From NCBI GenBank assembly GCA_031459855.1, contig JAVKHP010000001.1, forward strand, positions 1,284,059-1,348,058: a stretch of 64,000 bases of DNA, given 5' to 3'. A program made the position numbers and the translations under genes. The notes under the pieces are model-generated. The model did no database searches, had not been told where the DNA came from, and saw only the letters and a program-made list of their open reading frames with translations. Each line of letters begins with the position of its first letter. Positions within the stretch are counted from its first letter, which is position 1. The stretch comes from Armatimonadota bacterium (GTDB lineage Bacteria; Sysuimicrobiota; Sysuimicrobiia; Sysuimicrobiales; Humicultoraceae). Shown piece by piece: positions 1 to 64,000 of this stretch.

Positions 1-107
1 ACATCGATTCCCTGGGCGCGCCCGGGAGCGGCGCCGACACGTACGCGGGCATGATGCGGGCCAACACCGCGTTGTTGGTCAGAGGCCTGGGAGGCAACGG
101 GCCGTGA
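1..107 (+). CDS. Metal ABC transporter substrate-binding protein, C-terminal fragment
   Basis: The window opens inside a gene whose last 34 codons can be read from base 3 to the TGA at 105-107. The tail contains a GADTYAGMMRANTALLV-type segment, which resembles the end of Mn/Zn/Fe solute-binding proteins of the ZnuA/MntC/TroA cluster A-1 family. The stop overlaps the GTG of the next gene (GTGA), so the two are translationally coupled, and the following ATPase and permease are of exactly this transporter type. The product should be a lipoprotein or periplasmic metal chaperone. The assignment rests mainly on context because only the tail is visible. Confidence 0.7.
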   Translation, partial: IDSLGAPGSGADTYAGMMRANTALLVRGLGGNGP

Positions 108-862
108 CGCCGGCGGTCGAGGTCCACAACCTGAGCGTCGCCTACGACACCCGCCCGGTGCTCCTGGGCGTCTCCCTCACCGTGCAGCGGGGCGAGGTGG
201 TCGGGGTCATCGGCCCCAATGGCGCCGGCAAGTCCACCTTCTTCCGGGCGCTGCTGGGGCTGGTGACGCCCTGGACCGGGTGGATCCGGCTGCTGGGCGG
301 CGACGTGACGACCAACCGGCGGTGGGTGGCCTATCTGCCGCAGCGGGAGGCCATCGACTGGGACTTCCCGCTCGTCGTGAGCGACGTGGTCATGATGGGC
401 CGCTATCCCCACCTCGGCTGGGGACGGCGGCCGCGTCCCGAGGACCGGCGGATCGTGGCCGCCTGTCTGGACGCCCTGGGGATTGCCGACCTGCACGACC
501 GGCCCATCGGCGCCCTCTCGGGAGGCCAGCAGCAGCGAACGTTCCTCGCGCGGGCGCTGGCGCAGGAGGCGCAGATCCTGCTGCTCGACGAGCCGTTCAT
601 GGGCGTGGATGCGGCCACCGAGCAGGCGATCCTGGCGACGCTGCAGCGGCTGCGCGCCGAGGGGAAAACCGCGCTCATCGTCGACCACGACCTCACGCGC
701 GCCGGGGCCGGCACCTACGACCGGGTCCTCCTGCTGAACCAGCGGCTGGTCGCCTACGGGCCGCCGGCGGAGGTGCTCACGACCGAGGTGCTGCGCACCA
801 CCTACGCCGGCCGCCTCACGCCGCTGGAACGCCTTGGGACGCCCGGAGGGCGGTCCGCATGA
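104..862 (+). CDS. Mn/Zn/Fe ABC transporter ATP-binding protein
   Basis: This 252-aa protein is the cytoplasmic ATPase of a metal (Mn2+/Zn2+/Fe2+) importer of the MntB/ZnuC/TroB group. Walker A GPNGAGKST is at residues 37-45, the signature LSGGQQQ at 138-144 and Walker B LLLDEP at 159-164. The stretch around residues 77-100 (YLPQRE..DWDFP..V.DVVMMGRY) is characteristic of manganese/zinc ATPases. The GTG start at 104 overlaps the upstream stop. The ATG of the permease lies inside this gene's stop (ATGA at 859-862), so the three genes form one operon. The exact metal cannot be decided from sequence. Confidence 0.93.
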   Translation: MTPAVEVHNLSVAYDTRPVLLGVSLTVQRGEVVGVIGPNGAGKSTFFRALLGLVTPWTGWIRLLGGDVTTNRRWVAYLPQREAIDWDFPLVVSDVVMMGRYPHLGWGRRPRPEDRRIVAACLDALGIADLHDRPIGALSGGQQQRTFLARALAQEAQILLLDEPFMGVDAATEQAILATLQRLRAEGKTALIVDHDLTRAGAGTYDRVLLLNQRLVAYGPPAEVLTTEVLRTTYAGRLTPLERLGTPGGRSA

Positions 863-2370
863 CGCTGCTGCGGTCCCTGGTCGAGCCGCTGCAGTACACG
901 TTCATGCAGCAGGCGCTGGTGGGGGCGATCCTGGTCGGCGTGACCTGCGCCGTGATGGGCAGCTTCCTGCTGGTCAAGCGCTGGGCGTTGCTGGGCGACG
1001 CCATCTCCCACGCCGTCCTGCCCGGGGTGGCCGTGGCCTTCCTGCTGGGCGTCCCCTTCGTCGTTGGGGCGCTGGTGACCGGGCTGCTCACCGCGCTTGG
1101 CATCGGCTTCGTGGAGCGGCACACGCGCCTCAAGCAGGACGCGGCCATGGGGCTGCTCTTCGTCAGCGCGTTCGCCCTGGGGCTGGCGATCATCAGCCGC
1201 ATCCGCAGCCCCGTGGATCTGTTCCACGTGCTGTTCGGCAACGTCCTGGCCGTCAGCCGGGGCGACCTGCTGCTCACGGGCAGCGCCGGTCTGGTCGTGG
1301 TCCTCACGATCGTCGTCCTCTTCAAGGAGCTGTTGCTGTGGGCGTTCGACCCCACCATGGCGGAGAGCGTGGGGCTGCCGGTGCGCGCGCTGCACTACCT
1401 CATGCTCCTGCTCACCTCGCTGACCATCGTGGCGTCGCTGCAGGCCGTCGGGATCGTGCTGGTGATCGCCATGCTCATCGCGCCGCCAGCGACCGCCCTC
1501 CTGCTCACGGATCGCTTCCACCGCCTGATCGTCCTGGCCGCGGGCATCGGCGTCGGCGCCGCGGTGGTCGGGCTGTTCCTCTCCTACTACCTCGACGTGG
1601 CCTCCGGCGCGGCCATGGCACTGGTCGGCACGCTGGCGTTCGGCCTCGCCCTGGGCTTCTCGCCGCGGCGGGGCCTGGTGGCCCGGGCGCTCCGCCGACG
1701 TCGAGCGTCGGTCGAGGCCCGCGTGGACGACTACCTCAAGGCGCTCTTCGCCCAGCCGGCGGGCCACGCGACCCTCCCGGAGGTCCTGGGCAACCGGCTG
1801 AGTGAGCCCGCGCCGACCGTCCGCGCCACCGTCCGCCGTCTGGTCGACCTCGGCCTCGCGGAGGTGACGCCGCACGGGGTGCGGCTCACCGCACGGGGAC
1901 GGCGGCAGGCGGCGGAGGTCGTGCGGGCCCACCGGCTCTGGGAGCGGTTCCTGGTCGACCGCGCCGGCCTGCCCTGGGAGGAGGTGCATGCCGCGGCCGA
2001 CCGGATGGAGCACGGCAGCACCCCGGACGTCACCCAGGAGCTGGCACGGGCCGTGGGGGGGCTCGCCGTCGACCCGCACGGCGCGCCGATCCCGACCGAA
2101 GAGGGCGCGGTCGCCGGTCCGGAGGAAGAGTACCTGCTCTCGGAGTTGCAGCCGGGCCAGGGGGCGGTGGTGACGCGCGTCGAGGACGAGGACCCGGAGA
2201 CCCTGCGGGCCCTGTCGGCCCTGGGGCTCGTGCCGGGCCGGGCGATCCGGCTCCTCGCTGCCACCCGTGAGGGCCTGACGGTCGCCGTGGACGGTGTCGA
2301 GACCGCCGTCGCCCGCCGCATCGCGCGCAGCGTGTTCGTGACCCCGACCGGGGAGTCCCGCCCGACCTGA
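859..2370 (+). CDS. Metal ABC permease fused to DtxR/MntR-type repressor and FeoA domain
   Basis: This 503-aa protein has three parts. Residues 1-285 form an ABC-3 family metal permease with about eight hydrophobic segments, including the family motif GDAISHAVLPG near 47-57. Residues about 286-350 form a winged helix like that of DtxR/MntR. Residues about 355-412 match the DtxR dimerisation and metal-sensing domain (RAHRLWERFL, ADRMEH, DPHGAPIP). Residues about 425-495 form an SH3-like FeoA domain. The start at 859 (ATGA overlap with the ATPase) is chosen over longer in-frame extensions, which only shadow the ATPase. A permease joined to its own repressor is known for chlamydial YtgC-YtgR, which is processed to release the repressor. 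Whether this one is cleaved is unknown. Confidence 0.9.
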   Translation: MTLLRSLVEPLQYTFMQQALVGAILVGVTCAVMGSFLLVKRWALLGDAISHAVLPGVAVAFLLGVPFVVGALVTGLLTALGIGFVERHTRLKQDAAMGLLFVSAFALGLAIISRIRSPVDLFHVLFGNVLAVSRGDLLLTGSAGLVVVLTIVVLFKELLLWAFDPTMAESVGLPVRALHYLMLLLTSLTIVASLQAVGIVLVIAMLIAPPATALLLTDRFHRLIVLAAGIGVGAAVVGLFLSYYLDVASGAAMALVGTLAFGLALGFSPRRGLVARALRRRRASVEARVDDYLKALFAQPAGHATLPEVLGNRLSEPAPTVRATVRRLVDLGLAEVTPHGVRLTARGRRQAAEVVRAHRLWERFLVDRAGLPWEEVHAAADRMEHGSTPDVTQELARAVGGLAVDPHGAPIPTEEGAVAGPEEEYLLSELQPGQGAVVTRVEDEDPETLRALSALGLVPGRAIRLLAATREGLTVAVDGVETAVARRIARSVFVTPTGESRPT

Positions 2371-2389
2371 CCGGGCCGGGCCCGCGCGC

Positions 2390-3802
2390 TTACACCTCGA
2401 GCGGCACGCCCGGTGCCGGCTGCAGGATGCGCACCTCGGGGACCAGCGCCTGCCACAGCTCGGCCTTCTCGGTGTGCACCGGCACCAGCACCTCGGGCTG
2501 CAGCGTCCGCACCATGCGGACCAGGTCGACCTGGCCGGCGTGGCCCGAGGCGTGGGTGTTGAGCCGTCGGCGCACCCCCAGCAGGTCCAACCAGTTGTGC
2601 AACCGCCACAGGTCGCGGGCCTGCTCTTCGTCGTGGGCTTCGCTGGCCGAGAAGATGTACAGCGCGTCGGCGCCGATGCCCAGGTCGACGAGGTTCTGGA
2701 CGTCCCAGAAGGACAGCGCGAAGATCATGCGATGCGCCTCCGGCCGCAACTGCTCGGCGGTCCGCGCGGTGGGCCAGGCCAGGACCCGCCGCTCCCAGGT
2801 CTCGTAGTCCTTGTCGCTGTAGGTGCCGCTCTGCTTGCGCTCCTTCAGGATCAGCAGGGGCTCCGTGCGCACGTCCGGCACCAGCGGGTGGCTGCCGTGC
2901 AGGCGGTCGAGGAGGAAGGCGTCCTGCGGGAGCACGACCAGCGACCGGTGGGTCTCGCGGGCGATGCGGACGAAGGTGGCCAGGCGGTACAGGTCTCGGG
3001 GGGCGAAGTCGGCGATCACGGGGCCTGGGGCCTCGCGCACGGCGGCCAGGGCCTCGGCGAACACGTGGTCCTCGGTGCGGCGGTCGGTGACGTCGAGCCG
3101 TGTGCCCTCGGCGATCAGCATCCACACGCCGTCGCGGGCGGCTGCGGCGAGCATCGCCTCGCTGAGGTGCGCCTCCGGACCGTGGAAGCGCAGGTCCCCC
3201 GTGTAGAGCACCGGGCCGCGCGTGGTGTGCAGCAGGAACGCCACACAGCCCAGCATCGAGTGGTCGACCGGCAGGGGCGTCACGTGCAGGCGTCCCAGGG
3301 GCACCGGGCCGGTGAGCGTGCGAAAGGGCCGCACGACCACGCCGCGGTCGCCCGGGAAAGCCGGCCGCGGGCGGAAGTTGACGATCTCGCTCTCGAACTC
3401 GCGCGCGCGGCTGTCCTGGATCGCCGCCAGCGTGCCGTGGGTCAGCGGGGAGCAGTAGACAGGGATGCGCTCGTCGAGGAAGGCGATGTGGCCCGCGTGG
3501 TCGAGGTGGGCATGGGAGAGCAGCACCGCGTCCACGGCGGGGAGATCGTGCACCGGGAGCCCGCAGGGGGCGATCCGCAGCAGGTCCCGCCGGTAGATGC
3601 CCGGCACCGTGGGGAGCACGCCGGTCACCAGCAGGTCGGTGAGCCCCGCGGCCGTGCGCGGTTTCAGGTACTCCTCGAAGAAGCGCTTGCGTCGCGCGTA
3701 GGAGATCCTGAAGTCCAGGAAGACGCGGGTCTCGCCGTCGTCCAGCAGGATCTTGTTCCCGCCGATCTCGTCCGCGCCGCCGTAGACCGTGAGCCGGAGC
3801 AT
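2390..3802 (-). CDS. RNase J-like metallo-beta-lactamase / beta-CASP protein
   Basis: This 470-aa protein has the metal-binding motif HAHLDH at residues 97-102, preceded by an N-terminal GGADEIGGNKILLDDG stretch. Later come a TGDLRFHG segment and the C-terminal motifs SASEAHDEEQ, HASGHA and VPVHTE, expected of beta-CASP enzymes acting on RNA (RNase J or exonuclease type). At 470 aa it is shorter than bona fide RNase J (about 550-600 aa) and lacks an obvious C-terminal dimerisation domain, so it may be a divergent nuclease. It converges on the metal transporter operon with a 19-bp gap. RNA processing or decay is inferred from the family. Confidence 0.8.
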   Translation of the reverse strand: MLRLTVYGGADEIGGNKILLDDGETRVFLDFRISYARRKRFFEEYLKPRTAAGLTDLLVTGVLPTVPGIYRRDLLRIAPCGLPVHDLPAVDAVLLSHAHLDHAGHIAFLDERIPVYCSPLTHGTLAAIQDSRAREFESEIVNFRPRPAFPGDRGVVVRPFRTLTGPVPLGRLHVTPLPVDHSMLGCVAFLLHTTRGPVLYTGDLRFHGPEAHLSEAMLAAAARDGVWMLIAEGTRLDVTDRRTEDHVFAEALAAVREAPGPVIADFAPRDLYRLATFVRIARETHRSLVVLPQDAFLLDRLHGSHPLVPDVRTEPLLILKERKQSGTYSDKDYETWERRVLAWPTARTAEQLRPEAHRMIFALSFWDVQNLVDLGIGADALYIFSASEAHDEEQARDLWRLHNWLDLLGVRRRLNTHASGHAGQVDLVRMVRTLQPEVLVPVHTEKAELWQALVPEVRILQPAPGVPLEV

Positions 3803-3843
3803 TGCGCCCTCTGCCAGGCGTCGCCGGCGTGCCGCGAGCCGGG

Positions 3844-4347
3844 TTACGCCGGTCGCCTCGGCTCCTGCGCCCGCGCGTACTCCCGGCGGCGCCTGGCGAT
3901 GGTGCGCAGGTGGTGGTCCACGTGGTCCACGGCGTGTGCCACGATCTGCTCCACGGTCTGCGGACCGGCCTGCGGGTGCTGCCCGACGCGCTGCCAGGCC
4001 TCGGGCGGCATCTGGCGCAGCAGGTCGGCCGTGGCCTCGCGGACCGCGCGCAGCAGCGCCAGCGAGGCGTCCAGTGATCGGCCGGCGTAGTCCAGGGTCC
4101 GTCCCCAGCGCTCCTGGTCGAACGGAATGACGGCAACGCCGGGGTCGGCCAGGATGTAGCGCAGGCGTGCCGCCAACACCAGATCGGCATCGGCCAGGTG
4201 CACGACGTGCTGATGGATGCTCCAGTGGCCCTGACCGGGTGTGAAGCGCAGCTCATCCGCAGACAGCCCCCGCACGGCCGCGGTCACGAGGCGCGGACCT
4301 TCGACGTAGGCGTTGAGGAGCATGGCGATGCGCTCGGCTGCCGACAT
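3844..4347 (-). CDS. DinB-like four-helix protein
   Basis: This 167-aa protein has the alternating helix pattern and three spaced metal-ligand histidines of the DinB/YfiT-like superfamily: HQHVVHLADAD near residue 46, and a C-terminal AHAVDHVDHHLRT near 138-149. Members bind a divalent metal, and some are thiol-dependent transferases using bacillithiol, mycothiol or glutathione. The substrate here is unknown. The ATG at 4347 is chosen because a GGAG SD lies about 6 bases upstream and the longer open frame only shadows the gene on the other strand. It follows the RNase J-like gene's promoter side by 41 bp and may be co-transcribed with it. Confidence 0.8.
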   Translation of the reverse strand: MSAAERIAMLLNAYVEGPRLVTAAVRGLSADELRFTPGQGHWSIHQHVVHLADADLVLAARLRYILADPGVAVIPFDQERWGRTLDYAGRSLDASLALLRAVREATADLLRQMPPEAWQRVGQHPQAGPQTVEQIVAHAVDHVDHHLRTIARRRREYARAQEPRRPA

Positions 4348-4485
4348 GCGATCTCCTCCGGGCAGGGATCGCCTGCGGCTTCGCGGCAGGCGCCGGTGAT
4401 CCCTCCCCTGGTGTCGCTCCCCGTACGTCGGGCAACCTCTGGCCGATACACGAAGTGCGCTACACTGAAGGCGAAGGAGCGTTGC

Positions 4486-5184
4486 GTGGCTGGGGGCATG
4501 GGTCGGATCCTTGTGTTGCTGTTCGGTGTGCTGGCGGTCGGTGCGCCGGGCCTCGGGGCGTGGGGCCCTCCGGTGGTCGCGGTACCGCCTGCGCCAGCGC
4601 TCGCGCTGCTCGACGTCGCCCATGGGCTCGAAGCCCGTGCGCTGGTGGTCACCGGGACCGTGCGCAATCGCGGGACCGTCCCGGTGCGCGGCATCGCCGT
4701 CGACGTGACCGGCACCACCCCTTCGGGCGCGCCGGCGTTCTTTGGCAGCGATGGTGTGCCCTGGCCGCTGGAGCCCGGTGCCGCGACCCGGTTCACGGTG
4801 CGCCTGCCCCTGGGCGATCGCGTGGTGCGTGCGTACGTGGTGGAGGTCTGGCTGGCCGGCGGCATCCGGCAGGTGCTGGCCAGCGCGCGGCGCGAGGTGG
4901 ATCCGTTCCTCTACCTCCCCGTGCTGCCCGCCATGGTGCGCGTGGAGGGCGGCGTGCGGGGCGACGCCCTGGAGGTGCGTAGCCGCACCGGTGATCTGCC
5001 GGTGACGCACGTGCTGGTCGACGCCACCGTGAGCCTCCCGGGCCGGCCGACCAACAGCCTGGAGCGTTTCGCCCTGCACGTGCCGGCCAACGGCCGCGCA
5101 ACGCTCCCGCTGGGCACCCGGGGCGCCTTCCTGGTGGCCCTACGCGTGGTCGACGTCCGCATCCAGCGGACCTGGCTGGAGTGA
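4486..5184 (+). CDS. Exported protein of unknown function
   Basis: The 232-aa product begins with a hydrophobic segment (GRILVLLFGVLAVGAPGLGAWG) fitting a Sec signal peptide. A beta-rich domain follows, with a VTGTVRNRGTVPVRGIAVDV stretch resembling FxLYD/CARDB-like immunoglobulin-type folds. GTG 4486 is preferred because AAGGAG lies 6 bases upstream; the ATG at 4498 is 18 bases from it and would give 228 aa. It is followed 28 bp later by the FAD oxidoreductase on the same strand. No enzymatic motif is visible. A periplasmic or cell-surface location is inferred. Confidence 0.7.
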   Translation: MAGGMGRILVLLFGVLAVGAPGLGAWGPPVVAVPPAPALALLDVAHGLEARALVVTGTVRNRGTVPVRGIAVDVTGTTPSGAPAFFGSDGVPWPLEPGAATRFTVRLPLGDRVVRAYVVEVWLAGGIRQVLASARREVDPFLYLPVLPAMVRVEGGVRGDALEVRSRTGDLPVTHVLVDATVSLPGRPTNSLERFALHVPANGRATLPLGTRGAFLVALRVVDVRIQRTWLE

Positions 5185-5212
5185 CGGTGAACTCTCGATC
5201 TGGGAGGTGCCC

Positions 5213-6472
5213 ATGGCCCAGCGTGCGGTGGTGATCGGTGGCGGCGCGATCGGGGCGGCCGCAGCCTACTTCCTGGCCGCCGATGGCTGGGACGTCACGC
5301 TGGTCGAGCGCGGCCAGGTGGGCCGCGGCTGCTCGTACGGCAACGCGTGCCTGATCGTGCCCAGCCACGCGCATCCGCTCCCGCAACCCGGCGTCGTGGG
5401 CGAGGCGCTGCGCTGGCTGCTGCACCCTGCTGGCCCGGTGTACATCCGCCCGCGGTTCGATCGGCACCTCGTAGCGTGGCTGTGGCGGTTCTGGCGGGCG
5501 TGCACGCCCGCGGCTGCGGCCCGGGCCCACGACGCGCTGGTGGCACTGGGGCGGTTCAGTTTGGCGCAGTACGAGGACCTGGCGCGCACCGTCGCGTGCT
5601 CGGTCTTCTTCCAGCGCCGCGGGCTCCTGCACGTCTACCTTGGTCCCCGGGCCGCGGAGCACGCGCGGGCCGAGCAGGCACGCTACGCCGCCGACGGTTT
5701 CCCCGGCCGCGTGCTGCTCCGCGACGAGCTGCTGGCGTTCGAGCCGGCCCTGTCCCCGCGCGTGGGCGCCGGCCTCTACCTCGAGGGCGAGGCTCATGGC
5801 GACTCGTTCGCGTTCACCCGAGCCCTGGCCGAGGCCGCGACGGCCCGCGGGGCGCGGGTGGTGACAGGGCGCACGGCGGCGCGCATCAGCACCCGCGACG
5901 GTCGCGTGACCGGCGTGCGCGTCGACGGCGCCCGCAACGAGGACGTACCGGCCGACGTCGTGGTGCTGGCTGCCGGCGCCTGGTCGCCGGGGCTGGCTGC
6001 GACGCTCGGCCTGCGCATCCCGATGCAGCCGGCCAAAGGCTACAGCTGCACCGTGCGGCCGCGCGGGCTGGCGCCGTCGGTGCCGCTGTACGTCATCGGC
6101 CGCCGCGTGGCCATTACGCCGCTTGGGGACCGGCTGCGCTTTGGGGGCACGCTGGAGCTCGCCGGCTACGACGAGCGGATCGACCCGCGGCGCTACCGTG
6201 CCGTGGTGGCCGCCGCTCGCGAGGTGCTGCGCGACGACCTGGCGTGGGACCACGAAGAGGCGTGGTGCGGCCTCCGACCGCTCCTGCCCGACGGCCTGCC
6301 GCTCATCGGGCGCGTGCCGTGGGTCGACGGCGCGATCGTGGCCACCGGGCACGCCATGCTGGGGTTCACGCTGGCGGCGGGCACCGGGCGCGTCGTCGCC
6401 GACCTGGCGGCCGGTCGCCCGCCGGCCGTGCCCCTGGAGGCCTTTGCCGTCGACCGGTTTGGCCGCGCGTGA
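5213..6472 (+). CDS. FAD-dependent D-amino-acid dehydrogenase-like oxidoreductase
   Basis: This 419-aa protein of the DAO family begins with the dinucleotide-binding motif GGGAIGAAAAYFLA (residues about 8-21) and the acidic VTLVERG end of the second strand. It has the DadA-like SYGNACLIVPSHAHPLPQPG segment and a C-terminal FAD motif around GLRPLLPDGLPLIG and ATGHAMLGFTLAAGTGR. DadA-type enzymes oxidise D-amino acids to oxo-acids at the membrane; the substrate here is not predictable. ATG 5213 follows a GGGAGG SD. An in-frame GTG at 5207 falls inside the SD and is unlikely. The stop overlaps a possible GTG start of the next gene. Confidence 0.85.
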   Translation: MAQRAVVIGGGAIGAAAAYFLAADGWDVTLVERGQVGRGCSYGNACLIVPSHAHPLPQPGVVGEALRWLLHPAGPVYIRPRFDRHLVAWLWRFWRACTPAAAARAHDALVALGRFSLAQYEDLARTVACSVFFQRRGLLHVYLGPRAAEHARAEQARYAADGFPGRVLLRDELLAFEPALSPRVGAGLYLEGEAHGDSFAFTRALAEAATARGARVVTGRTAARISTRDGRVTGVRVDGARNEDVPADVVVLAAGAWSPGLAATLGLRIPMQPAKGYSCTVRPRGLAPSVPLYVIGRRVAITPLGDRLRFGGTLELAGYDERIDPRRYRAVVAAAREVLRDDLAWDHEEAWCGLRPLLPDGLPLIGRVPWVDGAIVATGHAMLGFTLAAGTGRVVADLAAGRPPAVPLEAFAVDRFGRA

Positions 6473-6474
6473 GT

Positions 6475-7311
6475 ATGGACCAGGCGGGCGATCGCATGAG
6501 CGCAGCGGCGCCGTCGGCGGTCGTGACGTGCTCGCCCCGCGTGCGGCGGGTGCGGGCCCCCAACCCGTCGCCGATGACCGGCACGGGTACCAACACCTAC
6601 CTGGTGGGCCACGACGCTATCACCGTGATCGATCCGGGCCCGGACGACACGCGCCACGTGGCCGCGGTGCTGGCGGCCACCGGCGGCAGGCCCGTGCGGT
6701 GGATCCTCGTGACGCACCGGCACAGCGACCACGCGCCGGCCGCCGCGGCACTGGCCCAGGCCACGGGCGCCGCCGTGCTGGCCCTGGCCGGCAGCTCCGT
6801 GCCCCACGACCGCGCCCTGTGCGACGGCGAGGTGGTCGAGGGCCCGGACTACACGCTGGACGTCCTGCACACGCCCGGGCACGCCTCCGACCATCTGTGT
6901 GCCCTGCTGCGGGAGGAGCGCGCGCTGTTCGCGGGCGACCTGGTCGCGCAGGGCTCCACCGTGGTGATCGCCCCACCCGATGGCGACATGGCCGCCTACC
7001 TGCGGTCGCTGGCGCGCGTACGCACGCTGGACCTCGCGCGCCTGTACCCGGGCCACGGCGAGCCCGTGGACGCGCCGCGGGCGCTGCTTGACGAGTACAT
7101 CGCGCACCGGCTGATGCGCGAACAGCAGATCCTGAACGCCCTGCAGGACGGTCCGCGGCGTATCGAGGAGCTCGTGGCCGCGATCTACACCGACGTGCCC
7201 GCGGCGTTGCACCCCGTCGCGGCCAGGTCGGTGCTGGCGCACCTCCTCAAGCTGCGGGCCGAGGGCCGCGTGGCCGGCGAGGAAGGCGCGCCCTGGACGT
7301 TGCTGGCGTGA
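6475..7311 (+). CDS. Metallo-beta-lactamase fold hydrolase, LACTB2-like
   Basis: This 278-aa protein has the zinc motif THRHSDHAP (His81, His83, Asp85, His86), an HTPGHASDH segment carrying a further metal His, FAGDLV and YPGHG. A C-terminal winged-helix-like tail (residues about 215-278) is typical of the LACTB2/beta-lactamase-like 2 group. Substrates of these proteins range from thioesters to single-stranded RNA. An N-terminal TNTYLVG precedes the first strand. Starts at GTG 6469 (overlapping the previous TGA), ATG 6475 or ATG 6496 are all in frame and none has a strong SD. Translational coupling to the FAD enzyme is likely. Confidence 0.85.
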   Translation: MDQAGDRMSAAAPSAVVTCSPRVRRVRAPNPSPMTGTGTNTYLVGHDAITVIDPGPDDTRHVAAVLAATGGRPVRWILVTHRHSDHAPAAAALAQATGAAVLALAGSSVPHDRALCDGEVVEGPDYTLDVLHTPGHASDHLCALLREERALFAGDLVAQGSTVVIAPPDGDMAAYLRSLARVRTLDLARLYPGHGEPVDAPRALLDEYIAHRLMREQQILNALQDGPRRIEELVAAIYTDVPAALHPVAARSVLAHLLKLRAEGRVAGEEGAPWTLLA

Positions 7312-7428
7312 CCGCCGGCGACCGACAACGCCGGCAGCCCCCATGTGCTTCCGCCAGGGGCCGGACCGACACCGGGACAACCTCGCAGTCCCGCCTCCCG
7401 GCGGCGAAGACCGGGGATCTGAGGCCGC

Positions 7429-9351
7429 TCAGGTCGTCGTCGGACCCGTGGCCGCGTCGTCATCGGCGACGACCTGCTCCAGCAGCGCGTACAGGTCGGC
7501 CAGGCGTCGCTCGGCCGCCTCGTACTCGGCACGTACTGTCCGCACCTGTTGCGCGTCACGGTACAGGTCCGGATCGGCCAGGCGCCGGCCCAGGTCGTCG
7601 AGGGCGCGCTCGGCCGCGGCGATCTGCGCCGCGACCTCCTCGAAGGTCGGCACCGGTGGTCGCGCGGCGTGGCCCTGGGTCGGGTCGCGGCCGCGCCCGC
7701 GGGCGGCAGCCGCCCCGGGTGGCCGCGTGGGGGCCGCGTGCTGGCGCTGGCGCAACTCGCGGTAGCTGCCGTGGAAGTCGTGCAGGCCGTCGTCGCCCAG
7801 CGTGAGGATGCGCGTCGCCAGGCGCTCCAGCAGGTAGCGGTCGTGGGTGGCCACGATCATCGTCCCGGGGAACCCGGCCAGCGCCGCCTCCAATGCTTCC
7901 CGCGACGGGATGTCGAGGTGGTTCGTCGGCTCGTCCAGGAGCAGCAGGTTCGGTGTGTCGAGCAGCAGCTTCGCGAGCACCAGCCGCTGGCGCTCGCCGC
8001 CCGAGAGCGTCGCCACCGGCTTGAAGACGTCGTCGCCCGAGAAGAGGAAGCGCCCCAGGTAGCGCCGGATCTCCTCAGGGGGCTGGGGGCGGTCGGCCAG
8101 CACTTCGTCCAGCACGGTGCGGGCGTCGTCGAGCACGGTCGTGGCGTCCTGGGCGAAGTAGCGCGGCACGACCCCCGCACCCAGGATCACCCGTCCGCTG
8201 GAGGGCGCCTCCAGTCCGGCGATCAGTCGCAGCAGCGTGGACTTGCCGGTACCGTTGGGACCCAGCAGGCCGATGCGCTCGCCGCGGAGGACGTCGAGGC
8301 TGACGTTGCGCACGACCTCCGGTCCGCCGTCGTAGCGCTTGCTGACCTCCCGCAGCCGGACGACCAGCTGGCCAGAGGCCGGGGCCGCGGACGCTGCCAG
8401 GCGCAGCGACCGCTGGCGACGCGGGGGCGCAGCCGGGGCGGCCTGCAGGCGCGCCAGCGTCTTCTGGCGGCTCCGGGCCTGGGCCGCGCGTTGCCCCGCG
8501 TGATAGCGTCGAATGTAGTCCTCGAGCCTTGCGATCTCCTCCTGGCGGCGCTCCCATGCCTCCTGCTCCTGGCGGGCGCGGAGCGCCTTCTGCGCCGCGT
8601 AGGCGCTGTAGGTGCCCCGGTAGGTCGTCAGCCGTGTGTCCTCCACCTCGACGATGCGCGTGGCGACGGTATCCAGGAGCGACCGATCGTGGCTGACGAT
8701 CAGGCACGCACCCGGGAAGGCGACCAGGTAGGTCTCCAGCCACTCGGTCGCCGCCAGGTCCAGGTGATTGGTGGGCTCGTCCAGCAGCAGCAGGTCGGGC
8801 TCGCGGAGCAGCACCCGAGCCAGTTCCGCGCGCGCCCGCCATCCGCCGCTCAGTTCGTCCAGTCGCTGCCCCACGCCGGCGGCGTCGAAGCCCAGGCCGG
8901 CCAGCACCTCCCGCGCCCGGGGTTCCAGCGTGAAGCCGCCCAGGTGCTCGAAGTGCGCGCGCACATGGGCGTACTCGTCGAGCACGGCCTCCAGCCGTGC
9001 GGGGTCCTGGAGCACCCCGGGCTGCGCCATGAGCTGCTCGAGGGCGTGCGCTCGCGCCGCGAGCGCGTGCACCTCGGTGGCGGCGGCCAGCACATGCGCC
9101 CACACTGTCGTCGCACCCGCGGGCGGCGGGGCCTGCGGGAGGTAGGCGATGCGCGCCCACCCTGCGATGGCGACGCGCCCCGTGTCGGGCTCCTCCAGCC
9201 CCGCCGCCAGGCGGAGCAGCGTGGTCTTGCCCGCGCCGTTGCGGCCGACCACGCCGAGTTTCTCGCCCGGCTCCAGTGCGAACGTCACCTCGCGCAGCAC
9301 GGCGTGTGCGCCGTAGGCCTTGGACACCTCGGTGAACGCCAGCAGGGGCAT
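7429..9351 (-). CDS. ABC-F family ATPase (Uup-like)
   Basis: This 640-aa soluble protein contains two ABC domains and no membrane segments. The first Walker A GRNGAGKTT is at 36-44 with signature LSGGW near 167 and LLLDEPTNHLD. The second half has GPNGTGKST, LSGGERQRL and another LLLDEPTNHLD. The linker between them is Arg/Gln-rich and helical. A charged coiled-coil tail (about 560-635, after a Pro/Ala/Arg-rich hinge) is the hallmark of Uup-type members. ABC-F proteins act on the ribosome (translation rescue or antibiotic protection) or in DNA repair. It stands alone on its strand. No resistance specificity can be inferred. Confidence 0.92.
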   Translation of the reverse strand: MPLLAFTEVSKAYGAHAVLREVTFALEPGEKLGVVGRNGAGKTTLLRLAAGLEEPDTGRVAIAGWARIAYLPQAPPPAGATTVWAHVLAAATEVHALAARAHALEQLMAQPGVLQDPARLEAVLDEYAHVRAHFEHLGGFTLEPRAREVLAGLGFDAAGVGQRLDELSGGWRARAELARVLLREPDLLLLDEPTNHLDLAATEWLETYLVAFPGACLIVSHDRSLLDTVATRIVEVEDTRLTTYRGTYSAYAAQKALRARQEQEAWERRQEEIARLEDYIRRYHAGQRAAQARSRQKTLARLQAAPAAPPRRQRSLRLAASAAPASGQLVVRLREVSKRYDGGPEVVRNVSLDVLRGERIGLLGPNGTGKSTLLRLIAGLEAPSSGRVILGAGVVPRYFAQDATTVLDDARTVLDEVLADRPQPPEEIRRYLGRFLFSGDDVFKPVATLSGGERQRLVLAKLLLDTPNLLLLDEPTNHLDIPSREALEAALAGFPGTMIVATHDRYLLERLATRILTLGDDGLHDFHGSYRELRQRQHAAPTRPPGAAAARGRGRDPTQGHAARPPVPTFEEVAAQIAAAERALDDLGRRLADPDLYRDAQQVRTVRAEYEAAERRLADLYALLEQVVADDDAATGPTTT

Positions 9352-9658
9352 GGATACCTGACCTTAGGCCCGCGGCCGGCGCGCTGTCAACCGCCAGGGG
9401 CGGGAGTCCACGATTCCACCCCGCCGCACCCGCCGCGGACGTTCGCGCTTGTCCCCCTATCCACCGCTAATCACGCTTGTCTCGCGCCGCGGGTCCAGGG
9501 CTCCCACCGGCCCGCCGTGGGGCAGGCCATGGGCTCCCTCGTCGCCGGCAGCCCGGCCCTGCATTGCGGGGCGCAGCGGGGCCCACAGGAACTTCCCCCG
9601 GCGGCGTCCAAGAGCCCACCGCGACGCCCACAGCACCATCGCCGAGGGAGGGAGGATC
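9352..9658. other. Intergenic region between divergent ABC-F and RraA-like genes
   Basis: This 307-bp stretch has no convincing gene. It should hold promoters for both divergent genes, but no clear -35/-10 pair stands out. An octamer CGCTTGTC occurs twice in a slightly AT-richer patch at about 9445-9485. The last bases carry the GGGAGGGAGG SD of the RraA-like gene. Confidence 0.5.
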
Positions 9659-10354
9659 GTGCCTCTCACGCCGGACACGCTCGCCGCGCTGCGCACGCTG
9701 TCCAGCCCCACGGTCGCCAACGCCATCGAGACGTTTCGCGTGCGGCCCCGGGAGGCCGGCAACCTCGCCGCCGGGATCCGGGCCCTGTTCCCCGAGCTCG
9801 GGCCGATGGTGGGCTATGCCGTCACCGCGGTGGTGCGCGCCGAGCGCCCCGCCCCCGAAGGGCGCCGCGCCAGCACCTTCGCGTGGTGGGACTACGTGCT
9901 GACGATGCCGGCGCCCCGCGTGGTGGTAGTCCACGACCTCGACGACCCGCGCGGCCAGGGTGCCTTCTGGGGCGAGGTGCAGGCGAACATCCACATGGCG
10001 CTCGGGTGCGTGGGCACCGTGACCGACGGCTCCGTGCGCGACCTGGACGAGGTCCGCGCGCTGGGGTTCCAGTGCTGCGCCGCGCACGTCTCGGTCTCGC
10101 ACGCCAACGTACACCTGGTGGACTTCGGCATCCCCGTCAAGGTCGGCGGCGTCTGGATCGCCCCCGGCGACCTGCTCCACGCCGACCAGCACGGCGTCGT
10201 GGTGATCCCCGCCGAGGTGGCCGAGCGCATCCCCGAGGCCGCCGAGCGCATCGCCGCGGACGAGCAACGCATCATCCAGGTCTGTCAGAGCGGCGGGTTC
10301 TCGCTGGAGCGCCTGAAGGCCGTCTACAAGGCGGTGCGTCCCGACGCGTACTGA
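9659..10354 (+). CDS. RraA-like / HMG aldolase family protein
   Basis: The 231-aa product belongs to the RraA-like fold family, which includes 4-hydroxy-4-methyl-2-oxoglutarate/oxaloacetate aldolases and RNase E inhibitors. Visible landmarks are an N-terminal SSPTVANAIETF, a central GAFWGEVQANIHMALGCVGTVTDGSVRD (the G-x-x-x-TDG-x-x-RD metal/substrate loop) and a C-terminal PGDLLHADQHGVVVIP. The arginine-aspartate of TDGSVRD is the usual catalytic and Mg2+-binding signature, so a class II pyruvate aldolase or decarboxylase role is more likely than RNase regulation. GTG 9659 is chosen for the strong GGGAGGGAGG SD directly upstream. It is the only gene in its transcription unit. Confidence 0.85.
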   Translation: MPLTPDTLAALRTLSSPTVANAIETFRVRPREAGNLAAGIRALFPELGPMVGYAVTAVVRAERPAPEGRRASTFAWWDYVLTMPAPRVVVVHDLDDPRGQGAFWGEVQANIHMALGCVGTVTDGSVRDLDEVRALGFQCCAAHVSVSHANVHLVDFGIPVKVGGVWIAPGDLLHADQHGVVVIPAEVAERIPEAAERIAADEQRIIQVCQSGGFSLERLKAVYKAVRPDAY

Positions 10355-10374
10355 GGCACCATCGGGCTGCCCGT

Positions 10375-10391
10375 CCGCCGCGCCGCGGCGG
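10375..10391. terminator. GC-rich hairpin between convergent genes
   Basis: CCGCCGC and GCGGCGG form perfect 7-bp arms around a 3-base loop, 20 bp after the RraA-like stop and 37 bp after the cupin stop on the opposite strand. There is no T-tract, so this is at best a U-less or bidirectional stem that may stop or stabilise both transcripts. Confidence 0.4.
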
Positions 10392-10428
10392 GGTCGGTGC
10401 CCGTAGCCACTGGTGCGTCCGCGCGGCG

Positions 10429-10785
10429 CTACCGTCGCAGGTAGGCGTCTGCGCCCGCGATCCAGTCCTGCCGCGGCGGGCTGAAGATGTCCACGTCGAC
10501 GACGTCCTCCAGGGCCTCGGCACCGTGGGGGAGGTTGCTGGGGATCAGGAGCATCTCGCCGGCCCGCAGGACAACCTCGCGGTCGGGGAAGGTGAAGCGC
10601 AGCGTGCCGCTCAGGCAGTAGGAGAGCTGCTCGTTCTCGTGCTGGTGCGTGGGGACCACGGCGCCCGCCTTGAGCTCCAGCACCGCGCACATGATACGGT
10701 CGCCCCAGAACATGCGGCGGGTGATCTTGGGATTCACCGTCTCGGGGGGCATGGCAGCCAGGACATGGTGCTGCAGGTCAGCCAT
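10429..10785 (-). CDS. Cupin domain protein
   Basis: This 118-aa protein is a single cupin barrel. Motif 1 is seen as PTHQHENEQLSYCLSG (residues about 46-60; His47, His49, Glu53) and motif 2 as IPSNLPHGAEA (residues about 81-91; His87). It is a small cytosolic metal-binding protein that could be an isomerase, dioxygenase or sugar-binding protein; no specific function is assigned. ATG 10785 has an AGGAG SD about 8 bases upstream. A longer open frame upstream lacks cupin homology and is antisense to the aldo/keto reductase leader. Confidence 0.85.
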   Translation of the reverse strand: MADLQHHVLAAMPPETVNPKITRRMFWGDRIMCAVLELKAGAVVPTHQHENEQLSYCLSGTLRFTFPDREVVLRAGEMLLIPSNLPHGAEALEDVVDVDIFSPPRQDWIAGADAYLRR

Positions 10786-10928
10786 CCGTCGCCTCCTGTA
10801 CGTGAACTCCGGACACGGGGAGGGTTGCACGTCGGTCGGTGGCTTCCTGCTGCAGGAAGCGCCGGCGGTCGAAGCTAACCAAGAGGGCGCTTTCGTACAA
10901 CCCGACACAGCCGCAGAGGAGGAGCGTG

Positions 10929-11870
10929 ATGAAGTACCGCCGCCTGGGCGCGTCCGGGCTGGAGGTCTCGGTCGTTGGCGTGGGGTGCAACAACTTCGGC
11001 CGCGCCTGCGACGCCGCCCAGACCGCACGCGTGGTGCACGCCGCGCTGGACCGGGGCATCACCTTCTTCGACACCGCCGAGATCTACGGCGAGACCAGAT
11101 CCGAGGAGTACCTGGGGCGCGCCCTGGAGGGACGCCGCGACCGGGCGGTGATCGCCACGAAGGTCGGCTGGCGGGTCGGGCCGGGCCCGAACGAGGGCGG
11201 CGCCTCGCGCCGGCGCATCCTGCAGGCCATCGAAGGCAGCCTGCGGCGCCTGCGCACGGACCACGTGGACCTCTACCAGATCCACCAGTGGGATCCCCAC
11301 ACGCCCATCGAGGAGACGCTGGCGGCGCTGGACGCGTTGGTGCGGCAGGGCAAGGTGCGCTACATCGGGTGCTCCAACTTCGCGGCCTGGCAGCTGGTCT
11401 GGGCGCTGTGGACCGGTGACCGCCGGGGGTTCGCCCCCTTCGTGTCGGTCCAGCCCCACTACAGCCTCTTGCACCGGGAGCCGGAGGCTGAGCTGCTGCC
11501 GGCCTGCCAGGCCCTGGGCGTCGGCGTGATCCCCTATTTCCCCCTGGCGGGCGGCATGCTCACGGGCAAGTACCGGGAGGACGCCCCGCCGCCGCCGGGG
11601 ACGCGCTTCGAGGCCCTGGAACGCATGCGGGTGCGGTTCGCCACACCGCGCAACTTCGCGATCGTGCGGGCGCTGGAGGCGTGGGTTCAGCCGAGGGGAC
11701 GCACGCTGGCCGAGCTGGCCATCGCCTGGCTGCTGGCGCGGCCGGCGGTGTGCACCGTGATTACCGGCGCGACCACGCCCGAGCAGATCGAGGCCAACGC
11801 CCGGGCGGCCGACTGGGAGTTGACGGCGGTCGAGGTCGAGGAGGTGGCGGCGCTGGCGCCGATGGGGTAG
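10929..11870 (+). CDS. Aldo/keto reductase
   Basis: This 313-aa NADPH-dependent reductase of the YhdN/AKR11-like group shows the catalytic Asp/Tyr in FFDTAEIYGE, the Lys in VIATKVGW and the His in YQIHQWD. The C-terminal cofactor segment ITGATTPEQIEANARA corresponds to the usual nucleotide-binding motif, with Thr in place of Ser. The full-length (alpha/beta)8 barrel is present. ATG 10929 follows a good GAGGAG SD; the in-frame extension upstream has no homology. It diverges from the cupin gene across 143 bp. Likely substrates are carbonyls or sugars, which cannot be specified. Confidence 0.92.
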   Translation: MKYRRLGASGLEVSVVGVGCNNFGRACDAAQTARVVHAALDRGITFFDTAEIYGETRSEEYLGRALEGRRDRAVIATKVGWRVGPGPNEGGASRRRILQAIEGSLRRLRTDHVDLYQIHQWDPHTPIEETLAALDALVRQGKVRYIGCSNFAAWQLVWALWTGDRRGFAPFVSVQPHYSLLHREPEAELLPACQALGVGVIPYFPLAGGMLTGKYREDAPPPPGTRFEALERMRVRFATPRNFAIVRALEAWVQPRGRTLAELAIAWLLARPAVCTVITGATTPEQIEANARAADWELTAVEVEEVAALAPMG

Positions 11871-11966
11871 CCGCAGCCTCCAGCACGTGCAGAGATCGAT
11901 GGCCGAGGGCGCATTCCCTTCAGCGTACCTCATGCGCACATGCGCCGCACCATCATCTCCCCGGAG

Positions 11967-11984
11967 ATCGGGTCGTCACCCGAT
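11967..11984. promoter_or_regulatory. Perfect inverted repeat upstream of the Fbp-type transporter
   Basis: ATCGGGT and ACCCGAT form 7-bp arms with a 4-base spacer, 71 bp upstream of the start at 12055. A TAAAAT hexamer at 12006-12011 could be a -10 element, but no matching -35 is seen. It could be an operator or, less likely without a T-tract, a terminator of the aldo/keto reductase. Confidence 0.4.
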
Positions 11985-12054
11985 GCCCGTGACCGGGCCG
12001 GAGGCTAAAATGTATCGGAAGAGCATGTCTCGCGAAGTGCGGGAGGTGACGTAG

Positions 12055-13071
12055 ATGGTTCGTCTTGTCGCCCTCGTCGTCCTGGCCGCGCTGGTGCTCG
12101 TCGGCCCCCACGCTGGAAGCGCGCAAGCCAGGCGCATCGTCGTCTACGCCGCTATGGACGAAACGGTCATCAGCCGTATCGTCAGAGCGTTCACGGAACG
12201 GACCGGGATTCAAGTGGAGATGTTGACGGTCGCCGCTGCCGGCACCGTTGCCGCACGCATCACGGCGGAAAAGGCGCGTCCGCGGGCCGATATCTTCGTG
12301 GGCGGGTCCATCGACTTCCACGCACCGCTGGCCGCCGAGGGGATTCTTGCGCCCTATCGGTCTCCTGCGGCGGCCGAGGCCAAGGTGCCCAGGGAGTTCA
12401 TCGACCCCAAGGGGTTCTGGCACGGGTGGTACTTTGGCGTACTGAGCGTGGTGGTAAACCGCCCGGTCTTCGACCGCACCTTGGGAGCGGCAGGCATTGC
12501 GCTGCCCAGAACGTGGGATGATCTGACGTTGCCGGCGTTCCGCGGGCAGGTAGTGCTGCCCAGCCCTGTCACGACCGGCGCCGGGTACATCTTCCTCGCG
12601 ACCCAGTTCTTCAGGCTGGGGGAAGAACGCGGGTGGACGTATCTCAAGGCCCTGGCGGCGAACACGTCACAGTTCGCCCCTACTGTGCCTGCGGCGATGA
12701 CTCTGGTGGAGCGCGGCGAGGCAGCGCTGGGCATGAACTGGGCCCACGTGGGGCTCATCGCCCGCAACCGAGGCGTGCCCATCGACATTATCCTCCCCCC
12801 GGACACCGGCTACGAGATCGGAGGCGTGTCGATTATCAAGGGCGGTCCGAATCCCGAGGGGGCCAAGGAGTTCGTCGATTTCGTCTTCTCCAGACTGGCC
12901 CAGGACATCGCGGTCAAGTATCACCTGACCTATCCCGTGAGACTCGATGTGCCCAGCCCCGCGGGGATGCCGGCGCTGGAGAACGTGAAGCTGGTCAAGT
13001 ACGATCGCGACTGGGCGATTGCCAACATGACCCGGGTGCGAGAACGGTGGATGCGCGAGGTGGGGCGCTAG
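12055..13071 (+). CDS. Fbp/AfuA-type ABC transporter substrate-binding protein
   Basis: This 338-aa exported protein begins with a classic Sec signal (MVRLVALVVLAALVLVGPHA, cleavage near residues 20-24). It continues as a family 1 extracellular solute-binding protein of the ferric-ion/2-AEP/spermidine type: VVYAAMDETVISRIVRAFTE, TVAARITAEKARPRADI, GYEIGGVSIIKGGPNPEGAKEFVDF. The permease and ATPase that follow complete an importer. The Fbp group binds Fe3+ but relatives bind phosphonates or sulfate-like anions, so the ligand is uncertain. The three genes have visibly lower GC and more A/T-ending codons than the flanks. Confidence 0.85.
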   Translation: MVRLVALVVLAALVLVGPHAGSAQARRIVVYAAMDETVISRIVRAFTERTGIQVEMLTVAAAGTVAARITAEKARPRADIFVGGSIDFHAPLAAEGILAPYRSPAAAEAKVPREFIDPKGFWHGWYFGVLSVVVNRPVFDRTLGAAGIALPRTWDDLTLPAFRGQVVLPSPVTTGAGYIFLATQFFRLGEERGWTYLKALAANTSQFAPTVPAAMTLVERGEAALGMNWAHVGLIARNRGVPIDIILPPDTGYEIGGVSIIKGGPNPEGAKEFVDFVFSRLAQDIAVKYHLTYPVRLDVPSPAGMPALENVKLVKYDRDWAIANMTRVRERWMREVGR

Positions 13072-13139
13072 AGGAATGACACGCACGCTGCGATGACTGG
13101 GAGGCGGCGACGTCTGCAGGTCTGTACTGTGAGACGGCT

Positions 13140-14759
13140 ATGACCGTGGCCCGCCGTCTCCTGCGCGATCCTGCGCTGACAGCCGCGTTTCTCGTCGTGG
13201 GCGGCGCGCTATTGATCTTCGTGCTGTATCCTACCTTGCGAGTTCTGACGTTTCCCGGGCTGCAGGAGTACCTTAGCGTTCCCCAAAGCGTGCGGTGGTT
13301 GCAGGCGTTGCGGAACAGCCTGGTGATGATGGTGCTGTCCAGCACTACCGCTACCGCCGTCGGTCTGGTCTTCGCGTTTGCGCTGGTTCGCGGGGATGTG
13401 CCCGGGGCCGGCGTGTTTCGCCTCGCAACGCAGCTTCCTTTGTTTGCGCCGCCGTTCATGGTGGCGTTCGCCTACATCTTGCTCTTTGGACGCCAGGGAC
13501 TGATTACCCGATCCCTGTTGGGGCTCGACCTGAACATCTTTGGCTGGCCCGGGTTGTGGGTGGTCCAGACGGTAGCGTTCTTCCCGTACGCAGCGCTGGT
13601 CATCGAGAACGTGCTGCGTGGCATCAACCCGACGCTGGAGTACGCCGCCCATAGCCTGGGCGCGACGGAGACCGACGCCCTCCGGGACGTGACCCTGGCG
13701 CTCGCATGGCCCGGTGTCACGGGCGCGATCCTGGTGGTGGCGATCACCGTGCTCGCCGACTTCGGGAACGCGGTGATTATCGCGGGCGGGTTCCCACTGC
13801 TGGCCACGGAGGCGTGGTTTCGGTTGGAAGGCACTGCAGACCTGCGAGGCGCAGCGCTGGTCGTGTCGATTCTGATCGTGCCCACGACGATCTTGTTCCT
13901 GTTGGAGCGGTGGCTGGTTGGGCGTCGGTCGTACGTGACCGTCACCGGACGCGGCGCGCGGCTCGAGCCCCTTCGGACGCCCGCGGCGTTGCGCTGGGGA
14001 GTGTTTGCTGTGTGCGCGGTGATGTCGGTGTTGGTGCTGCTGGTGTACGCGGCGATCGTGCTGGGAGCGTTCACCGCGGCATGGGGGTACAACTGGAGCC
14101 TGACGCTCGACCACTGGCGCTTGTCTTTCGACCGGCTCGGCACGCTGGCGAACAGCCTGAAACTGGCCGCGGTCAGCGCTGTGGCGACCGCCAGCCTCGC
14201 GTTGGTGACGGCGTTCCTGGTATCGCGCGGCGGCGCAGGGCAGCGTCCCCTGGATTTCCTGGCATTGCTTCCAGGCGCGTTGCCGGGGGTGTTCGTCGGG
14301 GTGGGGTACGTGTTGGCGTTCAACCAGCCTCCCGTGGAGCTCGTGGGCACGTTCTGGATTCTGGTCCTCGCGCTCACCGTCTGGCATCTGCCCCTTGCCT
14401 ACCAGACGGCCCTGAGTGCGTTGCGCCAGATCGAGCGTGCCATCGAAGAGGCCGCCAGCAACCTGGGTGCCAGCGCGCTGCACCTGGTTTGGGAGATCTA
14501 CCTGCCGCTGTTACGTCGTGCGTTCGTCGATGCGGCTGCCGTCTCGTTCGTCCGGGCAGTTGTGAACGTGAGCATCGTGGTGTTCCTGGTATCTCCGGGC
14601 AACGTGGTGGCTACTTTCGCCATCCTCTCGTTGATCGTCAACGGCGCGTGGGGCGGCGCTGCTGCTCTGACGTCGCTGCTGCTGCTGCTTACGCTCGGTG
14701 CAGTGGCGGTGAGCCGACGCCTTCTCGGCTACCCGATTCGAACCGGTAGGGTGACGTAA
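13140..14759 (+). CDS. Fbp-type ABC transporter permease, fused double-domain
   Basis: The 539-aa membrane protein contains two consecutive ABC permease domains, each with about six helices. Each carries an EAA-like loop: first half near YAAHSLGATETDALRDVTLALAWPG, second half near EAASNLGASALHLVWEIYLPLL. This is the FbpB/AfuB arrangement in which one polypeptide forms the whole channel. It starts at ATG 13140, 68 bp after the binding protein, and its TAA is immediately followed by the GTG of the ATPase. GC content is lower than in surrounding genes. Confidence 0.9.
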   Translation: MTVARRLLRDPALTAAFLVVGGALLIFVLYPTLRVLTFPGLQEYLSVPQSVRWLQALRNSLVMMVLSSTTATAVGLVFAFALVRGDVPGAGVFRLATQLPLFAPPFMVAFAYILLFGRQGLITRSLLGLDLNIFGWPGLWVVQTVAFFPYAALVIENVLRGINPTLEYAAHSLGATETDALRDVTLALAWPGVTGAILVVAITVLADFGNAVIIAGGFPLLATEAWFRLEGTADLRGAALVVSILIVPTTILFLLERWLVGRRSYVTVTGRGARLEPLRTPAALRWGVFAVCAVMSVLVLLVYAAIVLGAFTAAWGYNWSLTLDHWRLSFDRLGTLANSLKLAAVSAVATASLALVTAFLVSRGGAGQRPLDFLALLPGALPGVFVGVGYVLAFNQPPVELVGTFWILVLALTVWHLPLAYQTALSALRQIERAIEEAASNLGASALHLVWEIYLPLLRRAFVDAAAVSFVRAVVNVSIVVFLVSPGNVVATFAILSLIVNGAWGGAAALTSLLLLLTLGAVAVSRRLLGYPIRTGRVT

Positions 14760-15863
14760 GTGGCGCGGGTCGAGATCGTCAATGTCACCAAGCGTCTCGG
14801 CGCGACGCTGGCCGTCGACCGGCTGTCGCTGGTGGCCGAGGAAGGGAAGTTTACGACGCTGCTGGGACCATCGGGGTGCGGGAAAACGACGCTGCTGCGA
14901 ATCGTCGCGGGGTTCTACCGCCCGGATGCGGGTGAGGTACGCATCGGTGGCCAGGTCATGACCGACGTTCCTCCCTACCGGAGGAACACCGCCATGGTAT
15001 TTCAAGAGTACGCGCTGTTCCCCCATATGACGGTTCTGGACAACGTGACCTATGGCCTGCGCAAGCGCGGGCTCGGGCGTGAGCAGGCGGCCGCTCGGGC
15101 CCGCGAGGTGCTCCACCTGGTGGACCTGCACGGCGTCGAGCGAAAGTTCCCCCACGAGCTCTCCGGAGGGCAACAGCAGCGCGTCGCCCTGGCGCGCGCG
15201 CTGGCCATCGAGCCGCAGGTGCTGTTGCTCGACGAACCGCTGAGCAACCTCGACGCGAAGCTACGCGTGCGCGTGCGCGGCGAGTTGCGCGCCCTGCAGC
15301 GGGCGATCGGCAAGACGACGCTGTACGTGACCCACGACCAGGAGGAGGCCCTGTCGATCTCAGACGTCGTGGCGGTGATGCGCGACGGGCGGATCGTCCA
15401 GGTCGGGTCGCCGGCGGAGGTCTACTATGCGCCGCGGACAGCGTTTGTGGCGGACTTCGTTGGAATTGCAAACTTCGTGCGCGGGCGGATGCGCGGGACA
15501 TGGCTGGAGGCCGACGGAATAACGCTGCGGCTCGCCGTGGCGCAGACGCGGCCTGACGGGGACGTGACCGCAATATTCCGTCCCGAGGCCGTCCGGGTCT
15601 TCACGACACCCCCGGACGGCGACAACGTCGTGGCGGGCGAGATCGTGAACGCGTTGTTTCACGGCCCTGTCGCGCGGTACTGGGTCCGAGTTCGCCGGTG
15701 GACCTGGACGGTGGACGTGCACGACCCGCATGGCGGGTTGCTTGGCGGCACGGTGTACCTGCAGGTGCCGGCTGACCGCTTGCACCTAGTGCAGGCAGAC
15801 GAGATTCAAACAGACGAGCTGTCTCCGGTGGGCACTTCGCTGCCATCGCTTGGGGTGCGGTGA
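14760..15863 (+). CDS. Fbp/Pot-type ABC transporter ATP-binding protein
   Basis: The 367-aa ATPase of the MalK/FbpC class has Walker A GPSGCGKTT (residues about 37-45), signature [15 protein letters not shown], Walker [12 protein letters not shown] and switch H in [11 protein letters not shown]-terminal TOBE-type regulatory domain (about 235-345) follows. The GTG start is contiguous with the permease stop, so translation is coupled. Together with the two preceding genes it forms a complete periplasmic-binding-protein importer. Ligand uncertain. Confidence 0.92.
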   Translation: MARVEIVNVTKRLGATLAVDRLSLVAEEGKFTTLLGPSGCGKTTLLRIVAGFYRPDAGEVRIGGQVMTDVPPYRRNTAMVFQEYALFPHMTVLDNVTYGLRKRGLGREQAAARAREVLHLVDLHGVERKFPHELSGGQQQRVALARALAIEPQVLLLDEPLSNLDAKLRVRVRGELRALQRAIGKTTLYVTHDQEEALSISDVVAVMRDGRIVQVGSPAEVYYAPRTAFVADFVGIANFVRGRMRGTWLEADGITLRLAVAQTRPDGDVTAIFRPEAVRVFTTPPDGDNVVAGEIVNALFHGPVARYWVRVRRWTWTVDVHDPHGGLLGGTVYLQVPADRLHLVQADEIQTDELSPVGTSLPSLGVR

Positions 15864-15877
15864 ACTCCTTGCTCCCG

Positions 15878-15904
15878 CCGCACACGCATGTCAGCCGCGT
15901 GCGG
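15878..15904. terminator. Imperfect hairpin after the Fbp-type operon
   Basis: CCGCACACGC can pair with GCGTGCGG (8 bp with a 2-base bulge) 15 bp downstream of the ATPase stop and 38 bp from the convergent small membrane protein gene. There is no T-tract. Confidence 0.35.
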
Positions 15905-15941
15905 ACCTGAGCGGCCGCAATTCCCTTGCTGAGCAGCGCGC

Positions 15942-16121
15942 TCAGCGCACCAACACGCCGAGCACCGGCAGCCCCAGCAGACCGTAGGCCAGGGTCAGGA
16001 AGATCCCGGCGACGAGTTCCTGGTCTTCGGGCACGTGCAGGACGCGCAGCGTGTACCGGGTGAGGGGGACGATCGCCGCGATGGCGGCGGCGATGAGCAA
16101 CGGCAGCTTGAGGACCACCAT
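15942..16121 (-). CDS. Small membrane protein
   Basis: A 59-aa protein with two hydrophobic helices: LPLLIAAAIAAIVPL near residues 6-20 and LVAGIFLTLAYGLLGLPVLG near 36-55. A short charged loop (RVLHVPEDQE) separates them. ATG 16121 has a GGGAG SD about 7 bases upstream. The hydrophobic profile and SD support a real gene. No family is recognised. It lies downstream of the SPW-repeat gene on the same strand, 320 bp away. Confidence 0.6.
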   Translation of the reverse strand: MVVLKLPLLIAAAIAAIVPLTRYTLRVLHVPEDQELVAGIFLTLAYGLLGLPVLGVLVR

Positions 16122-16441
16122 GGCGCGCTCCCGTCGGGATCGAGTAACGGGTCGCAGTATACCACGGGACGTTGACGTGAGGCTACCCGACGGCCGTGAC
16201 AACTCCAGACGTTGAGCGTTCGCGCAGGCGCTGGCCCGTATTTGCAGGTCCCGGCGCCCATCCCGACACGAGGAGGGCCACGTAACGGATGTTTCCCGGC
16301 GCGCGCTCCTCCAGGCGCGCATTCCCGGGCGGGCGCACCGGGGCGTGGAGCGTGGAGGATGGATACGCGAATGGGACGGCGCATCGTTCCACCGTCCCAT
16401 TCCCGCCGACGGGGGACCGGCCGGGCACAGCCAGGGATGGA
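16122..16441. other. Intergenic region with an 11-bp-arm stem-loop
   Basis: 320 bp between two small membrane protein genes. No protein is convincing in either strand. It holds a strong inverted repeat at 16369-16402: GAATGGGACGG and CCGTCCCATTC, 12-base loop, 40-73 bases after the SPW-gene stop. A shorter GCGCGC-N8-GCGCGC element lies near 16300. The first could be a T-less terminator or RNA-stabilising stem for the SPW gene. Confidence 0.5.
16369..16402 (-). terminator. Stem-loop downstream of SPW-repeat gene
   Basis: Eleven perfectly paired bases on each side of a 12-base loop, lying just 3' of the SPW-repeat gene as read on the minus strand. No U-tract follows on that strand, so intrinsic termination would be atypical; an mRNA 3'-end stabiliser is equally possible. 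Confidence 0.45.
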
Positions 16442-16792
16442 CTAGCGAGCTGGCTGCTCCTTCGCCAGCACCCCAAACGCCAGCCAGGCGCTCAGGACCA
16501 GCGCCGCGATCCCGCCGATCAGCGACGTCCACAGGATGGCCGGCGTAGCCGACAGTGCGAAGACGAACGGGAAGAGGACGAACCAGATGCCGACCAGCCC
16601 GTTCACGTACTGCACCCATCGCTGCCGGCGGGTGGTCTCGTCGAGCGCGGCCCAGCCGCCCAGCACGAAGAGGATGGCACCACCGACGATGCTCGTCCAC
16701 ATCGCTCCGGTCTGGGTGCTGTAGCCCAGCACGAACGGAGCGATGACGAACCAGAGACCGATGAGCGCATTGACGACGTTGGGCCACGTCAT
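16442..16792 (-). CDS. SPW repeat membrane protein
   Basis: The 116-aa protein has four hydrophobic helices arranged as two similar halves. The first carries VNALIGLWFVIAPFVLGYS and the second VNGLVGIWFVLFPFVFALS, followed in each by a W-T-S-(I/L)-(V/I)-G-G helix. This is the SPW (S/P/W) repeat family of unknown function, usually 50-130 aa and sometimes linked to vitamin K reductase genes. A strong GGAGGT SD lies upstream of ATG 16792. A promoter can be read on this strand near 16871-16898. Confidence 0.85.
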   Translation of the reverse strand: MTWPNVVNALIGLWFVIAPFVLGYSTQTGAMWTSIVGGAILFVLGGWAALDETTRRQRWVQYVNGLVGIWFVLFPFVFALSATPAILWTSLIGGIAALVLSAWLAFGVLAKEQPAR

Positions 16793-16870
16793 CCGACCTC
16801 ACCTCCTCTGGACGTCATGAGACTGCGCCGGCCGGTCCCACCCGGCGTCAGCTTGCACTAGCTTGCACCT

Positions 16871-16898
16871 ATATTGTACCGCATCGTCGTCTTGTCAA
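16871..16898 (-). promoter_or_regulatory. Predicted sigma-70-like promoter for the SPW-repeat gene
   Basis: On the minus strand a perfect TTGACA (16898-16893) is followed by CAATAT (16876-16871) with 16-bp spacing, inside an AT-rich patch that contrasts with the flanking DNA. Just downstream of the expected start site is a 10-bp direct repeat, GCTTGCACTA/GCTTGCACCT at 16851-16870, which could be an operator. Confidence 0.5.
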
Positions 16899-16922
16899 GT
16901 AGTATGCCTTGACGGTGCCTCC

Positions 16923-17027
16923 GGCGCACCGTGGCGCCGCAGCGGTGGGCAGCCCCGTGGACGATCCTGGCGACGCTGGCAGACGCCCGGGGGGCGCACC
17001 GTGGCGCCGCAGCGGCGGGCAGCCCCG
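16923..17027. repeat. 35-bp direct repeat, two copies, upstream of folE
   Basis: Copies at 16923-16957 and 16993-17027 differ at one position. Each begins with GGCGC-ACCGTG-GCGCC, a 5-bp inverted repeat with a 6-base centre, so each copy carries its own dyad. The 70-bp centre-to-centre distance is close to seven helical turns. Spacing and dyads suggest a regulator-binding pair or two RNA stem-loops in the folE leader. Confidence 0.6.
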
Positions 17028-17211
17028 GGCGGCAGGAGGCGGCGCTTCCGCAGCGTACGACACCCCGTCTGCCCGGCTGCGGGCGGGCCCGGTCATGGGG
17101 AACATCGGCAGGGACCCGGCGGTTGTCTGGGAAAGAGTCGACGGGCGTCGTGCCCCGGCCCGTGACGGCGCCGCAGGCCGACCCGCAGAGGAGACGCAGG
17201 GGGGACGTGGC

Positions 17212-17850
17212 ATGCACGTGGTGGACGACGAGATCGCGACGGCGTTCGACGACGGCCCGGTGCTCTCGGCCGGGTGCAAGCGCGTGGTGGCCCAGGCGGT
17301 CCGGCACATCCTGGAGGCCGTGGGCGAAGACCCCGCCCGCGAGGGGCTGGCGCAGACGCCGGCGCGGGTGGCGCGCATGTACGACGAGCTGCTGGTGGGC
17401 TACACCCAGGATCCGATGAGCGTCCTGAACGGTGCGCTGTTCGAGGTGGAGTACGACGAGATGGTCGTCGTCTCCGACATCGAGTTCTACAGCCTGTGCG
17501 AGCACCACCTGCTGCCCTTCAGCGGCACGGCGCACGTGGCCTACCTCCCGGACAAGCGCGTGGTGGGCCTCTCGAAGATCCCCCGCATCGTCGACGTCTT
17601 CGCGCGGCGCCTGCAGGTGCAGGAGCGCATGACGCAGCAGATCGCCGACTTCCTGCAGGCGATCATCGCCCCCAAGGGCGTGGCGGTGGTAGTGGACGCC
17701 GTGCACCTCTGCGTGGCCATGCGCGGCGTGCGCAAGGCCAACGCCCGCATGCGGACCAGCGCGCTGCTGGGCGCCTTCCGGGAGGACGAGAAGACCCGCG
17801 CCGAGTTCTTCAACCACATCGACCGCGGCGGCGGGACCGTCCGCGGGTAA
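17212..17850 (+). CDS. folE: GTP cyclohydrolase I
   Basis: This 212-aa enzyme converts GTP to 7,8-dihydroneopterin triphosphate, the first step of tetrahydrofolate synthesis. The zinc ligands and catalytic residues are in [10 protein letters not shown] (Cys96, His98, His99) and Cys167 (HLCVAM). The substrate loop [18 protein letters not shown] at 121-138 and the [16 protein letters not shown] segment are intact. Length is normal for the family. ATG 17212 is chosen because conserved sequence starts soon after; the long upstream open frame covers the repeat-bearing leader. It is the first gene of the folate operon folE-SDR-folB-folK. Confidence 0.96.
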
Positions 17851-17885
17851 CCCGTGGGCCGCGGCGGCAGCACGTGTAGGTCACC

Positions 17886-18617
17886 GTGGACCTCGCCGGC
17901 CGCGTGGCCGTGGTGACCGGCGGCGGGCGCCGCCTGGGGCGCGCCATGGCCGTGGCACTGGGGGCCCGCGGCATGCGGGTCGTCGTCCACTACGGGACGT
18001 CGGGCGCGGAGGCCGACGCCACGGCCGCGGCGATCCGCGCCGCCGGTGGCGAGGCCCTGGCGGTGCAGGCCGATCTCGCGGACGAGGCTGCTGTGAGCCG
18101 CCTGATCCCGACGGCAGTGGAGCGCTTCGGGCGCGTGGACGTGCTGGTGAACAGCGCGGCGATCTTCGAGCCCGGCGGGGTGACCGACACGACGTCGGCG
18201 GCCTGGGACCGGCACTTCGCCATCAACCTGAAGGCGCCGTTCCTGCTGAGCCAGGCGTTCGCGGCGCACCTGGCGCCCGAGGCGACCGGCAAGATCGTGA
18301 ACGTCAGCGACTGGCGGGTGTTCCGGCCCGACGCCGGGCACCTGGCCTACACCCTGACCAAGGCTGCGCTGCTGACGCTCACCCAGGCGCTGGCGGTCGC
18401 CCTGGCCCCACGCGTCCAGGTGAACTGCCTGGCGCTGGGCGCCATCCTGCTGCCCGCCGGTGCTGAGGCCACCTACCGGGAGCGGCTGCTGGCGCAGATC
18501 CCGGCCCGTCGCCTGGGGACGCCCGATGACGTCGTCCGCGCCCTGCTCTTCCTCCTGGAGCACGACTACGTGACCGGCGAGGTGCTCCTGGTCGACGGGG
18601 GGCGACATCTCGTCTGA
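17886..18617 (+). CDS. SDR-family oxidoreductase, probable pteridine/dihydrofolate reductase
   Basis: The 243-aa short-chain dehydrogenase has the cofactor motif TGGGRRLG (residues about 11-18); the R in TGxxxRxG is typical of pteridine reductases PTR1 and FolM. It has NSAAIFEPG, the serine in NVSDWR and the catalytic YTLTKAA. Being between folE and folB, it plausibly reduces dihydromonapterin or dihydrofolate. No dihydrofolate reductase gene (folA) is visible in the window, consistent with but not proving such a role. GTG 17886 lies 36 bp after folE. Confidence 0.85.
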   Translation: MDLAGRVAVVTGGGRRLGRAMAVALGARGMRVVVHYGTSGAEADATAAAIRAAGGEALAVQADLADEAAVSRLIPTAVERFGRVDVLVNSAAIFEPGGVTDTTSAAWDRHFAINLKAPFLLSQAFAAHLAPEATGKIVNVSDWRVFRPDAGHLAYTLTKAALLTLTQALAVALAPRVQVNCLALGAILLPAGAEATYRERLLAQIPARRLGTPDDVVRALLFLLEHDYVTGEVLLVDGGRHLV

Positions 18618-18638
18618 GCCCAGGAGCGTGGGGGTGTC

Positions 18639-18998
18639 ATGGACCGCATCGTGATTCGCGACCTGCTGCTGCGGTGCGTCATCGGCACCAACGCCTGGGA
18701 ACGCGAGGTCAAGCAGGACGTCGTCCTCACCGTGGTCCTGCACGCCGACCTCCGGCGCGCTGGGATCAGCGACGACCTTGCGGACACCGTGAACTACCGC
18801 ACGGTGGCCAAGCGGATCATCGAGCACGTCGAGGCCTCGCAGTACCATCTGGTGGAAGCCCTCGCCGACGCCGTCGCCCGACTGTGTCTGGCCGAGCCGC
18901 AGGTGGCGCGCGTCGAGGTCACGGTGGAGAAGCCCGGCGCGCTGCGCTTCGCGCGCGCGGTGGGCGTGACCGTGGTGCGGGAGCGGTCGGCGCCATGA
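18639..18998 (+). CDS. folB: Dihydroneopterin aldolase
   Basis: This 119-aa enzyme cleaves 7,8-dihydroneopterin to 6-hydroxymethyl-dihydropterin and glycolaldehyde. Conserved DTVNYRTVAK (residues about 48-57) and HLVEALADAVA (about 70-80) are present, as is the catalytic lysine in EKPGALRFA near residue 98. The length is typical of the homo-octameric family. It starts 21 bp after the SDR and its TGA overlaps the ATG of folK (ATGA). Confidence 0.94.
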   Translation: MDRIVIRDLLLRCVIGTNAWEREVKQDVVLTVVLHADLRRAGISDDLADTVNYRTVAKRIIEHVEASQYHLVEALADAVARLCLAEPQVARVEVTVEKPGALRFARAVGVTVVRERSAP

Positions 18999-19531
18999 GG
19001 CCGGCGCGCACGCACCGCGCGGTGGTGCTGCTGGGCTCCAACGTCGACAGAGAACGCGCCCTGCCGCAGGCGGTGGCGCTGCTCGCCGCCCGGGCGCGGC
19101 TGCGGGCCCTCTCGTCGGTGTACGAGACGGAGCCCGTGGGCCGGCCCGACCAGCCGCCGTTCTTCAACGCGGCCGCCGTGGTCGAGACCGACCTCGACCC
19201 CGCGGCGTTCCGGCGGGAGGTGCTGGCGCCCATCGAGGCGCAGCTGGGCCGGCGGCGGACGGCCGACAAGTGGGCGCCGCGGACGATCGACCTGGACCTG
19301 ATCCTGTGGGACGACGAGGTCTGCGAGGTGGAGGGACGGCCGGTGCCCCATCCGGAGTTGCTCACCCGCGCCCACGTGGCCGTGCCCGTGGCCGAGGTGC
19401 TCCCCGACGCGAGGCACCCGGTCACCGGCGAGCGCCTGGCCGCGCTCGCAGGGCGGCTCGCGGCGCTGACGCGCATCGTCAGGCGTGCGGACGTGCGTCT
19501 GGAGTCTGCTGCCGGGCGCGCGCAGGCCTGA
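18995..19531 (+). CDS. folK: 6-Hydroxymethyl-7,8-dihydropterin pyrophosphokinase
   Basis: The 178-aa protein transfers pyrophosphate from ATP to 6-hydroxymethyl-dihydropterin. It carries the N-terminal VVLLGSNVDRERALPQAVALL, SSVYETEPVGRPDQPPFFNA, and the ATP/Mg signature RTIDLDLILWDDE followed by PHPELLTRAHVAVPVAEV. All family landmarks are intact and length is normal. It overlaps folB by 4 bp. Its stop is 30 bp before the next gene, so transcription may continue into the sugar-acid kinase. Confidence 0.95.
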   Translation: MRPARTHRAVVLLGSNVDRERALPQAVALLAARARLRALSSVYETEPVGRPDQPPFFNAAAVVETDLDPAAFRREVLAPIEAQLGRRRTADKWAPRTIDLDLILWDDEVCEVEGRPVPHPELLTRAHVAVPVAEVLPDARHPVTGERLAALAGRLAALTRIVRRADVRLESAAGRAQA

Positions 19532-19561
19532 CCCGCACGGGCCCCGCAGGTCCCGACAGCC

Positions 19562-20845
19562 ATGCACCTCGCCGTGATCGCCGACGACCTGACGGGCGCG
19601 TGCGCCACCGGCGCGCTGCTGGTGCCCCTGGGCCGTGTGCGGGTGACGCTGGAGTACACGGCCGGCCGCCTGCGCACGGTGGGCGGCGCGCCGGACGCCC
19701 TGGTCGTGTGCACCGACTCGCGGGCCGAAAGCCCCGAGGTGGCCGCGGCCCGCACCGCCGCAGCGGCCACCGCGCTGCGCCGGCTGCGGCCAGCGGTGAT
19801 CGGCAAGCGCATCGACTCGACGCTACGCGGGTGGATCGGGCAGGAGGTGCGGGCCCTGCTGGAGGTGCTGCCCGATCGCGCCGTAGTGGTGCCCGCCGCG
19901 CCGGCGGCCGGCCGGACGGCCGTCGGCGGCGTAGTGCGCGTCGGCGGGACGCCGCTGGGCAGGGTGGAGGACGCCGGTGGTCCCGCGGAAGACGTCACGG
20001 CGCACGTGCCGACGCTGGTGGCGCGCCAGAGCGGCATGGAGGTGGCGCACGTGCCGCTGGAGACGGTCCGCCACGGTGCCGACGCCGTGCGCGACGTCCT
20101 GGCCGCCTACCACGGCCGCATCGTCGTCGTCGACGCCGAGACGGATGCCGACCTGGCGCGCATCGCCCGCGCCTGCGACGGGCTGTCCGTGATCCCCGTC
20201 GATCCGGGGCCGTTCACCGCGGCCCTGGCACGGCGCCGCATCCCCCACGCCGTCGGCCATGGCGCGGTGCAGCCCACCGCGGTGCGCGTCCTCGTGCTGG
20301 CGGGGAGTCCCACCCCGCTGGTGACGCGTCAGGTGCAGGCGCTGGTGCGCGAGACCGGCGCAGACGTCGTGCACCTCGATCCGGCGCGCGCCGGCGATGG
20401 GGCCCACTGCAGCGACGTCGCCGATCGTGCGCGCGCATGGCTGGCGCGCGCCGGCGTGGCCATCGTCCGCCCCGCGCCTGCCGACGGGAGCGGCGGCGCC
20501 GACGCAGGCCGCGCGCGGCCCGAGGCCATGGCCAGCCCCAGCGCGCGCGTCGTCGCCCGCGCGCTGGGGGCCATCGCCGGGCGTGTCCTGGAGGCCGGGC
20601 CGCCGGGCGTGGGGCTGGTCGTCACCGGGGGAGACGTGGCGCTCGCCACCTGCCGTGCCCTCGGTGCCAGGGCCATCGAGATCCTGGGCGAGGTGTTCCC
20701 GTTGTGCGCCGCCGGCCGTCTGCTGTATGGTCGCCATGAGGGAACGCCAATCGTGACCAAGGGCGGCATGGTCGGCGACGACGATGGGCTGGTGCGCGCG
20801 TGGCGCGCCCTACGGGAAGGGTGGGTACCCGCATGGAGCCCGTGA
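19562..20845 (+). CDS. Four-carbon acid sugar kinase family protein (DUF1537; OtnK/DtnK-like)
   Basis: A 427-aa two-domain kinase. The N-terminal substrate domain begins LAVIADDLTGACATGALL, the diagnostic start of the family, with VVCTDSRAESPEVA and KRIDSTLRG. The C-terminal nucleotide domain has VLAGSPTPLVTRQVQ, a GLVVTGGDVALATCRALGA segment and IVTKGGMVGDDDGLV. Known members phosphorylate D-threonate, D/L-erythronate and related acids. The adjacent PdxA2-like dehydrogenase, which overlaps it by 13 bp, is the usual partner that oxidises the 4-phospho product, so D-threonate or erythronate catabolism is likely. Confidence 0.9.
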   Translation: MHLAVIADDLTGACATGALLVPLGRVRVTLEYTAGRLRTVGGAPDALVVCTDSRAESPEVAAARTAAAATALRRLRPAVIGKRIDSTLRGWIGQEVRALLEVLPDRAVVVPAAPAAGRTAVGGVVRVGGTPLGRVEDAGGPAEDVTAHVPTLVARQSGMEVAHVPLETVRHGADAVRDVLAAYHGRIVVVDAETDADLARIARACDGLSVIPVDPGPFTAALARRRIPHAVGHGAVQPTAVRVLVLAGSPTPLVTRQVQALVRETGADVVHLDPARAGDGAHCSDVADRARAWLARAGVAIVRPAPADGSGGADAGRARPEAMASPSARVVARALGAIAGRVLEAGPPGVGLVVTGGDVALATCRALGARAIEILGEVFPLCAAGRLLYGRHEGTPIVTKGGMVGDDDGLVRAWRALREGWVPAWSP

Positions 20846-21819
20846 TCGGCGTGACGATGGGTGATCCGGCCGGCATCGGGCCGGAGATCGTGGCCAAGGC
20901 CGTCGTACGTCCCGACGTCCTCGGCCACGCCCGCCCGCTGGTGATCGGGAACGCCGCGTACCTCGCGCGCACGGTCGCCGCCCTCGGGCTGGACGCGCGG
21001 GTCACGACGGACGGCGACCCCGGGCCTGACCGCATCGTCGTCCACGACGTGGCGGTGCCGGCCCTCGATGGGGTGCGGATGGGTGCCGTGCAGGCCATCG
21101 CGGGGCAGGCCGCCGCGGCCTACGTGGAGGCGGCGGTGCACCTGGCGCGCGAGGGCCGCATCGTGGCCGTCGCCACGGCGCCGCTGCACAAAGAGGCGCT
21201 CTGGGCCGCGGGCTACCCGTATCCCGGGCACACCGAGATGCTGGAAGCCCTCACCGGCAGTCCCTACAGCCTGACGATGTTCCAGGTGCGGGGGCTGCGC
21301 ATCTTCTTCCTCACCCGCCACCTGGCGCTGCGCGACGCCATCGCGCAGATCACGGCCGAGCGCACGCTTCAGACGCTGGCGCGCATGCAGGAGACACTGG
21401 CGCGCCTGGGGCTCCCGCGGCCACGCATCGCGGTCGCCGGCCTGAACCCCCACGCCGGCGAAGGCGGGCGGCTGGGCACCGAGGAGCGCGACCACCTCGC
21501 GCCCGCCATCGCCGAGGCGCGACGGCGCGGGCTGGACGTCGTCGGGCCCGTGCCGGCTGATGCGGTGTTCGCTCAGGCGCTGGAGGGACGGTACGACGCG
21601 GTGCTGGCCCTCTACCACGACCAGGGGCACATCGCCGCCAAGACCCTCGATTTCCACGGGACGGTGAGCGTGACGCTCGGGCTGCCCTTCATCCGGACGT
21701 CGGTCGACCACGGGACGGCATTCGACATCGCGGGCAAGGGCCTCGCGCGCGAGGACAGCATGGCTGCGGCGATCGTGGCGGCGGCACGGCTGGCGCGCGT
21801 TGGGGTTGGGACCCGATAG
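20833..21819 (+). CDS. PdxA-family 4-phospho-hydroxyacid dehydrogenase (PdxA2-like)
   Basis: The 328-aa NAD-dependent enzyme of the PdxA family has GVTMGDPAGIGPEI, TAPLHKEALWAAG, AGLNPHAGEGG and ALYHDQGHIAAKTL, covering the metal-binding histidines and substrate loops. True PdxA makes a vitamin B6 precursor. Immediately after a DUF1537 kinase the paralogue PdxA2 is the usual reading, oxidising 4-phospho-D-threonate/erythronate to dihydroxyacetone phosphate and CO2. ATG 20833 lies inside the kinase gene (13-bp overlap); an in-frame GTG at 20821 would add four residues. Confidence 0.9.
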   Translation: MEPVIGVTMGDPAGIGPEIVAKAVVRPDVLGHARPLVIGNAAYLARTVAALGLDARVTTDGDPGPDRIVVHDVAVPALDGVRMGAVQAIAGQAAAAYVEAAVHLAREGRIVAVATAPLHKEALWAAGYPYPGHTEMLEALTGSPYSLTMFQVRGLRIFFLTRHLALRDAIAQITAERTLQTLARMQETLARLGLPRPRIAVAGLNPHAGEGGRLGTEERDHLAPAIAEARRRGLDVVGPVPADAVFAQALEGRYDAVLALYHDQGHIAAKTLDFHGTVSVTLGLPFIRTSVDHGTAFDIAGKGLAREDSMAAAIVAAARLARVGVGTR

Positions 21820-21890
21820 GTGCGGGGCGACACGCGTCGCATCCGGGCGGCGCCCGTGGTGGCAAGAGGCCAGGGTGGAGGTGATCGCAG

Positions 21891-22547
21891 GTGGACGACC
21901 TCAGACTGCGTTCGGGGGTTGCCGCGCGGCCGACCCGCCGTGCGTTCCTGCAGAGGTCGGCGGTGGCCCCGGTCCTGGGTGCGCTCGCCGGCGCCATCTG
22001 GCAGGTGACCGGCGGGCGGTTGGGGGCGCTGGCACAGCCCGTGGCGTTGCAGCCCACACCGCCCTGCCCGGACGCCGACGACGTCACCCCACCGCAGACC
22101 GCGGGACCCTTCTACAAGCCCAGCTCACCGCGTCGAAGTTCGCTCCTCGAGCCGGGCGTCACCGGGACCAGGTTGGTCCTCTCCGGCCGCGTGGTGACCA
22201 CGGCGTGCCGGCCGGTGGCAGGGGCGCTGCTGGACTTCTGGCAGGCCGACGACAGCGGTCGGTACGACAACGCAGGCTTCCGGTTGCGCGGCCATCAGAT
22301 CGCCGACGAGGCGGGGCGGTATCGACTGGAGACCATCGTCCCCGGGGCGTACGCCGGACGCACCCGCCACATCCACGTCCGGGTGGCAGCCCCCGACGGG
22401 CCCGTGCTGACGACCCAGCTCTATTTCCCCGACGAACCCCGCAACCAGACGGACTTCCTGTTCGACCGCAGGCTGGTGATGCGGGTCCGCGATGCGTCCG
22501 GCGGCAAGGTAGCGACCTTCGACTTCGTGCTGGACGCGCGGCGGTAA
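21891..22547 (+). CDS. TAT-exported intradiol ring-cleavage dioxygenase-like protein
   Basis: This 218-aa protein has a twin-arginine signal (RRAFLQ, residues about 16-21, then a hydrophobic helix to about 45). A protocatechuate-3,4-dioxygenase-like barrel follows. Family marks are QTAGPFY, ALLDFWQADDSGRYDN, GRYRLETIVPGAY and GRTRHIHVRV, supplying the Tyr/Tyr/His/His non-haem Fe(III) ligands. Exported single-subunit members are known, but their substrates are poorly defined; classical cytosolic enzymes cleave catechols to muconates. GTG 21891 follows a GGAGGTG-like SD. No ring-degradation neighbours are present, so the substrate is open. Confidence 0.85.
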   Translation: MDDLRLRSGVAARPTRRAFLQRSAVAPVLGALAGAIWQVTGGRLGALAQPVALQPTPPCPDADDVTPPQTAGPFYKPSSPRRSSLLEPGVTGTRLVLSGRVVTTACRPVAGALLDFWQADDSGRYDNAGFRLRGHQIADEAGRYRLETIVPGAYAGRTRHIHVRVAAPDGPVLTTQLYFPDEPRNQTDFLFDRRLVMRVRDASGGKVATFDFVLDARR

Positions 22548-22594
22548 CCTGCGCCGGCGATCGTTGTCGCCTCGGCCGGCACGGGAGTCCGGCG

Positions 22595-23173
22595 CTACAC
22601 CGGCGCCCCCTCGGCCCCCAGCCGACGCATCACGCCCGCCACGAACGCGGCGCGCTCGGGGTCGGTGCGCAGCAGGTCGTCGCGCGCGTGGTCAGCTGGC
22701 ACGGCGCCGCCCGAAGCGGTCCACCAGGCCTCGAAGTCCTGCGCCCAGCCTTCCTCGGGGCGTTCCGCACTGTACGCGTCGAGCAGCCGGCCCGCGGCTC
22801 GGGCGGCGTCCCACAGGGGGAAGTAGCCCTGCCAGCGTTCCTGTGGCGTGAGCAACAGGTACCAGACCGCGTGGCCCAGTTCGTGCAGGTCACCGCGGTA
22901 CGTGGCGTAGCCGGCGTGGCGGCCGGTCGCGATCGCCTCGGTCATGGCCAGGACCCGCCGGGGCGGATAGTAGAACGCGGGGCCGGACCAGATGGCGGGG
23001 TTGGCGTCGTCGACGCGCACCTCGTCACCGGGCTGGACGCTCACGGTCATGCCCCGTGCCAGGCAGGCCTCCACCAGCGGCCGCAGCGGCTCCCAGCGCC
23101 GCCGCAGCGCGTCTGGCAGCTCCTCCCAGGTCATGCGCGGCAGCGCATCGCGGCGCGGCGTCAGATCAGCCAT
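22595..23173 (-). CDS. Uncharacterised protein with HExxH zinc-protease-like motif
   Basis: This 192-aa protein contains HELGHAVWYLL at residues about 98-108, an HExxH zinc-binding motif as in zincins, preceded by GYATYRGDL. The rest is Trp/Ala-rich, with YFPLWDAARAAGRLLDAYSAE and EDFEAWW-like helical segments. No signal peptide or membrane segment is visible. A third ligand is not obvious, so peptidase activity is only a possibility. The ATG at 23173 lies inside the upstream methyltransferase-like gene (13-bp overlap), so the two are translationally coupled. Confidence 0.6.
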   Translation of the reverse strand: MADLTPRRDALPRMTWEELPDALRRRWEPLRPLVEACLARGMTVSVQPGDEVRVDDANPAIWSGPAFYYPPRRVLAMTEAIATGRHAGYATYRGDLHELGHAVWYLLLTPQERWQGYFPLWDAARAAGRLLDAYSAERPEEGWAQDFEAWWTASGGAVPADHARDDLLRTDPERAAFVAGVMRRLGAEGAPV

Positions 23174-23646
23174 GGCAGCAGCCGCCTGGTGCGCGCACGG
23201 TAGCCGGCGTAGTCGGGGAAGCGCTCGAGGAGCCACCGCTCCTCGATGCGCGCCTTGGCGTCGAGGTAGAGCGCCAGCGCGCCGGCCAGGGCCAGATGGA
23301 CGCCGCTGGCGCGCCACAACGCCCAGCCCACCGCGGCCACGATGAGGCCGCCGTAGACGGGATGCCGCACGCGCGCATAGACCCCGGTCTGCACCAGCAC
23401 GGCGCGATGCCGTGGACGGGGCAAGGGGCTGAGGCTGGGGCCCAGCGCGCGGATCGCCGCAGCAGCGTACGCCAGTCCGACGACGACGAGCGCGGCGCCG
23501 ATCACGGCGAGGACGCGGCGGGGTGCGCCACCCCATGTCCAGCCGGGTGGGGTGAGCGCCAGCGCCAGGATGAGCGCCGTCTGGCCGGCGACCCACCACT
23601 CGCCGCGCGGACCCTTCCACCACGGCTGGCGCGTGCGGACGTCCAC
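23161..23646 (-). CDS. Isoprenylcysteine carboxyl methyltransferase-like membrane protein
   Basis: About 161 aa with three to four hydrophobic segments and the hallmark GVYARVRHPVYGGLIVAAVGWAL followed by a C-terminal ARIEERWLLERFPDYAGYRARTRRLLPWL. This is the ICMT/phospholipid-methyltransferase (PEMT-like) signature that binds S-adenosylmethionine at the membrane. Bacterial members methylate unknown small molecules or lipids. GTG 23646 is preferred for the GGGGGAAAG upstream; an ATG at 23694 would add 16 residues without a clear SD. It is the first gene of a two-gene unit with the HExxH protein. Confidence 0.75.
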   Translation of the reverse strand: MDVRTRQPWWKGPRGEWWVAGQTALILALALTPPGWTWGGAPRRVLAVIGAALVVVGLAYAAAAIRALGPSLSPLPRPRHRAVLVQTGVYARVRHPVYGGLIVAAVGWALWRASGVHLALAGALALYLDAKARIEERWLLERFPDYAGYRARTRRLLPWLI

Positions 23647-23794
23647 GACCGTCTTTCCCCCTGGCCATGGTGATTCGCTGCAACGTGCGCGCATTCCCCA
23701 CCACGGGCGCAGCGGGATCGCTGGCCGCAGACGCGAACTGCATCCCGGGGCGTGGGAGCAGACGCATGACAGCCTGCGCCCCGGGGAGGGTCGT

Positions 23795-23875
23795 ATGGCA
23801 CGGATGCTGGTCGAGATCGAGGCCGACGCGATCCTCGGCGCCGGCCAGGCGCCGCCCGGTGCGCCGGCGCGTTGA
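23795..23875 (+). CDS. Possible 26-aa upstream small ORF
   Basis: ATG 23795 follows a good GGGGAGGG SD and encodes MARMLVEIEADAILGAGQAP then six more residues before TGA. That TGA overlaps an in-frame TTG (TTGA at 23872-23875) that could start the next gene. The arrangement looks like a translated leader or a broken N-terminus of the next gene in another frame. No homology is recognised. Confidence 0.3.
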   Translation: MARMLVEIEADAILGAGQAPPGAPAR

Positions 23876-23880
23876 ACGGG

Positions 23881-24582
23881 ATGTCGTCCCCGCGGCCGCT
23901 GAACGTCACCTTCGATACGAAAGTCCAGGTGCGATTCGCGGTGTCCGAGGCCGCCGTCGGGCGGCGGCTGCCCGCCCCGTGGCGTCCGGCGCCTCCAGCC
24001 GGCGGACCCCACGCCGGCGCCACGGTGGTCGCGGTGTTCTCGGAGGTCCTGCTGCGTCTGGACGCCACTGGCCAGCCGGCACCGGCCGCGCAGACCCGTC
24101 ACCTGGCGATCCTGGCGCCGGCCGCGCACCCGGCCGGCGAGCGCGCGACGTTCCTGCTCGCGATGTGGACCGCGCACCCTCATGGCGTCCCCGGCCCGCT
24201 GGGGCTCGCGCAGCCGGCGGTCGTCCGACATGCGCAGGTGGCGGAGGGCGATGGGGCCGGCGCCACGGGCGAGGAACACTACGAGGTGGCGCCCCGCGAC
24301 GGCGGGCGCGTGCGCCTGGCGCTCCGCTACCGGCGCGGCCTGCCCGAGCACGCTGCCTGGCCCACCGTGCTGCGGTCGGCGGCGGCGCCCACCGTCGCCC
24401 GCCGGTACGAGAACGAGGCGCTGCTGGACGTGGTGCGCAGCGCGCCAGCGGGGGTGGACCGCGTCGCGGAGTTCTCCCTGATCGCGGACCTGCCCGCTCT
24501 GGCCGACCTGCTGGACGGGCGCGAGCGCCTGGTCAGCATCACGACCGTGCCCTGGTTCGTCCGCCGGGAGTACGCGTGCTGA
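23881..24582 (+). CDS. Hypothetical protein
   Basis: A 233-aa protein without recognised domains. Features are an N-terminal PLNVTFDTKVQVRFAVSEAAV, a mid-region ATFLLAMWTAHPHGVPGPLG, and a C-terminal RYENEALLDVVRSAPAGVDRVAEFSLIADLP. The alternating hydrophobic strands with short loops resemble a beta-barrel such as the acetoacetate-decarboxylase-like fold, but no catalytic lysine motif is identified, so this is only an impression. ATG 23881 has no clear SD; TTG 23872 overlapping the upstream small ORF is an alternative. It converges with the aldehyde dehydrogenase. Confidence 0.6.
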   Translation: MSSPRPLNVTFDTKVQVRFAVSEAAVGRRLPAPWRPAPPAGGPHAGATVVAVFSEVLLRLDATGQPAPAAQTRHLAILAPAAHPAGERATFLLAMWTAHPHGVPGPLGLAQPAVVRHAQVAEGDGAGATGEEHYEVAPRDGGRVRLALRYRRGLPEHAAWPTVLRSAAAPTVARRYENEALLDVVRSAPAGVDRVAEFSLIADLPALADLLDGRERLVSITTVPWFVRREYAC

Positions 24583-24630
24583 ACGGGCCGCGCGCCGGCA
24601 CGGTATCCGCGAGGATCACCGCGCCATGCA

Positions 24631-24803
24631 GCTGCTGCAGCCCGACCGGGTTGCGCGGTCGTACCACCCGTGCACGCCTGAAGCCACGTGATGGCCCACG
24701 CGGTGCTGCAGTCCGACCGGGTTGCGCGCGGTCGTACCACCACGCGTACGCCGCACGCCACGTGATGGCCTCACGCTGGTGCTGCGGCCGGCCGGTTGCG
24801 CGG
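24631..24803. repeat. Tandem repeat of about 71-76 bp, 2.4 copies
   Basis: Units begin at about 24633, 24704 and 24780 with TGCTGCAG/TGCTGCGG. Each contains a GACCGGGTTGCGCGG-like core. In copies 1 and 2, CGACC and GGTCG flank that core and can form a hairpin. The units also share a CACGTGATGGCC tail. The block lies between convergent genes and is not convincingly coding. Units have diverged by point changes and small indels, indicating an old duplication. Confidence 0.6.
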
Positions 24804-24837
24804 GGCCCCGAAGCGGCCCGGGGGCGTAGGGTGGACG

Positions 24838-26322
24838 CTACACCGCGATGAAGACGTTCTTCACTTCCGTGTACAGGTCCAGGGCGTGCATGCCCAGCTC
24901 GCGGCCGAACCCGCTCATCTTGAACCCGCCGAACGGCGCTTCCTGGTGCACGCTGTGGTTGCTGTTGATGCTGAGCACGCCGCTGCGGATCGCCTTGGCC
25001 ATCCGCAGGGCGCGGCCGAGGTCGCGCGTCCACACCGACCCCGACAGGCCGTAGGGCGAGTCGTTCACCATGCGGATCACGTCGGCCTCGTCGTCAAAGG
25101 GGATCAGGCAGGCCACCGGCCCGAAGATCTCCTCGCGGCCGACGCGCATCTCGTTGCGCGCGTCGGCCAGCACCGTCGGCAGGAGGAAGGCGCCGGCCGC
25201 CAGGCGCGGGTCGTCGGGCGGGGTGCCACCGTAGGCGACCGTGACGCCCTCGCGGCGTCCCAGCTCGATGTAGCGGAGCACGTGGGCCCGTTGGGCCTGC
25301 GAGACCAGCGGGCCCATCTCGGTGGACGGGTCCAGCGGGTCGCCCACGCGCAGACGGCGCGCGGCATCCACGAACAGGGCGGTGAACCGGTCGTAGACGC
25401 TCCGTTGCACGAAGACGCGGCTGCGGGCGCAGCAGTCCTGCCCCGCGTTGCCGTAGACCGCCAGCGCGCCGCTGGCAGCCGCGCGCTCCAGGTCGGCGTC
25501 GGCGAAGATCACGTTGGGCGACTTCCCGCCCAGTTCCAGCGAGACGCGGGTCATCGTGTCCGCGGCCAGCTTCATGATCTGGATGCCGGTGGTGGTCTCG
25601 CCCGTGAAGGCGACCTTGCCCACCAGCGGGTGCGTGACGATGGCCGCCCCGGTGGTCGCGCCGGGGCCCGTGACCACGTTCAGCACGCCGGGTGGCACGC
25701 CGGCCTCCAGCGCCAGCAGGCCGAGGCGCAGCGCGGTGAGCGGCGTGTACGAGGCCGGTTTGAGGATGACCGTGTTGCCGGTGGCCAGCGCGGGCGCCAC
25801 CTTCCACGAGGCGATGAGGAACGGGAAGTTCCAGGGCACGATCAGCCCCACCACGCCGATGGGCTGGCGCAGCGTGAAGTCCAGGCCGCGGTCGGCCACA
25901 GGGATCGTCTCGCCGAAGTACTTGTTGGCGGCACCGGCGTAGTACTCGAAGCAGCCTGCCGCCGCCTCGATCTCGCTGCGCGCGTCGGCCAGCGTCTTGC
26001 CGCCCTGCCGCACCTCCAGCACCGCGAGCTCTTCGGCGTGGCGGCGGATCGCGTCCGCCAGCCGCAGCAGCACACGGCCCCGGTCGGTGGCGCTGCGGTC
26101 CGCCCAGCGGCCGTCCTCGAACGCCTGCCAGGCCACCTGCGCGGCCCGGTCCACGTCCTGGGGCCCGCCCTGGGGCACCTCGGCCACGACGGTCCCGGTG
26201 GCGGGATCGACGACCTCGAACGTCTGGCCGTCCAGCGCGGGCACGGTCTCGCCGCCGATGACCATGGACATGGCCAGGCGCTGGATGCTCTGTCGTGTGC
26301 TCTGCGATGCGTCCATGTGCAT
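24838..26322 (-). CDS. NAD(P)-dependent aldehyde dehydrogenase
   Basis: This 494-aa ALDH superfamily enzyme has the PWNFPFLIASWK segment, LELGGKSPNVIF with the catalytic Glu, and GNAGQDCCARSRVFVQ with the nucleophilic Cys. Near the C-terminus it shows EIFGPVACLIPFDDEADVI. Length and motifs are complete. The closest general resemblance is to betaine-aldehyde/gamma-aminobutyraldehyde-type dehydrogenases. That would fit a quaternary-amine theme elsewhere in the window, but no diagnostic residue proves it. It diverges from the glutamine amidotransferase gene across 224 bp. Confidence 0.9.
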   Translation of the reverse strand: MHMDASQSTRQSIQRLAMSMVIGGETVPALDGQTFEVVDPATGTVVAEVPQGGPQDVDRAAQVAWQAFEDGRWADRSATDRGRVLLRLADAIRRHAEELAVLEVRQGGKTLADARSEIEAAAGCFEYYAGAANKYFGETIPVADRGLDFTLRQPIGVVGLIVPWNFPFLIASWKVAPALATGNTVILKPASYTPLTALRLGLLALEAGVPPGVLNVVTGPGATTGAAIVTHPLVGKVAFTGETTTGIQIMKLAADTMTRVSLELGGKSPNVIFADADLERAAASGALAVYGNAGQDCCARSRVFVQRSVYDRFTALFVDAARRLRVGDPLDPSTEMGPLVSQAQRAHVLRYIELGRREGVTVAYGGTPPDDPRLAAGAFLLPTVLADARNEMRVGREEIFGPVACLIPFDDEADVIRMVNDSPYGLSGSVWTRDLGRALRMAKAIRSGVLSINSNHSVHQEAPFGGFKMSGFGRELGMHALDLYTEVKNVFIAV

Positions 26323-26546
26323 GCCTCCCGGGGTCTTGGGGGACAGTTCCCTGTCCGGTCTGCCACACCCTGCGCGGTGGGACCAGAGGCCCCGGCGCGC
26401 CTCACCGACGGCGGAATCCCTCCCGGGCTCCGGTCCGTCCCAGGCCCCCGCGCCAGCGCCGGCGCCACGCGGTACAATGCGGCCATGGACCGGTTGCGCC
26501 GTCCGGGCGGGTCCCCGAACCGTCCGATGGCATGGAGGAGGGATCG

Positions 26547-27413
26547 ATGTCGCTACGCCTGTGCGTGATCAACGGGTATCCCGCGCCCAACCGTGAGGTG
26601 CTGCGCCAGGCCGGGCACTGCAGCGCCGACGAGATGTACGTGTGGGCGTTCCGCACGCTGGCGCCGGAGGCCCGACTCGACGTGCTCTACCTGGCCGACC
26701 TGGACGTCCCCGTGCCCGACGACGACTGGATCGTGGGCTACGACGCCTTCCTGTGGACCGGGTCGAACCTGACGATCTACGAGGACGACCCCCGCGTGCA
26801 GCGCCAGATCGCGTTCTGTCGACGCATCTTCGAGGTGGGGCGACCCCAGTGGGGCAGCTGCTGGGGCGTGCAGCTGGCGGCGGTGGCGGCGGGCGGCGAG
26901 GTGCGCAAGAACCCGCGCGGCCGCGAGATGGCCATCGCCCGCAAGATCCACCTGACGCCCGAAGGCCGCGCCCACCCCATGTACCAGGGGAAGCCCGAGG
27001 TCTTCGACGGGTTCATCTCGCACCTGGACGAGGTCACCCGCATCCCCGAGGGCGGCACGCTGCTGGCCACCAACGCGCACACGCGGGTGCAGGCGCTGGA
27101 GGTCCGGTGGGGCCGTGGCGTCTTCTGGGCCACCCAGTACCACCCCGAGTACGACCTGACGCAGATGACCCGGCTGCTCGTGGCCCGCGGCGAGGCCCTG
27201 ATCAAGGAAGGCTTCTTCGCCGACCGCGCCGCGCTGGACCACCGCGTCGCCCGCATGGAGGCCCTGGCCCGCGATCCGTCGCGCAAGGACCTGCGCTGGG
27301 ACCTGGCGATCGACGACGACCTGCTCGACGAGCGCATTCGCCTGACCGAACTGCGCAACTGGGTGCACGCGCTGGTGCTCCCCTCGGTCGGTCGGCGGCT
27401 GGAGCGGGTCTAG
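26547..27413 (+). CDS. Class I glutamine amidotransferase
   Basis: The 288-aa protein has the class I GATase triad: Cys105 in WGSCWGVQLAA, and His199/Glu201 in TQYHPEYDL. It lacks a fused synthetase domain and carries a C-terminal extension of about 80 residues rich in Arg/Asp. It may hydrolyse a gamma-glutamyl amide (as PuuD or GATase1-like proteins do) or feed ammonia to an unidentified partner. ATG 26547 has a strong GGAGGAGGG SD. The divergent aldehyde dehydrogenase is a plausible functional neighbour in polyamine-like catabolism, which is only an inference. Confidence 0.85.
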   Translation: MSLRLCVINGYPAPNREVLRQAGHCSADEMYVWAFRTLAPEARLDVLYLADLDVPVPDDDWIVGYDAFLWTGSNLTIYEDDPRVQRQIAFCRRIFEVGRPQWGSCWGVQLAAVAAGGEVRKNPRGREMAIARKIHLTPEGRAHPMYQGKPEVFDGFISHLDEVTRIPEGGTLLATNAHTRVQALEVRWGRGVFWATQYHPEYDLTQMTRLLVARGEALIKEGFFADRAALDHRVARMEALARDPSRKDLRWDLAIDDDLLDERIRLTELRNWVHALVLPSVGRRLERV

Positions 27414-27462
27414 CGGCGACGCGACACGCCGGCTCCTGCGCTCCGTGGGGGTCGAGGACCGT

Positions 27463-27494
27463 GCCCGGCCAACGGCGTCGGCGACGGGCCGGGC
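27463..27494. terminator. Hairpin between convergent GATase and PHP genes
   Basis: GCCCGGCC (27463-27470) and GGCCGGGC (27487-27494) are perfect 8-bp arms with a 16-base loop, 50 bp after the GATase stop and 64 bp from the PHP gene stop on the other strand. No T-tract is present. Confidence 0.35.
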
Positions 27495-27557
27495 GCAGGA
27501 TCACGGCGACCGGAGAGACGGAGAACGGCCAGGGCCGACGGGCAGGCAGCTGCGGCG

Positions 27558-28463
27558 TCATAGAAACCACGGCTGCGTCCAGGCCAGCCCGCCGTTCGAG
27601 GAGGACACCCGCGCGCGCACGTACCCCTCGTCGCCTGTCGGACGGTACCGCGCCTGGAGGCCGTGGACGACGGCGAGCGTCGCGCCGCCGCGGCCGATGA
27701 AGCGGGTGGTGTACGCGAAGTCGCGCTCGGGTGCGATCTCCACGACCAGCAGGTCGCCGTCGCGCGTGACCACGTCCAGCGTGACCTCGGTGGAGGCGTA
27801 GAACTGCCCCTGGGCCATGGCGGCCAGCAGGGCCGCCGGCGTGCAGGCCGGCGCGCGGACCACGATCCACGCCCGGCCGGGTGGGGAGCAGTGGCCCCAC
27901 CACTCCCGCCGCCAGTGGTGCGCGTCGTCGGCCGCGACGCCGAAGACGCGCCGTCCGGCCGCCAGGAGTCGATCCCAGAGGGCCTCGACGCTGGGACGGC
28001 CGCCGCCCCCGCAGTTGTTGCAGTCGCTGCTGGCGTTGTAGATCTCCAGCAGTGCCCAGCCCTGGGTGGCACGGAGCGCCGCCTCGTCGAGCGCCCAGCG
28101 GTAGTTCGGATGGTTGACCTGCGGCATGCCGCCGGCTTCCCGCACCGCGTCCACCGCCGCCTGCAACGTGGCCGCCACCGTGGGGCCAGCTGCGGCGCGC
28201 GGCAGGCGCGTACAGCTCAGGGCGTTGACGTGCACCGGCCGCCCCTGGCTGCTCAGGCTCACCTCGCACCCTGGGACGAGCAGCAGCCGGTGCCGCCTGG
28301 CGTTCCAGCCCTCGACGTCGGTGACACGATCGTGGTCGGTGACGACCACGAAGTCCCAGCCGTGGGCTTCGTACCAGGCAGCGACCTCCTCCAGCGGCGC
28401 GTCGCCGTCGGAACGGTCGGTGTGCGTGTGGGTGTTGCCCTTCCACCAACGGCCGTCGGTCAT
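27558..28463 (-). CDS. PHP-domain phosphoesterase-like protein
   Basis: The 301-aa protein begins with the PHP motif THTHTDRSDGDAPLEEV (residues 11-27), then FVVVTDHDRV with the second metal-ligand cluster, VPGCEVSL, and NHPNYRW. PHP proteins are polynuclear-metal phosphoesterases; members include histidinol phosphatase, polymerase proofreading domains and nucleotide phosphatases. A later DDAHHW completes the metal site. The C-terminal 100 residues form a beta-sandwich-like extension. ATG 28463 is preferred since the PHP motif starts immediately. A nested hairpin lies 11 bases upstream of the start. Confidence 0.85.
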   Translation of the reverse strand: MTDGRWWKGNTHTHTDRSDGDAPLEEVAAWYEAHGWDFVVVTDHDRVTDVEGWNARRHRLLLVPGCEVSLSSQGRPVHVNALSCTRLPRAAAGPTVAATLQAAVDAVREAGGMPQVNHPNYRWALDEAALRATQGWALLEIYNASSDCNNCGGGGRPSVEALWDRLLAAGRRVFGVAADDAHHWRREWWGHCSPPGRAWIVVRAPACTPAALLAAMAQGQFYASTEVTLDVVTRDGDLLVVEIAPERDFAYTTRFIGRGGATLAVVHGLQARYRPTGDEGYVRARVSSSNGGLAWTQPWFL

Positions 28464-28473
28464 GGTCTCGCTA

Positions 28474-28511
28474 CACGCTGATGCGTGGGAACACGCCCGT
28501 ACATCAGCGTG
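28474..28511 (-). promoter_or_regulatory. Nested stem-loop in the leader of the PHP gene
   Basis: CACGCTGATG (28474-28483) pairs perfectly with CATCAGCGTG (28502-28511). Inside, CGTG and CACG form a second stem with a 4-base loop. As RNA of the PHP transcript this 38-base structure ends 10 bases before the start codon, so it could control ribosome access. Confidence 0.5.
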
Positions 28512-28523
28512 CGGCTTCCCTCC

Positions 28524-28545
28524 TCCAATTCTTCGAATCATTGGA
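28524..28545. promoter_or_regulatory. 22-bp dyad, operator candidate
   Basis: TCCAAT and ATTGGA flank a central TTCGAA, with only two mismatched dinucleotides between them, giving 18 of 22 symmetric positions. It lies about 60 bp upstream of the PHP gene in an AT-richer patch and fits a dimeric repressor site. Confidence 0.45.
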
Positions 28546-28685
28546 CGGCGGACGCCAGCAGGCCCCGCCGTTCCAGAGGTCGAGCACGAACGGACGAGTG
28601 GGCCATCTGCAGGGGCCCGCGCCTGGCCCGGCGTGACCGGATGGACGAGTGCCGCCTCCGCCGACGAGGCCATTCACGCAGCGGT

Positions 28686-29993
28686 TCAGACATCCGACCC
28701 GGGGTCTCCTGCAGGTGCCGCAGCGGGCGGGACGGTGGCCGCCCGCAGGCGCGTCGGTGCCAGGGCCACCAGGCCCACCAGCGGGCCCAGCGCCAGCAGC
28801 CCGAACGCCAGCCCCCACCGCGTCGCCGTCGTCAGGCTCAGGCGGGCGCCGGCCTCCAGCACCACGCCGACCGCGGCCGGGGACGCCGCCGTGGCCGCCC
28901 ACCCCAGCAGCATCTGCACCGCGAACGCGCCGCCCAGCGACCGCGCGGGCACGACCTCCATGAGCGCCGCGGAGTACGCCGGCGAGTCGGCCAGGCTGAC
29001 CGTACCGTACAGCAACGCGGCGGCGGCGATCACCGCCACCGGCGCCGCCACCAGCCATCCGAAGCCCAGCGAGCAGATCAGGCTGATGGCAAGCATGCCC
29101 CTGGCCGCTCGCACACGGCCCAGCCTGTCGGCCAGACGCCCGCCGCCGACCGCGCCCACCGCGCCGCCGGCGCCGATCGCCGCAGCCGCCAGCACCCCAC
29201 CCCAGGCCAGCACGGCGCGGTCGCCCTGGTCCCGGAGCTCGAGCGCGGCGACCATGAACGGCGCCAGCCACGTCCACAGGCCGAACAGCTCCCAGTTGTG
29301 GCCCGTGTACGCCAGGATCACCCGGCGGGCCGCCGCGTTGCCCAGCACGTCGCGGGCGTAGCGCGACAACGCCGCCGGGCCCGGGGGTGCCGACAGCGGC
29401 ACAGTTGGCACCCCGCCCGCCATGACCAGCGCGCCCAGCAGCTCCAGCGCGCCCACGGCCGCCATCGTCGCCCGCCAGCCGATCCGCGGCACCAGCACGC
29501 CGGCGTAGACGAGCGGCAGCGCGTAGGCCGCCACGATGACCGCGATGAAGATGCCGGTGGCCGTACCCCGCGCGGCCCCGGGCACCGTGTCGGCGATCTG
29601 CTTGAGGGCGGGCAGGTAGAGGCCACCCATCACGACGCCCACCAGCACCCGCAGCGCCAACCCCGTGGAGACGTCGTGCGCCGCGGCGGCGAAGACCAGG
29701 TCGCCGAGTCCGACCAGGGCGGCGGCCATGGCCATGACGGGCTTGCTCTGGACGCGGTCGAGCAGGAAGCCGATCGCCACGTACGCGGCCAGCGTGCCCA
29801 GCTGGAAGCCACCCAGGATCAGGCCGGCCTGCGCGGCCGACAGGCGCCACTCGACGCTCAACACCGGGATCAGCGCCGAGAACACCAGGCCGGTCTGGTG
29901 GCCGAGGAACTGACCCGCGCACAGGGCCACGAAACCGGGTACCCACGCTCGGTCCCCGGCGCCGACGCTGGTGCGGTCTCGTGGTTCACCCAT
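28686..29993 (-). CDS. Major facilitator superfamily transporter
   Basis: This 435-aa integral membrane protein has about twelve hydrophobic helices. MFS landmarks are a loop 2-3 motif GFLLDRVQSKPVMAMAA, an ALRVLVGVVMGGLYLPA helix and a symmetric GGRLADRLGRVRAARGM loop in the second half. The substrate is not predictable. ATG 29993 lies inside the upstream kinase gene (8-bp overlap), indicating coupling with the choline-kinase-like protein. A choline or amino-alcohol substrate is conceivable from this pairing but unsupported by motif. Confidence 0.88.
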   Translation of the reverse strand: MGEPRDRTSVGAGDRAWVPGFVALCAGQFLGHQTGLVFSALIPVLSVEWRLSAAQAGLILGGFQLGTLAAYVAIGFLLDRVQSKPVMAMAAALVGLGDLVFAAAAHDVSTGLALRVLVGVVMGGLYLPALKQIADTVPGAARGTATGIFIAVIVAAYALPLVYAGVLVPRIGWRATMAAVGALELLGALVMAGGVPTVPLSAPPGPAALSRYARDVLGNAAARRVILAYTGHNWELFGLWTWLAPFMVAALELRDQGDRAVLAWGGVLAAAAIGAGGAVGAVGGGRLADRLGRVRAARGMLAISLICSLGFGWLVAAPVAVIAAAALLYGTVSLADSPAYSAALMEVVPARSLGGAFAVQMLLGWAATAASPAAVGVVLEAGARLSLTTATRWGLAFGLLALGPLVGLVALAPTRLRAATVPPAAAPAGDPGSDV

Positions 29994-30930
29994 GGCGGGC
30001 CTGCAGCAGCCACTGGGGCAGCCGGGGGTCACGCAGTCCCTCCCGGTAGCGCGCCAAGTGCGCCTCGGCCGCAGCCATGAAGTCGGGCCTGCCCCCAGGC
30101 GGCGCCTGCGGCAGCGTCTGCGCCGCCAGGTACCACGCAGCGTCGCGCATCTGGGCGACCAGGCGCATGAGCTGCAGGCGTGCGACACCACCCGGCGTCG
30201 CCTCGCCGAAGTAGGCCTGGAGCAGTGCCGCATCGGCGGCGTCGTCGGGCGCGTGGTAGATGGCGAAAGTGGCCAGGTCGAAGTACGGGTCGCCGGTGCC
30301 CGCGTACTCCCAGTCGACGATCCAGACACGCTCGCCGTCGTCGACGAGGTTGGCGCCCCAGAGGTCGTTGTGGCAGGGGGCCAGGCGCGGGGCGGGCTCG
30401 AGGGCGTTGGCGATCTTTGCCAGATGCGAGGTCAGCACCGGCAGGTCGGCAGGGAGCGGGATACCGCCTGCCCGGGCGACGCGCAGGTACGCCGCGATCG
30501 TCCCGGTGGGCGAGAACCGCGCACCCGCAGGCGGACGCAGCGCGTGGTAGCGGCGGATGGCCGCGACGACGCGCTGCACGACGTCTGGGGATGCGGGCTC
30601 GCCGGGGGCCAGCGTGCGGCCCGGCACGTACCGGGTGACCATCAGTCCGGCCTCGGGCCGGACGTGCACAACCGCTGGCGCCACCCCGGCGCGGCTCGCT
30701 GCCAGCGCGCAGGCGCGTTCCCGCCGGCGGTCGATCCCCAGGGCCTCGGCGCCCGAGATGGCCAGCCGTGCCACGAACGTCTGGCTGTCGGCGTCCACCC
30801 GGAAGGTGCGGTTGGTGAGGCCGCCAGGCAGCGGCGTGATGCGCACCGCGGCGGCGGTTCGCCAGGCGGGGATGCCCTCCAGCGTGCGCACGACGTCGTC
30901 GGTCAGGTCGTGCGCGTCCGACACGCCCAT
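29986..30930 (-). CDS. Choline kinase/LicA-like phosphotransferase
   Basis: The 314-aa aminoglycoside-phosphotransferase-fold kinase has the ATP-loop region LPGGLTNRTFRV, the catalytic PCHNDLWGANLVDDG (HxDxxxxN) and the Mg-binding VDWEYAGTGDPYFDLA. The HNDLWGANL and DWEYAG motifs are those of choline/ethanolamine kinases and LicA. A likely reaction is ATP-dependent phosphorylation of choline, ethanolamine or a related amino alcohol. ATG 30930 has a GGAAGG SD 5 bases upstream and is preferred to ATG 30975. It overlaps the MFS gene. Confidence 0.85.
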   Translation of the reverse strand: MGVSDAHDLTDDVVRTLEGIPAWRTAAAVRITPLPGGLTNRTFRVDADSQTFVARLAISGAEALGIDRRRERACALAASRAGVAPAVVHVRPEAGLMVTRYVPGRTLAPGEPASPDVVQRVVAAIRRYHALRPPAGARFSPTGTIAAYLRVARAGGIPLPADLPVLTSHLAKIANALEPAPRLAPCHNDLWGANLVDDGERVWIVDWEYAGTGDPYFDLATFAIYHAPDDAADAALLQAYFGEATPGGVARLQLMRLVAQMRDAAWYLAAQTLPQAPPGGRPDFMAAAEAHLARYREGLRDPRLPQWLLQARHG

Positions 30931-31012
30931 CGGTCCTTCCGGTACCGGGATCCCGCGGTCAGCGCCCGATCGCACCGCCCCGGCGCATCCGTCCGGTACG
31001 TCCCCCGCGCGC

Positions 31013-31291
31013 TCATTCCCGTGCTGCCGCTCGGTACGCGTCGAACTGCGCTTCCAGCTCCGCAGCCACCGCGGCGGCGACGGCCTCGGGCGTCCCGTCC
31101 CGCTCCAGTTCAGGCCCGACCCGCCAGCCCTGCAGGTACGCGTCGGTCCCGGTCATCCCCTGGCGCATCGCGACCGCGTCGATGAGCGCCTGGAATCGGG
31201 CATCCAGGGGACGCCGCACCCGGCCCGTCGCGTCGAACGCCTCGACCTGCGCCGGGATCGTCTGCCAGTAGGTGATGCGGTAGCGCGCCAT
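31013..31291 (-). CDS. 'Virulence factor' family small protein
   Basis: This 92-aa protein has the pattern RYRITYWQTIPAQVEAFD at the N-terminus and a helical C-terminal half, resembling the short 'virulence factor' family found beside MttB-type methyltransferase and corrinoid-protein genes. Its biochemical role is unknown; the family name does not imply pathogenesis. It is the last gene of the corrinoid operon, 145 bp after the corrinoid protein gene. Linkage rather than motif supports a role in one-carbon transfer. Confidence 0.65.
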   Translation of the reverse strand: MARYRITYWQTIPAQVEAFDATGRVRRPLDARFQALIDAVAMRQGMTGTDAYLQGWRVGPELERDGTPEAVAAAVAAELEAQFDAYRAAARE

Positions 31292-31436
31292 GGTGTCTTG
31301 CGCTCCGTGGTCCCGTACCCCCGCCCGCTGTGGGCGCCGCCGCGCGGCGGTCCTCCGGCGCATTGACCCGCGCCCGTGATGCCGTGCCCTGCGCGCTATC
31401 GCAGCGGCGATGTCGCCGCAGCCTGGCAGGCCGCGG

Positions 31437-32108
31437 CTACCCCCGGCCAGCAGCGCGCATCTGCTCGGTGAACCGGATCGCCAGGTTGACGCCGTCCTGG
31501 GCGGTCTCGCCGTAGCCGTCGGCGGCGATCTTGCGCGCGAACGCCTCGGTCACCGGCCCGCCGCCCACCAGGATGGTGTGCCGCTCACGGATGCCGCGGG
31601 CCTCGAAGAACTCGATCACCTCGCGCATCGACGGCATCGTGGTGGTCATCAACGCCGAGAGCCCCACGATGTGCGCACCAGTCTCCTCCGCCTTCTCGAC
31701 GAACTTGCCTGGGTGCACGTTCACGCCCAGGTTGTGCACCTCGAAGCCGGCCACCTTGAGCAGCGTGCCGAACAGGTCCTTGCCGATGGAGTGCACGTCG
31801 CCCTTCACCGTGCCGATCACCGCCACGCCGCGCTTCTGGTGGGCGGTGCCCTGGGCCAGGATCGCCGGTTCCAGGACCTTCATCGCCTCCAGGAAGACCT
31901 TGGCGGCCATCATCAGCTCGGGCAGGAAGATCTCCATGGCCTGGAACTTCTCGCCGATGATGGCGATGCCGGGCGAGAGGCCCTCGTCGATCAGGCGCAG
32001 CGGGGGCACGCCCTGGGCCAGGCCCTGCTGCACCAGCGCCACGCCGCGCTCGGCGTCGTAGTCCAGTACGGCCTGCTTCAAGCCCTCCAGGAGGGCGGTC
32101 GCGTCCAT
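31437..32108 (-). CDS. Corrinoid (B12-binding) methyl-carrier protein
   Basis: This 223-aa protein of the MtbC/MttC/MtaC group has an N-terminal helical cap (residues 1-88) and a Rossmann B12 domain. The cobalt-ligating base-off motif is complete: DVHSIG at 104-109 (His106 lower ligand), SAL at 151-153 and GGG at 182-184. It carries the methyl-Co(III) group between the MttB-like methyltransferase and a pterin or thiol acceptor. A strong GGAGGT SD precedes ATG 32108. It lies 19 bp after the mttB-like stop and is certainly co-transcribed with it. Confidence 0.93.
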   Translation of the reverse strand: MDATALLEGLKQAVLDYDAERGVALVQQGLAQGVPPLRLIDEGLSPGIAIIGEKFQAMEIFLPELMMAAKVFLEAMKVLEPAILAQGTAHQKRGVAVIGTVKGDVHSIGKDLFGTLLKVAGFEVHNLGVNVHPGKFVEKAEETGAHIVGLSALMTTTMPSMREVIEFFEARGIRERHTILVGGGPVTEAFARKIAADGYGETAQDGVNLAIRFTEQMRAAGRG

Positions 32109-32127
32109 CCATCGACCTCCGGTGTGG

Positions 32128-33501
32128 TCATCGCAGCGGCAGCCCCAGCCGGCGCAGGTCCTCTTTGGCCCTGGCGTAGATCTCGTAGTGCCAGGGCGCC
32201 GGCTCCAGGGTGTCCAGATCGTAGCAGTCCTGGAACCGCGAGCCCTCCGGCGCGTTCTCCAGGTGCGGTTCGTAGCGCGCCAGCAGCGCCTTGACGATCT
32301 CGTTGCCCTGCTCGCGCGTCAGCCCCGCCGCGGCATGGGCCACCTCGCACGCGAAGCGCATCTCGAGTGGACTGTAGTTGTCCATGAGGATGCCCTTGGC
32401 CGGGTGCACCGTCTCGATGTTGGCTCCCGAGACCACGTCGGTGATGATGCGGGCCGCGGTCTCGTCGTACAGCTGCGGCGTCGCCGTGCCGGCCGCGGCG
32501 TAGCCCAGGTTGAAGTAGGGGAAGGGCATGTTGCGGCTGATGGCCTGGCAGCCCAGGGCCACGCTGGTGAGCACCTCGCGCGCGGTGGAGTTGGACTGGG
32601 TGATGTGCAGCGAGTAGAGCAGGTGGTACGTGGCGCCCACCAGCAGGGGGCCGGCCATGACGTACGCGGCGTTGAGCACCGCCGAGCCGATGACCCCGCC
32701 GGCGAAGCCGCCGTAGATGGCGCCGGCCGCGAACCCCACGTTGCCTCCGAACGAGAGTACGGCGGCGGTCTTGTTCAACACGTTGTAGTCGAGCTTGAGC
32801 TCCGAGAGCGAGACGATCAGCCAGCCGTCGCTGGGGCGCAGGCCGTACTCGCGGTTGGTGACGGCCAGCACGCCCATGGGCGACGCCGAGGTGGACAGCA
32901 GGTTGATGATCGGCAGCCCGGGCCGCCCGGCGCGGCGCATCGACTCGCGCCCCAGCCGCACCGAGTGGATCGCTGCGAAGATCTCGGACGGCGCGCCGGC
33001 CTGCACCGGCATGCCGCGGATCCGGGTGAGGGCGGGGATGCTCATCGAGTCGGCCTGCGGGATGCGCGCGTAGCCTTCGACCACGGCCGAGGCGATCTCG
33101 TCCGAGGAGACCGGAATGCCGCCGCCCACGTGGCACCACGGGCGCTGTGGATCCTCGGGCCGGCGTGGCCGCATGGCCTTCGCCTCCTTCCCCTCGCCCA
33201 GCGCACACGCCCGCGGGGCGTAGTGGATCGCCTCCTCCAGCTCGTCGCGGGTGAAGGTGATGACCCGGTTGGTGTCGGGGCAGTAGCAGCCCGTCTCCAC
33301 CAGGAACTCCTTGGCGGCCAGGAAGATGCGGTCAGCCAGGTCGTCGTCCCAGGGCACGACGACGTCCTTCGGCGGGGCCTTCAGCCCGTACTTCGCGATC
33401 ACCCGCGTCAGGTTCGGCACGAACCGCTGCATGTCGAAGTCGTCGGGCGCCACGATCGGCCCGGTCGCGGCCCGTCGGCAGATCTCCAGGAAGGGCACCA
33501 T
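32128..33501 (-). CDS. Trimethylamine-methyltransferase family protein (MttB superfamily, non-Pyl)
   Basis: The 457-aa TIM-barrel enzyme belongs to the MttB superfamily, which demethylates quaternary or tertiary amines onto a cognate corrinoid protein. Landmarks are FTRDELEEAI, ISSDEIASAVVEGYARIPQAD-like and GGNVGFAAGAIYGGFAGG segments. The frame contains no in-frame amber codon, so it is a non-pyrrolysine member like glycine-betaine MtgB, proline-betaine MtpB or carnitine MtcB homologues. The substrate is most likely a quaternary amine, but the family is broad. ATG 33501 has a strong GAGGAGG SD. The corrinoid partner follows directly. Confidence 0.9.
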   Translation of the reverse strand: MVPFLEICRRAATGPIVAPDDFDMQRFVPNLTRVIAKYGLKAPPKDVVVPWDDDLADRIFLAAKEFLVETGCYCPDTNRVITFTRDELEEAIHYAPRACALGEGKEAKAMRPRRPEDPQRPWCHVGGGIPVSSDEIASAVVEGYARIPQADSMSIPALTRIRGMPVQAGAPSEIFAAIHSVRLGRESMRRAGRPGLPIINLLSTSASPMGVLAVTNREYGLRPSDGWLIVSLSELKLDYNVLNKTAAVLSFGGNVGFAAGAIYGGFAGGVIGSAVLNAAYVMAGPLLVGATYHLLYSLHITQSNSTAREVLTSVALGCQAISRNMPFPYFNLGYAAAGTATPQLYDETAARIITDVVSGANIETVHPAKGILMDNYSPLEMRFACEVAHAAAGLTREQGNEIVKALLARYEPHLENAPEGSRFQDCYDLDTLEPAPWHYEIYARAKEDLRRLGLPLR

Positions 33502-33608
33502 GCGTCATCCTCCTCGGCGTCCCGCGCGCCGCTACCCCGCGCTGCACGCTGCCGGCCAGGGCCCGGAGCGCACGGGCCGCAGGCGCCGGCGCGTCGCCCG
33601 CCCCATCG

Positions 33609-34520
33609 CTACCGACCGCGGCGCACGACCTCGGCGATGCGCCGGATGTGCTCGGGCGTGCTGCCGCAGCAGGCGCCCACCAGGCGTGCGCCGGCTGCCA
33701 CGATCGCGGGGTAGCCGGCAGCCATCGGCTCCGGCGCCAGGTCGTAGACCGTGCGATCGTCGACGATCTTCGGCATCCCCGCGTTGGGGTACGCCACCAG
33801 CGGCCGGTCGGTGGCCGTGCGCATCTGGGCGATGATCACCGCGGCCCGCGCCGGGCCGCCCTCGCCGCAGTTGCACCCGACGATGTCGGCGCCGGCGGCG
33901 GTCAGCAGGCGGGCGGCCTCGGCGGGCGTCGTCCCCCACAGGGTCCGGTCCAGCTGCCGGGCCGCGTTGTACTGGAAGAACATCGTGGCCATGACCGGCA
34001 GGCCCGTGGCCTCCTTGGCGGCCTGGATCGCCACGACGGCCTCGTCGGGGACCATCATCGTCTCCACCGCCAGCAGGTCGACGCCGCCCTCGGCCAGCGC
34101 CACCGCCTGCTCGGTGAAGTTGGCGCGCAGCTCGTCCAGCGAGACGTCTCCCATGGCCGCCAGGGTGTCGGGCAGGTGTCCGGTGGGGCCCATCGCGCCC
34201 GCCACGTACGCGCCCGGCGGGCAGGCCGCTCGGGCCAGCTTCGCGCCCAGGTAGTTGAGGTCGCGGACACGTCCCTCCAGCCCGTAGGGCGCCAGCTTGA
34301 GCCGCGTGCCGCCGAAGGTGTTGGTCTCGATGACATCCGCCCCGGCGGCGAGGTAGGCCCGGTGGATGCCCGCGACCACGTCGGGTCGGGTCTCGTTCCA
34401 CAGCTCCGGGCAGGCGCCATCGACCAGGCCCGCCTCGAAGAGCATGGTGCCCATGGCGCCGTCGAGGATCAGCACCTCCGACGCCAGGCGCTCCACCAGT
34501 TCCTCGCCGCGTGCTCCCAC
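33609..34520 (-). CDS. Homocysteine S-methyltransferase-family protein (MetH N-terminal-like)
   Basis: The 303-aa barrel carries the LILDGAMGTMLFEAG start, ADVIETNTFGGTRLKL, and the zinc-ligand cysteines in GCNCGEGG (residues 215-222) and GACCGSTPEHI (Cys284, Cys285). It corresponds to the homocysteine-binding module of methionine synthase or to BHMT-like enzymes. It may accept the methyl group from the corrinoid protein onto homocysteine, making methionine synthase a multi-protein complex here. GTG 34520 has a GGAGGA SD. It lies 20 bp after the ASKHA gene stop. Confidence 0.88.
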   Translation of the reverse strand: MGARGEELVERLASEVLILDGAMGTMLFEAGLVDGACPELWNETRPDVVAGIHRAYLAAGADVIETNTFGGTRLKLAPYGLEGRVRDLNYLGAKLARAACPPGAYVAGAMGPTGHLPDTLAAMGDVSLDELRANFTEQAVALAEGGVDLLAVETMMVPDEAVVAIQAAKEATGLPVMATMFFQYNAARQLDRTLWGTTPAEAARLLTAAGADIVGCNCGEGGPARAAVIIAQMRTATDRPLVAYPNAGMPKIVDDRTVYDLAPEPMAAGYPAIVAAGARLVGACCGSTPEHIRRIAEVVRRGR

Positions 34521-34540
34521 CGTGTGTCCTCCACCACCGC

Positions 34541-36445
34541 CTACCGGAACTGCAGCGCCTCCAGGAACACCTCCTGGAACTCCGGGCGCGTCGCGAGCGG
34601 CACGTGCCGGATGCGCTGCGCCAGCGCCTCGGCCCGGCGGCGTTCGGTCTCGGAGACCAGCGCCATCTGAGCGCCCAGCCCGGCGGCGTTGCCCACGTAG
34701 TGCACCCGCTCGCGCCCCAGGCGCGGGATGAGGCCGATGCGCACGGCGCTGTCGACGTTCAGGTAGTTCCCAAACCCGCCGGCCAGCAGGAGCTCCGCCA
34801 GCCGGTCGTCCGGCGTGTCGGTCAGCCGCTGCAGCATCGCGATGCCGGCACGGATGGCGCCCTTGGCGAGCTGGAGCTGCCGGATGTCGCCCTGCGTCAG
34901 CACCACGGCCTCGCCGGTGGCGCTCTCGTCCGGCGTGACGACGACGAAGGCCGGTTGGCCATCGGGGAACACCGTCACCCGGCGGCGGAGGGCATCCGGG
35001 ACGCCCGAAGGCGGCTCGGGGTGCAGGCGCCCGGAGGCGTCGACGACGCCTGCGTCCAGCAGCCCGGCGACCAGATCCAGGATGCCCGAGCCGCACAGGC
35101 CGGCGGGCGGGACGTCGCCGATGACGTGGTAGGCGACGTCCTGCGCGATGCGCACGCGGTCGATGGCGCCGCGGGCGGCCCGCATGCCGCAGCGCAGCTG
35201 CGCGCCCTCCAGCGCTGGCCCGGCGGGCGCCGAGCAGGCGACGAGGCCGTCGGGGCCGCCGAGCACCATCTCGCCGTTGGTCCCGATGTCCACGGCCAGA
35301 CGTGGTGCGCGGGCGGCGTCCAGGCGCGTGGCCAGCGCCATCGCGGTGGCATCGGCCCCCACGAACCCCGCCACGATCGGCAGCAGGAAGACCGGGGTCG
35401 CGGGGGGCAGGCGCAGGCCCACCTCGGCGGCGCGCAGCCGCAGGCCGCGACGGACCGCGGGCGCGTAGGGCGCCTGCCCGACGTACGTCGGGTCCAGCCC
35501 GAGGAAGAGGTGGTGCATCACCGTGTTGCCCACCACCACCACCTTGTAGATGCGCTCACGGGCGATGGCGGCCTGGGCGCACGTGTCCTCGATCTGGGCG
35601 TTCAGGTGCTGGAGCAGCCGCACGTGCAGACGGCGCACGTGGGCAGGGTGCTCCTGCGCGAACGCGATGCGCGACATCAGGTCGCCGCCGAAGGCCGCCT
35701 GGGGATTCAGGCCGGATACCGTGGCCACCGTGGCGCCGGTCCAGAGATCGACCAGGTACGTGACGACCGTGGTGGTCCCGATGTCGACCGCGAGCCCGAA
35801 GGCCTCGGCGCGCGTGTCGCCGGGCTCGACGGCCAGGAGCAGCTTGTCGGCGCACACCACGGTGAGCCCGTGGCGCGCCGTGCGCAGGAGCGCCGGCAGC
35901 CGGCGGAGGGCATCGAGGGCCACGTCGTCGGGAAGCCCTGCACCGGCCAGGGCCCCGCCGGGTGCGTCCGCGAGCGCCCGCGCTACCTCCTCCAGGTCGG
36001 AGGACGGTCGCGTCTCGTCGTCGGGCGGGGAGGGGACGACGTAGGTCTTGACCACGCCCGCGTCGAGCACCAGCCCGGGGGCCGTCCGCACGGCCGCCGT
36101 GGCGGTCACGATCTGGAACCCCGCCTCGTCGATCGGCGGCGCCACCAGCACGGTGAGGTCGGTCCACGCCTCGGCCTGGCAGGCCAGCCGGTAGCGGTCG
36201 CGCACCGCGTCGTCGCCCAGCTGGACGCGGTCGGCGAGCGTGGGAGGCGGCGGTGTGCCGGCGGTGATCTGCACCCGGCAGCTGCGACACCGGCCGCGCG
36301 CACCGCACGTGGCGACGATCTCCACGCCGGCACGCTGGGCGGCCTGCAGCAGCGTCGTGCCCGCCGGCACCGCGACGTGCTGCTGCGCGGGCGCGAACGT
36401 CACGGCGACGGCCTGGGGCAGGGAGGACGTCTGCGGGGCATGCAT
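34541..36445 (-). CDS. ASKHA-type corrinoid-activating protein with 2Fe-2S domain
   Basis: The 634-aa protein begins with a plant-type 2Fe-2S ferredoxin domain (Cys47, Cys53, Cys56, Cys89: CGARGRCRSC and later YRLACQ). A linker and an ATP-binding actin/hexokinase-like C-terminal half follow (FGLAVDIGTTTVVTYLVDL near 220, LAVDIGTNGEMVLGG and GLCGSGILDLVAGLL). This is the RACE/RamA-like DUF4445 family that reductively re-activates oxidised Co(II) corrinoid proteins at ATP cost. It is the expected repair factor for the corrinoid protein in the same operon. ATG 36445 lacks a strong SD; the next upstream gene ends 29 bp away. Confidence 0.9.
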   Translation of the reverse strand: MHAPQTSSLPQAVAVTFAPAQQHVAVPAGTTLLQAAQRAGVEIVATCGARGRCRSCRVQITAGTPPPPTLADRVQLGDDAVRDRYRLACQAEAWTDLTVLVAPPIDEAGFQIVTATAAVRTAPGLVLDAGVVKTYVVPSPPDDETRPSSDLEEVARALADAPGGALAGAGLPDDVALDALRRLPALLRTARHGLTVVCADKLLLAVEPGDTRAEAFGLAVDIGTTTVVTYLVDLWTGATVATVSGLNPQAAFGGDLMSRIAFAQEHPAHVRRLHVRLLQHLNAQIEDTCAQAAIARERIYKVVVVGNTVMHHLFLGLDPTYVGQAPYAPAVRRGLRLRAAEVGLRLPPATPVFLLPIVAGFVGADATAMALATRLDAARAPRLAVDIGTNGEMVLGGPDGLVACSAPAGPALEGAQLRCGMRAARGAIDRVRIAQDVAYHVIGDVPPAGLCGSGILDLVAGLLDAGVVDASGRLHPEPPSGVPDALRRRVTVFPDGQPAFVVVTPDESATGEAVVLTQGDIRQLQLAKGAIRAGIAMLQRLTDTPDDRLAELLLAGGFGNYLNVDSAVRIGLIPRLGRERVHYVGNAAGLGAQMALVSETERRRAEALAQRIRHVPLATRPEFQEVFLEALQFR

Positions 36446-36474
36446 GACGGGATGCTGCACCTGGCCGCGCGGCC

Positions 36475-37098
36475 TCACGGCGCGCCGGTGGGCACGAGGC
36501 CGTAGAGGCCCGAGACGGACTTGCTGGGGCGCATGACGCAACTCTCGGTGAGGCGCACCGTCAGCGCACTCCCGGCGAACGCGGCGAAGAGCAGACGCTG
36601 CTCCTCCAGCGCCCACCCCGCGAACCCGGGCGCCATGCGGGCGGTGAGGCGGTACCCCCGGCGTCGCGCGTCGGCGGCCAGCAGCTGGCGCACGTCGCGC
36701 AGCAACCCGTCGATGGCCACCCAGCCGGCGGTGTCGAGCAGGAGACCTTCGACCAGGTGTTCCTCGCGCACCAGCGCCTGCGCGCGCCGCTCGAGCGCCG
36801 CCCCGATCGTGAGCACCAGGAGGACGGCCTCGGTCGCGCCCGCCAGACGGTGCGCCAGCGTCCTGCTGTGGAAGACCACGCCATCGTCCAGCGCCACACG
36901 CCCTTGTGGGTCCACGCTGCGCACCGACAGGCGGCGCAGCCACCCGCGGGGCTCGAGCAGCGTCTCCGCGGCCGCGGCCATCTGCCGCGCGATCTCGCGC
37001 AAGCGCGGGGCCACCTCCGCAGGCCTGCGGTACTTGTGCAGGCGCAGCACGAGGTCGGGGTCCACGCGCGGAGGCCGCAGGCGTAGCTCGTCGATCAT
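36475..37098 (-). CDS. MetH activation-domain-like protein
   Basis: The 207-aa protein resembles the stand-alone vitamin-B12-dependent methionine synthase activation domain: TIGAALERRAQALV, AAADARRRGYRLTARMAPGF-like helices, and the S-adenosylmethionine-binding tail RPSKSVSGLYGLVP. In MetH this domain re-methylates cob(II)alamin using AdoMet. As a separate polypeptide it probably helps prime the corrinoid protein or interacts with the homocysteine module. ATG 37098 is chosen because conserved sequence starts just after; upstream codons cover an unrelated spacer. It is in the middle of the corrinoid operon. Confidence 0.8.
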   Translation of the reverse strand: MIDELRLRPPRVDPDLVLRLHKYRRPAEVAPRLREIARQMAAAAETLLEPRGWLRRLSVRSVDPQGRVALDDGVVFHSRTLAHRLAGATEAVLLVLTIGAALERRAQALVREEHLVEGLLLDTAGWVAIDGLLRDVRQLLAADARRRGYRLTARMAPGFAGWALEEQRLLFAAFAGSALTVRLTESCVMRPSKSVSGLYGLVPTGAP

Positions 37099-37216
37099 GG
37101 CCGGACCGAGGAGGCACGCACGTAAGTGGCGTTCGCCCCGGCGCGTACCGTTCCTACTCTCCCACGGCCGGCGTCGGACGGGGGCAGTCCAGCCGGGCGG
37201 CGCCCCCCGACGCCGG

Positions 37217-38905
37217 TCAGGCCTGCAGGCCCAGGATCGTACCGTCGTCATCGATGTCGATCTCCCGCGCGCGGGGTCGCGCGCCCAGCGCGGGCATCGT
37301 CAGCATCTCGCCGGCGAGCGCCAACACGAACCCCGCACCGGCCCGCACCGCTGCATCCCGGATCCGCAGCACGACGCCCGCGGGCACGCCGCGCAGCTGC
37401 GGCCGGTCGCTGAGCGAGTACTGGGTCTTGGCGATGCAGACGGGCAGCCGGCCGTATCCCCAGGTCTCGGCTTCCGCCAGCCGCGCGCGGGCGGCGTCGG
37501 CGAACTCCACGCCGGCGGCGTTGTAGACCACCTGCGCCACCGTGCGGATCTTCTCCGCCAGCGGGGCGCCGGCAGGGTAGAGCCTGCCGCCGTCCGGGAG
37601 GGCCCCGTCGGTCTCCGGTCCGGGCGCCTCCTGGGCCACCCGGCACACCAGGTCGGCCACCTCCAAAGCGCCCTCCCCACCGGCGTCGTACGCGCGCGAG
37701 ATGGCCGCGGGCACGCTCCAGGCCCGCGCGGCGTCCAGGACCGCAGCCTGCTCCCCCGGCGCATCCGTCGTGAAGGCGTTGACGCAGACCACCGGTCGCA
37801 TGCCCAGGCGCCGGACGATGCCGACGTGATGGCCGAGCAGCGGCAGCCCGGCCCGGAGCGCCTCCTCGTCGGGCGCCGCCAGCTGCTCGACCGGCAGGCC
37901 GCCATGGTATTTCAGGGCACGGGTCGTGACCACGACCACCGCGACGGCGGGCCGGGGACCGCCGTGGGCGCCGACGATGTGGACGAACTTCTCCGCACCC
38001 AGGTCGGCGCCGAACCCCGCCTCCACGACCACGTAGGACGCCAGCCGGCGTGCCAGGTGCAGCGCCACCAGCGAGCTGGTGCCATGGGCGATGTTGGCGA
38101 ACGGTCCGGCGTGCACCAGTGCCGGACCACCTTCCTGCGTCTGCACCAGGTTGGGCAGCAGCGCGTCCCGCAGCAGCGCGGCCATCGCGCCGGCCACCCC
38201 CACGTCGTCGGCGGTCACCGGCGCCCCGGCCGGCGTCGCGCCCACCACGATACGCCCCAGCCGTTGCCGCAGGTCGCGGTACGACGTGGCCAGGGCCAGG
38301 ATCGCCATCACCTCCGATGCCGCCGTGATCTCGAAGCGGTCCTCGCGGGGGGTCTGGTCCAGGGCCACCAGCACCCGGCGCAGGGCGCGGTCGTTGACGT
38401 CGAGGACGCGGGGCAGGAACACGCGCGCCGGGTCCACCCGGGGCTCGCGTTTCCGGTACAGGTGGTCGTCGAGCGCCGCGGCCAGCAGGTTGTGGGCGGA
38501 GGTCACCGCGTGCAGGTCGCCGGTGAAGTGCAGGTTGATGGCCTCGGCCGGTTCGACCGTGGCGCGTCCGCCGCCGGTGGCCCCGCCCTTCTGGCCGAAG
38601 ATCGGTCCCATGGAGGGCTCCCGCAGGCAGACGATGGCACGTTCGCCCAGCCGCCAGAGCGCCTGGGCCAGGCCGATGGCGGTGGTGGTCTTGCCCTCGC
38701 CCGCGGGCGTCGGGTTGATGGACGTGACGAGGATCACCCGCCCGCGCGCCCGCGCCTCCAGCCGCGCCAGGGCCCGCAGCGACACCTTTGCGATCCACGG
38801 GCCGTAGGGGATCAGGTCATCGGCGGTCAACCCGATCTGGCGTGCGACGTCGGCGATCGGGCGCAGGCGCGGACGTGCGGGGACCGGCTCGCGCAGCGGC
38901 CTCAC
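37217..38905 (-). CDS. fhs: Formate-tetrahydrofolate ligase
   Basis: This 562-aa enzyme interconverts formate + ATP + THF and 10-formyl-THF. The P-loop PTPAGEGKTTT is at 65-75, followed by REPSMGPIFGQKGGATGGG, INLHFTGDLHAV, a FANIAHGTSS region and a C-terminal GEMLTMPAL. Length is normal. GTG 38905 overlaps the stop of the pterin-binding gene (GTGA). In the demethylation direction it would release formate from folate-bound C1 units with ATP gain; in the other it feeds C1 into biosynthesis. Two helpful neighbours, MTHFR-like and methyltransferase genes, are upstream in the operon. Confidence 0.95.
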   Translation of the reverse strand: MRPLREPVPARPRLRPIADVARQIGLTADDLIPYGPWIAKVSLRALARLEARARGRVILVTSINPTPAGEGKTTTAIGLAQALWRLGERAIVCLREPSMGPIFGQKGGATGGGRATVEPAEAINLHFTGDLHAVTSAHNLLAAALDDHLYRKREPRVDPARVFLPRVLDVNDRALRRVLVALDQTPREDRFEITAASEVMAILALATSYRDLRQRLGRIVVGATPAGAPVTADDVGVAGAMAALLRDALLPNLVQTQEGGPALVHAGPFANIAHGTSSLVALHLARRLASYVVVEAGFGADLGAEKFVHIVGAHGGPRPAVAVVVVTTRALKYHGGLPVEQLAAPDEEALRAGLPLLGHHVGIVRRLGMRPVVCVNAFTTDAPGEQAAVLDAARAWSVPAAISRAYDAGGEGALEVADLVCRVAQEAPGPETDGALPDGGRLYPAGAPLAEKIRTVAQVVYNAAGVEFADAARARLAEAETWGYGRLPVCIAKTQYSLSDRPQLRGVPAGVVLRIRDAAVRAGAGFVLALAGEMLTMPALGARPRAREIDIDDDGTILGLQA

Positions 38906-39739
38906 GGGCGCACCTTGAGGAAGTCGAAGGCACCGGCCCGCGCCGCGGTCAGGTAGCGCCGGCAGAAGTCGTCGTGCCCCAGCAGCATCTCCGCGGTGGC
39001 CAGCTGCGCCATGAGGCGCCGGTCCAGCGGATCGAGGATGAAGGCGTCCATGCCATGGGCCAGGCAGAGCACGAGGAACACCTGGTTGATCTGCGCCCGA
39101 TGGGGCAACCCGAACGAGACGTTGCTGAGGCCGCAGATGGTGCGGATCCCAGGGTAGCGGGCCTTGATCAGGTCCAGCGCCTCCAGGAAGACCGCCACGC
39201 ACCGGCTGTCGGTCGCGATGGGGAACACCAGGGGGTCCACCAGGATGTCGGCGAAGGGCACGCCGGCATCGGTCAGGCCGTCGACGAGGCGCGCGGCCAG
39301 TTCCAGCCGCCCCTGGGCCGTGGCCGGAATCCCCGTGTCGTCCATGCACAGCGCGACGACCTCCGGTTGGAACTCCTTGATCACGGGGAGCAGGCGCGTC
39401 CAGCGATCGTGCTCCAGGTTGATCGAGTCCAGGAGCGCGCGGCCGCGGTGGACTTCCAGGCCGCGCCGCAGCGCAGCGGGGTTGGGGCTGTCGATGGAGA
39501 GCCGGACGTCCAGCGCGTCCTGGATCGTGCGCACCGCCCACTCCATGCACGCCACCTCGTCCTCCATGAGGGTGGCGCAGTTCACGTCGACGAGGTGCGC
39601 GCCCGCGTCCACCTGGCGACGGGCCAGGTCGACGATGGCAGCGGCGTCCCGGGCCTCCAGGAGCGGCTGGATCTGCCGGCGCGTCGAGTTGATCAGCTCG
39701 CCGACGATCAGCGTGCGGGGGCGGATACTCGTCGCCCAT
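38902..39739 (-). CDS. Pterin-binding methyltetrahydrofolate methyltransferase, apparent N-terminal frameshift
   Basis: The protein resembles AcsE/MeTr and the MetH pterin domain: LIVGELINSTRRQIQ, DAGAHLVDVN, RLSIDSPNP, DTGIPATA and GLSNVSFGLPHRA. It would move methyl groups between the corrinoid protein and tetrahydrofolate. The best start is ATG 39739 with a GGGAGGTG SD, but it is one base out of frame with the conserved part. Removing one base from a run of five (39717-39721) restores a continuous reading. In the conserved frame no ATG/GTG/TTG occurs before GTG 39612, which would delete about 33 conserved residues. It could be a sequencing error, a non-canonical CTG start at 39711, or real slippage. 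Confidence 0.8.
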
Positions 39740-41297
39740 CACCTCCCGTGGGCAGCCGGGCGGGATGCGGTCCTCCGCCCTGGAAGTGGACGAGCCAGGA
39801 GCAGCGATCGCGGTGCGCTTCGGGCACAGCGGGGATCAGCAGGTGCTCGAGGTCGTCCAGCCGGCCGGCGGCCTTGGCCAGGCGGTAGATCCGGTGGTGG
39901 ATGCACTCGTGCGCCGCGACCTCGCAGCGGCCGTCGCGGCTGCCGCCACAGGGGCCGTTGGCCAGTCCCTTGGGACACGTCTCCGGGCACACGTACGCGG
40001 TGGCGGGCAGGCGGCAGAAGCCGCAGCGCCGACAGCCGACCAGCGGGCCCTTCACCGCACCCTCCAGCGCTGCCAGCAGGGCGTCAGCGCCCGCGCGGCC
40101 CTCCAGCGCCCGCACCAGCGGACCGAGCACGCGGGCCCCGGCGGAGCCGTCGTGGAACACAGCCCGGTCGACGGCGTCCAGCAGGCGAAACCGGAGCGCC
40201 TCGACGCGCCCGGGCCGTGCGCCGTCTACGGGGAACGCCCCGTCGAGGTAGTAGCCATCGTCCGGCGCGACGCGCGCCTGACGGCCATCGGGGAGGGTGA
40301 GCATCTCCCCCCAGGCCTGCTGCCACGCGTCTAGGTCGGGGCAGGCGGTGGCGACGGCGTCGACCTCCTCCAGCAACCGTTCGACCTTCGGCCAGGTGTG
40401 CAGGCCGCTGACCTGCGCGCCTGCATACCCCAGCAGCCGGACGCCCACGATCTGCAACGCCAGGCGGCGAAACGCCGCCGCCTGGCCCCCGTCGGGCGCA
40501 CACGCCTCTTCCTCCAGCCGCCGCGCCAGCTCGTCGGTGACGACGACGCCCGGCAGCGGGGTCTGCCGCAGGCGGCGGCAGCCGCGCGGGGTGAGCCACA
40601 GCAGGCCCGCCACCAGCGGGACGTCGTAACCGCGGGCCGCCAGCACGGCGCGGGCCTCGTGGTACTTCCGCATGTCCCAGCCGATCTGCGTGATGAGCAC
40701 ATCGGCGCCGGCCCGCACTTTCTTCCCAGCTTTCAGGTACTGCCCCAGCAGTTCCTCCTCGCGGTACTTGAACGGGCACACTGCCGCGGCCAGCAGCGCC
40801 CCCGGCGCCTGCTGCCGCGCCTGCGCCAGCGCCAGCACCGCATCGAGGTAGCGCACCGGGCGATCGCGGGGCGGGGCGCGCAGGGCGTCGCCGGTGACCA
40901 GCAGGAAGGCGTCCAGGCCGGCAGCCTGCGCCCGCCTCAGGGCCGCGTCGAGGTCGGCCGGCGACCGGTCCTTGCCGGCCAGGTGCACCAGCGGCACCAC
41001 GCCCGTGGCCGCCGCCAGGTGGGCCCCGATCGCGACGGGATCGTGGTCGTGGTCGGATCGACTCCGGTCGGTGAGCGCGATGGCCGCCACGCGCCCGTCG
41101 CTGGCTGCGGCGCGGGCCAGCGCCACGATGGGGCGGACCGCGTCGTCGAACGGCTGGCTGGCCGTCGGCGACGCCACCTCAACGGTCAGGAAGAAGCGGC
41201 CGTCGGCCAGCGCGTCGCGGACGCGGTTGTGCCGCGGGCGCACTGCCGGAGGCAGATGCGCCCCGGCGGAGGTCGGCACGACGCGAGGGGCACTCAC
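39708..41297 (-). CDS. Methylenetetrahydrofolate reductase-like protein with MTHFR_C cysteine-rich domain
   Basis: A 529-aa two-part protein. Residues about 18-330 form an MTHFR-like barrel (FFLTVEVASPTASQPFDDAV, IALTDRSRSDHDHDPV, FLLVTGDALRAPPRD, ADVLITQIGWDMRKYHE, VAGLLWLTP). The C-terminal domain has many cysteines (GCRRCGFCRLPATAYVCPETCPKGLANGPCGG), the MTHFR C-terminal domain that probably binds an Fe-S or zinc centre and electron partner. It would interconvert methylene- and methyl-THF using a ferredoxin-like donor. GTG 41297 is the most likely start; the SD is weak. The stop overlaps the next gene's start region. It is the first gene of the corrinoid operon. Confidence 0.85.
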   Translation of the reverse strand: MSAPRVVPTSAGAHLPPAVRPRHNRVRDALADGRFFLTVEVASPTASQPFDDAVRPIVALARAAASDGRVAAIALTDRSRSDHDHDPVAIGAHLAAATGVVPLVHLAGKDRSPADLDAALRRAQAAGLDAFLLVTGDALRAPPRDRPVRYLDAVLALAQARQQAPGALLAAAVCPFKYREEELLGQYLKAGKKVRAGADVLITQIGWDMRKYHEARAVLAARGYDVPLVAGLLWLTPRGCRRLRQTPLPGVVVTDELARRLEEEACAPDGGQAAAFRRLALQIVGVRLLGYAGAQVSGLHTWPKVERLLEEVDAVATACPDLDAWQQAWGEMLTLPDGRQARVAPDDGYYLDGAFPVDGARPGRVEALRFRLLDAVDRAVFHDGSAGARVLGPLVRALEGRAGADALLAALEGAVKGPLVGCRRCGFCRLPATAYVCPETCPKGLANGPCGGSRDGRCEVAAHECIHHRIYRLAKAAGRLDDLEHLLIPAVPEAHRDRCSWLVHFQGGGPHPARLPTGGDGRRVSAPAR

Positions 41298-41418
41298 CGA
41301 CGCTGCCAGTGTGCAAAGCAGGCGCACGACCGGGCAATCACCGGTTTCAGGGAGTCGCTGGCGGGGCAGCGCATGCAGGACGAAGGACGCTTCAGAGGTG
41401 CCGGCGGAGGGAGATGGT

Positions 41419-41441
41419 GTCCAAGCAACGTCCAAGCAGCG
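41419..41441 (+). repeat. Left copy of a 23-bp inverted repeat built from GTCCAAGCAGC
   Basis: Two tandem 11-12-base units (GTCCAAGCAAC, GTCCAAGCAGC). An inverted copy lies at 43014-43036 beyond the other end of the regulator gene; the copies differ at one base. It sits in the 202-bp gap between the regulator stop and the start of the MTHFR-like gene. Confidence 0.6.
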
Positions 41442-41499
41442 CCACGCAGTGCGCCACCGTGTGGCACGCCACCATCCCCCTGTGCGGCGGCCGGGGGCG

Positions 41500-43038
41500 C
41501 TACTTCTGGAGGTAGCGCACCACGGCTTCGGTGCGCGTGCGAACCTGCAGCTTGGCGAAGATGTTGCGCAGGTGGTGGTGCACCGTCCAGCCGCTGATGC
41601 CCAGGCGCGCGGCGATCTCCCGGTCGAGGTAGCCCTTGCTGAGGTAATCGAGGATCTCCTGTTCCCGCGGCGTCAGGCGCGCCATGGCCGTCGTCTCCGC
41701 CCCTGCGGACGCGGCGAACAGGCCCTCGAAGTAGCGGCGAATGCGCAGAGCCGCCTGGGCGGCGGTCAGCGGCCGGGCGGCGGCGGGCGGCCCCAGAGGC
41801 TCCAGCAGCCGCGCCGGCGGTCGACGGCGCAGGATGTACCCCCCGCTCACCCCGCCAAACGACAGGAAGAGCTGATCGCTGTCCGCGTAGACGCCATAGG
41901 TGAACACCGGCAGGTCGGGGCGCTGTGCCGCGAGCTGCGCCTGGGCGCTGGCTGCATCGGGCAGCGCGCGGTTGAGCAGGACGGCTGCGGCCGCCAGGCG
42001 CGGGCCCAGACGCAGGAGCTCGCGCGGATCGCCAACGGTCGCCGCCGTCCAGCCCTCGGGATGGAGGGCCAGGCAGGCCGCCATGGCACGCTGCACGCCC
42101 GCGTCGGGCTCGACCACGCAGAGCAGCGTGGCGGCGCGCGGCCGGGGTCGTGCGTGGGCGACGGGCAGTGTCGTCGCCTCCGCGGCAGGCGGTGCCGTCG
42201 CGGCCGCGGGCACCGCAGGCTCGGTGTACAACGTCGTGTACGTCGACGCCAGCGGGTTCATCGACCAGAACACCGCCACGGTGATCTCCCGGGGCACCAG
42301 AGCGCGCACGCGGGCCCATCCCTCCTCGAGCACGGTGCGGTAGATCGTGGCCGCGCGCCGGGCCGCCTGCGCGACGTCGGCGGTGCCCAGCGGCACGTAG
42401 TGGCTCTCGCCGGCGTGCTCGATGCGCGCCGAGAGCTCGCCCGCGTGGTGCGGCCGCAGGCCCTCGGTGTAGCGGCGCACGAGCAGGCGCGGGCGCCAGT
42501 CGCGTGGATGCAGGCCGGGCGCGGCCGCAACGGCGGCGTCGCGGCCTCCTGCGTCGCGGCGCGAGCGGTCCTGCGCGGCCGGGGCCACGGTGGCCTCCCA
42601 GCCCCGCGTCACGATGGTCCTGTAGAGCGCGCGCGCCCGCCGGGCGGCCGTCTGACGCGGGACAGCCCCCAGGGAGAACGTCCGCCGACGCCCCCGGTAC
42701 TGGATCTTCACGATCCAGGTGCGCAGCCGGATCAGCCGTCCCCGCCGCGTGTACGACGCCGGGGTCACCCGCGCGGCCCAGTAGCGCAGGCTGGCGCGGT
42801 CGACGGCGTGGCCCGGTCGCCGGGCGCCCGTACTCCCACGGCGTGCTGCAGGACCCAGGCCCGGGGCGCCTACGCTTCCCTGGCGTGCCGCGCGTCCCGG
42901 TTGCAAAGCCCCCCGGCTCCCTCGGCGTGCCGTGCGTTCCGGTTGCAAATCGTCCCCGGTCCCCCGGCGTGCCGGGCCGCCCGATCCCCGGGCGTCCACC
43001 CCGTGCAAGTCCCCGCTGCTTGGACGCTGCTTGGACAT
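41500..43038 (-). CDS. LuxR-type regulator with degenerate receiver and duplicated N-terminal module
   Basis: From ATG 43038 the protein is 512 aa. Residues 22-77 are four 14-aa low-complexity repeats. Two similar modules follow at about 100-146 and 195-242 (each ending in ARRA..-YRT-..GW), resembling an integrase arm or AP2-like DNA-binding fold. A receiver-like domain covers about 303-412, with VEPD for the acidic pair and Asn356 (VLLNRALP) at the phospho-acceptor site. A LuxR helix-turn-helix at 455-511 (LTPREQEILDYLSKGYLDREIA, VHHHLRNIFAKL) ends it. The start is uncertain: GTG 42768 would exclude the repeats. It probably controls the adjacent C1 operons. Confidence 0.7.
   Translation of the reverse strand: MSKQRPSSGDLHGVDARGSGGPARRGTGDDLQPERTARRGSRGALQPGRAARQGSVGAPGLGPAARRGSTGARRPGHAVDRASLRYWAARVTPASYTRRGRLIRLRTWIVKIQYRGRRRTFSLGAVPRQTAARRARALYRTIVTRGWEATVAPAAQDRSRRDAGGRDAAVAAAPGLHPRDWRPRLLVRRYTEGLRPHHAGELSARIEHAGESHYVPLGTADVAQAARRAATIYRTVLEEGWARVRALVPREITVAVFWSMNPLASTYTTLYTEPAVPAAATAPPAAEATTLPVAHARPRPRAATLLCVVEPDAGVQRAMAACLALHPEGWTAATVGDPRELLRLGPRLAAAAVLLNRALPDAASAQAQLAAQRPDLPVFTYGVYADSDQLFLSFGGVSGGYILRRRPPARLLEPLGPPAAARPLTAAQAALRIRRYFEGLFAASAGAETTAMARLTPREQEILDYLSKGYLDREIAARLGISGWTVHHHLRNIFAKLQVRTRTEAVVRYLQK
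42808..42975 (-). repeat. 42-bp minisatellite coding for 14-residue repeats
   Basis: On the + strand units begin GGCGTGC at 42840, 42882, 42924 and 42966, exactly 42 bp apart. The 42882 and 42924 units are closest to each other. Read in the regulator frame they give four 14-residue repeats with the pattern (P/T/A)ARRGSxGALQPGR. The exact multiple of three keeps the frame open if unit number changes. Confidence 0.7.
43014..43036 (-). repeat. Right copy of the 23-bp inverted repeat
   Basis: Reverse-complement copy of the element at 41419-41441 (one difference), formed by two GTCCAAGCAGC units. On the minus strand it directly follows the ATG at 43038, so it would encode SKQRPSS if that start is used. 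Confidence 0.6.
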
Positions 43039-43344
43039 CTCTCCAGCAGGTTCGCTGGCGGCGTCCGCGGTCCTGCGCCCCTCTGGCGTGCCGCCGGGGA
43101 TGGCCCTGTGGCGCGGTCTCGCCCAAACCGGGGATTGCGCGCCGCAGCGCCGTCCCGGGAGCAATTCGCAGCGCAGCCGCAGCGCCGCCAGGGCGCGTCG
43201 GGTTCGGGAGCGAACGGTGGGAAGAGGCACACCAGCACGGTAGCCGCGACCGCGGCGACTGATGCTGGCGGAGGTACCGGGCCCAGGGGGAAAGAGCGCA
43301 CGCCAGGGTGGTGGCGCTAGCGTGGTGGCGCGGGAGGCGAGCGG
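43039..43344. other. Divergent intergenic region, regulator / DMGDH-like genes
   Basis: 306 bp that must contain promoters for the regulator (-) and the flavoprotein-ABC operon (+). Open frames here have no homology. No convincing -35/-10 pair or dyad is visible. The GGGAGG SD of the + strand operon lies at its right end. Confidence 0.45.
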
Positions 43345-45765
43345 GTGAAGACGGATGCCCAGGCGGTGATCATCGGTGGTGGCGTCTACGGGTGCAGCGT
43401 CGCCTACCACCTGACGGCCCTCGGCTGGCGCGACGTGGTGCTGGTGGAGAAGGGCCGTCTGACCGGTGGCGCGACGTTCCACGCAGCGGGCCTAGTGGGC
43501 CAGCTGCGGGCGACGCTGGGCCTCACCCGCATGATCATGTACAGCGTCGAGCTGTACCGCCGCCTGGCGGCCGAGACCGGGCAGGATCCCGACTGGCGCG
43601 AGACCGGCAGCCTGCGGCTGGCCGCGACCCCCGACCGGCTGGTGGAACTGCGCCGCCACGTGGCCACCGCCAGGACGTACGGCCTGGAGATGCACCTGCT
43701 GACGCCGCGGGAAGCCGTCGCCCTGTTTCCGGTCATGAGCGACCGCGACCTGCTGGGGGCGGCCTACGTGCCCACCGACGGCAGCGTCGACCCCACCGGG
43801 CTGACCCTGGCCCTCGCCCGCGGCGCCCGGGCCCGGGGCGCCGAGATCCACGAGGGGGTCGAGGTGAGAGAGATTCTCACCCGGAACGGCCGCGTGCGTG
43901 GCGTGGTTACCTCGCACGGCACCATCACGGCCGAGGTGGTCGTCAACACCGCCGGCATCTGGGGGCGGGAGCTCGCCGCGCGGGTGGGCGTGGTCGTGCC
44001 CATCTACCCCATCGAGCACCAGTACCTCCTGACGGGCCCCATCGACGGGCTGCGCCGGGGCCTGCCGGTGGTGCGCGACCCCGATCTGCTGATCTACTTC
44101 CGCGAGGAGGCACGCGGCCTGTGCCTGGGTGGCTACGAGCGCCATCCCCTGCCGTGGGGAGTCGATGGCATCCCGCCCGACTTCCACCACCGGCTGCTGC
44201 CACCCAACTGGGAGCAGTTCGAGCCGTTGGCCCGCAACGCCGCCCGGCGCATTCCGGCCCTGGAGACCGCGGGGGTGCGCGAGCTGGTCAACGGCCCCGA
44301 TGGCATCACCGCCGACGGCGAGCTGATCCTGGGCGAAGCGCCGCAGCTGCGCGGGTTCTTCGTCGCCTGCGGCACGCCGGGCATCGCCTCCGCCGGCGGC
44401 GTCGGCCGCGTCCTGGCCCAGTGGATCGTGGAGGGCGACCCCGGGCTGGACGTCTGGCGCATGGACATCCGCCGCTTCCAGGCCCACTACGGCGACCCGG
44501 CCTACGCCCGTGCCCGCGCGCTGGAAGCCTACTCCAAGAACTACGTGCTCCGCTACCCCTTCGAGGAGTGGGAGTCCGGCCGGGGCCTCAAGCGCAGCGC
44601 GGTCTACCCGCGGCTGGTGGCGCTTGGCGCGGTGTTCGGGGAGAAGGGCGGGTGGGAGCGGCCGAACTGGTGTGCGGCCAACCTCCCCGACGGTCCCCCC
44701 GCATGGGAGCCCGTGGGCTGGTTCCGCCACAACTGGTCCCCGGCCATCGCCGTCGAGCACCAGGCCTGCCGCGAGGCCGCGGGGCTGTTCGACTTCACGT
44801 CGTTCTCCAAGTTCGAGGTCACCGGGCCCGGGGCGTTGCGCCTGCTGCAGTGGCTGTGCGACAACGACGTCGACCGGCCGCCGGGCACCGTGGTCTACAC
44901 CCAGATGCTGAACGCGCGCGGCGGGATCGAGTGCGACCTGACCGTGACGCGGCTGGGACCCGAGCGCTTCGCCGTCGTCACCGGCAGCGCGTTCGGGGTC
45001 CACGACCTCGCCTGGATCACGCGCCACCTGCCCGAAGACGGCTCGGTCACCGTGCGCGACGTCACGGTCGAGCAATGCTGCCTGGGGCTGTGGGGACCCC
45101 GGGCCCGCGAGATCCTGGCCCGGGTCACCGACGCCGACCTCTCCAACGCGGTGTTTCCCTACATGACCGCGCGGGAGATCACCATCGCCGGCGTCCGGGT
45201 GCGCGCGCAGCGCGTCACCTACGTGGGCGAGCTCGGCTGGGAGCTCTACATGCCAGCGGAGGCAGGCCTGGCGGTGTGGGATGCGCTGTGGGCGGCCGGG
45301 CAGCCGTTCGGGCTGCGGGCGGTCGGGTACCGCGCCGTGGACTCGCTGCGGTTGGAGAAGGGCTACCGGTACTGGAGTGCGGACATCACGCCGGAATACA
45401 CGCCGTACGAGGCGGGCCAGGGGTTCTGCGTGAAGCTGGACAAGGGGAGCTTCCAGGGGCGGGAGGCGCTCGTGCGGCAGAAGGCCGAGGGGGTCCGTCG
45501 CCGGCTGTGCTGCCTGGTGCTAGCCGACCCGCGGCGGGTTGCCCTGGGCAACGAGCCGGTGCTGGCCGCCGACCGGCCCGTGGGCCGGGTGACCAGCGGC
45601 GGGTACGGCTACACGGTGGGGGAGAGCCTGGCCTACGCGTACCTGCCGGTGGAGCTGGCTCACGTGGGCACCGCCCTGGTCGTCGAGGTCGACGGCGATC
45701 CGGTGCCAGCCACGGTACAACGCGAGCCGCGCTACGACCCCACGGGAAGCCGCATCAAGGCATAG
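43345..45765 (+). CDS. Dimethylglycine/sarcosine dehydrogenase-like flavoprotein, paralogue 1
   Basis: This 806-aa protein has the DMGDH layout. An N-terminal FAD domain (VIIGGGVYGCSVAYHL) runs to about residue 370, a linker FAO_M domain to about 440, then a GcvT-like folate domain and GcvT C-terminal barrel (GYRAVDSLRLEKGYRYWSAD, GYGYTVGESLAYAYLP). Such enzymes oxidatively remove an N-methyl group and pass it to THF as 5,10-methylene-THF. The region that carries the covalent-FAD histidine in DMGDH reads ATFHAAGLVGQ here. GTG 43345 has a GGGAGG SD. The next gene is a paralogue starting 10 bp later. Confidence 0.9.
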   Translation: MKTDAQAVIIGGGVYGCSVAYHLTALGWRDVVLVEKGRLTGGATFHAAGLVGQLRATLGLTRMIMYSVELYRRLAAETGQDPDWRETGSLRLAATPDRLVELRRHVATARTYGLEMHLLTPREAVALFPVMSDRDLLGAAYVPTDGSVDPTGLTLALARGARARGAEIHEGVEVREILTRNGRVRGVVTSHGTITAEVVVNTAGIWGRELAARVGVVVPIYPIEHQYLLTGPIDGLRRGLPVVRDPDLLIYFREEARGLCLGGYERHPLPWGVDGIPPDFHHRLLPPNWEQFEPLARNAARRIPALETAGVRELVNGPDGITADGELILGEAPQLRGFFVACGTPGIASAGGVGRVLAQWIVEGDPGLDVWRMDIRRFQAHYGDPAYARARALEAYSKNYVLRYPFEEWESGRGLKRSAVYPRLVALGAVFGEKGGWERPNWCAANLPDGPPAWEPVGWFRHNWSPAIAVEHQACREAAGLFDFTSFSKFEVTGPGALRLLQWLCDNDVDRPPGTVVYTQMLNARGGIECDLTVTRLGPERFAVVTGSAFGVHDLAWITRHLPEDGSVTVRDVTVEQCCLGLWGPRAREILARVTDADLSNAVFPYMTAREITIAGVRVRAQRVTYVGELGWELYMPAEAGLAVWDALWAAGQPFGLRAVGYRAVDSLRLEKGYRYWSADITPEYTPYEAGQGFCVKLDKGSFQGREALVRQKAEGVRRRLCCLVLADPRRVALGNEPVLAADRPVGRVTSGGYGYTVGESLAYAYLPVELAHVGTALVVEVDGDPVPATVQREPRYDPTGSRIKA

Positions 45766-45775
45766 GAGGCCGCGC

Positions 45776-48412
45776 ATGGAGGAAGAGGCGCAGGCCGTCG
45801 TCATCGGCGGCGGTATCGTCGGGTGCAGCGTCGCCTATCACCTGGCGGCGATGGGCTGGCGCGACGTGGTGCTGGTGGACAAGGCCGACCTGACCAGCGG
45901 GTCCACCTGGCACGCGGCCGGCCTGGTCGGCCAGCTGCGCGGCACGTTGAGTCTCACGCGCATCATGATGTACAGCGTCGAACTCTACGCGCGGCTGGCG
46001 GCCGAGACCGGGCACGATCCCGAGTGGCGTCAGGTGGGCAGCCTGCGCCTGGCGTCGTCGCCGTTGCGCATGGAGGAGAACCTGCGTCAGGCCGCGCTGG
46101 CCCGCACCTTCGGGCTGCCGGTGGAGGTGCTGGGGCCACGCGAGACGCTGGCGCTGTGCCCGCTGCTGTCCGACCGCGACCTGACAGGCGCGGTCTACAT
46201 GCCCACCGATGGTCGCGTCGACAGCAGCGGTGTGACGTTCGCGCTGGCCCGGGGTGCGCGGCAGCGCGGCGTGCGGATCTACCCGAACACGCCCGTGCGG
46301 CGCATCATGGTCCGCCGCGGGCGCGTCCAGGCCGTCGTCACCGACCGCGGGATGATCCGGACGCCCGTCGTGGTCAACGCCGCCGGCATGTGGGCCGACC
46401 AGATCGGCCGCATGGTGGGCGTGCGGGTGCCGATCGTGCCGATGCAGCACCAGTACCTGTTGACCGAGCCCATCGACGGCGCGCACCGCGATCTGCCGGT
46501 CGTGCGCGATCCCGACCTGCGCCTGTACCTCCGCGAGGAGGTCCGCGGGCTGCTGGTGGGCGGTTTCGAGGCCGACCCTGCGCCCTGGGCGGTCGACGGC
46601 GTGCCCGAGGAGTTCGTCCACCGGCTGCTGCCGGTGAACTGGCCGATCTTCGAGCCGATCGTGCGCAACGCCGCCCGGCGGGTTCCCGCCTTCGAGCACG
46701 CGCAGATCGCGAAGATCATCAACGGCCCCGAGGCGTTCACCCCCGACGGCGAGTTCATCCTGGGCGAGGCGCCCGGCGTGCGCGGGTTCTTCGTGGCCGC
46801 GGGATTCTGCGCCTACGGCATCGCCGCCGGGGGCGGCGTCGGCCGGGTGCTGGCCGAGTGGATCGTGGACGGCCAGCCGAGCCTGGACGTCTGGCGCATG
46901 GACATCCGGCGGTTCGGTCCGCAGTTTGCCGACGCGGCCCACACCGTGGCGCGATCCGTGGAGGCGTACGCGCGCCGCTACGGCGCGGTGGCCCTGCCGT
47001 TCGACGAGTGGGACACGGGTCGCAACTTCCGGCACAGCCCGATCCACCCCCGCCTGGTGGCGTTGGGCGCCGCGCTGGGGGAGAAGGGCGGCTGGGAGCG
47101 TCCGAACTGGTTTGCGTACAACCTGCCTGCCGACGGGCCAGAGGGTGCGTTGACCGGCGCAGCGGTCGGCGCGGGAGCGTCTGCCGCAGCGGCCGCCGGC
47201 GGGGTGGCGGCAGAGGGCACAGCGCAGGCTGCGGCATCGTCTGCTGGGGCGCCGTTGGCAGGGCCACGCAGTGGGCCGTCGTCGCCCCGGGAGCCTGGGA
47301 CATCGGCGTCTGCCGTGGAGCTCGACCAGGTGGCGTCCGCCCCCGCGACCTGGCGGCCGCGCGGCTGGTTCCGGCACAACTGGTCGCCGGCGATTGCGGT
47401 CGAGCACCGGGCGGTGCGGGAGGCGGCGGGGCTGTGCGACTTCACGTCGTTCTCGAAGTTCGAGCTCACGGGGCCGGGGGCCGTGGGGCTGTTGCAGTGG
47501 TTGTGCGACAACGACGTGGACCGGGCGCCGGGGACGGTGGTGTACACGCAGATGCTCAACACGCGGGGCGGGATCGAGTGCGATCTGACGGTGACGCGCA
47601 TGACCGCGGACCGGTTCTTCGTGGTGACGGGGAGCGCGTTTGGGGTCCACGATCTGGACTGGATCACGCGCCACCTGCCCGACGACGGGTCGGTGGCGGT
47701 ACGGGACGTGACGACCGAATGGGCATGTGTGGGGCTGTGGGGGCCGCGGGCGCGCGAGATCCTGGCGCAGGTCACCGATGCCGACCTGACCAATGCGGCG
47801 TTTCCCTACATGACGGCCCGGTGGGTGCGCGTGGGAGATGCGGACGTGTGGGCACAGCGGGTGACGTACGTGGGCGAGCTGGGGTGGGAGCTGTACGTGC
47901 GACCCGAGCAGGCGCTGGGCGTCTGGGACGCGCTGTGGGAAGCGGGGCGGCCCGCAGGCTTGCGGCCAGTGGGATATCGGGCCGTGGACTCGCTGCGGCT
48001 GGAGAAGGGCTACCGGTACTGGAGCGCGGACATCACGCCCGAGTACACGCCGTACGAGTCAGGCCAGGGGTTCTGCGTGAAGCTGGACAAGGGAAGCTTC
48101 CAGGGGCGCGAGGCGCTCGTGCGGCAGAAGGCCGAGGGGATCCGCCGCCGCCTGTGCTGTCTGGTGCTGGCCGACCCGCAGGCCGTGGCGCTGGGGAACG
48201 AGCCGGTGTTCGACGGTGCGCGGGTCGTTGGGCGGGTGACCAGCGGCGGGTACGGCTACACGGTGGGGGAGAGCCTGGCCTACGCGTACCTGCCGGTGGA
48301 ACTGGCCCGGGTGGGCACTGCGCTGGTCGTTGAGGTCGACGGCGCCCGCGTGGCGGCGGTGGTCGCGCGCGAGCCGCGCTACGATCCCGAACACACCAGG
48401 CTCAGAGCCTGA
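45776..48412 (+). CDS. Dimethylglycine/sarcosine dehydrogenase-like flavoprotein, paralogue 2 with Ala-rich insert
   Basis: At 878 aa it is about 70 residues longer than its tandem neighbour. The FAD domain (VVIGGGIVGCSVAYHL), FAO_M and GcvT parts align throughout. It keeps the classical GSTWHAAGLVGQ segment, in which DMGDH/SARDH bind FAD through His; the neighbour has Phe before that His. The extra length is an Ala/Gly/Ser-rich linker at about residues 455-522 between the FAD/FAO_M half and the folate half. Tandem duplication followed by divergence is clear. ATG 45776 follows an AGGAGG SD. Substrates of the pair may be successive (dimethylglycine, then sarcosine). Confidence 0.9.
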   Translation: MEEEAQAVVIGGGIVGCSVAYHLAAMGWRDVVLVDKADLTSGSTWHAAGLVGQLRGTLSLTRIMMYSVELYARLAAETGHDPEWRQVGSLRLASSPLRMEENLRQAALARTFGLPVEVLGPRETLALCPLLSDRDLTGAVYMPTDGRVDSSGVTFALARGARQRGVRIYPNTPVRRIMVRRGRVQAVVTDRGMIRTPVVVNAAGMWADQIGRMVGVRVPIVPMQHQYLLTEPIDGAHRDLPVVRDPDLRLYLREEVRGLLVGGFEADPAPWAVDGVPEEFVHRLLPVNWPIFEPIVRNAARRVPAFEHAQIAKIINGPEAFTPDGEFILGEAPGVRGFFVAAGFCAYGIAAGGGVGRVLAEWIVDGQPSLDVWRMDIRRFGPQFADAAHTVARSVEAYARRYGAVALPFDEWDTGRNFRHSPIHPRLVALGAALGEKGGWERPNWFAYNLPADGPEGALTGAAVGAGASAAAAAGGVAAEGTAQAAASSAGAPLAGPRSGPSSPREPGTSASAVELDQVASAPATWRPRGWFRHNWSPAIAVEHRAVREAAGLCDFTSFSKFELTGPGAVGLLQWLCDNDVDRAPGTVVYTQMLNTRGGIECDLTVTRMTADRFFVVTGSAFGVHDLDWITRHLPDDGSVAVRDVTTEWACVGLWGPRAREILAQVTDADLTNAAFPYMTARWVRVGDADVWAQRVTYVGELGWELYVRPEQALGVWDALWEAGRPAGLRPVGYRAVDSLRLEKGYRYWSADITPEYTPYESGQGFCVKLDKGSFQGREALVRQKAEGIRRRLCCLVLADPQAVALGNEPVFDGARVVGRVTSGGYGYTVGESLAYAYLPVELARVGTALVVEVDGARVAAVVAREPRYDPEHTRLRA

Positions 48413-48471
48413 ACCGGGCCTCACCGGGCGGGATGCCTGCGCTGGAGGGCGGTGGGAACCTCAAGGGATCA

Positions 48472-48508
48472 GGCAACGTTGCCACGCGCTCAGGAAGAAT
48501 CAACGTTG
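48472..48508. promoter_or_regulatory. Two CAACGTTG palindromes, operator candidates
   Basis: A perfect 12-bp palindrome GGCAACGTTGCC (48472-48483) is followed 27 bp on (start to start) by a second CAACGTTG core at 48501-48508. Both lie in the 267-bp gap before the ABC importer genes. Sites of this shape are typical of LacI/GalR-type or similar dimeric repressors. Confidence 0.5.
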
Positions 48509-48627
48509 GTCTCCACCGTTCGCGCGTGGCTCTGTTGCAAGGATCGGCTCACCGGGCCGCGTGGTCCGGGGCAGCGGTCCGCCGGTACGGAAGGGGGGTG
48601 GAACGGCCGGGAGGAGAAGGTTGCGGT

Positions 48628-48643
48628 TCCTGGAATTCCAGGA
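48628..48643. promoter_or_regulatory. 16-bp perfect palindrome before the ABC importer
   Basis: TCCTGGAATTCCAGGA is fully self-complementary and ends 36 bp before the start codon at 48680. It may be an operator or, in RNA, a tight stem preceding the SD. Confidence 0.5.
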
Positions 48644-48679
48644 TCGCACGCACGGGCCAAGCGCAGAGGAGGGAGGACT

Positions 48680-49867
48680 ATGCCACGCGAGGACGATCCG
48701 CTGTGGGCCGGGGAGGCTGCGCGCCTGTCGCGCAGGAAGTTCTTGCAGGTCGGGATGGGTGCCGCCGGTGCCCTGACGGTGGGCCCGCTGCTGGCGGATG
48801 CGGCACAGCGGCTGGCCGCCGCGGGCGCCATGCAGCCGCCGTCTGCGGCCAGCCAGATGAGCATGGCCGACCTGGTGGCCGCTGCCAAGAAGGAAGGGAC
48901 GCTGAACGTCATCGCCCTTCCCCCCGACTGGGCCAACTACGGCGAGATCATGGCGACGTTCACCAAGAAGTACGGCATCAAGATCAACAGCGCCTCGCCC
49001 AACGCTTCCTCCGCTGAAGAGCTGCAGGCCATCAAGGCCCTCAAGGGCCAGAAGCGCTGTCCCGACGTGCTCGACCTGGGGCCGTCGTTCGCCATCCAGG
49101 GCAAGCAAGAGAAGCTGTTCGCGGCCTACAAGCACTCGCAGTGGGCGACGGTGCCCGACAGCATGAAGGACCCCGAGGGCTACTGGGTCGGCGACTACTT
49201 CGGCGTCATGGCGTTTGGTGTCAACCGCGACGTCGTCAAGACCGTCCCCCAGCGCTGGGCCGACCTCAAGAAGCCCGAGTACAAGGGCAAGGTGGCGCTC
49301 AACGGCGACCCGCGCCGCGCCGGCGCGGCGTTTGCGGGCGTGTGGTCGGCGGCGCTGGCCAACGGCGGGTCGCTGGACGACATCACCCCGGGCGTGGAGT
49401 TCTTCGCCGAGCTGAAGAAGCTGGGCAACTTCATCCCGGTGGACGCCACGCCGGCGACGGTGCAGAGCGGCCAGACGCCCATCACGGTGGACTGGGACTA
49501 CCTGCAGATCGGGTACAGCAAGCAGTTCGCCGGGAAGATCAAGTGGGAGGTGGCGCTGCCCCAGGACGGCATCTTCGGCAACTACTACTGTCAGGCGATC
49601 ACGGCCTGGGCGCCCAATCCCTTCGCCGCCCGGCTGTGGCAGGAGTTCCTGTACTCGGACGAGGGGCAGATCCTGTTCCTGAAGGGGTTCGCACACCCGG
49701 CGCGCTTCGACGACCTCGTGAGGCGCAACGTGATCCCCAAGGACCTGATGGCGCAGCTCCCGCCGCCCGAGCCGTACGCCAAGGTGAAGTTCCCCACGGT
49801 GGAGCAGACGAAGAAGGCCCAGAAGGTGGTGGCGGACCTGTGGGGTCCGAAGGTGGCGGGGAAGTAG
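48680..49867 (+). CDS. TAT-exported ABC transporter substrate-binding protein
   Basis: The 395-aa protein has a twin-arginine signal SRRKFLQVGMGAAGALTVG (residues about 17-36). A family 1 solute-binding fold follows (LVAAAKKEGTLNVIALPPDWANYGEIMATF, NGDPRRAGAAFAGVW, ITVDWDYLQIGYSK). It is of the spermidine/putrescine-Fe-thiamine type class served by two separate small permeases, which follow. The ligand is unknown; being downstream of two demethylating flavoproteins, methylated amines or choline derivatives are candidates. ATG 48680 has a very strong GGAGGGAGG SD; the longer in-frame extension covers the palindromic leader. Confidence 0.88.
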   Translation: MPREDDPLWAGEAARLSRRKFLQVGMGAAGALTVGPLLADAAQRLAAAGAMQPPSAASQMSMADLVAAAKKEGTLNVIALPPDWANYGEIMATFTKKYGIKINSASPNASSAEELQAIKALKGQKRCPDVLDLGPSFAIQGKQEKLFAAYKHSQWATVPDSMKDPEGYWVGDYFGVMAFGVNRDVVKTVPQRWADLKKPEYKGKVALNGDPRRAGAAFAGVWSAALANGGSLDDITPGVEFFAELKKLGNFIPVDATPATVQSGQTPITVDWDYLQIGYSKQFAGKIKWEVALPQDGIFGNYYCQAITAWAPNPFAARLWQEFLYSDEGQILFLKGFAHPARFDDLVRRNVIPKDLMAQLPPPEPYAKVKFPTVEQTKKAQKVVADLWGPKVAGK

Positions 49868-49900
49868 TCGCGGGCACGGGCACGTAGGGAGCGCACGTCC

Positions 49901-50809
49901 ATGGCGCAGCCGGCACCGCTGGCCGGCCGCGCGGTTGGCGCCGCGCCGGGGGGCCTGCGCACGCGCAGGCCCCCCGTGCTCGACCTGCTGCCCGTCGTCC
50001 CCTACTTCGCGTACACCCTGGCGTTCCTGCTCCTGCCCGCGGCGACGGTGCTCGTGGGCGCCTTCTTCACCCAGGACGGGCAGTTCACCCTGGCGCATCT
50101 GGCGGCGCTCCTGGAGGGCCAGCACCTGCAGGCGTACGTGAACAGCCTGCAGCTCAGCGCCGCCACGGCCGTGGCCGGCGGCGCCCTGGGCGGTCTGATG
50201 GCCTACGCCGCCGTCAGCCCCGGCGCCCCGCGCTGGATCCGCCCCACCCTCACGACCTTCGCCGGCGTGGCGGCCAACTTCGCCGGGGTGCCGCTCGCCT
50301 TCGCGTTCATCGCCACCCTGGGCACCGTCGGTCTGTTGACGCGGCTGCTGCAGGCGCTGGGGGTGGACCTCTACGGTGCCGGGTTCACCCTGTTCTCCTT
50401 CGCGGGCCTGGCGCTCACCTACACCTACTTCCAGATCCCGTTGATGATCCTGGTGATCGCACCCGCCCTGGACGGATTGCGCGTGGAGTGGCAGGAGGCC
50501 GCTGCCAGCCTGGGCGCGACCGGGGTCCAGTTCTGGCGGTACGTGGGGCTGCCGGTGCTGGCGCCCTCGGTGCTGGGCGCGATGGTGCTGTTGTTCTGCA
50601 ACGCGTTCGCCGCCTACGCCACCCCGTACGCGCTCACCTCGGGCGTCGTGAACCTGGTGACCACCCAGATCGGCAACGTGCTGCAGGGCAACGTCCTGAC
50701 CGATCCGCACCTGGGCCACGCCCTGGCGCTGGGCATGATCGCGGTCATCGCGGTGGCCATGGCGGGCTACGCGCTGCTGCAGCGGCGGGCGGCACGGTGG
50801 ATGCGCTGA
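49901..50809 (+). CDS. ABC transporter permease (PotB-like)
   Basis: The 302-aa membrane protein has six hydrophobic segments, and the EAA loop EAAASLGATGVQFWRYVGLPVLAPS is near residues 197-220. It is of the PotB/CysU type. It begins 33 bp after the binding protein. A Pro/Arg-rich cytoplasmic N-terminus of about 25 residues precedes the first helix. It would pair with the next permease to form the channel. Confidence 0.9.
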   Translation: MAQPAPLAGRAVGAAPGGLRTRRPPVLDLLPVVPYFAYTLAFLLLPAATVLVGAFFTQDGQFTLAHLAALLEGQHLQAYVNSLQLSAATAVAGGALGGLMAYAAVSPGAPRWIRPTLTTFAGVAANFAGVPLAFAFIATLGTVGLLTRLLQALGVDLYGAGFTLFSFAGLALTYTYFQIPLMILVIAPALDGLRVEWQEAAASLGATGVQFWRYVGLPVLAPSVLGAMVLLFCNAFAAYATPYALTSGVVNLVTTQIGNVLQGNVLTDPHLGHALALGMIAVIAVAMAGYALLQRRAARWMR

Positions 50810-50930
50810 CCGCGCGGGCGCGCGGCGCGGACTCCGTGGCGGAGCCGGGAGACGACCGGATGTGCGGCGCGGCGGAGGCGGCACGGGGTGGCGGAGGCAC
50901 CCGGGGCGAGCGTGCGGTGAGGGCTGCGCC

Positions 50931-51719
50931 GTGACCGGACGCTTCTCGGCCTGGCGCGCCGTCTGGTTGCTGCTGGGCGGCTGCTACTTCCTGGTCCCGC
51001 TGGTGGCCACCGCGGAGTTCAGCCTGCGCGCCGGCGGAGGGCGCTACGACCTGTCGGCCTACGCCTTCGTGCTGCGCGATCCCCGCTTCCTCGAGAGCTT
51101 CCGGCTGTCACTGGTGCTGGCCCTGGAGACCATCGCGGTGGCCCTGGTCCTGCTGCTGCCCACGGTGTACTGGGTCCACCTGCGGCTGGCGCGCCTGCGC
51201 CCCCTGGTGGAGTTCGTCTCGGTGCTGCCGTTCGTCGTGCCGCCCATCGTCCTGGTGGTGGGCCTGCTCAACCTCTATCGGGGGGCGCCCGAACTGCTGG
51301 TCGGCTCGCCGCACTTCCTGGTCACCGGCTACGTGATCCTGGCCCTGCCCTACGTCTACCGGGCCCTCGATGCCGGGCTGCGCGCCATCGACGTGCACAC
51401 GCTCACCGAGGCTGCCCAGAGCCTCGGGGCCGGATGGCTGACGACCATGGCGCGAGTGATCCTGCCCAACCTCCAGGGGGCGGTGCTGAGCGGGGCCTTC
51501 CTGACCCTGGCCATCGTGATGGGCGAGTTCACCCTGGCCAACGTCATGCTCTTCTCGACGTTCTCCGTGTACATCAACTACATCGGGGAGACGCAGGCGA
51601 CGCCGGCGGCGGCGCTGACGCTGGCGAGCTTCGCCGTCACCTGGGTGGCGATGGCGGGCATCCTGGTGGTTGGCCGGCAGCTGGGCGGCCGGCAGGCGCA
51701 GATCGGCGGCGCCCGCTAG
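50931..51719 (+). CDS. ABC transporter permease (PotC-like)
   Basis: The 262-aa protein has about six membrane segments and the EAA loop EAAQSLGAGWLTTMARVILPNLQG. It is the second permease of the importer. GTG 50931 is selected because the hydrophobic first helix begins soon afterwards; an in-frame extension upstream is Gly/Arg-rich and not conserved-looking. The 121-bp spacer before it holds nothing recognisable. It is followed 3 bp later by the ATPase. Confidence 0.88.
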   Translation: MTGRFSAWRAVWLLLGGCYFLVPLVATAEFSLRAGGGRYDLSAYAFVLRDPRFLESFRLSLVLALETIAVALVLLLPTVYWVHLRLARLRPLVEFVSVLPFVVPPIVLVVGLLNLYRGAPELLVGSPHFLVTGYVILALPYVYRALDAGLRAIDVHTLTEAAQSLGAGWLTTMARVILPNLQGAVLSGAFLTLAIVMGEFTLANVMLFSTFSVYINYIGETQATPAAALTLASFAVTWVAMAGILVVGRQLGGRQAQIGGAR

Positions 51720-51722
51720 ACG

Positions 51723-52883
51723 ATGGCGTACCTGGAACTGCGGGGCCTGCACAAGCGGTTCGGCGAGGTCGTCGCCCTCGAGCAGTTCGACCTGGCGCTC
51801 GCGCGCGGCGAGTTCGTGGCGCTGCTGGGCCCCAGCGGCTGCGGCAAGACCACGGCCCTGCGCATCGTGGCGGGCTTCACCGCTCCGGACGCCGGCGCCG
51901 TGGTGCTGGACGGCCAGGACATCACCGGGGTGCCGGCCAACCGCCGCCACATGGGCATGGTCTTCCAGGCCTACAGCCTCTTCCCCAACATGACCGCGGA
52001 GGAGAACGTCGAGTTCGGGCTGCGGATCCGCAAGGTGCCGCCGGCCGAGCGCCGCCGTCGCGTGGACGAGCTGTTCGCCCTCGTGGGGTTGGAGGCCGCG
52101 CGGCGGCGCTACCCCCACCAGCTCTCGGGCGGGCAGCAGCAGCGGGTCGCGCTGGCCCGCGCCCTGGCCATCGAGCCGCGGGTGCTCCTGCTGGACGAGC
52201 CGCTCTCGGCGCTGGACGCGCGGGTGCGGGTGCAGCTGCGGGAGGAGATCCGCCGCATCCAGGGCCGGCTGGGTATCACCACGCTCTACGTCACGCACGA
52301 TCAGGAAGAGGCGTTGTCGATCTCCGACCGCGTGGCGGTCATGGCCGCCGGGCGGATCGAGCAGGTCGGCACCGCCGCGGAGATCTACGGCGCGCCGGCC
52401 ACGCCGTTCGTGGCGGAGTTCGTGGGGACCATGAACCGGCTGCCGGGCCGCATCGTCGACGGCACCCGGGGGCTGGTGGAGTGCGCCGGCGTGCAGGTCC
52501 TGGCCGACGCGGCCCGCGGGCAGCGCGACGGCGCACCCGTGCTGGTGCTGATGCGTCCGGAAGCCCTGGAGGTGGAGCCGCGGGGCGACGTGCCTCCGGG
52601 CCGCGCGGCCCCGGCTACGGCGGGAGGCGGTCCTGCGGCGCAAGCCGCGGGCACCGGCGCGCCCGCAGGCGTCTTCGAGGGACGGATCGCCTCCAGGGCG
52701 TTCCTGGGCCCGATCACCAGGGTGAAGATCGCCCTCGCCTCCGGTGAGGAGCTTGCGGCGGACATTCCCAGCGCACGCGCCGACGCCTTCCCCGTGGGCA
52801 CGCGCGTCACGGCCCGGTGCGCGCCGGAGGCCGTGCGCCTCCTCCCGCTGGCCAGCGGGCCGCTGGTGTCTGGACGCCGGTAA
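51723..52883 (+). CDS. ABC transporter ATP-binding protein (PotA/FbpC-like)
   Basis: The 386-aa ATPase has Walker A GPSGCGKTT near 36-44, [31 protein letters not shown] and [16 protein letters not shown]. It also has a TOBE-type C-terminal domain interrupted by an Ala/Gly/Pro-rich loop around residues 290-320. It completes the four-gene importer 48680-52883 and is convergent with the phosphonate operon. Confidence 0.93.
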   Translation: MAYLELRGLHKRFGEVVALEQFDLALARGEFVALLGPSGCGKTTALRIVAGFTAPDAGAVVLDGQDITGVPANRRHMGMVFQAYSLFPNMTAEENVEFGLRIRKVPPAERRRRVDELFALVGLEAARRRYPHQLSGGQQQRVALARALAIEPRVLLLDEPLSALDARVRVQLREEIRRIQGRLGITTLYVTHDQEEALSISDRVAVMAAGRIEQVGTAAEIYGAPATPFVAEFVGTMNRLPGRIVDGTRGLVECAGVQVLADAARGQRDGAPVLVLMRPEALEVEPRGDVPPGRAAPATAGGGPAAQAAGTGAPAGVFEGRIASRAFLGPITRVKIALASGEELAADIPSARADAFPVGTRVTARCAPEAVRLLPLASGPLVSGRR

Positions 52884-53007
52884 GCCGCACAGGCTCGTCG
52901 CCCGGGCGTCCAGCACGCGCGACGGCCCGGTGGCGTCCGCAGCGATGTGGCGTCTGCAGCAAGCCGGTATGCGGGTGGCGGCGGAGACGCGCGCCCCGCC
53001 GCGGTGG

Positions 53008-54135
53008 TCAGCTGGCGGCGGACACCGGCACCCGCACGCCCATCTCGTCCAGCACCGCACGGATCGCCGCCAGCGCCCCGCGCACGTGACGCTCGTCGAT
53101 GCGCCCGATGCACCCGATGCGGAACGAGTCGATGCGGGTGAGCTTGCCCGGGTAGATCAGGTAGCCGCGCTGCGCCAGGCGGGTGTAGAACGTCTGGAAG
53201 TCGAAGCGCGGGTCGGGCGGCGTGTGGAAGGTGACGATGATCGGCCCCTGGAGGTGGTCGGGCAGCAATGGGCGGAAGCCCAGCGCCCGCATGCCCTCCA
53301 CCAGGACCTGGCAGTTGCGCCGGTAGCGGGCGGCGCGGCCGGCCACGCCGCCTTCGGCCGCGTGCTCGTCCAGCGCCCGGTCCAGCGCCGCCAGCACGTG
53401 GGTCGGCGGGGTGAAGCGCCACTGGCCGGTGCGGTCCATGAACGCCCACTGGTCGGCCAGGTCGAGCGCCACCGAGTGCGCACGGCCCGCGGCGGCGGTC
53501 AGCGCGCGGCGGGCCGCGATGACGAAGGTGACCCCCGGGACGCCTTCCAGGCACTTGTTGGCCGAGGCCACCAGCGCCTCGTAGCCCAGCGCCTGCGCGT
53601 CGCAGGGCAGTGCGCCGAAGGCGCTCATGGCGTCGACCAGCAGCCGCCGGCCGGCAGCTGCGACCACGTCCGCGACCGCAGGGAGCGGGTTGACGATGCC
53701 CGACGTCGTCTCGGAGTAGACCACCGCCACGTGGGTGATCCCCGCGTCGGCGGTCAGGGCGGCCGCCGTTGCCGCGGGGTCGACCGGCTGGTCCTCGTCC
53801 CACTCCAGCACCGTGTGCGCCCGGCCGATCGTCCGACAGATCTGGGCCATGCGATGCCCGTACGCGCCGTTGACGAGGATGAGCACCTTGCCGTCGCGGG
53901 GCACGAACGTGCCCAGCATCGCCTCGACCCCGAACGTGCCCGAGCCCTGCAGCAGCACCGCCTCATGGGTCTCCGCGCCGCCGGCGAGCGCGACGAGCCG
54001 GCGGCGGACGCGTGCGGTCATGGCCGCAAAGGCGGGATCGCGGGATCCCCAGTCGCGCAGCATCGCCTCGCGCACCGTCCGCGAGGTGGTCAGCGGTCCG
54101 GGGGTCAGCAGGATGGGCAGGTCGTCGTCTTGCAT
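53008..54135 (-). CDS. phnW: 2-Aminoethylphosphonate-pyruvate transaminase
   Basis: The 375-aa class V aminotransferase converts 2-aminoethylphosphonate and pyruvate to phosphonoacetaldehyde and alanine. It has the start LLTPGPLTTSRTVREAML, DWGSRDPAF, VVYSETTSGIVNPLP and the PLP lysine in SANKCLEGVPG (Lys194). These match PhnW rather than serine-glyoxylate or cysteine desulfurase relatives. It is the last gene of the phosphonate operon, 4 bp after the permease. No phnX phosphonatase is present nearby. Confidence 0.92.
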   Translation of the reverse strand: MQDDDLPILLTPGPLTTSRTVREAMLRDWGSRDPAFAAMTARVRRRLVALAGGAETHEAVLLQGSGTFGVEAMLGTFVPRDGKVLILVNGAYGHRMAQICRTIGRAHTVLEWDEDQPVDPAATAAALTADAGITHVAVVYSETTSGIVNPLPAVADVVAAAGRRLLVDAMSAFGALPCDAQALGYEALVASANKCLEGVPGVTFVIAARRALTAAAGRAHSVALDLADQWAFMDRTGQWRFTPPTHVLAALDRALDEHAAEGGVAGRAARYRRNCQVLVEGMRALGFRPLLPDHLQGPIIVTFHTPPDPRFDFQTFYTRLAQRGYLIYPGKLTRIDSFRIGCIGRIDERHVRGALAAIRAVLDEMGVRVPVSAAS

Positions 54136-54139
54136 CGGC

Positions 54140-55846
54140 TCACCGCCGCCGCCACGCCTGGGTGCGCCGGTCCAGCACCCGCGCCACCAGCAGGTGCAGC
54201 AGCTTCACCGCCGCCGACGTGTAGAAGATCATCATGGCCATGGCGGCCGCCGCGCCCTGCTGGCCCGTGTCGTCCATGTAGACCACCGCGATGGACGCCA
54301 GGCGCGTGTGCGGCGCCCACAGGAAGATCACCGCCGAGACGGTGGTCATGGCGTTGACGAACAGGTAGACGGCGATGTCGAGGATGGCCGGCAGGCAGAC
54401 GGGCACCGTCACCCGGGCGAACGTGCGGTAGAACGGCGCGCGCAGCGACGCCGAGACCGCCTCGAACTCGCTGTCGAGCTGCTTGAGGGCCGTCACCGCC
54501 GTCAGGTGGCTCACGGTGTAGAAGTGCACAATGGTGTTGACGACCATGATCGCCAGGGTGTTGTAGAGGAACCCCAGCGGGTTGGCCGGGTGGTTGAAGA
54601 AGAAGATGTAGCTGATCCCCAGCACCAGGCCGGGGACCGCCAGCGGCAGCATCGCCAGCAGCTGGGCGACGACGCGCACCGGCTGCCAGCCCCGCGTCTT
54701 CTCCAGCAGGTAGGCGCCGGTGAAGACCAGGGCGGTGCCCAGCAGGGCCGTGGCGCCGGCCATCTTCAGCGAGTTGACGTAGGGCAACCAGCCCTGGGTC
54801 TCGAACCGGGCGAAGTTGTAGTTCTTGAGGCCCAGCGCCAGGTTGTACGGCCAGAACGACACGAACGAGCCCCACGCCGCCACCACCAGCAGGCCCACGA
54901 TGGGCACGGCGATCAGGGTGCACAGGCCCAGGAACGCCCAGTCCACCGCCGGCCGCGGACGGGGCTGGAGCGGCACCGCCTGCGGCGTCAGCGCCGCCTG
55001 CTGGCGGCGGTGCACGTACCGCTCCGCCAGGAACGAGAGCACCGCGGGCACCAGCAGGATCATGCTGACCACGGCGCCGGTCTCGAAGTTCTGGCGGCCG
55101 AACACCTGCTTGTAGACGTCGGTGGCCAGTACGTTGAACTGCCCGCCGATGACCTTCGGGATGCCGAAGTCGGTGATCACCAGGGTGAAGACCACGAAGG
55201 CGGCGCTCAACAGCCCGTACTTCGCGCCGGGGATGGTGACCGTGAGGAAGATCCGGCGGGGCGAGGCCCCCAGGGCCGCGGCCGACTCGTACAGGCGCGC
55301 GTCGGCCGTGGCCAGCGCCGTGGTCAGGATCATCAGCGCGTGGGGGAAGCAGTAGACCGCCTCGGCGATCACGATGCCGAGCGGCCCGTAGATGGAGCGG
55401 CCCAGCAGCAGCTCGCGCAGCAGGCCCTGGTTCCCGAACAGGTAGACGAGCGCCAGGGCCTGGAGGAGCGACGGCGCCAGGATGGGGATGAGGGCCACCG
55501 CGCCGAAGAGCCCCTTGGCCGGCATGCGCGTGCGCGTGAGGGCGTAGGCGTACAGGAACGCCGCCGGCACCACCACGCCGGTGGTGACCACGGCGATCCC
55601 CAGGCTGTGCCAGATCGAGGACGCCAGCGCGGGGCTGGCCAGGTACTCGGCGTAGTTGGCCAGGCCCACGAAGCGACCGTCGCGGTCGAGGAACGACTTC
55701 GACAGCAGCGCCCACAGGGGTGCGGCCACCGCCAGCACCAGCCACAGCGCCACCGCCGCCAGCCCACCCCGGGCCACCCACTCGTCTCGCGCCAGCGCCC
55801 GGCGGACCGGCGGGGCCGCGGCAGCGACGAGGGTCGAGGTGGCCAC
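54140..55846 (-). CDS. Fused 2-aminoethylphosphonate ABC transporter permease (PhnU-PhnV-like)
   Basis: The 568-aa membrane protein contains two permease domains, each with about six helices. EAA-type loops are seen in the first half (ESAAALGASPRRIFLTVTIPGA) and in the second (EAVSASLRAPFYRTFARVTVP). This double-domain form is typical of putative 2-AEP importers adjacent to PhnW. GTG 55846 lies 3 bp from the ATPase stop. Confidence 0.9.
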   Translation of the reverse strand: MATSTLVAAAAPPVRRALARDEWVARGGLAAVALWLVLAVAAPLWALLSKSFLDRDGRFVGLANYAEYLASPALASSIWHSLGIAVVTTGVVVPAAFLYAYALTRTRMPAKGLFGAVALIPILAPSLLQALALVYLFGNQGLLRELLLGRSIYGPLGIVIAEAVYCFPHALMILTTALATADARLYESAAALGASPRRIFLTVTIPGAKYGLLSAAFVVFTLVITDFGIPKVIGGQFNVLATDVYKQVFGRQNFETGAVVSMILLVPAVLSFLAERYVHRRQQAALTPQAVPLQPRPRPAVDWAFLGLCTLIAVPIVGLLVVAAWGSFVSFWPYNLALGLKNYNFARFETQGWLPYVNSLKMAGATALLGTALVFTGAYLLEKTRGWQPVRVVAQLLAMLPLAVPGLVLGISYIFFFNHPANPLGFLYNTLAIMVVNTIVHFYTVSHLTAVTALKQLDSEFEAVSASLRAPFYRTFARVTVPVCLPAILDIAVYLFVNAMTTVSAVIFLWAPHTRLASIAVVYMDDTGQQGAAAAMAMMIFYTSAAVKLLHLLVARVLDRRTQAWRRR

Positions 55847-55849
55847 GGC

Positions 55850-56965
<1,116 letters not shown>

Positions 56966-57082
56966 GGCCTCTGGACACCGGAGGCCCGTGCCGTCACGAC
57001 ACGGGCCTCGGGATACCGACCACCCGACACACGCAGGACACCGCGGGGAGCCCGCACCGCGTGGGGCGAGCGCCGGGGCGCC

Positions 57083-58129
57083 CTAGCGGGTCGGCTTCCC
57101 CTCGTAGCGGCGTGCCCACTCCTTGAGAATGCGGTCACGGTTCTTCGCCATCCACTCGAAGTCGTTCTTGATCATCTTGGCCTCGCCGTCGGGCGGGTAG
57201 AACGGCGGCAGGTTGGACATCCCGGGCATGGCCACGATGGCGTACCACTGGTTGTACATCTCCATCGCCCGGCGGCTGACGGAGAAGTCGGCCAGGCGCC
57301 GGGCCGCGGCCAGGTTGCGCGTGCCGCGGTGGATCGCCGTGGCCTCCATGTCCCAGCCAGCGCCCTCCCGGGGGATGATGACGTCGATGGGCGCGCCCTC
57401 CTGCTTCAGCCGGGCCCCGCGCATGTCGAACCCGATCCCCAGCGTGAACTCGCCCCGGGCCGACTGCACGCAGGGCGCCGAGCCCGAGTGGGTGTAGACC
57501 CCGATGTTCTCGTGGATCTGGTCCAGGAACTTCCAGCCGTCCTGCTCGCCGAACAGCTGCAGCCAGGCGGCGACGGTCAGGAAGCCGGTGCCCGACGAGT
57601 TGGGGTTGGGCATCACCAGCAGGCCCTTGTAGATGGGGTTGGTCAGGTCCTTCCACGACTGCGGCCGGCGGATGCCGCGTCGGGCCGCTTCCCGGGTGTT
57701 GAAGCAGACCACCGACAGGAACGCATCCATGCCCGTCCACGTCATGGGCGTCTTGCTGCTGCGGAACTGGGGCTTGAGCTGCTCGGCGCCCCGCGGCGTG
57801 TAGGGCTCGATCATCCCCAGTTCCTCGAAGACGATGATGCTGGTGACCGCCAGGCCCCAGATCACGTCGGCCCGGGGGTTGCTGCGCTCGGCCAGCAGCC
57901 GCGCGGTGATGGTGCCCGTCGAGTCGCGCACCCAGTCGATCACGATACCGGGGTTCTCGCGCTCGAACGCCTCCTTGTACGGCCCGAGCTGGTCGTTCTC
58001 CAGCGCCGTGTAGACCGTCAGGCGGGTCACCTGCGCGCGCGCCTCGCCCAGCAGGCCCACCGCGAGCGCCCCCACGACCACCGAGACCGCCAGGTACTGC
58101 GCCGTGCGGATCCAGCGTGCTCCTCGCAT
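57083..58129 (-). CDS. 2-Aminoethylphosphonate-type ABC substrate-binding protein (PhnS-like)
   Basis: The 348-aa exported protein has a Sec signal (IRTAQYLAVSVVVGALAVGL) and a family 1 SBP fold. The stretches VYTALENDQLGPYKEAFERE, DSTGTITARLLAERSNPRADV, NPNSSGTGFLTVAAWLQLFG and FDMRGARLKQEGAPIDVIIP resemble PhnS/AEP-binding proteins. ATG 58129 is chosen because the signal starts immediately and a GGGG-type SD precedes it. The spacer to the next upstream gene holds a duplicated 20-bp element. Confidence 0.88.
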   Translation of the reverse strand: MRGARWIRTAQYLAVSVVVGALAVGLLGEARAQVTRLTVYTALENDQLGPYKEAFERENPGIVIDWVRDSTGTITARLLAERSNPRADVIWGLAVTSIIVFEELGMIEPYTPRGAEQLKPQFRSSKTPMTWTGMDAFLSVVCFNTREAARRGIRRPQSWKDLTNPIYKGLLVMPNPNSSGTGFLTVAAWLQLFGEQDGWKFLDQIHENIGVYTHSGSAPCVQSARGEFTLGIGFDMRGARLKQEGAPIDVIIPREGAGWDMEATAIHRGTRNLAAARRLADFSVSRRAMEMYNQWYAIVAMPGMSNLPPFYPPDGEAKMIKNDFEWMAKNRDRILKEWARRYEGKPTR

Positions 58130-58233
58130 ACCGACCCCTCCCCTGGGCGGAACGATCAGCGATCGTCTCGCGTCTGGTATTCCGCAGCCCTCCGCCAATC
58201 CCTTGCGGCCCTGCCCCCGGACCGCTTACCCGC

Positions 58234-58314
58234 CCAGGCGCATCCGGATGCTCGCAGCGCCAGCGTGCAGATCATCGACCGGCAGACTACCGGTCCAGGC
58301 GCATCCGGATGCTC
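58234..58314. repeat. 20-bp direct repeat including a 12-bp palindrome
   Basis: The last bases of the PhnY-like gene (58295-58314) recur at 58234-58253, 61 bp away, in the spacer before the binding-protein gene. Each copy contains GCATCCGGATGC, a perfect palindrome. The spacer copy is either a duplication footprint or a selected regulatory site. Confidence 0.55.
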
Positions 58315-59756
58315 TTGACCTGGGTGTAGCTCAGCAGCTCCTCCAGGCACTCCTCCCGGCCGATGCCGCTCTGCTTGACCCCCCCGTAGGGGACCCCCAG
58401 CGCGTGTCCGCCGGGGATGTTCACCCAGACGTACCCGGCCTCGAGGCGCCGGGCGACCCGCAGGGCCCGGGCGTGGTCGTGCGTGTAGATGGCCGCGCTC
58501 AGCCCGTAGATCACCCCGTTCGCCTGGCGGACCATCTCGTCCTCGTCGGTCCAGGTGAGCACGGCCATCACGGGGCCGAAGATCTCCTCCTGGGCGATGC
58601 GCATCTCGGGCCGCACGCCGTCGAAGACCGTGGGGACGACGAAGAACCCGCGGCGCAACACCGGGTCGTCGGGCGGTCCGCCGCCGTAGACGCACCGCGC
58701 GCCCTCGCGGCGCCCGGCCTCGATGTAGCCCAGCACCTTCTCGTACTGCTCGCGGGACACCAGGCAGCCGACCTGGCTCTCGTCGGCCTCGGGCGGGCCC
58801 AGGCGCAGGGCGCGCAGCCGCGCCACCAGGGCCTCCAGGAAGGCGTCGTGCAAGTCGCGGTGCACGAAGACGCGCGAGGTGCTGCTGCACGACTGGCCGG
58901 CGCGGTTGAGGTTCATGGCGGCCACCGCCGCCTCGGCGGCCTCCTCAGGAGCGACGTCGGGGAAGAGGACCAGCGGGTTCTTGCCGCCCAGTTCCAGGGT
59001 CACCACCTTGAGGCCGTCGGCGGCTGCCCGCATCACCGCCCGGCCGGCCTCCACCGAGCCGATGAGCGCTATCCGCCGCACGCGCGGATGGCGCACCAGC
59101 GCCGCGCCTGTGGTCGGGCCGTCGCCCGGGACGATGTTCACCACCCCCGGGGGGAAGAGGTCCTGCACCAGGCGGCCCAGGACCAGGGAGGAGAGCGGTG
59201 CCTGCTCGGGGGGCTTGACGATCACGGTGTTGCCCGCAGCCAGCGGCGCGGCCAGCTTCTCGGCCGCGAAGCGCAGGGGGTGGTTGTAGGGGTTGATCTT
59301 GGCCACGACGCCGAACGGCTCGCGCACCGTGAACGCGAACTCGCCGGGCGGGGCAGGGTAGGTCTCGCCCTTGAGTTCCGGGAGCAGGCCGGCGAAGTAG
59401 TCGAGGGAGTCGGCCGCCCAGTCGACGTCGCGCCGCATGCCGGAGATCACGTTGCCGGAGTTGACGGCATCCAGACGCGCCAGGGCCTCGCGGTGCTGGC
59501 GCAGGACCGCGGCCAGGGCCCGCAGGCGCGCGGCGCGCTCCGCAGGCGGCGTCTGGGCCCAGCCGGGCACGGTCGCTTCGGCCGCGGCCACCGCCCGGTC
59601 GACGTCGGCCTCGTCGGCGACGGGCACGTGGGCCAGCACCTCGCCCGTGGCGGGATTGTAGGTGGGCAGCGTGCGCCCGGAGCGGCTCTCCTCCCACCGG
59701 CCGCCGATGAAGAGCCGGTCCGAGGGGACCTCCCCCAGCAACGCGACGGGGCTCAC
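58287..59756 (-). CDS. Aldehyde dehydrogenase, probable phosphonoacetaldehyde dehydrogenase (PhnY-like)
   Basis: This 489-aa ALDH has KINPYNHPLRFAAEKLA, LELGGKNPLVLFPD with catalytic Glu, RAGQSCSSTSRVFVH with nucleophilic Cys, and EIFGPVMAVLTWTDEDEMV. In an operon with PhnW and a 2-AEP importer, and without PhnX, oxidation of phosphonoacetaldehyde to phosphonoacetate is the likely reaction. The next enzyme, phosphonoacetate hydrolase PhnA, is not in this window. GTG 59756 start. Function is contextual; general aldehyde oxidation cannot be excluded. Confidence 0.85.
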   Translation of the reverse strand: MSPVALLGEVPSDRLFIGGRWEESRSGRTLPTYNPATGEVLAHVPVADEADVDRAVAAAEATVPGWAQTPPAERAARLRALAAVLRQHREALARLDAVNSGNVISGMRRDVDWAADSLDYFAGLLPELKGETYPAPPGEFAFTVREPFGVVAKINPYNHPLRFAAEKLAAPLAAGNTVIVKPPEQAPLSSLVLGRLVQDLFPPGVVNIVPGDGPTTGAALVRHPRVRRIALIGSVEAGRAVMRAAADGLKVVTLELGGKNPLVLFPDVAPEEAAEAAVAAMNLNRAGQSCSSTSRVFVHRDLHDAFLEALVARLRALRLGPPEADESQVGCLVSREQYEKVLGYIEAGRREGARCVYGGGPPDDPVLRRGFFVVPTVFDGVRPEMRIAQEEIFGPVMAVLTWTDEDEMVRQANGVIYGLSAAIYTHDHARALRVARRLEAGYVWVNIPGGHALGVPYGGVKQSGIGREECLEELLSYTQVKSIRMRLDR

Positions 59757-59904
59757 CTACCCCACCTCGGTGCGCTGCGCCGGAGATCGACGCCCCGGCC
59801 CGCCGCGTGGCCGACGTGTGCAGACGACCGCCGGCTCTGCCCTGCACGAGGCCGCCACAGGCCCGATCCCGGGCGCAGGGGGTGCCGCAACGACCGTCGT
59901 TTCT

Positions 59905-60798
59905 TCACCTGGCGGTCCCGCTCCCGTCTCCCGCACCGGGTGCGGGCACCGGCGTGCGCTCGGGCGGCAACGTCCGCTCCGGTGGCCCGTCGTAGAACTC
60001 CGGCTTCTGCAACTCCAGGTCCAGCGGTTGCACGATGGGCGCGTTGGTCGAGGCGCGCCACCCGCGCTCGCGGTGCATCTCCTCGTAGGTGTGGGCGATC
60101 AGCCCGACGATGCGCGACAGCAGGTAGACCCCCTTGATCAGGTCCAGGTCGAAGCCCATGTCCATGCAGATGGCGCCCACGGCGCCGGGGCCGTTGAGGT
60201 AGATGCGCCGGCCCCAGAACTCCTCGGTGGCCGCCTCGATGGCGCGGGCCATGGCCACGTGGCGCCCCGCGACCCCATAGACGTCGGCGAGCTCCAGCAG
60301 GCGCGCGGTCCGCGGGTCGACGATGTGCTGCGCGTGGTGGTAGCCGGGCAGCCGCCGCCCCTCGCGCCGCGCCTCGCCGGCGACACGGCGCGCGGTCTCC
60401 TCCAGGGTGAGCCCCTCGCGCTCCATGCGCGCCAGCGCCTCCTTGAACAGCGCGGCCGGCCGGTCGGCCGTGCCGTGCAACGAGCCCAGAGCGAGCAGCC
60501 CGCCGGCCACGCCCACGTGCAGGGGCACGCCGCCCGAGGTGACGAAGCGACACGCGGCCGACGACGGTGAGAACGCGTGCTCGCACTGATTCACCAGGAT
60601 GGCGTCCAGCATCCGCGCGTGGGACTCCGGGGGCAGCTCGCCGCGCCAGACCAGGTAGGCCATCTCGGCGAACGAGACCCGGCCCGTCAGGTCGTTGACG
60701 TTGTACCCGCGAATCACAACCCGGTCGCGGGTCTTGTACGAGATGGCCGTGCGCCAGTGGAACGGCTCCCGGCGCGCGGCGGTTCCTGCGGACTCCAT
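59905..60798 (-). CDS. Citrate-synthase-like protein, possible citryl-CoA lyase
   Basis: At 297 aa it is shorter than citrate synthase (about 380-430 aa) but keeps the core: ISYKTRDRVVIRGYNVNDLTG, SFAEMAYLVWRGELP, LPGYHHAQHIVDPRTARLL (catalytic-histidine region and DPR) and CMDMGFDLDLIKGVYLLSRIVGLIAHTYEEM near the end. This pattern fits stand-alone citryl-CoA lyase or related lyases that split a C-C bond in an acyl-CoA. Its place next to a two-subunit CoA-transferase supports lyase action on a CoA ester. The substrate is unknown. It ends in a Pro-rich tail. Confidence 0.8.
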   Translation of the reverse strand: MESAGTAARREPFHWRTAISYKTRDRVVIRGYNVNDLTGRVSFAEMAYLVWRGELPPESHARMLDAILVNQCEHAFSPSSAACRFVTSGGVPLHVGVAGGLLALGSLHGTADRPAALFKEALARMEREGLTLEETARRVAGEARREGRRLPGYHHAQHIVDPRTARLLELADVYGVAGRHVAMARAIEAATEEFWGRRIYLNGPGAVGAICMDMGFDLDLIKGVYLLSRIVGLIAHTYEEMHRERGWRASTNAPIVQPLDLELQKPEFYDGPPERTLPPERTPVPAPGAGDGSGTAR

Positions 60799-60802
60799 CC
60801 GG

Positions 60803-61621
60803 CTACCTCCTTGCGGCCGCGGGCTCGTCGGCCTTCAGGTACACCCGCTGGGGGTCGAGCTCCTCGCGCAGCACCGTGAGGTCGTCGGCTGCCGGTGGCG
60901 CGACCTCCTGGAGGTCGGGGGCGACCTCGGGGCGGAACCCGGTGTGCGCCCACACCGTCGCCACGTCGACGCCGGGCATCAGGCCGGTCAGGCGCAGCGT
61001 GCACGTCGACGGGTCGGCCTCCAGCACGGCGAGGTCGGTCACCACCGTGACCGCGAAGTCGGCGGGCAGCCCGGCCCGCTGCCGCCCCCCCGGCCCGTCG
61101 AGGAAGCCGGGGCTCGTGACGTAGTCGCAGCGTTCGGGAAACCGCCGGGGCTCGTGGTGGGTGATGACCAGCAGCCGGCGGCAGTGGCTGGCCATGTCGT
61201 TGGCGCCGCCGCTGCCGGGCAACCGGCGGCGCAGCGCCCCCGGTGGGCCGATCTGCGTTGAGTTGATGTTGGCGTGGCGGTCGATCTGGGCGCCGCCCAG
61301 GAAGCCCACGTCGATCAGCCCTCGCTGGAGCAGACCACCCAGCACCTCGCGCAGGGTGCCCAGCCGCATGGCGCGCGCCATGACCTTGGGGTCGGACACG
61401 GAGATCGGCGTGGGCCGGACGAGCGGCGCGATGACGCCGCTCTCGATGACCATGACGATGTTGGGCGCGTGTCGGCGTTGGGCCAGCGCCGTGGCCAGCA
61501 GCGGCAACCCCGTGCCGACGAAGACGACCTGGCCGTCGTGCAGCCGGCGGGCCGCCTCGATCACCATGAGTTCCTGCCGGGTGAACGCCGGGGTTGGGGC
61601 CTGCGCGGCAGCTTCGTGCAC
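60803..61621 (-). CDS. CoA-transferase family I, beta subunit
   Basis: The 272-aa protein resembles GctB/3-oxoacid CoA-transferase B subunits. The catalytic Glu lies in VIESGVIAPL (Glu60), with VGTGLPLLATALAQ at 35-48 and a GGAQIDRHANINSTQIG stretch. With subunit A it would move CoA between acids through a glutamyl-CoA intermediate. GTG 61621 overlaps the A-subunit TAG by one base. The substrate is unknown; it may activate the acid that the following citryl-CoA-lyase-like protein cleaves. Confidence 0.87.
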   Translation of the reverse strand: MHEAAAQAPTPAFTRQELMVIEAARRLHDGQVVFVGTGLPLLATALAQRRHAPNIVMVIESGVIAPLVRPTPISVSDPKVMARAMRLGTLREVLGGLLQRGLIDVGFLGGAQIDRHANINSTQIGPPGALRRRLPGSGGANDMASHCRRLLVITHHEPRRFPERCDYVTSPGFLDGPGGRQRAGLPADFAVTVVTDLAVLEADPSTCTLRLTGLMPGVDVATVWAHTGFRPEVAPDLQEVAPPAADDLTVLREELDPQRVYLKADEPAAARR

Positions 61622-62634
61622 TAGAGCACCTCCCGCATGGCCGCCCGCAGCGCCTCCAGACGCGCGGGCCCTGCGCATCTGGCCAGGTAGTCGTCGAACG
61701 TCGCGCAGTCCCACACCGCCTCCTGCAGGTACGCGGCGACCGCCGCCGGCCCGCTGCGGGCCGCTTCCTGGTAGCGGGCCACCTCCGCCGCATCGTAGTC
61801 GTAGTACCCGTAGACCGACGTGGGGTAGGCGCCAAAGGGCGCCACCACCACGGCGTCGACGTACAGGAACGGCACCGTGGTCCGTTCCGGCGCCGCCCGG
61901 ATCGCGTCGGTGGGGACCAGCTCCTCGCACGAGACGATGACCGTCTGCGAGGCGCGCAACATCTCCGGCTCGTGGGTGGCGAAGCCCTCGATGACGACGT
62001 TGCCCAGGGGGTCGGCGCGCTGGACGTGCACGATGGACACGTCCGGTTGCAGGGCCGGCACCAGGACCACGGGCTCGCCCGGCGCCCAGGGGTTGTCGAC
62101 CACCACGGCCTTGGGTGGGGAAGCGCGCTGCGCGGCCGCGGCGTCGTGCGCGCCGCCTGTGGCCCGCGCGCCCCACGACAGCACGGGCGCGTCCGCCAGC
62201 ATGTCGGAGCCCAGCAGGCTGCGGGTGGGCATGAAGGGCACGCCCATCTCACCGGCCAGGAAGCGGCTGACCATGGCCAGGTGGCTGTAGTCCTCGTGGA
62301 CGAGGGTGCCGTCCTCGATGCCCCGGCGCCAGCAGTACGTGACCCCGAACCGCTCCAGGTTGCCCGACCCCGATGCGGTGCGCCGGACCAGCCCTGCGCC
62401 GACCAGCTGGTCCATGCCCAGGGAGAGGTTGCAGCCCACGACGGTGAGGTCGCCGATCCTCTGGCGGATGATCTCGAAGGTGAGCGCCTGCGGGCAGCGG
62501 CCGATGTTCTGCCCGCCCATGCCCAGGACGCTCCCCGGCCGCACGAAGCGCGCGACCGCCTCGGCTGCCGTCATGACCTTGGGCGCAGGACGCGCCGCAC
62601 TGCGCAGGGCCACGCTCGTCCTCCGTGCATCCAC
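61621..62634 (-). CDS. CoA-transferase family I, alpha subunit
   Basis: The 337-aa protein resembles GctA: KVMTAAEAVARFVRPGSVLGMGG, a glycine-rich CoA-binding stretch, TRSLLGSDML, VSIVHVQRADPLGNVVIEG and FLYVDAVVVAPFGAYPTSVYGYYDYD. It is the first gene of the long minus-strand run that continues through the phosphonate genes. Its transcript probably starts near 62867, so it has a 5' leader of about 230 bases containing the 49-bp tandem repeats. Confidence 0.87.
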   Translation of the reverse strand: MDARRTSVALRSAARPAPKVMTAAEAVARFVRPGSVLGMGGQNIGRCPQALTFEIIRQRIGDLTVVGCNLSLGMDQLVGAGLVRRTASGSGNLERFGVTYCWRRGIEDGTLVHEDYSHLAMVSRFLAGEMGVPFMPTRSLLGSDMLADAPVLSWGARATGGAHDAAAAQRASPPKAVVVDNPWAPGEPVVLVPALQPDVSIVHVQRADPLGNVVIEGFATHEPEMLRASQTVIVSCEELVPTDAIRAAPERTTVPFLYVDAVVVAPFGAYPTSVYGYYDYDAAEVARYQEAARSGPAAVAAYLQEAVWDCATFDDYLARCAGPARLEALRAAMREVL

Positions 62635-62663
62635 GCGCCTGCCCGCCGCACTGACGGGCCATG

Positions 62664-62830
62664 GATCCGCCCTGACGACCCGCTACGGGCCCGCCGCGGC
62701 CAGAAGACTGCAGATCCCGCCCTGACGACCGGCCACTGGCCCGCCACGGCCAGAGACCGCGGATCCCGTCGTGACGACCGGCCCCGGCCCGCCATCCCAG
62801 GCCGCGGATCCGCGGCGGTGACAGGCCACG
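62664..62830. repeat. 49-bp tandem repeat, about 3.3 copies, in the CoA-transferase leader
   Basis: Units starting GATCC(G/C)(C/T)C at 62664, 62713, 62762 and a partial one at 62807 share TGACGACC...GGCCCGCC. The first two intervals are exactly 49 bp. The block lies between the promoter and start codon of the CoA-transferase alpha gene, so it would be transcribed as 5' UTR. Confidence 0.65.
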
Positions 62831-62873
62831 CCACGCCGCCCGCCCCAACGGCAGATGCCGCGCGCGTGCCTGC

Positions 62874-62904
62874 ATTATAGGGAGCGTCCAATTGATAATG
62901 TCAA
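62874..62904 (-). promoter_or_regulatory. Sigma-70 promoter for the CoA-transferase operon with 19-bp spacer
   Basis: On the minus strand a consensus TTGACA (62904-62899) and consensus TATAAT (62879-62874) are separated by 19 bp. Perfect hexamers with a long spacer suggest a promoter that needs activation. The -35 overlaps TTGATAATGTCAA (62892-62904), a T-N11-A dyad of the LysR type. Confidence 0.65.
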
Positions 62905-62911
62905 ATAAGGA

Positions 62912-62940
62912 TTGCACGGAATATCAAAAGCAAATATTAT
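62912..62940 (+). promoter_or_regulatory. Sigma-70 promoter for lysR, probably leaderless
   Basis: TTGCAC (62912-62917), 17-bp spacer, TATTAT (62935-62940). The expected start site near 62947 falls at or just before ATG 62949, so the mRNA would have no SD. No SD-like sequence precedes either ATG 62943 or 62949. Confidence 0.6.
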
Positions 62941-62948
62941 ACATGGCG

Positions 62949-63926
62949 ATGGCCCACGCCCTCGCGCCAGACCCACGCCCGCCCCTGCCGCTGGGGCCGC
63001 TGCGGGCGTTCCACCACGTGGTCGTCCACCAGGCCGTGCACCGGGCGGCGCGCGCCCTGGGCGTCACGCAGCCCGCGGTCACCCAGCAGCTGCGCAGGCT
63101 GGAGCAGGCCACCGGGGTCGTCCTCTTCGAGCGCGACGGTCGCCGGTTGGTGCTCACCGAGGCGGGCCGGACGCTGGCCGGCTACGCCCAGCGCATCTTC
63201 GACCTGGTGGAGGCCGCGCAGGACGCCCTGGCCGGTGAGCGGGCGCTGCGCACCGGCGTCCTGCGCGTGGGCGCGAGCCGCACGGCCGGCGCGTACTACG
63301 TCGCCAACCTGCTCGACCGGTTCAAGCAGCGCCACCCCGGCGTGAAGGTCAGCCTGACCGTGGCCAACTCCGAGATCGTCCTGGACCGGATCAAGGACTT
63401 CTCGCTCCACGTGGGGCTCGTGGCCGGTCGACCCGACGACCCGGCGCTCGTGACGCGGCCGCTGGTCCGGGACCGCATGCTGGTGGTCCTCCCGCCGGGC
63501 CACCCGCTGGCGCAGCGGGCGCGCGTCTCCGTCCGCGATCTGCGCGGCTGGCCGCTGGTCCTGCGCGAGCCGGGGTCCACCAGCCGACGCCTCATCGAGG
63601 AGGCCGCAGCAGCCCACGGGGTCGTGGTCGACGTCGCCATGGAGCTGGAGAGCAACGAGGCCATCAAGAGCGCGGTGGCCGACGGCATCGGCGTGGCCAT
63701 CATGGCCCAGGCCGCGGTGGCCCAGGACCTGGCCAGCGGACGCCTGGTGGGCCGGCCGCTGCGCGAGCCGCTGGTGTTGGACTTCGCGCTGGTCTACCAC
63801 CGCGACCGGATGCTGGCCCCGGTGCTGGCCGCGTTCCTGGCAATGGTTCCGGCGTCGGTGCGCCGGGCCCCACGCCAGCAGCAGAGGAAGACCCGCGCCG
63901 GGGCAGGAACCAAGGGGCCGGCGTGA
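62949..63926 (+). CDS. LysR-family transcriptional regulator
   Basis: About 325 aa. An N-terminal winged helix (LRAFHHVVVHQAVHRAARAL, GVTQPAVTQQLRRLEQATGVVLFERD) is followed by the effector domain (GVLRVGASRTAGAYYVANLL, LDRIKDFSLHVGLVAG, ELESNEAIKSAVADGIGVAI), as in CysB/CbbR-like regulators. The Ala/Arg/Gln tail after about residue 300 is low complexity. ATG 62949 is selected because the promoter -10 lies at 62935-62940; ATG 62943 (two residues longer) and TTG/ATG starts near 62892 are alternatives. It is divergent from, and probably regulates, the CoA-transferase to phosphonate operon. Confidence 0.9.
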   Translation: MAHALAPDPRPPLPLGPLRAFHHVVVHQAVHRAARALGVTQPAVTQQLRRLEQATGVVLFERDGRRLVLTEAGRTLAGYAQRIFDLVEAAQDALAGERALRTGVLRVGASRTAGAYYVANLLDRFKQRHPGVKVSLTVANSEIVLDRIKDFSLHVGLVAGRPDDPALVTRPLVRDRMLVVLPPGHPLAQRARVSVRDLRGWPLVLREPGSTSRRLIEEAAAAHGVVVDVAMELESNEAIKSAVADGIGVAIMAQAAVAQDLASGRLVGRPLREPLVLDFALVYHRDRMLAPVLAAFLAMVPASVRRAPRQQQRKTRAGAGTKGPA

Positions 63927-63944
63927 GAACCCGGAGGCGTCGTG

Positions 63945-64000
63945 ATGGAGCGCGTCGTGCCCAAACCCTCGGAAGGTGACGTGAACCTCTCGCCGCGGCG
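63945..64000 (+). CDS. Start of an unidentified gene, cut by window end
   Basis: ATG 63945 follows GGAGG by 8 bases and opens MERVVPKPSEGDVNLSPR before the window ends. The SD and spacing after the lysR stop (18 bp) support a real gene probably co-transcribed with lysR. The visible 18 residues identify no family. Confidence 0.55.
   Translation, partial: MERVVPKPSEGDVNLSPR

Follow-up and report, generated by a model that had tools for sequence, protein, structure and literature searches.

Near-cognate codons, CUG and the ATT of infC among them, are rare as bacterial translation starts. The locus described here shares with such genes a conserved N-terminus, in an in-frame open reading frame, that can be reached only from a near-cognate codon; it differs in that the likeliest codon is ACG, one transition away from an ATGA overlap, and in that its use is predicted. 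The programmed frameshift of prfB (release factor 2) offers a second comparison, as there too a frame lacks a start of its own; relatives of the present gene, however, carry no conserved shift site, and no shift is needed to read it. The gene lies in a 64,000-nucleotide stretch of an Armatimonadota genome (the window) and encodes a predicted methyltransferase of the type represented by MeTr/AcsE (PDB 2e7f and 2yci) and the related 4o0q (listed as DHPS), with which it shares a pterin-binding TIM barrel over its full length, from residue 2 almost to the C-terminus. It departs from MeTr/AcsE in scoring under the NF040758 cut-off, in lying beside an MtmB-like gene and in its non-canonical start. 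A first-pass annotation of this DNA had explained the missing start by a frameshift in a run of five Cs, which, once mended, would join the gene to ATG 39739; it also entertained a non-ATG start, and that option is well supported by the analysis presented here.

Results

An intact methyltransferase gene in a C1 cluster

Profile search identified PF00809 in the methyltransferase (E 1.5e-22), and the MeTr model NF005719 scores it at 317 bits against a cut-off of 259, over residues 2-262 of 270, placing it in that family. The CODH/ACS-specific model for AcsE, NF040758, yields 124 bits against a cut-off of 370, and by this measure the predicted enzyme is not AcsE in the strict sense. Matches in the PDB (4o0q, E 1.3e-57; also 2yci and 2e7f) align from residue 2. 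On these matches we judge the gene intact and its predicted protein complete, as the first-pass annotation had held for everything but the start. The gene, which that annotation placed in a C1 operon, sits within a minus-strand C1 cluster comprising a methylenetetrahydrofolate reductase, the methyltransferase, a formate-tetrahydrofolate ligase (whose GTG start overlaps the methyltransferase stop as GTGA), a Met_synt_B12-type activation domain, a RACo-type corrinoid activator, a homocysteine S-methyltransferase and an MtmB homologue (Table 1).

Table 1. Features at the reductase-methyltransferase junction and in the adjoining genes (window positions).
Feature	Position	Strand	Remark
Upstream gene, methylenetetrahydrofolate reductase with MTHFR C-terminal domain	39708..41435	-	PF02219 3.9e-16; PF12225 2.7e-22
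Ribosome-binding site GGAGGTGAT	39738..39746	-	9 nt able to pair with the canonical anti-Shine-Dalgarno
Out-of-frame ATG of the first-pass annotation	39737..39739	-	Overlaps the Shine-Dalgarno, 2-nt spacer from GGAGG; judged not a start
ACG (ACG AGT ATC...), preferred non-canonical start codon	39730..39732	-	9 nt after GGAGG
CCCCC run	39717..39721	-	Five bases consistent with the reductase stop at 39710-39708
ACG, second candidate start	39712..39714	-	Exact place of the ATG/GTG start in orthologues L002-L005
CTG, rival start	39709..39711	-	Forms CTGA with the reductase stop
Methyl-THF:corrinoid-protein methyltransferase gene, pterin-binding TIM barrel	38902..39732	-	Start taken as ACG 39732; stop TGA 38904-38902
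Formate-tetrahydrofolate ligase gene, 3' neighbour of the methyltransferase	37217..38905	-	PF01268 1.4e-207

The MtmB homologue (window 32128-33501, minus strand) is full-length, matching PF05369 at 9e-89 and the monomethylamine methyltransferase 1l2q at 8e-60. It contains no in-frame TAG, and the site corresponding to the pyrrolysine of 1l2q falls within GLPIINLLSTS; the genome that carries it yielded no PylS over the cut-off, and the 42 remaining genomes of the class yielded no MtmB match. It would appear to be an MtmB-like enzyme free of pyrrolysine, encoded in a THF-linked C1 cluster, and deserves a separate look. On the plus strand of the window, at 43345-48412, lie two neighbouring paralogues that resemble dimethylglycine/sarcosine dehydrogenase and combine FAD oxidoreductase with GcvT-type folate-binding domains; the second also contains a low-complexity, Ala/Gly-rich insert of ~70 residues.

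A conserved N-terminus upstream of every canonical start

The methyltransferase frame opens behind an in-frame stop, TGA 39741-39739, and the codons from there to CTG 39711 (TGG GCG ACG AGT ATC CGC CCC CGC ACG) include no ATG, GTG or TTG. From CTG 39711 the frame reads CTG ATC GTC GGC GAG CTG ATC AAC, so that the conserved N-terminus LIVGELINSTRRQ is encoded with no in-frame ATG, GTG or TTG before it, exactly as first reported. The first canonical in-frame start, GTG 39612, falls 34 codons inside the conserved fold; with the N-terminus upstream of all canonical codons and a stop before it, the gene has the configuration of a non-canonical start. GTG 39612 itself is ruled out, as orthologues and solved structures cover the 34 residues that precede it; no homologue begins at its equivalent, an observation that the first-pass annotation had named, together with reads confirming five bases, as one that would count against it. 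A gene caller limited to ATG, GTG and TTG would nonetheless start there, losing the first barrel strand.

How unusual this is was gauged in a 1.66-Mb sample of the genome (81 stretches including the window, ~53%), in which 1302 genes were called by codon usage and scored by the codon-usage loss incurred when each is forced onto an ATG, GTG or TTG start, a measure that misses defects near another in-frame start. The methyltransferase loses 17.6 nats, the second highest value among the 1302 genes (99.5th percentile, 9.0), and its missing start is more than chance. The other extremes are a PHP-domain gene (18.3), a DppB-like ABC permease (13.3) and short pieces of ~75-90 codons, which are taken to be gene remnants. 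A positive control is provided by gene L151:9293, which surfaces at 7.1 and which we regard as prfB, a gene known for its programmed frameshift (CTTTGAC). At most a few of the 1302 sampled genes, covering about half of the genome, share the defect; very few look broken, and the assembly does not look riddled with indels. A response-regulator/HD gene (L067:10956-11951, minus strand) has its conserved ILIVDDD preceded by ATA and loses 7.4; ATA is a possible start for it. Two startless genes have GCACGCTGA in common, and we therefore considered a motif-specific error in which GCATGC is read as GCACGC, but rejected it: GCATGC is not depleted (544 found, 489 expected).

A ribosome-binding site in register with ACG 39732

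The duplex formed by GGAGGTGAT with the anti-Shine-Dalgarno is worth -17.7 kcal/mol, and the value immediately 5' of 39714 and 39711 is -2.8; the canonical anti-Shine-Dalgarno was used, the genome's own 16S not being found in the assembly. Where GGAGGTGA sites stand before starts, the distance from GGAGG to the start peaks at 8-9 nt (20 of 35 pairings), a distance of 2 nt accounting for two of the 35. The 9 nt at ACG 39732 fall in this commonest range, and in the sample spacings of 5-9 nt are strongly favoured genome-wide. ACG 39732 is thus served at functional spacing, as CTG 39711 and ACG 39714 are not; the other in-frame codon within range is GCG 39735, at a spacing of 6. Only ~26-30% of GGAGGTGA(T) sites in the sample precede a start; GGAGGTGAT lies at a gene junction.

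The architecture of that junction points the same way. Strong-Shine-Dalgarno starts that overlap an upstream gene in this genome mostly do so by 4 nt (55 cases), an overlap of 25 nt occurring once. With T at 39731, ACGA would become ATGA, a 4-nt overlap at once starting the methyltransferase and stopping the reductase, and a T at 39734 would give GTGA at a spacing of 6 with the same double effect. The open frame of the reductase begins at TTG 41435, and C-terminal comparison reveals that its homologues end shortly after a conserved CSW..HF..GP..RLP, with a variable tail; its own stop, TGA 39710-39708, likewise follows this motif closely. Its codons after 39731 (CGA GTA TCC GCC CCC GCA CGC) score as non-coding, at about -4 nats, where the methyltransferase frame is neutral; codon usage in three frames across 39741-39712 speaks against the reductase frame and does not separate the methyltransferase frame from that of ATG 39739.

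Because 4-nt overlaps dominate and the reductase codons after 39731 look non-coding, we interpret the junction as an ATGA or GTGA overlap that a T-to-C change has altered. The junction would once have been an ordinary ATGA overlap (or GTGA three bases upstream), reductase stop and methyltransferase start within four nucleotides; a T-to-C transition at 39731 (or 39734) would have produced ACGA, leaving the reductase to run on to TGA 39710-39708 and the methyltransferase to use a near-cognate start. Once the start had moved upstream, an old ATG at 39714, now ACG, would have been free to drift. The gene, then, probably contains no indel and starts one transition from a canonical codon, most likely at ACG 39732-39730 served by GGAGGTGAT. 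That ACG 39732 is the codon used we infer, and the off-canonical codon is either real (an ACG start, with CTG 39711 as its rival) or a base-call error.

Two observations weigh against ACG 39732: the overlap as it stands is 25 nt, rare in this genome, and in the closest orthologues the start lies six codons further inside the gene, where 39714 stands here. Nor is ACG enriched at Shine-Dalgarno spacing across the sampled genome (x1.33, p 0.14), so ACG starts show no sign of general use. No nearer relative with the same reductase-methyltransferase junction was found in 43 genomes of the class, a GTDB scan or IMG/VR, and this absence of a comparable junction elsewhere is the main weakness of the analysis.

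Rival starts within the junction

An unlikely but still appreciable alternative is initiation at CTG 39711 through translational coupling, in which ribosomes that finish the reductase at TGA 39710-39708 would re-initiate on CTGA, one codon inside the orthologues' start. No change of sequence would be necessary, and a Shine-Dalgarno is absent at 97 of the 163 4-nt overlap junctions of this genome. The reading gains weight from the other two strongest startless real genes of a first, 679-gene scan, both of which carry CTG at the conserved N-terminus and appear, from alignment with their relatives, to start there. The PHP-domain gene (L066:2239-3096, minus strand) has no nearby canonical start; four relatives have ATG where it has CTG, and this CTG shares a CTGA with the upstream stop. 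In the DppB-like ABC permease (L064:3328-4299, minus strand; orthologues L117-L127), 8 of 11 orthologues have CTG at the start, two have TTG and one has GTG; five of the CTG orthologues have no ATG, GTG or TTG between the upstream stop and the CTG, and several have a Shine-Dalgarno a few bases upstream. Against CTG 39711, no Shine-Dalgarno is within its reach, and the 9-nt ribosome-binding site 30 nt upstream would be left without a role. CTG is not enriched at Shine-Dalgarno spacing genome-wide (x0.71), which rules out a general habit of CTG starts, and CUG is weak and rare as a bacterial start, giving ~0.86% of AUG expression in E. coli and making up 0.024% of bacterial starts (PMC11497404).

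Less probable still is initiation at ACG 39714, which corresponds exactly to the ATG of the orthologues. Four same-family orthologues (L002-L005), 76-79% identical, have ATG or GTG directly before CTG ATC GTC GGC, and ACG 39714 is a single transition from ATG; yet no Shine-Dalgarno lies upstream, where the duplex is the weak one given above, the ribosome-binding site is too distant, and an abandoned ATG drifting after an upstream shift of the start accounts for the same codon.

Probably no frameshift in the five-C run

The first-pass annotation gave the C run (39721-39717), ATG 39739-39737 and GGGAGGTG (39747-39740) their correct positions and saw rightly that this ATG is one base out of the methyltransferase frame. 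Its main proposal, that a sequencing or assembly indel in the run conceals ATG 39739 as the true start, is nevertheless very improbable. Homopolymers are common error sites, and removing one C does join the ATG to the gene, but the reductase frame uses all five Cs and, since both frame steps are identical, any change of the run that brings ATG 39739 into the methyltransferase frame kills the reductase stop: with one C dropped, the reductase, which now stops at codon 575, would be read across the methyltransferase in the wrong frame and stop only at codon 1405. The mend therefore fails to spare the neighbour. It also restores nothing that the orthologues possess: their N-termini, the comparison that the first-pass annotation itself had called for, begin at MLIVGELIN, directly before LIVGELIN, and none of L002-L005 carries an extension resembling MGDEYPPRT, so no N-terminus is missing. 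The strong Shine-Dalgarno ascribed to ATG 39739 is indeed present, but it overlaps the ATG, leaving a 2-nt spacer from GGAGG, which in this genome is a background-level spacing; and few genes of the assembly look broken. We conclude that there is no indel in the start region of the methyltransferase.

Ribosomal slippage on the run, by -1 from ribosomes on the reductase (giving a fusion ...RVSAP-RTLIVGELIN) or by +1 from the badly placed ATG 39739, is the remotest of these readings: the frames are suitably related, -1 from reductase to methyltransferase, and CCC could re-pair on either neighbour, but L002-L005 have ordinary starts, a different upstream gene and no conserved shift site, unlike a programmed frameshift.

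Discussion

The analysis removes a false frameshift from the record. It also supplies a means of distinguishing an indel from an altered start codon, by asking whether the mend breaks the neighbour's stop.

There is about an even chance that the sequence is right and that translation of the gene truly begins at ACG (or CTG), in a lineage with a few evolutionarily kept near-cognate starts that standard callers miss. Such a lineage is suggested by the permease, with its CTG in 8 of 11 orthologues. A peculiarity of the initiator tRNA was also considered; the sampled stretches contained a single recognised Met tRNA. The permease CTG, kept across orthologues, offers a concrete test case for near-cognate initiation.
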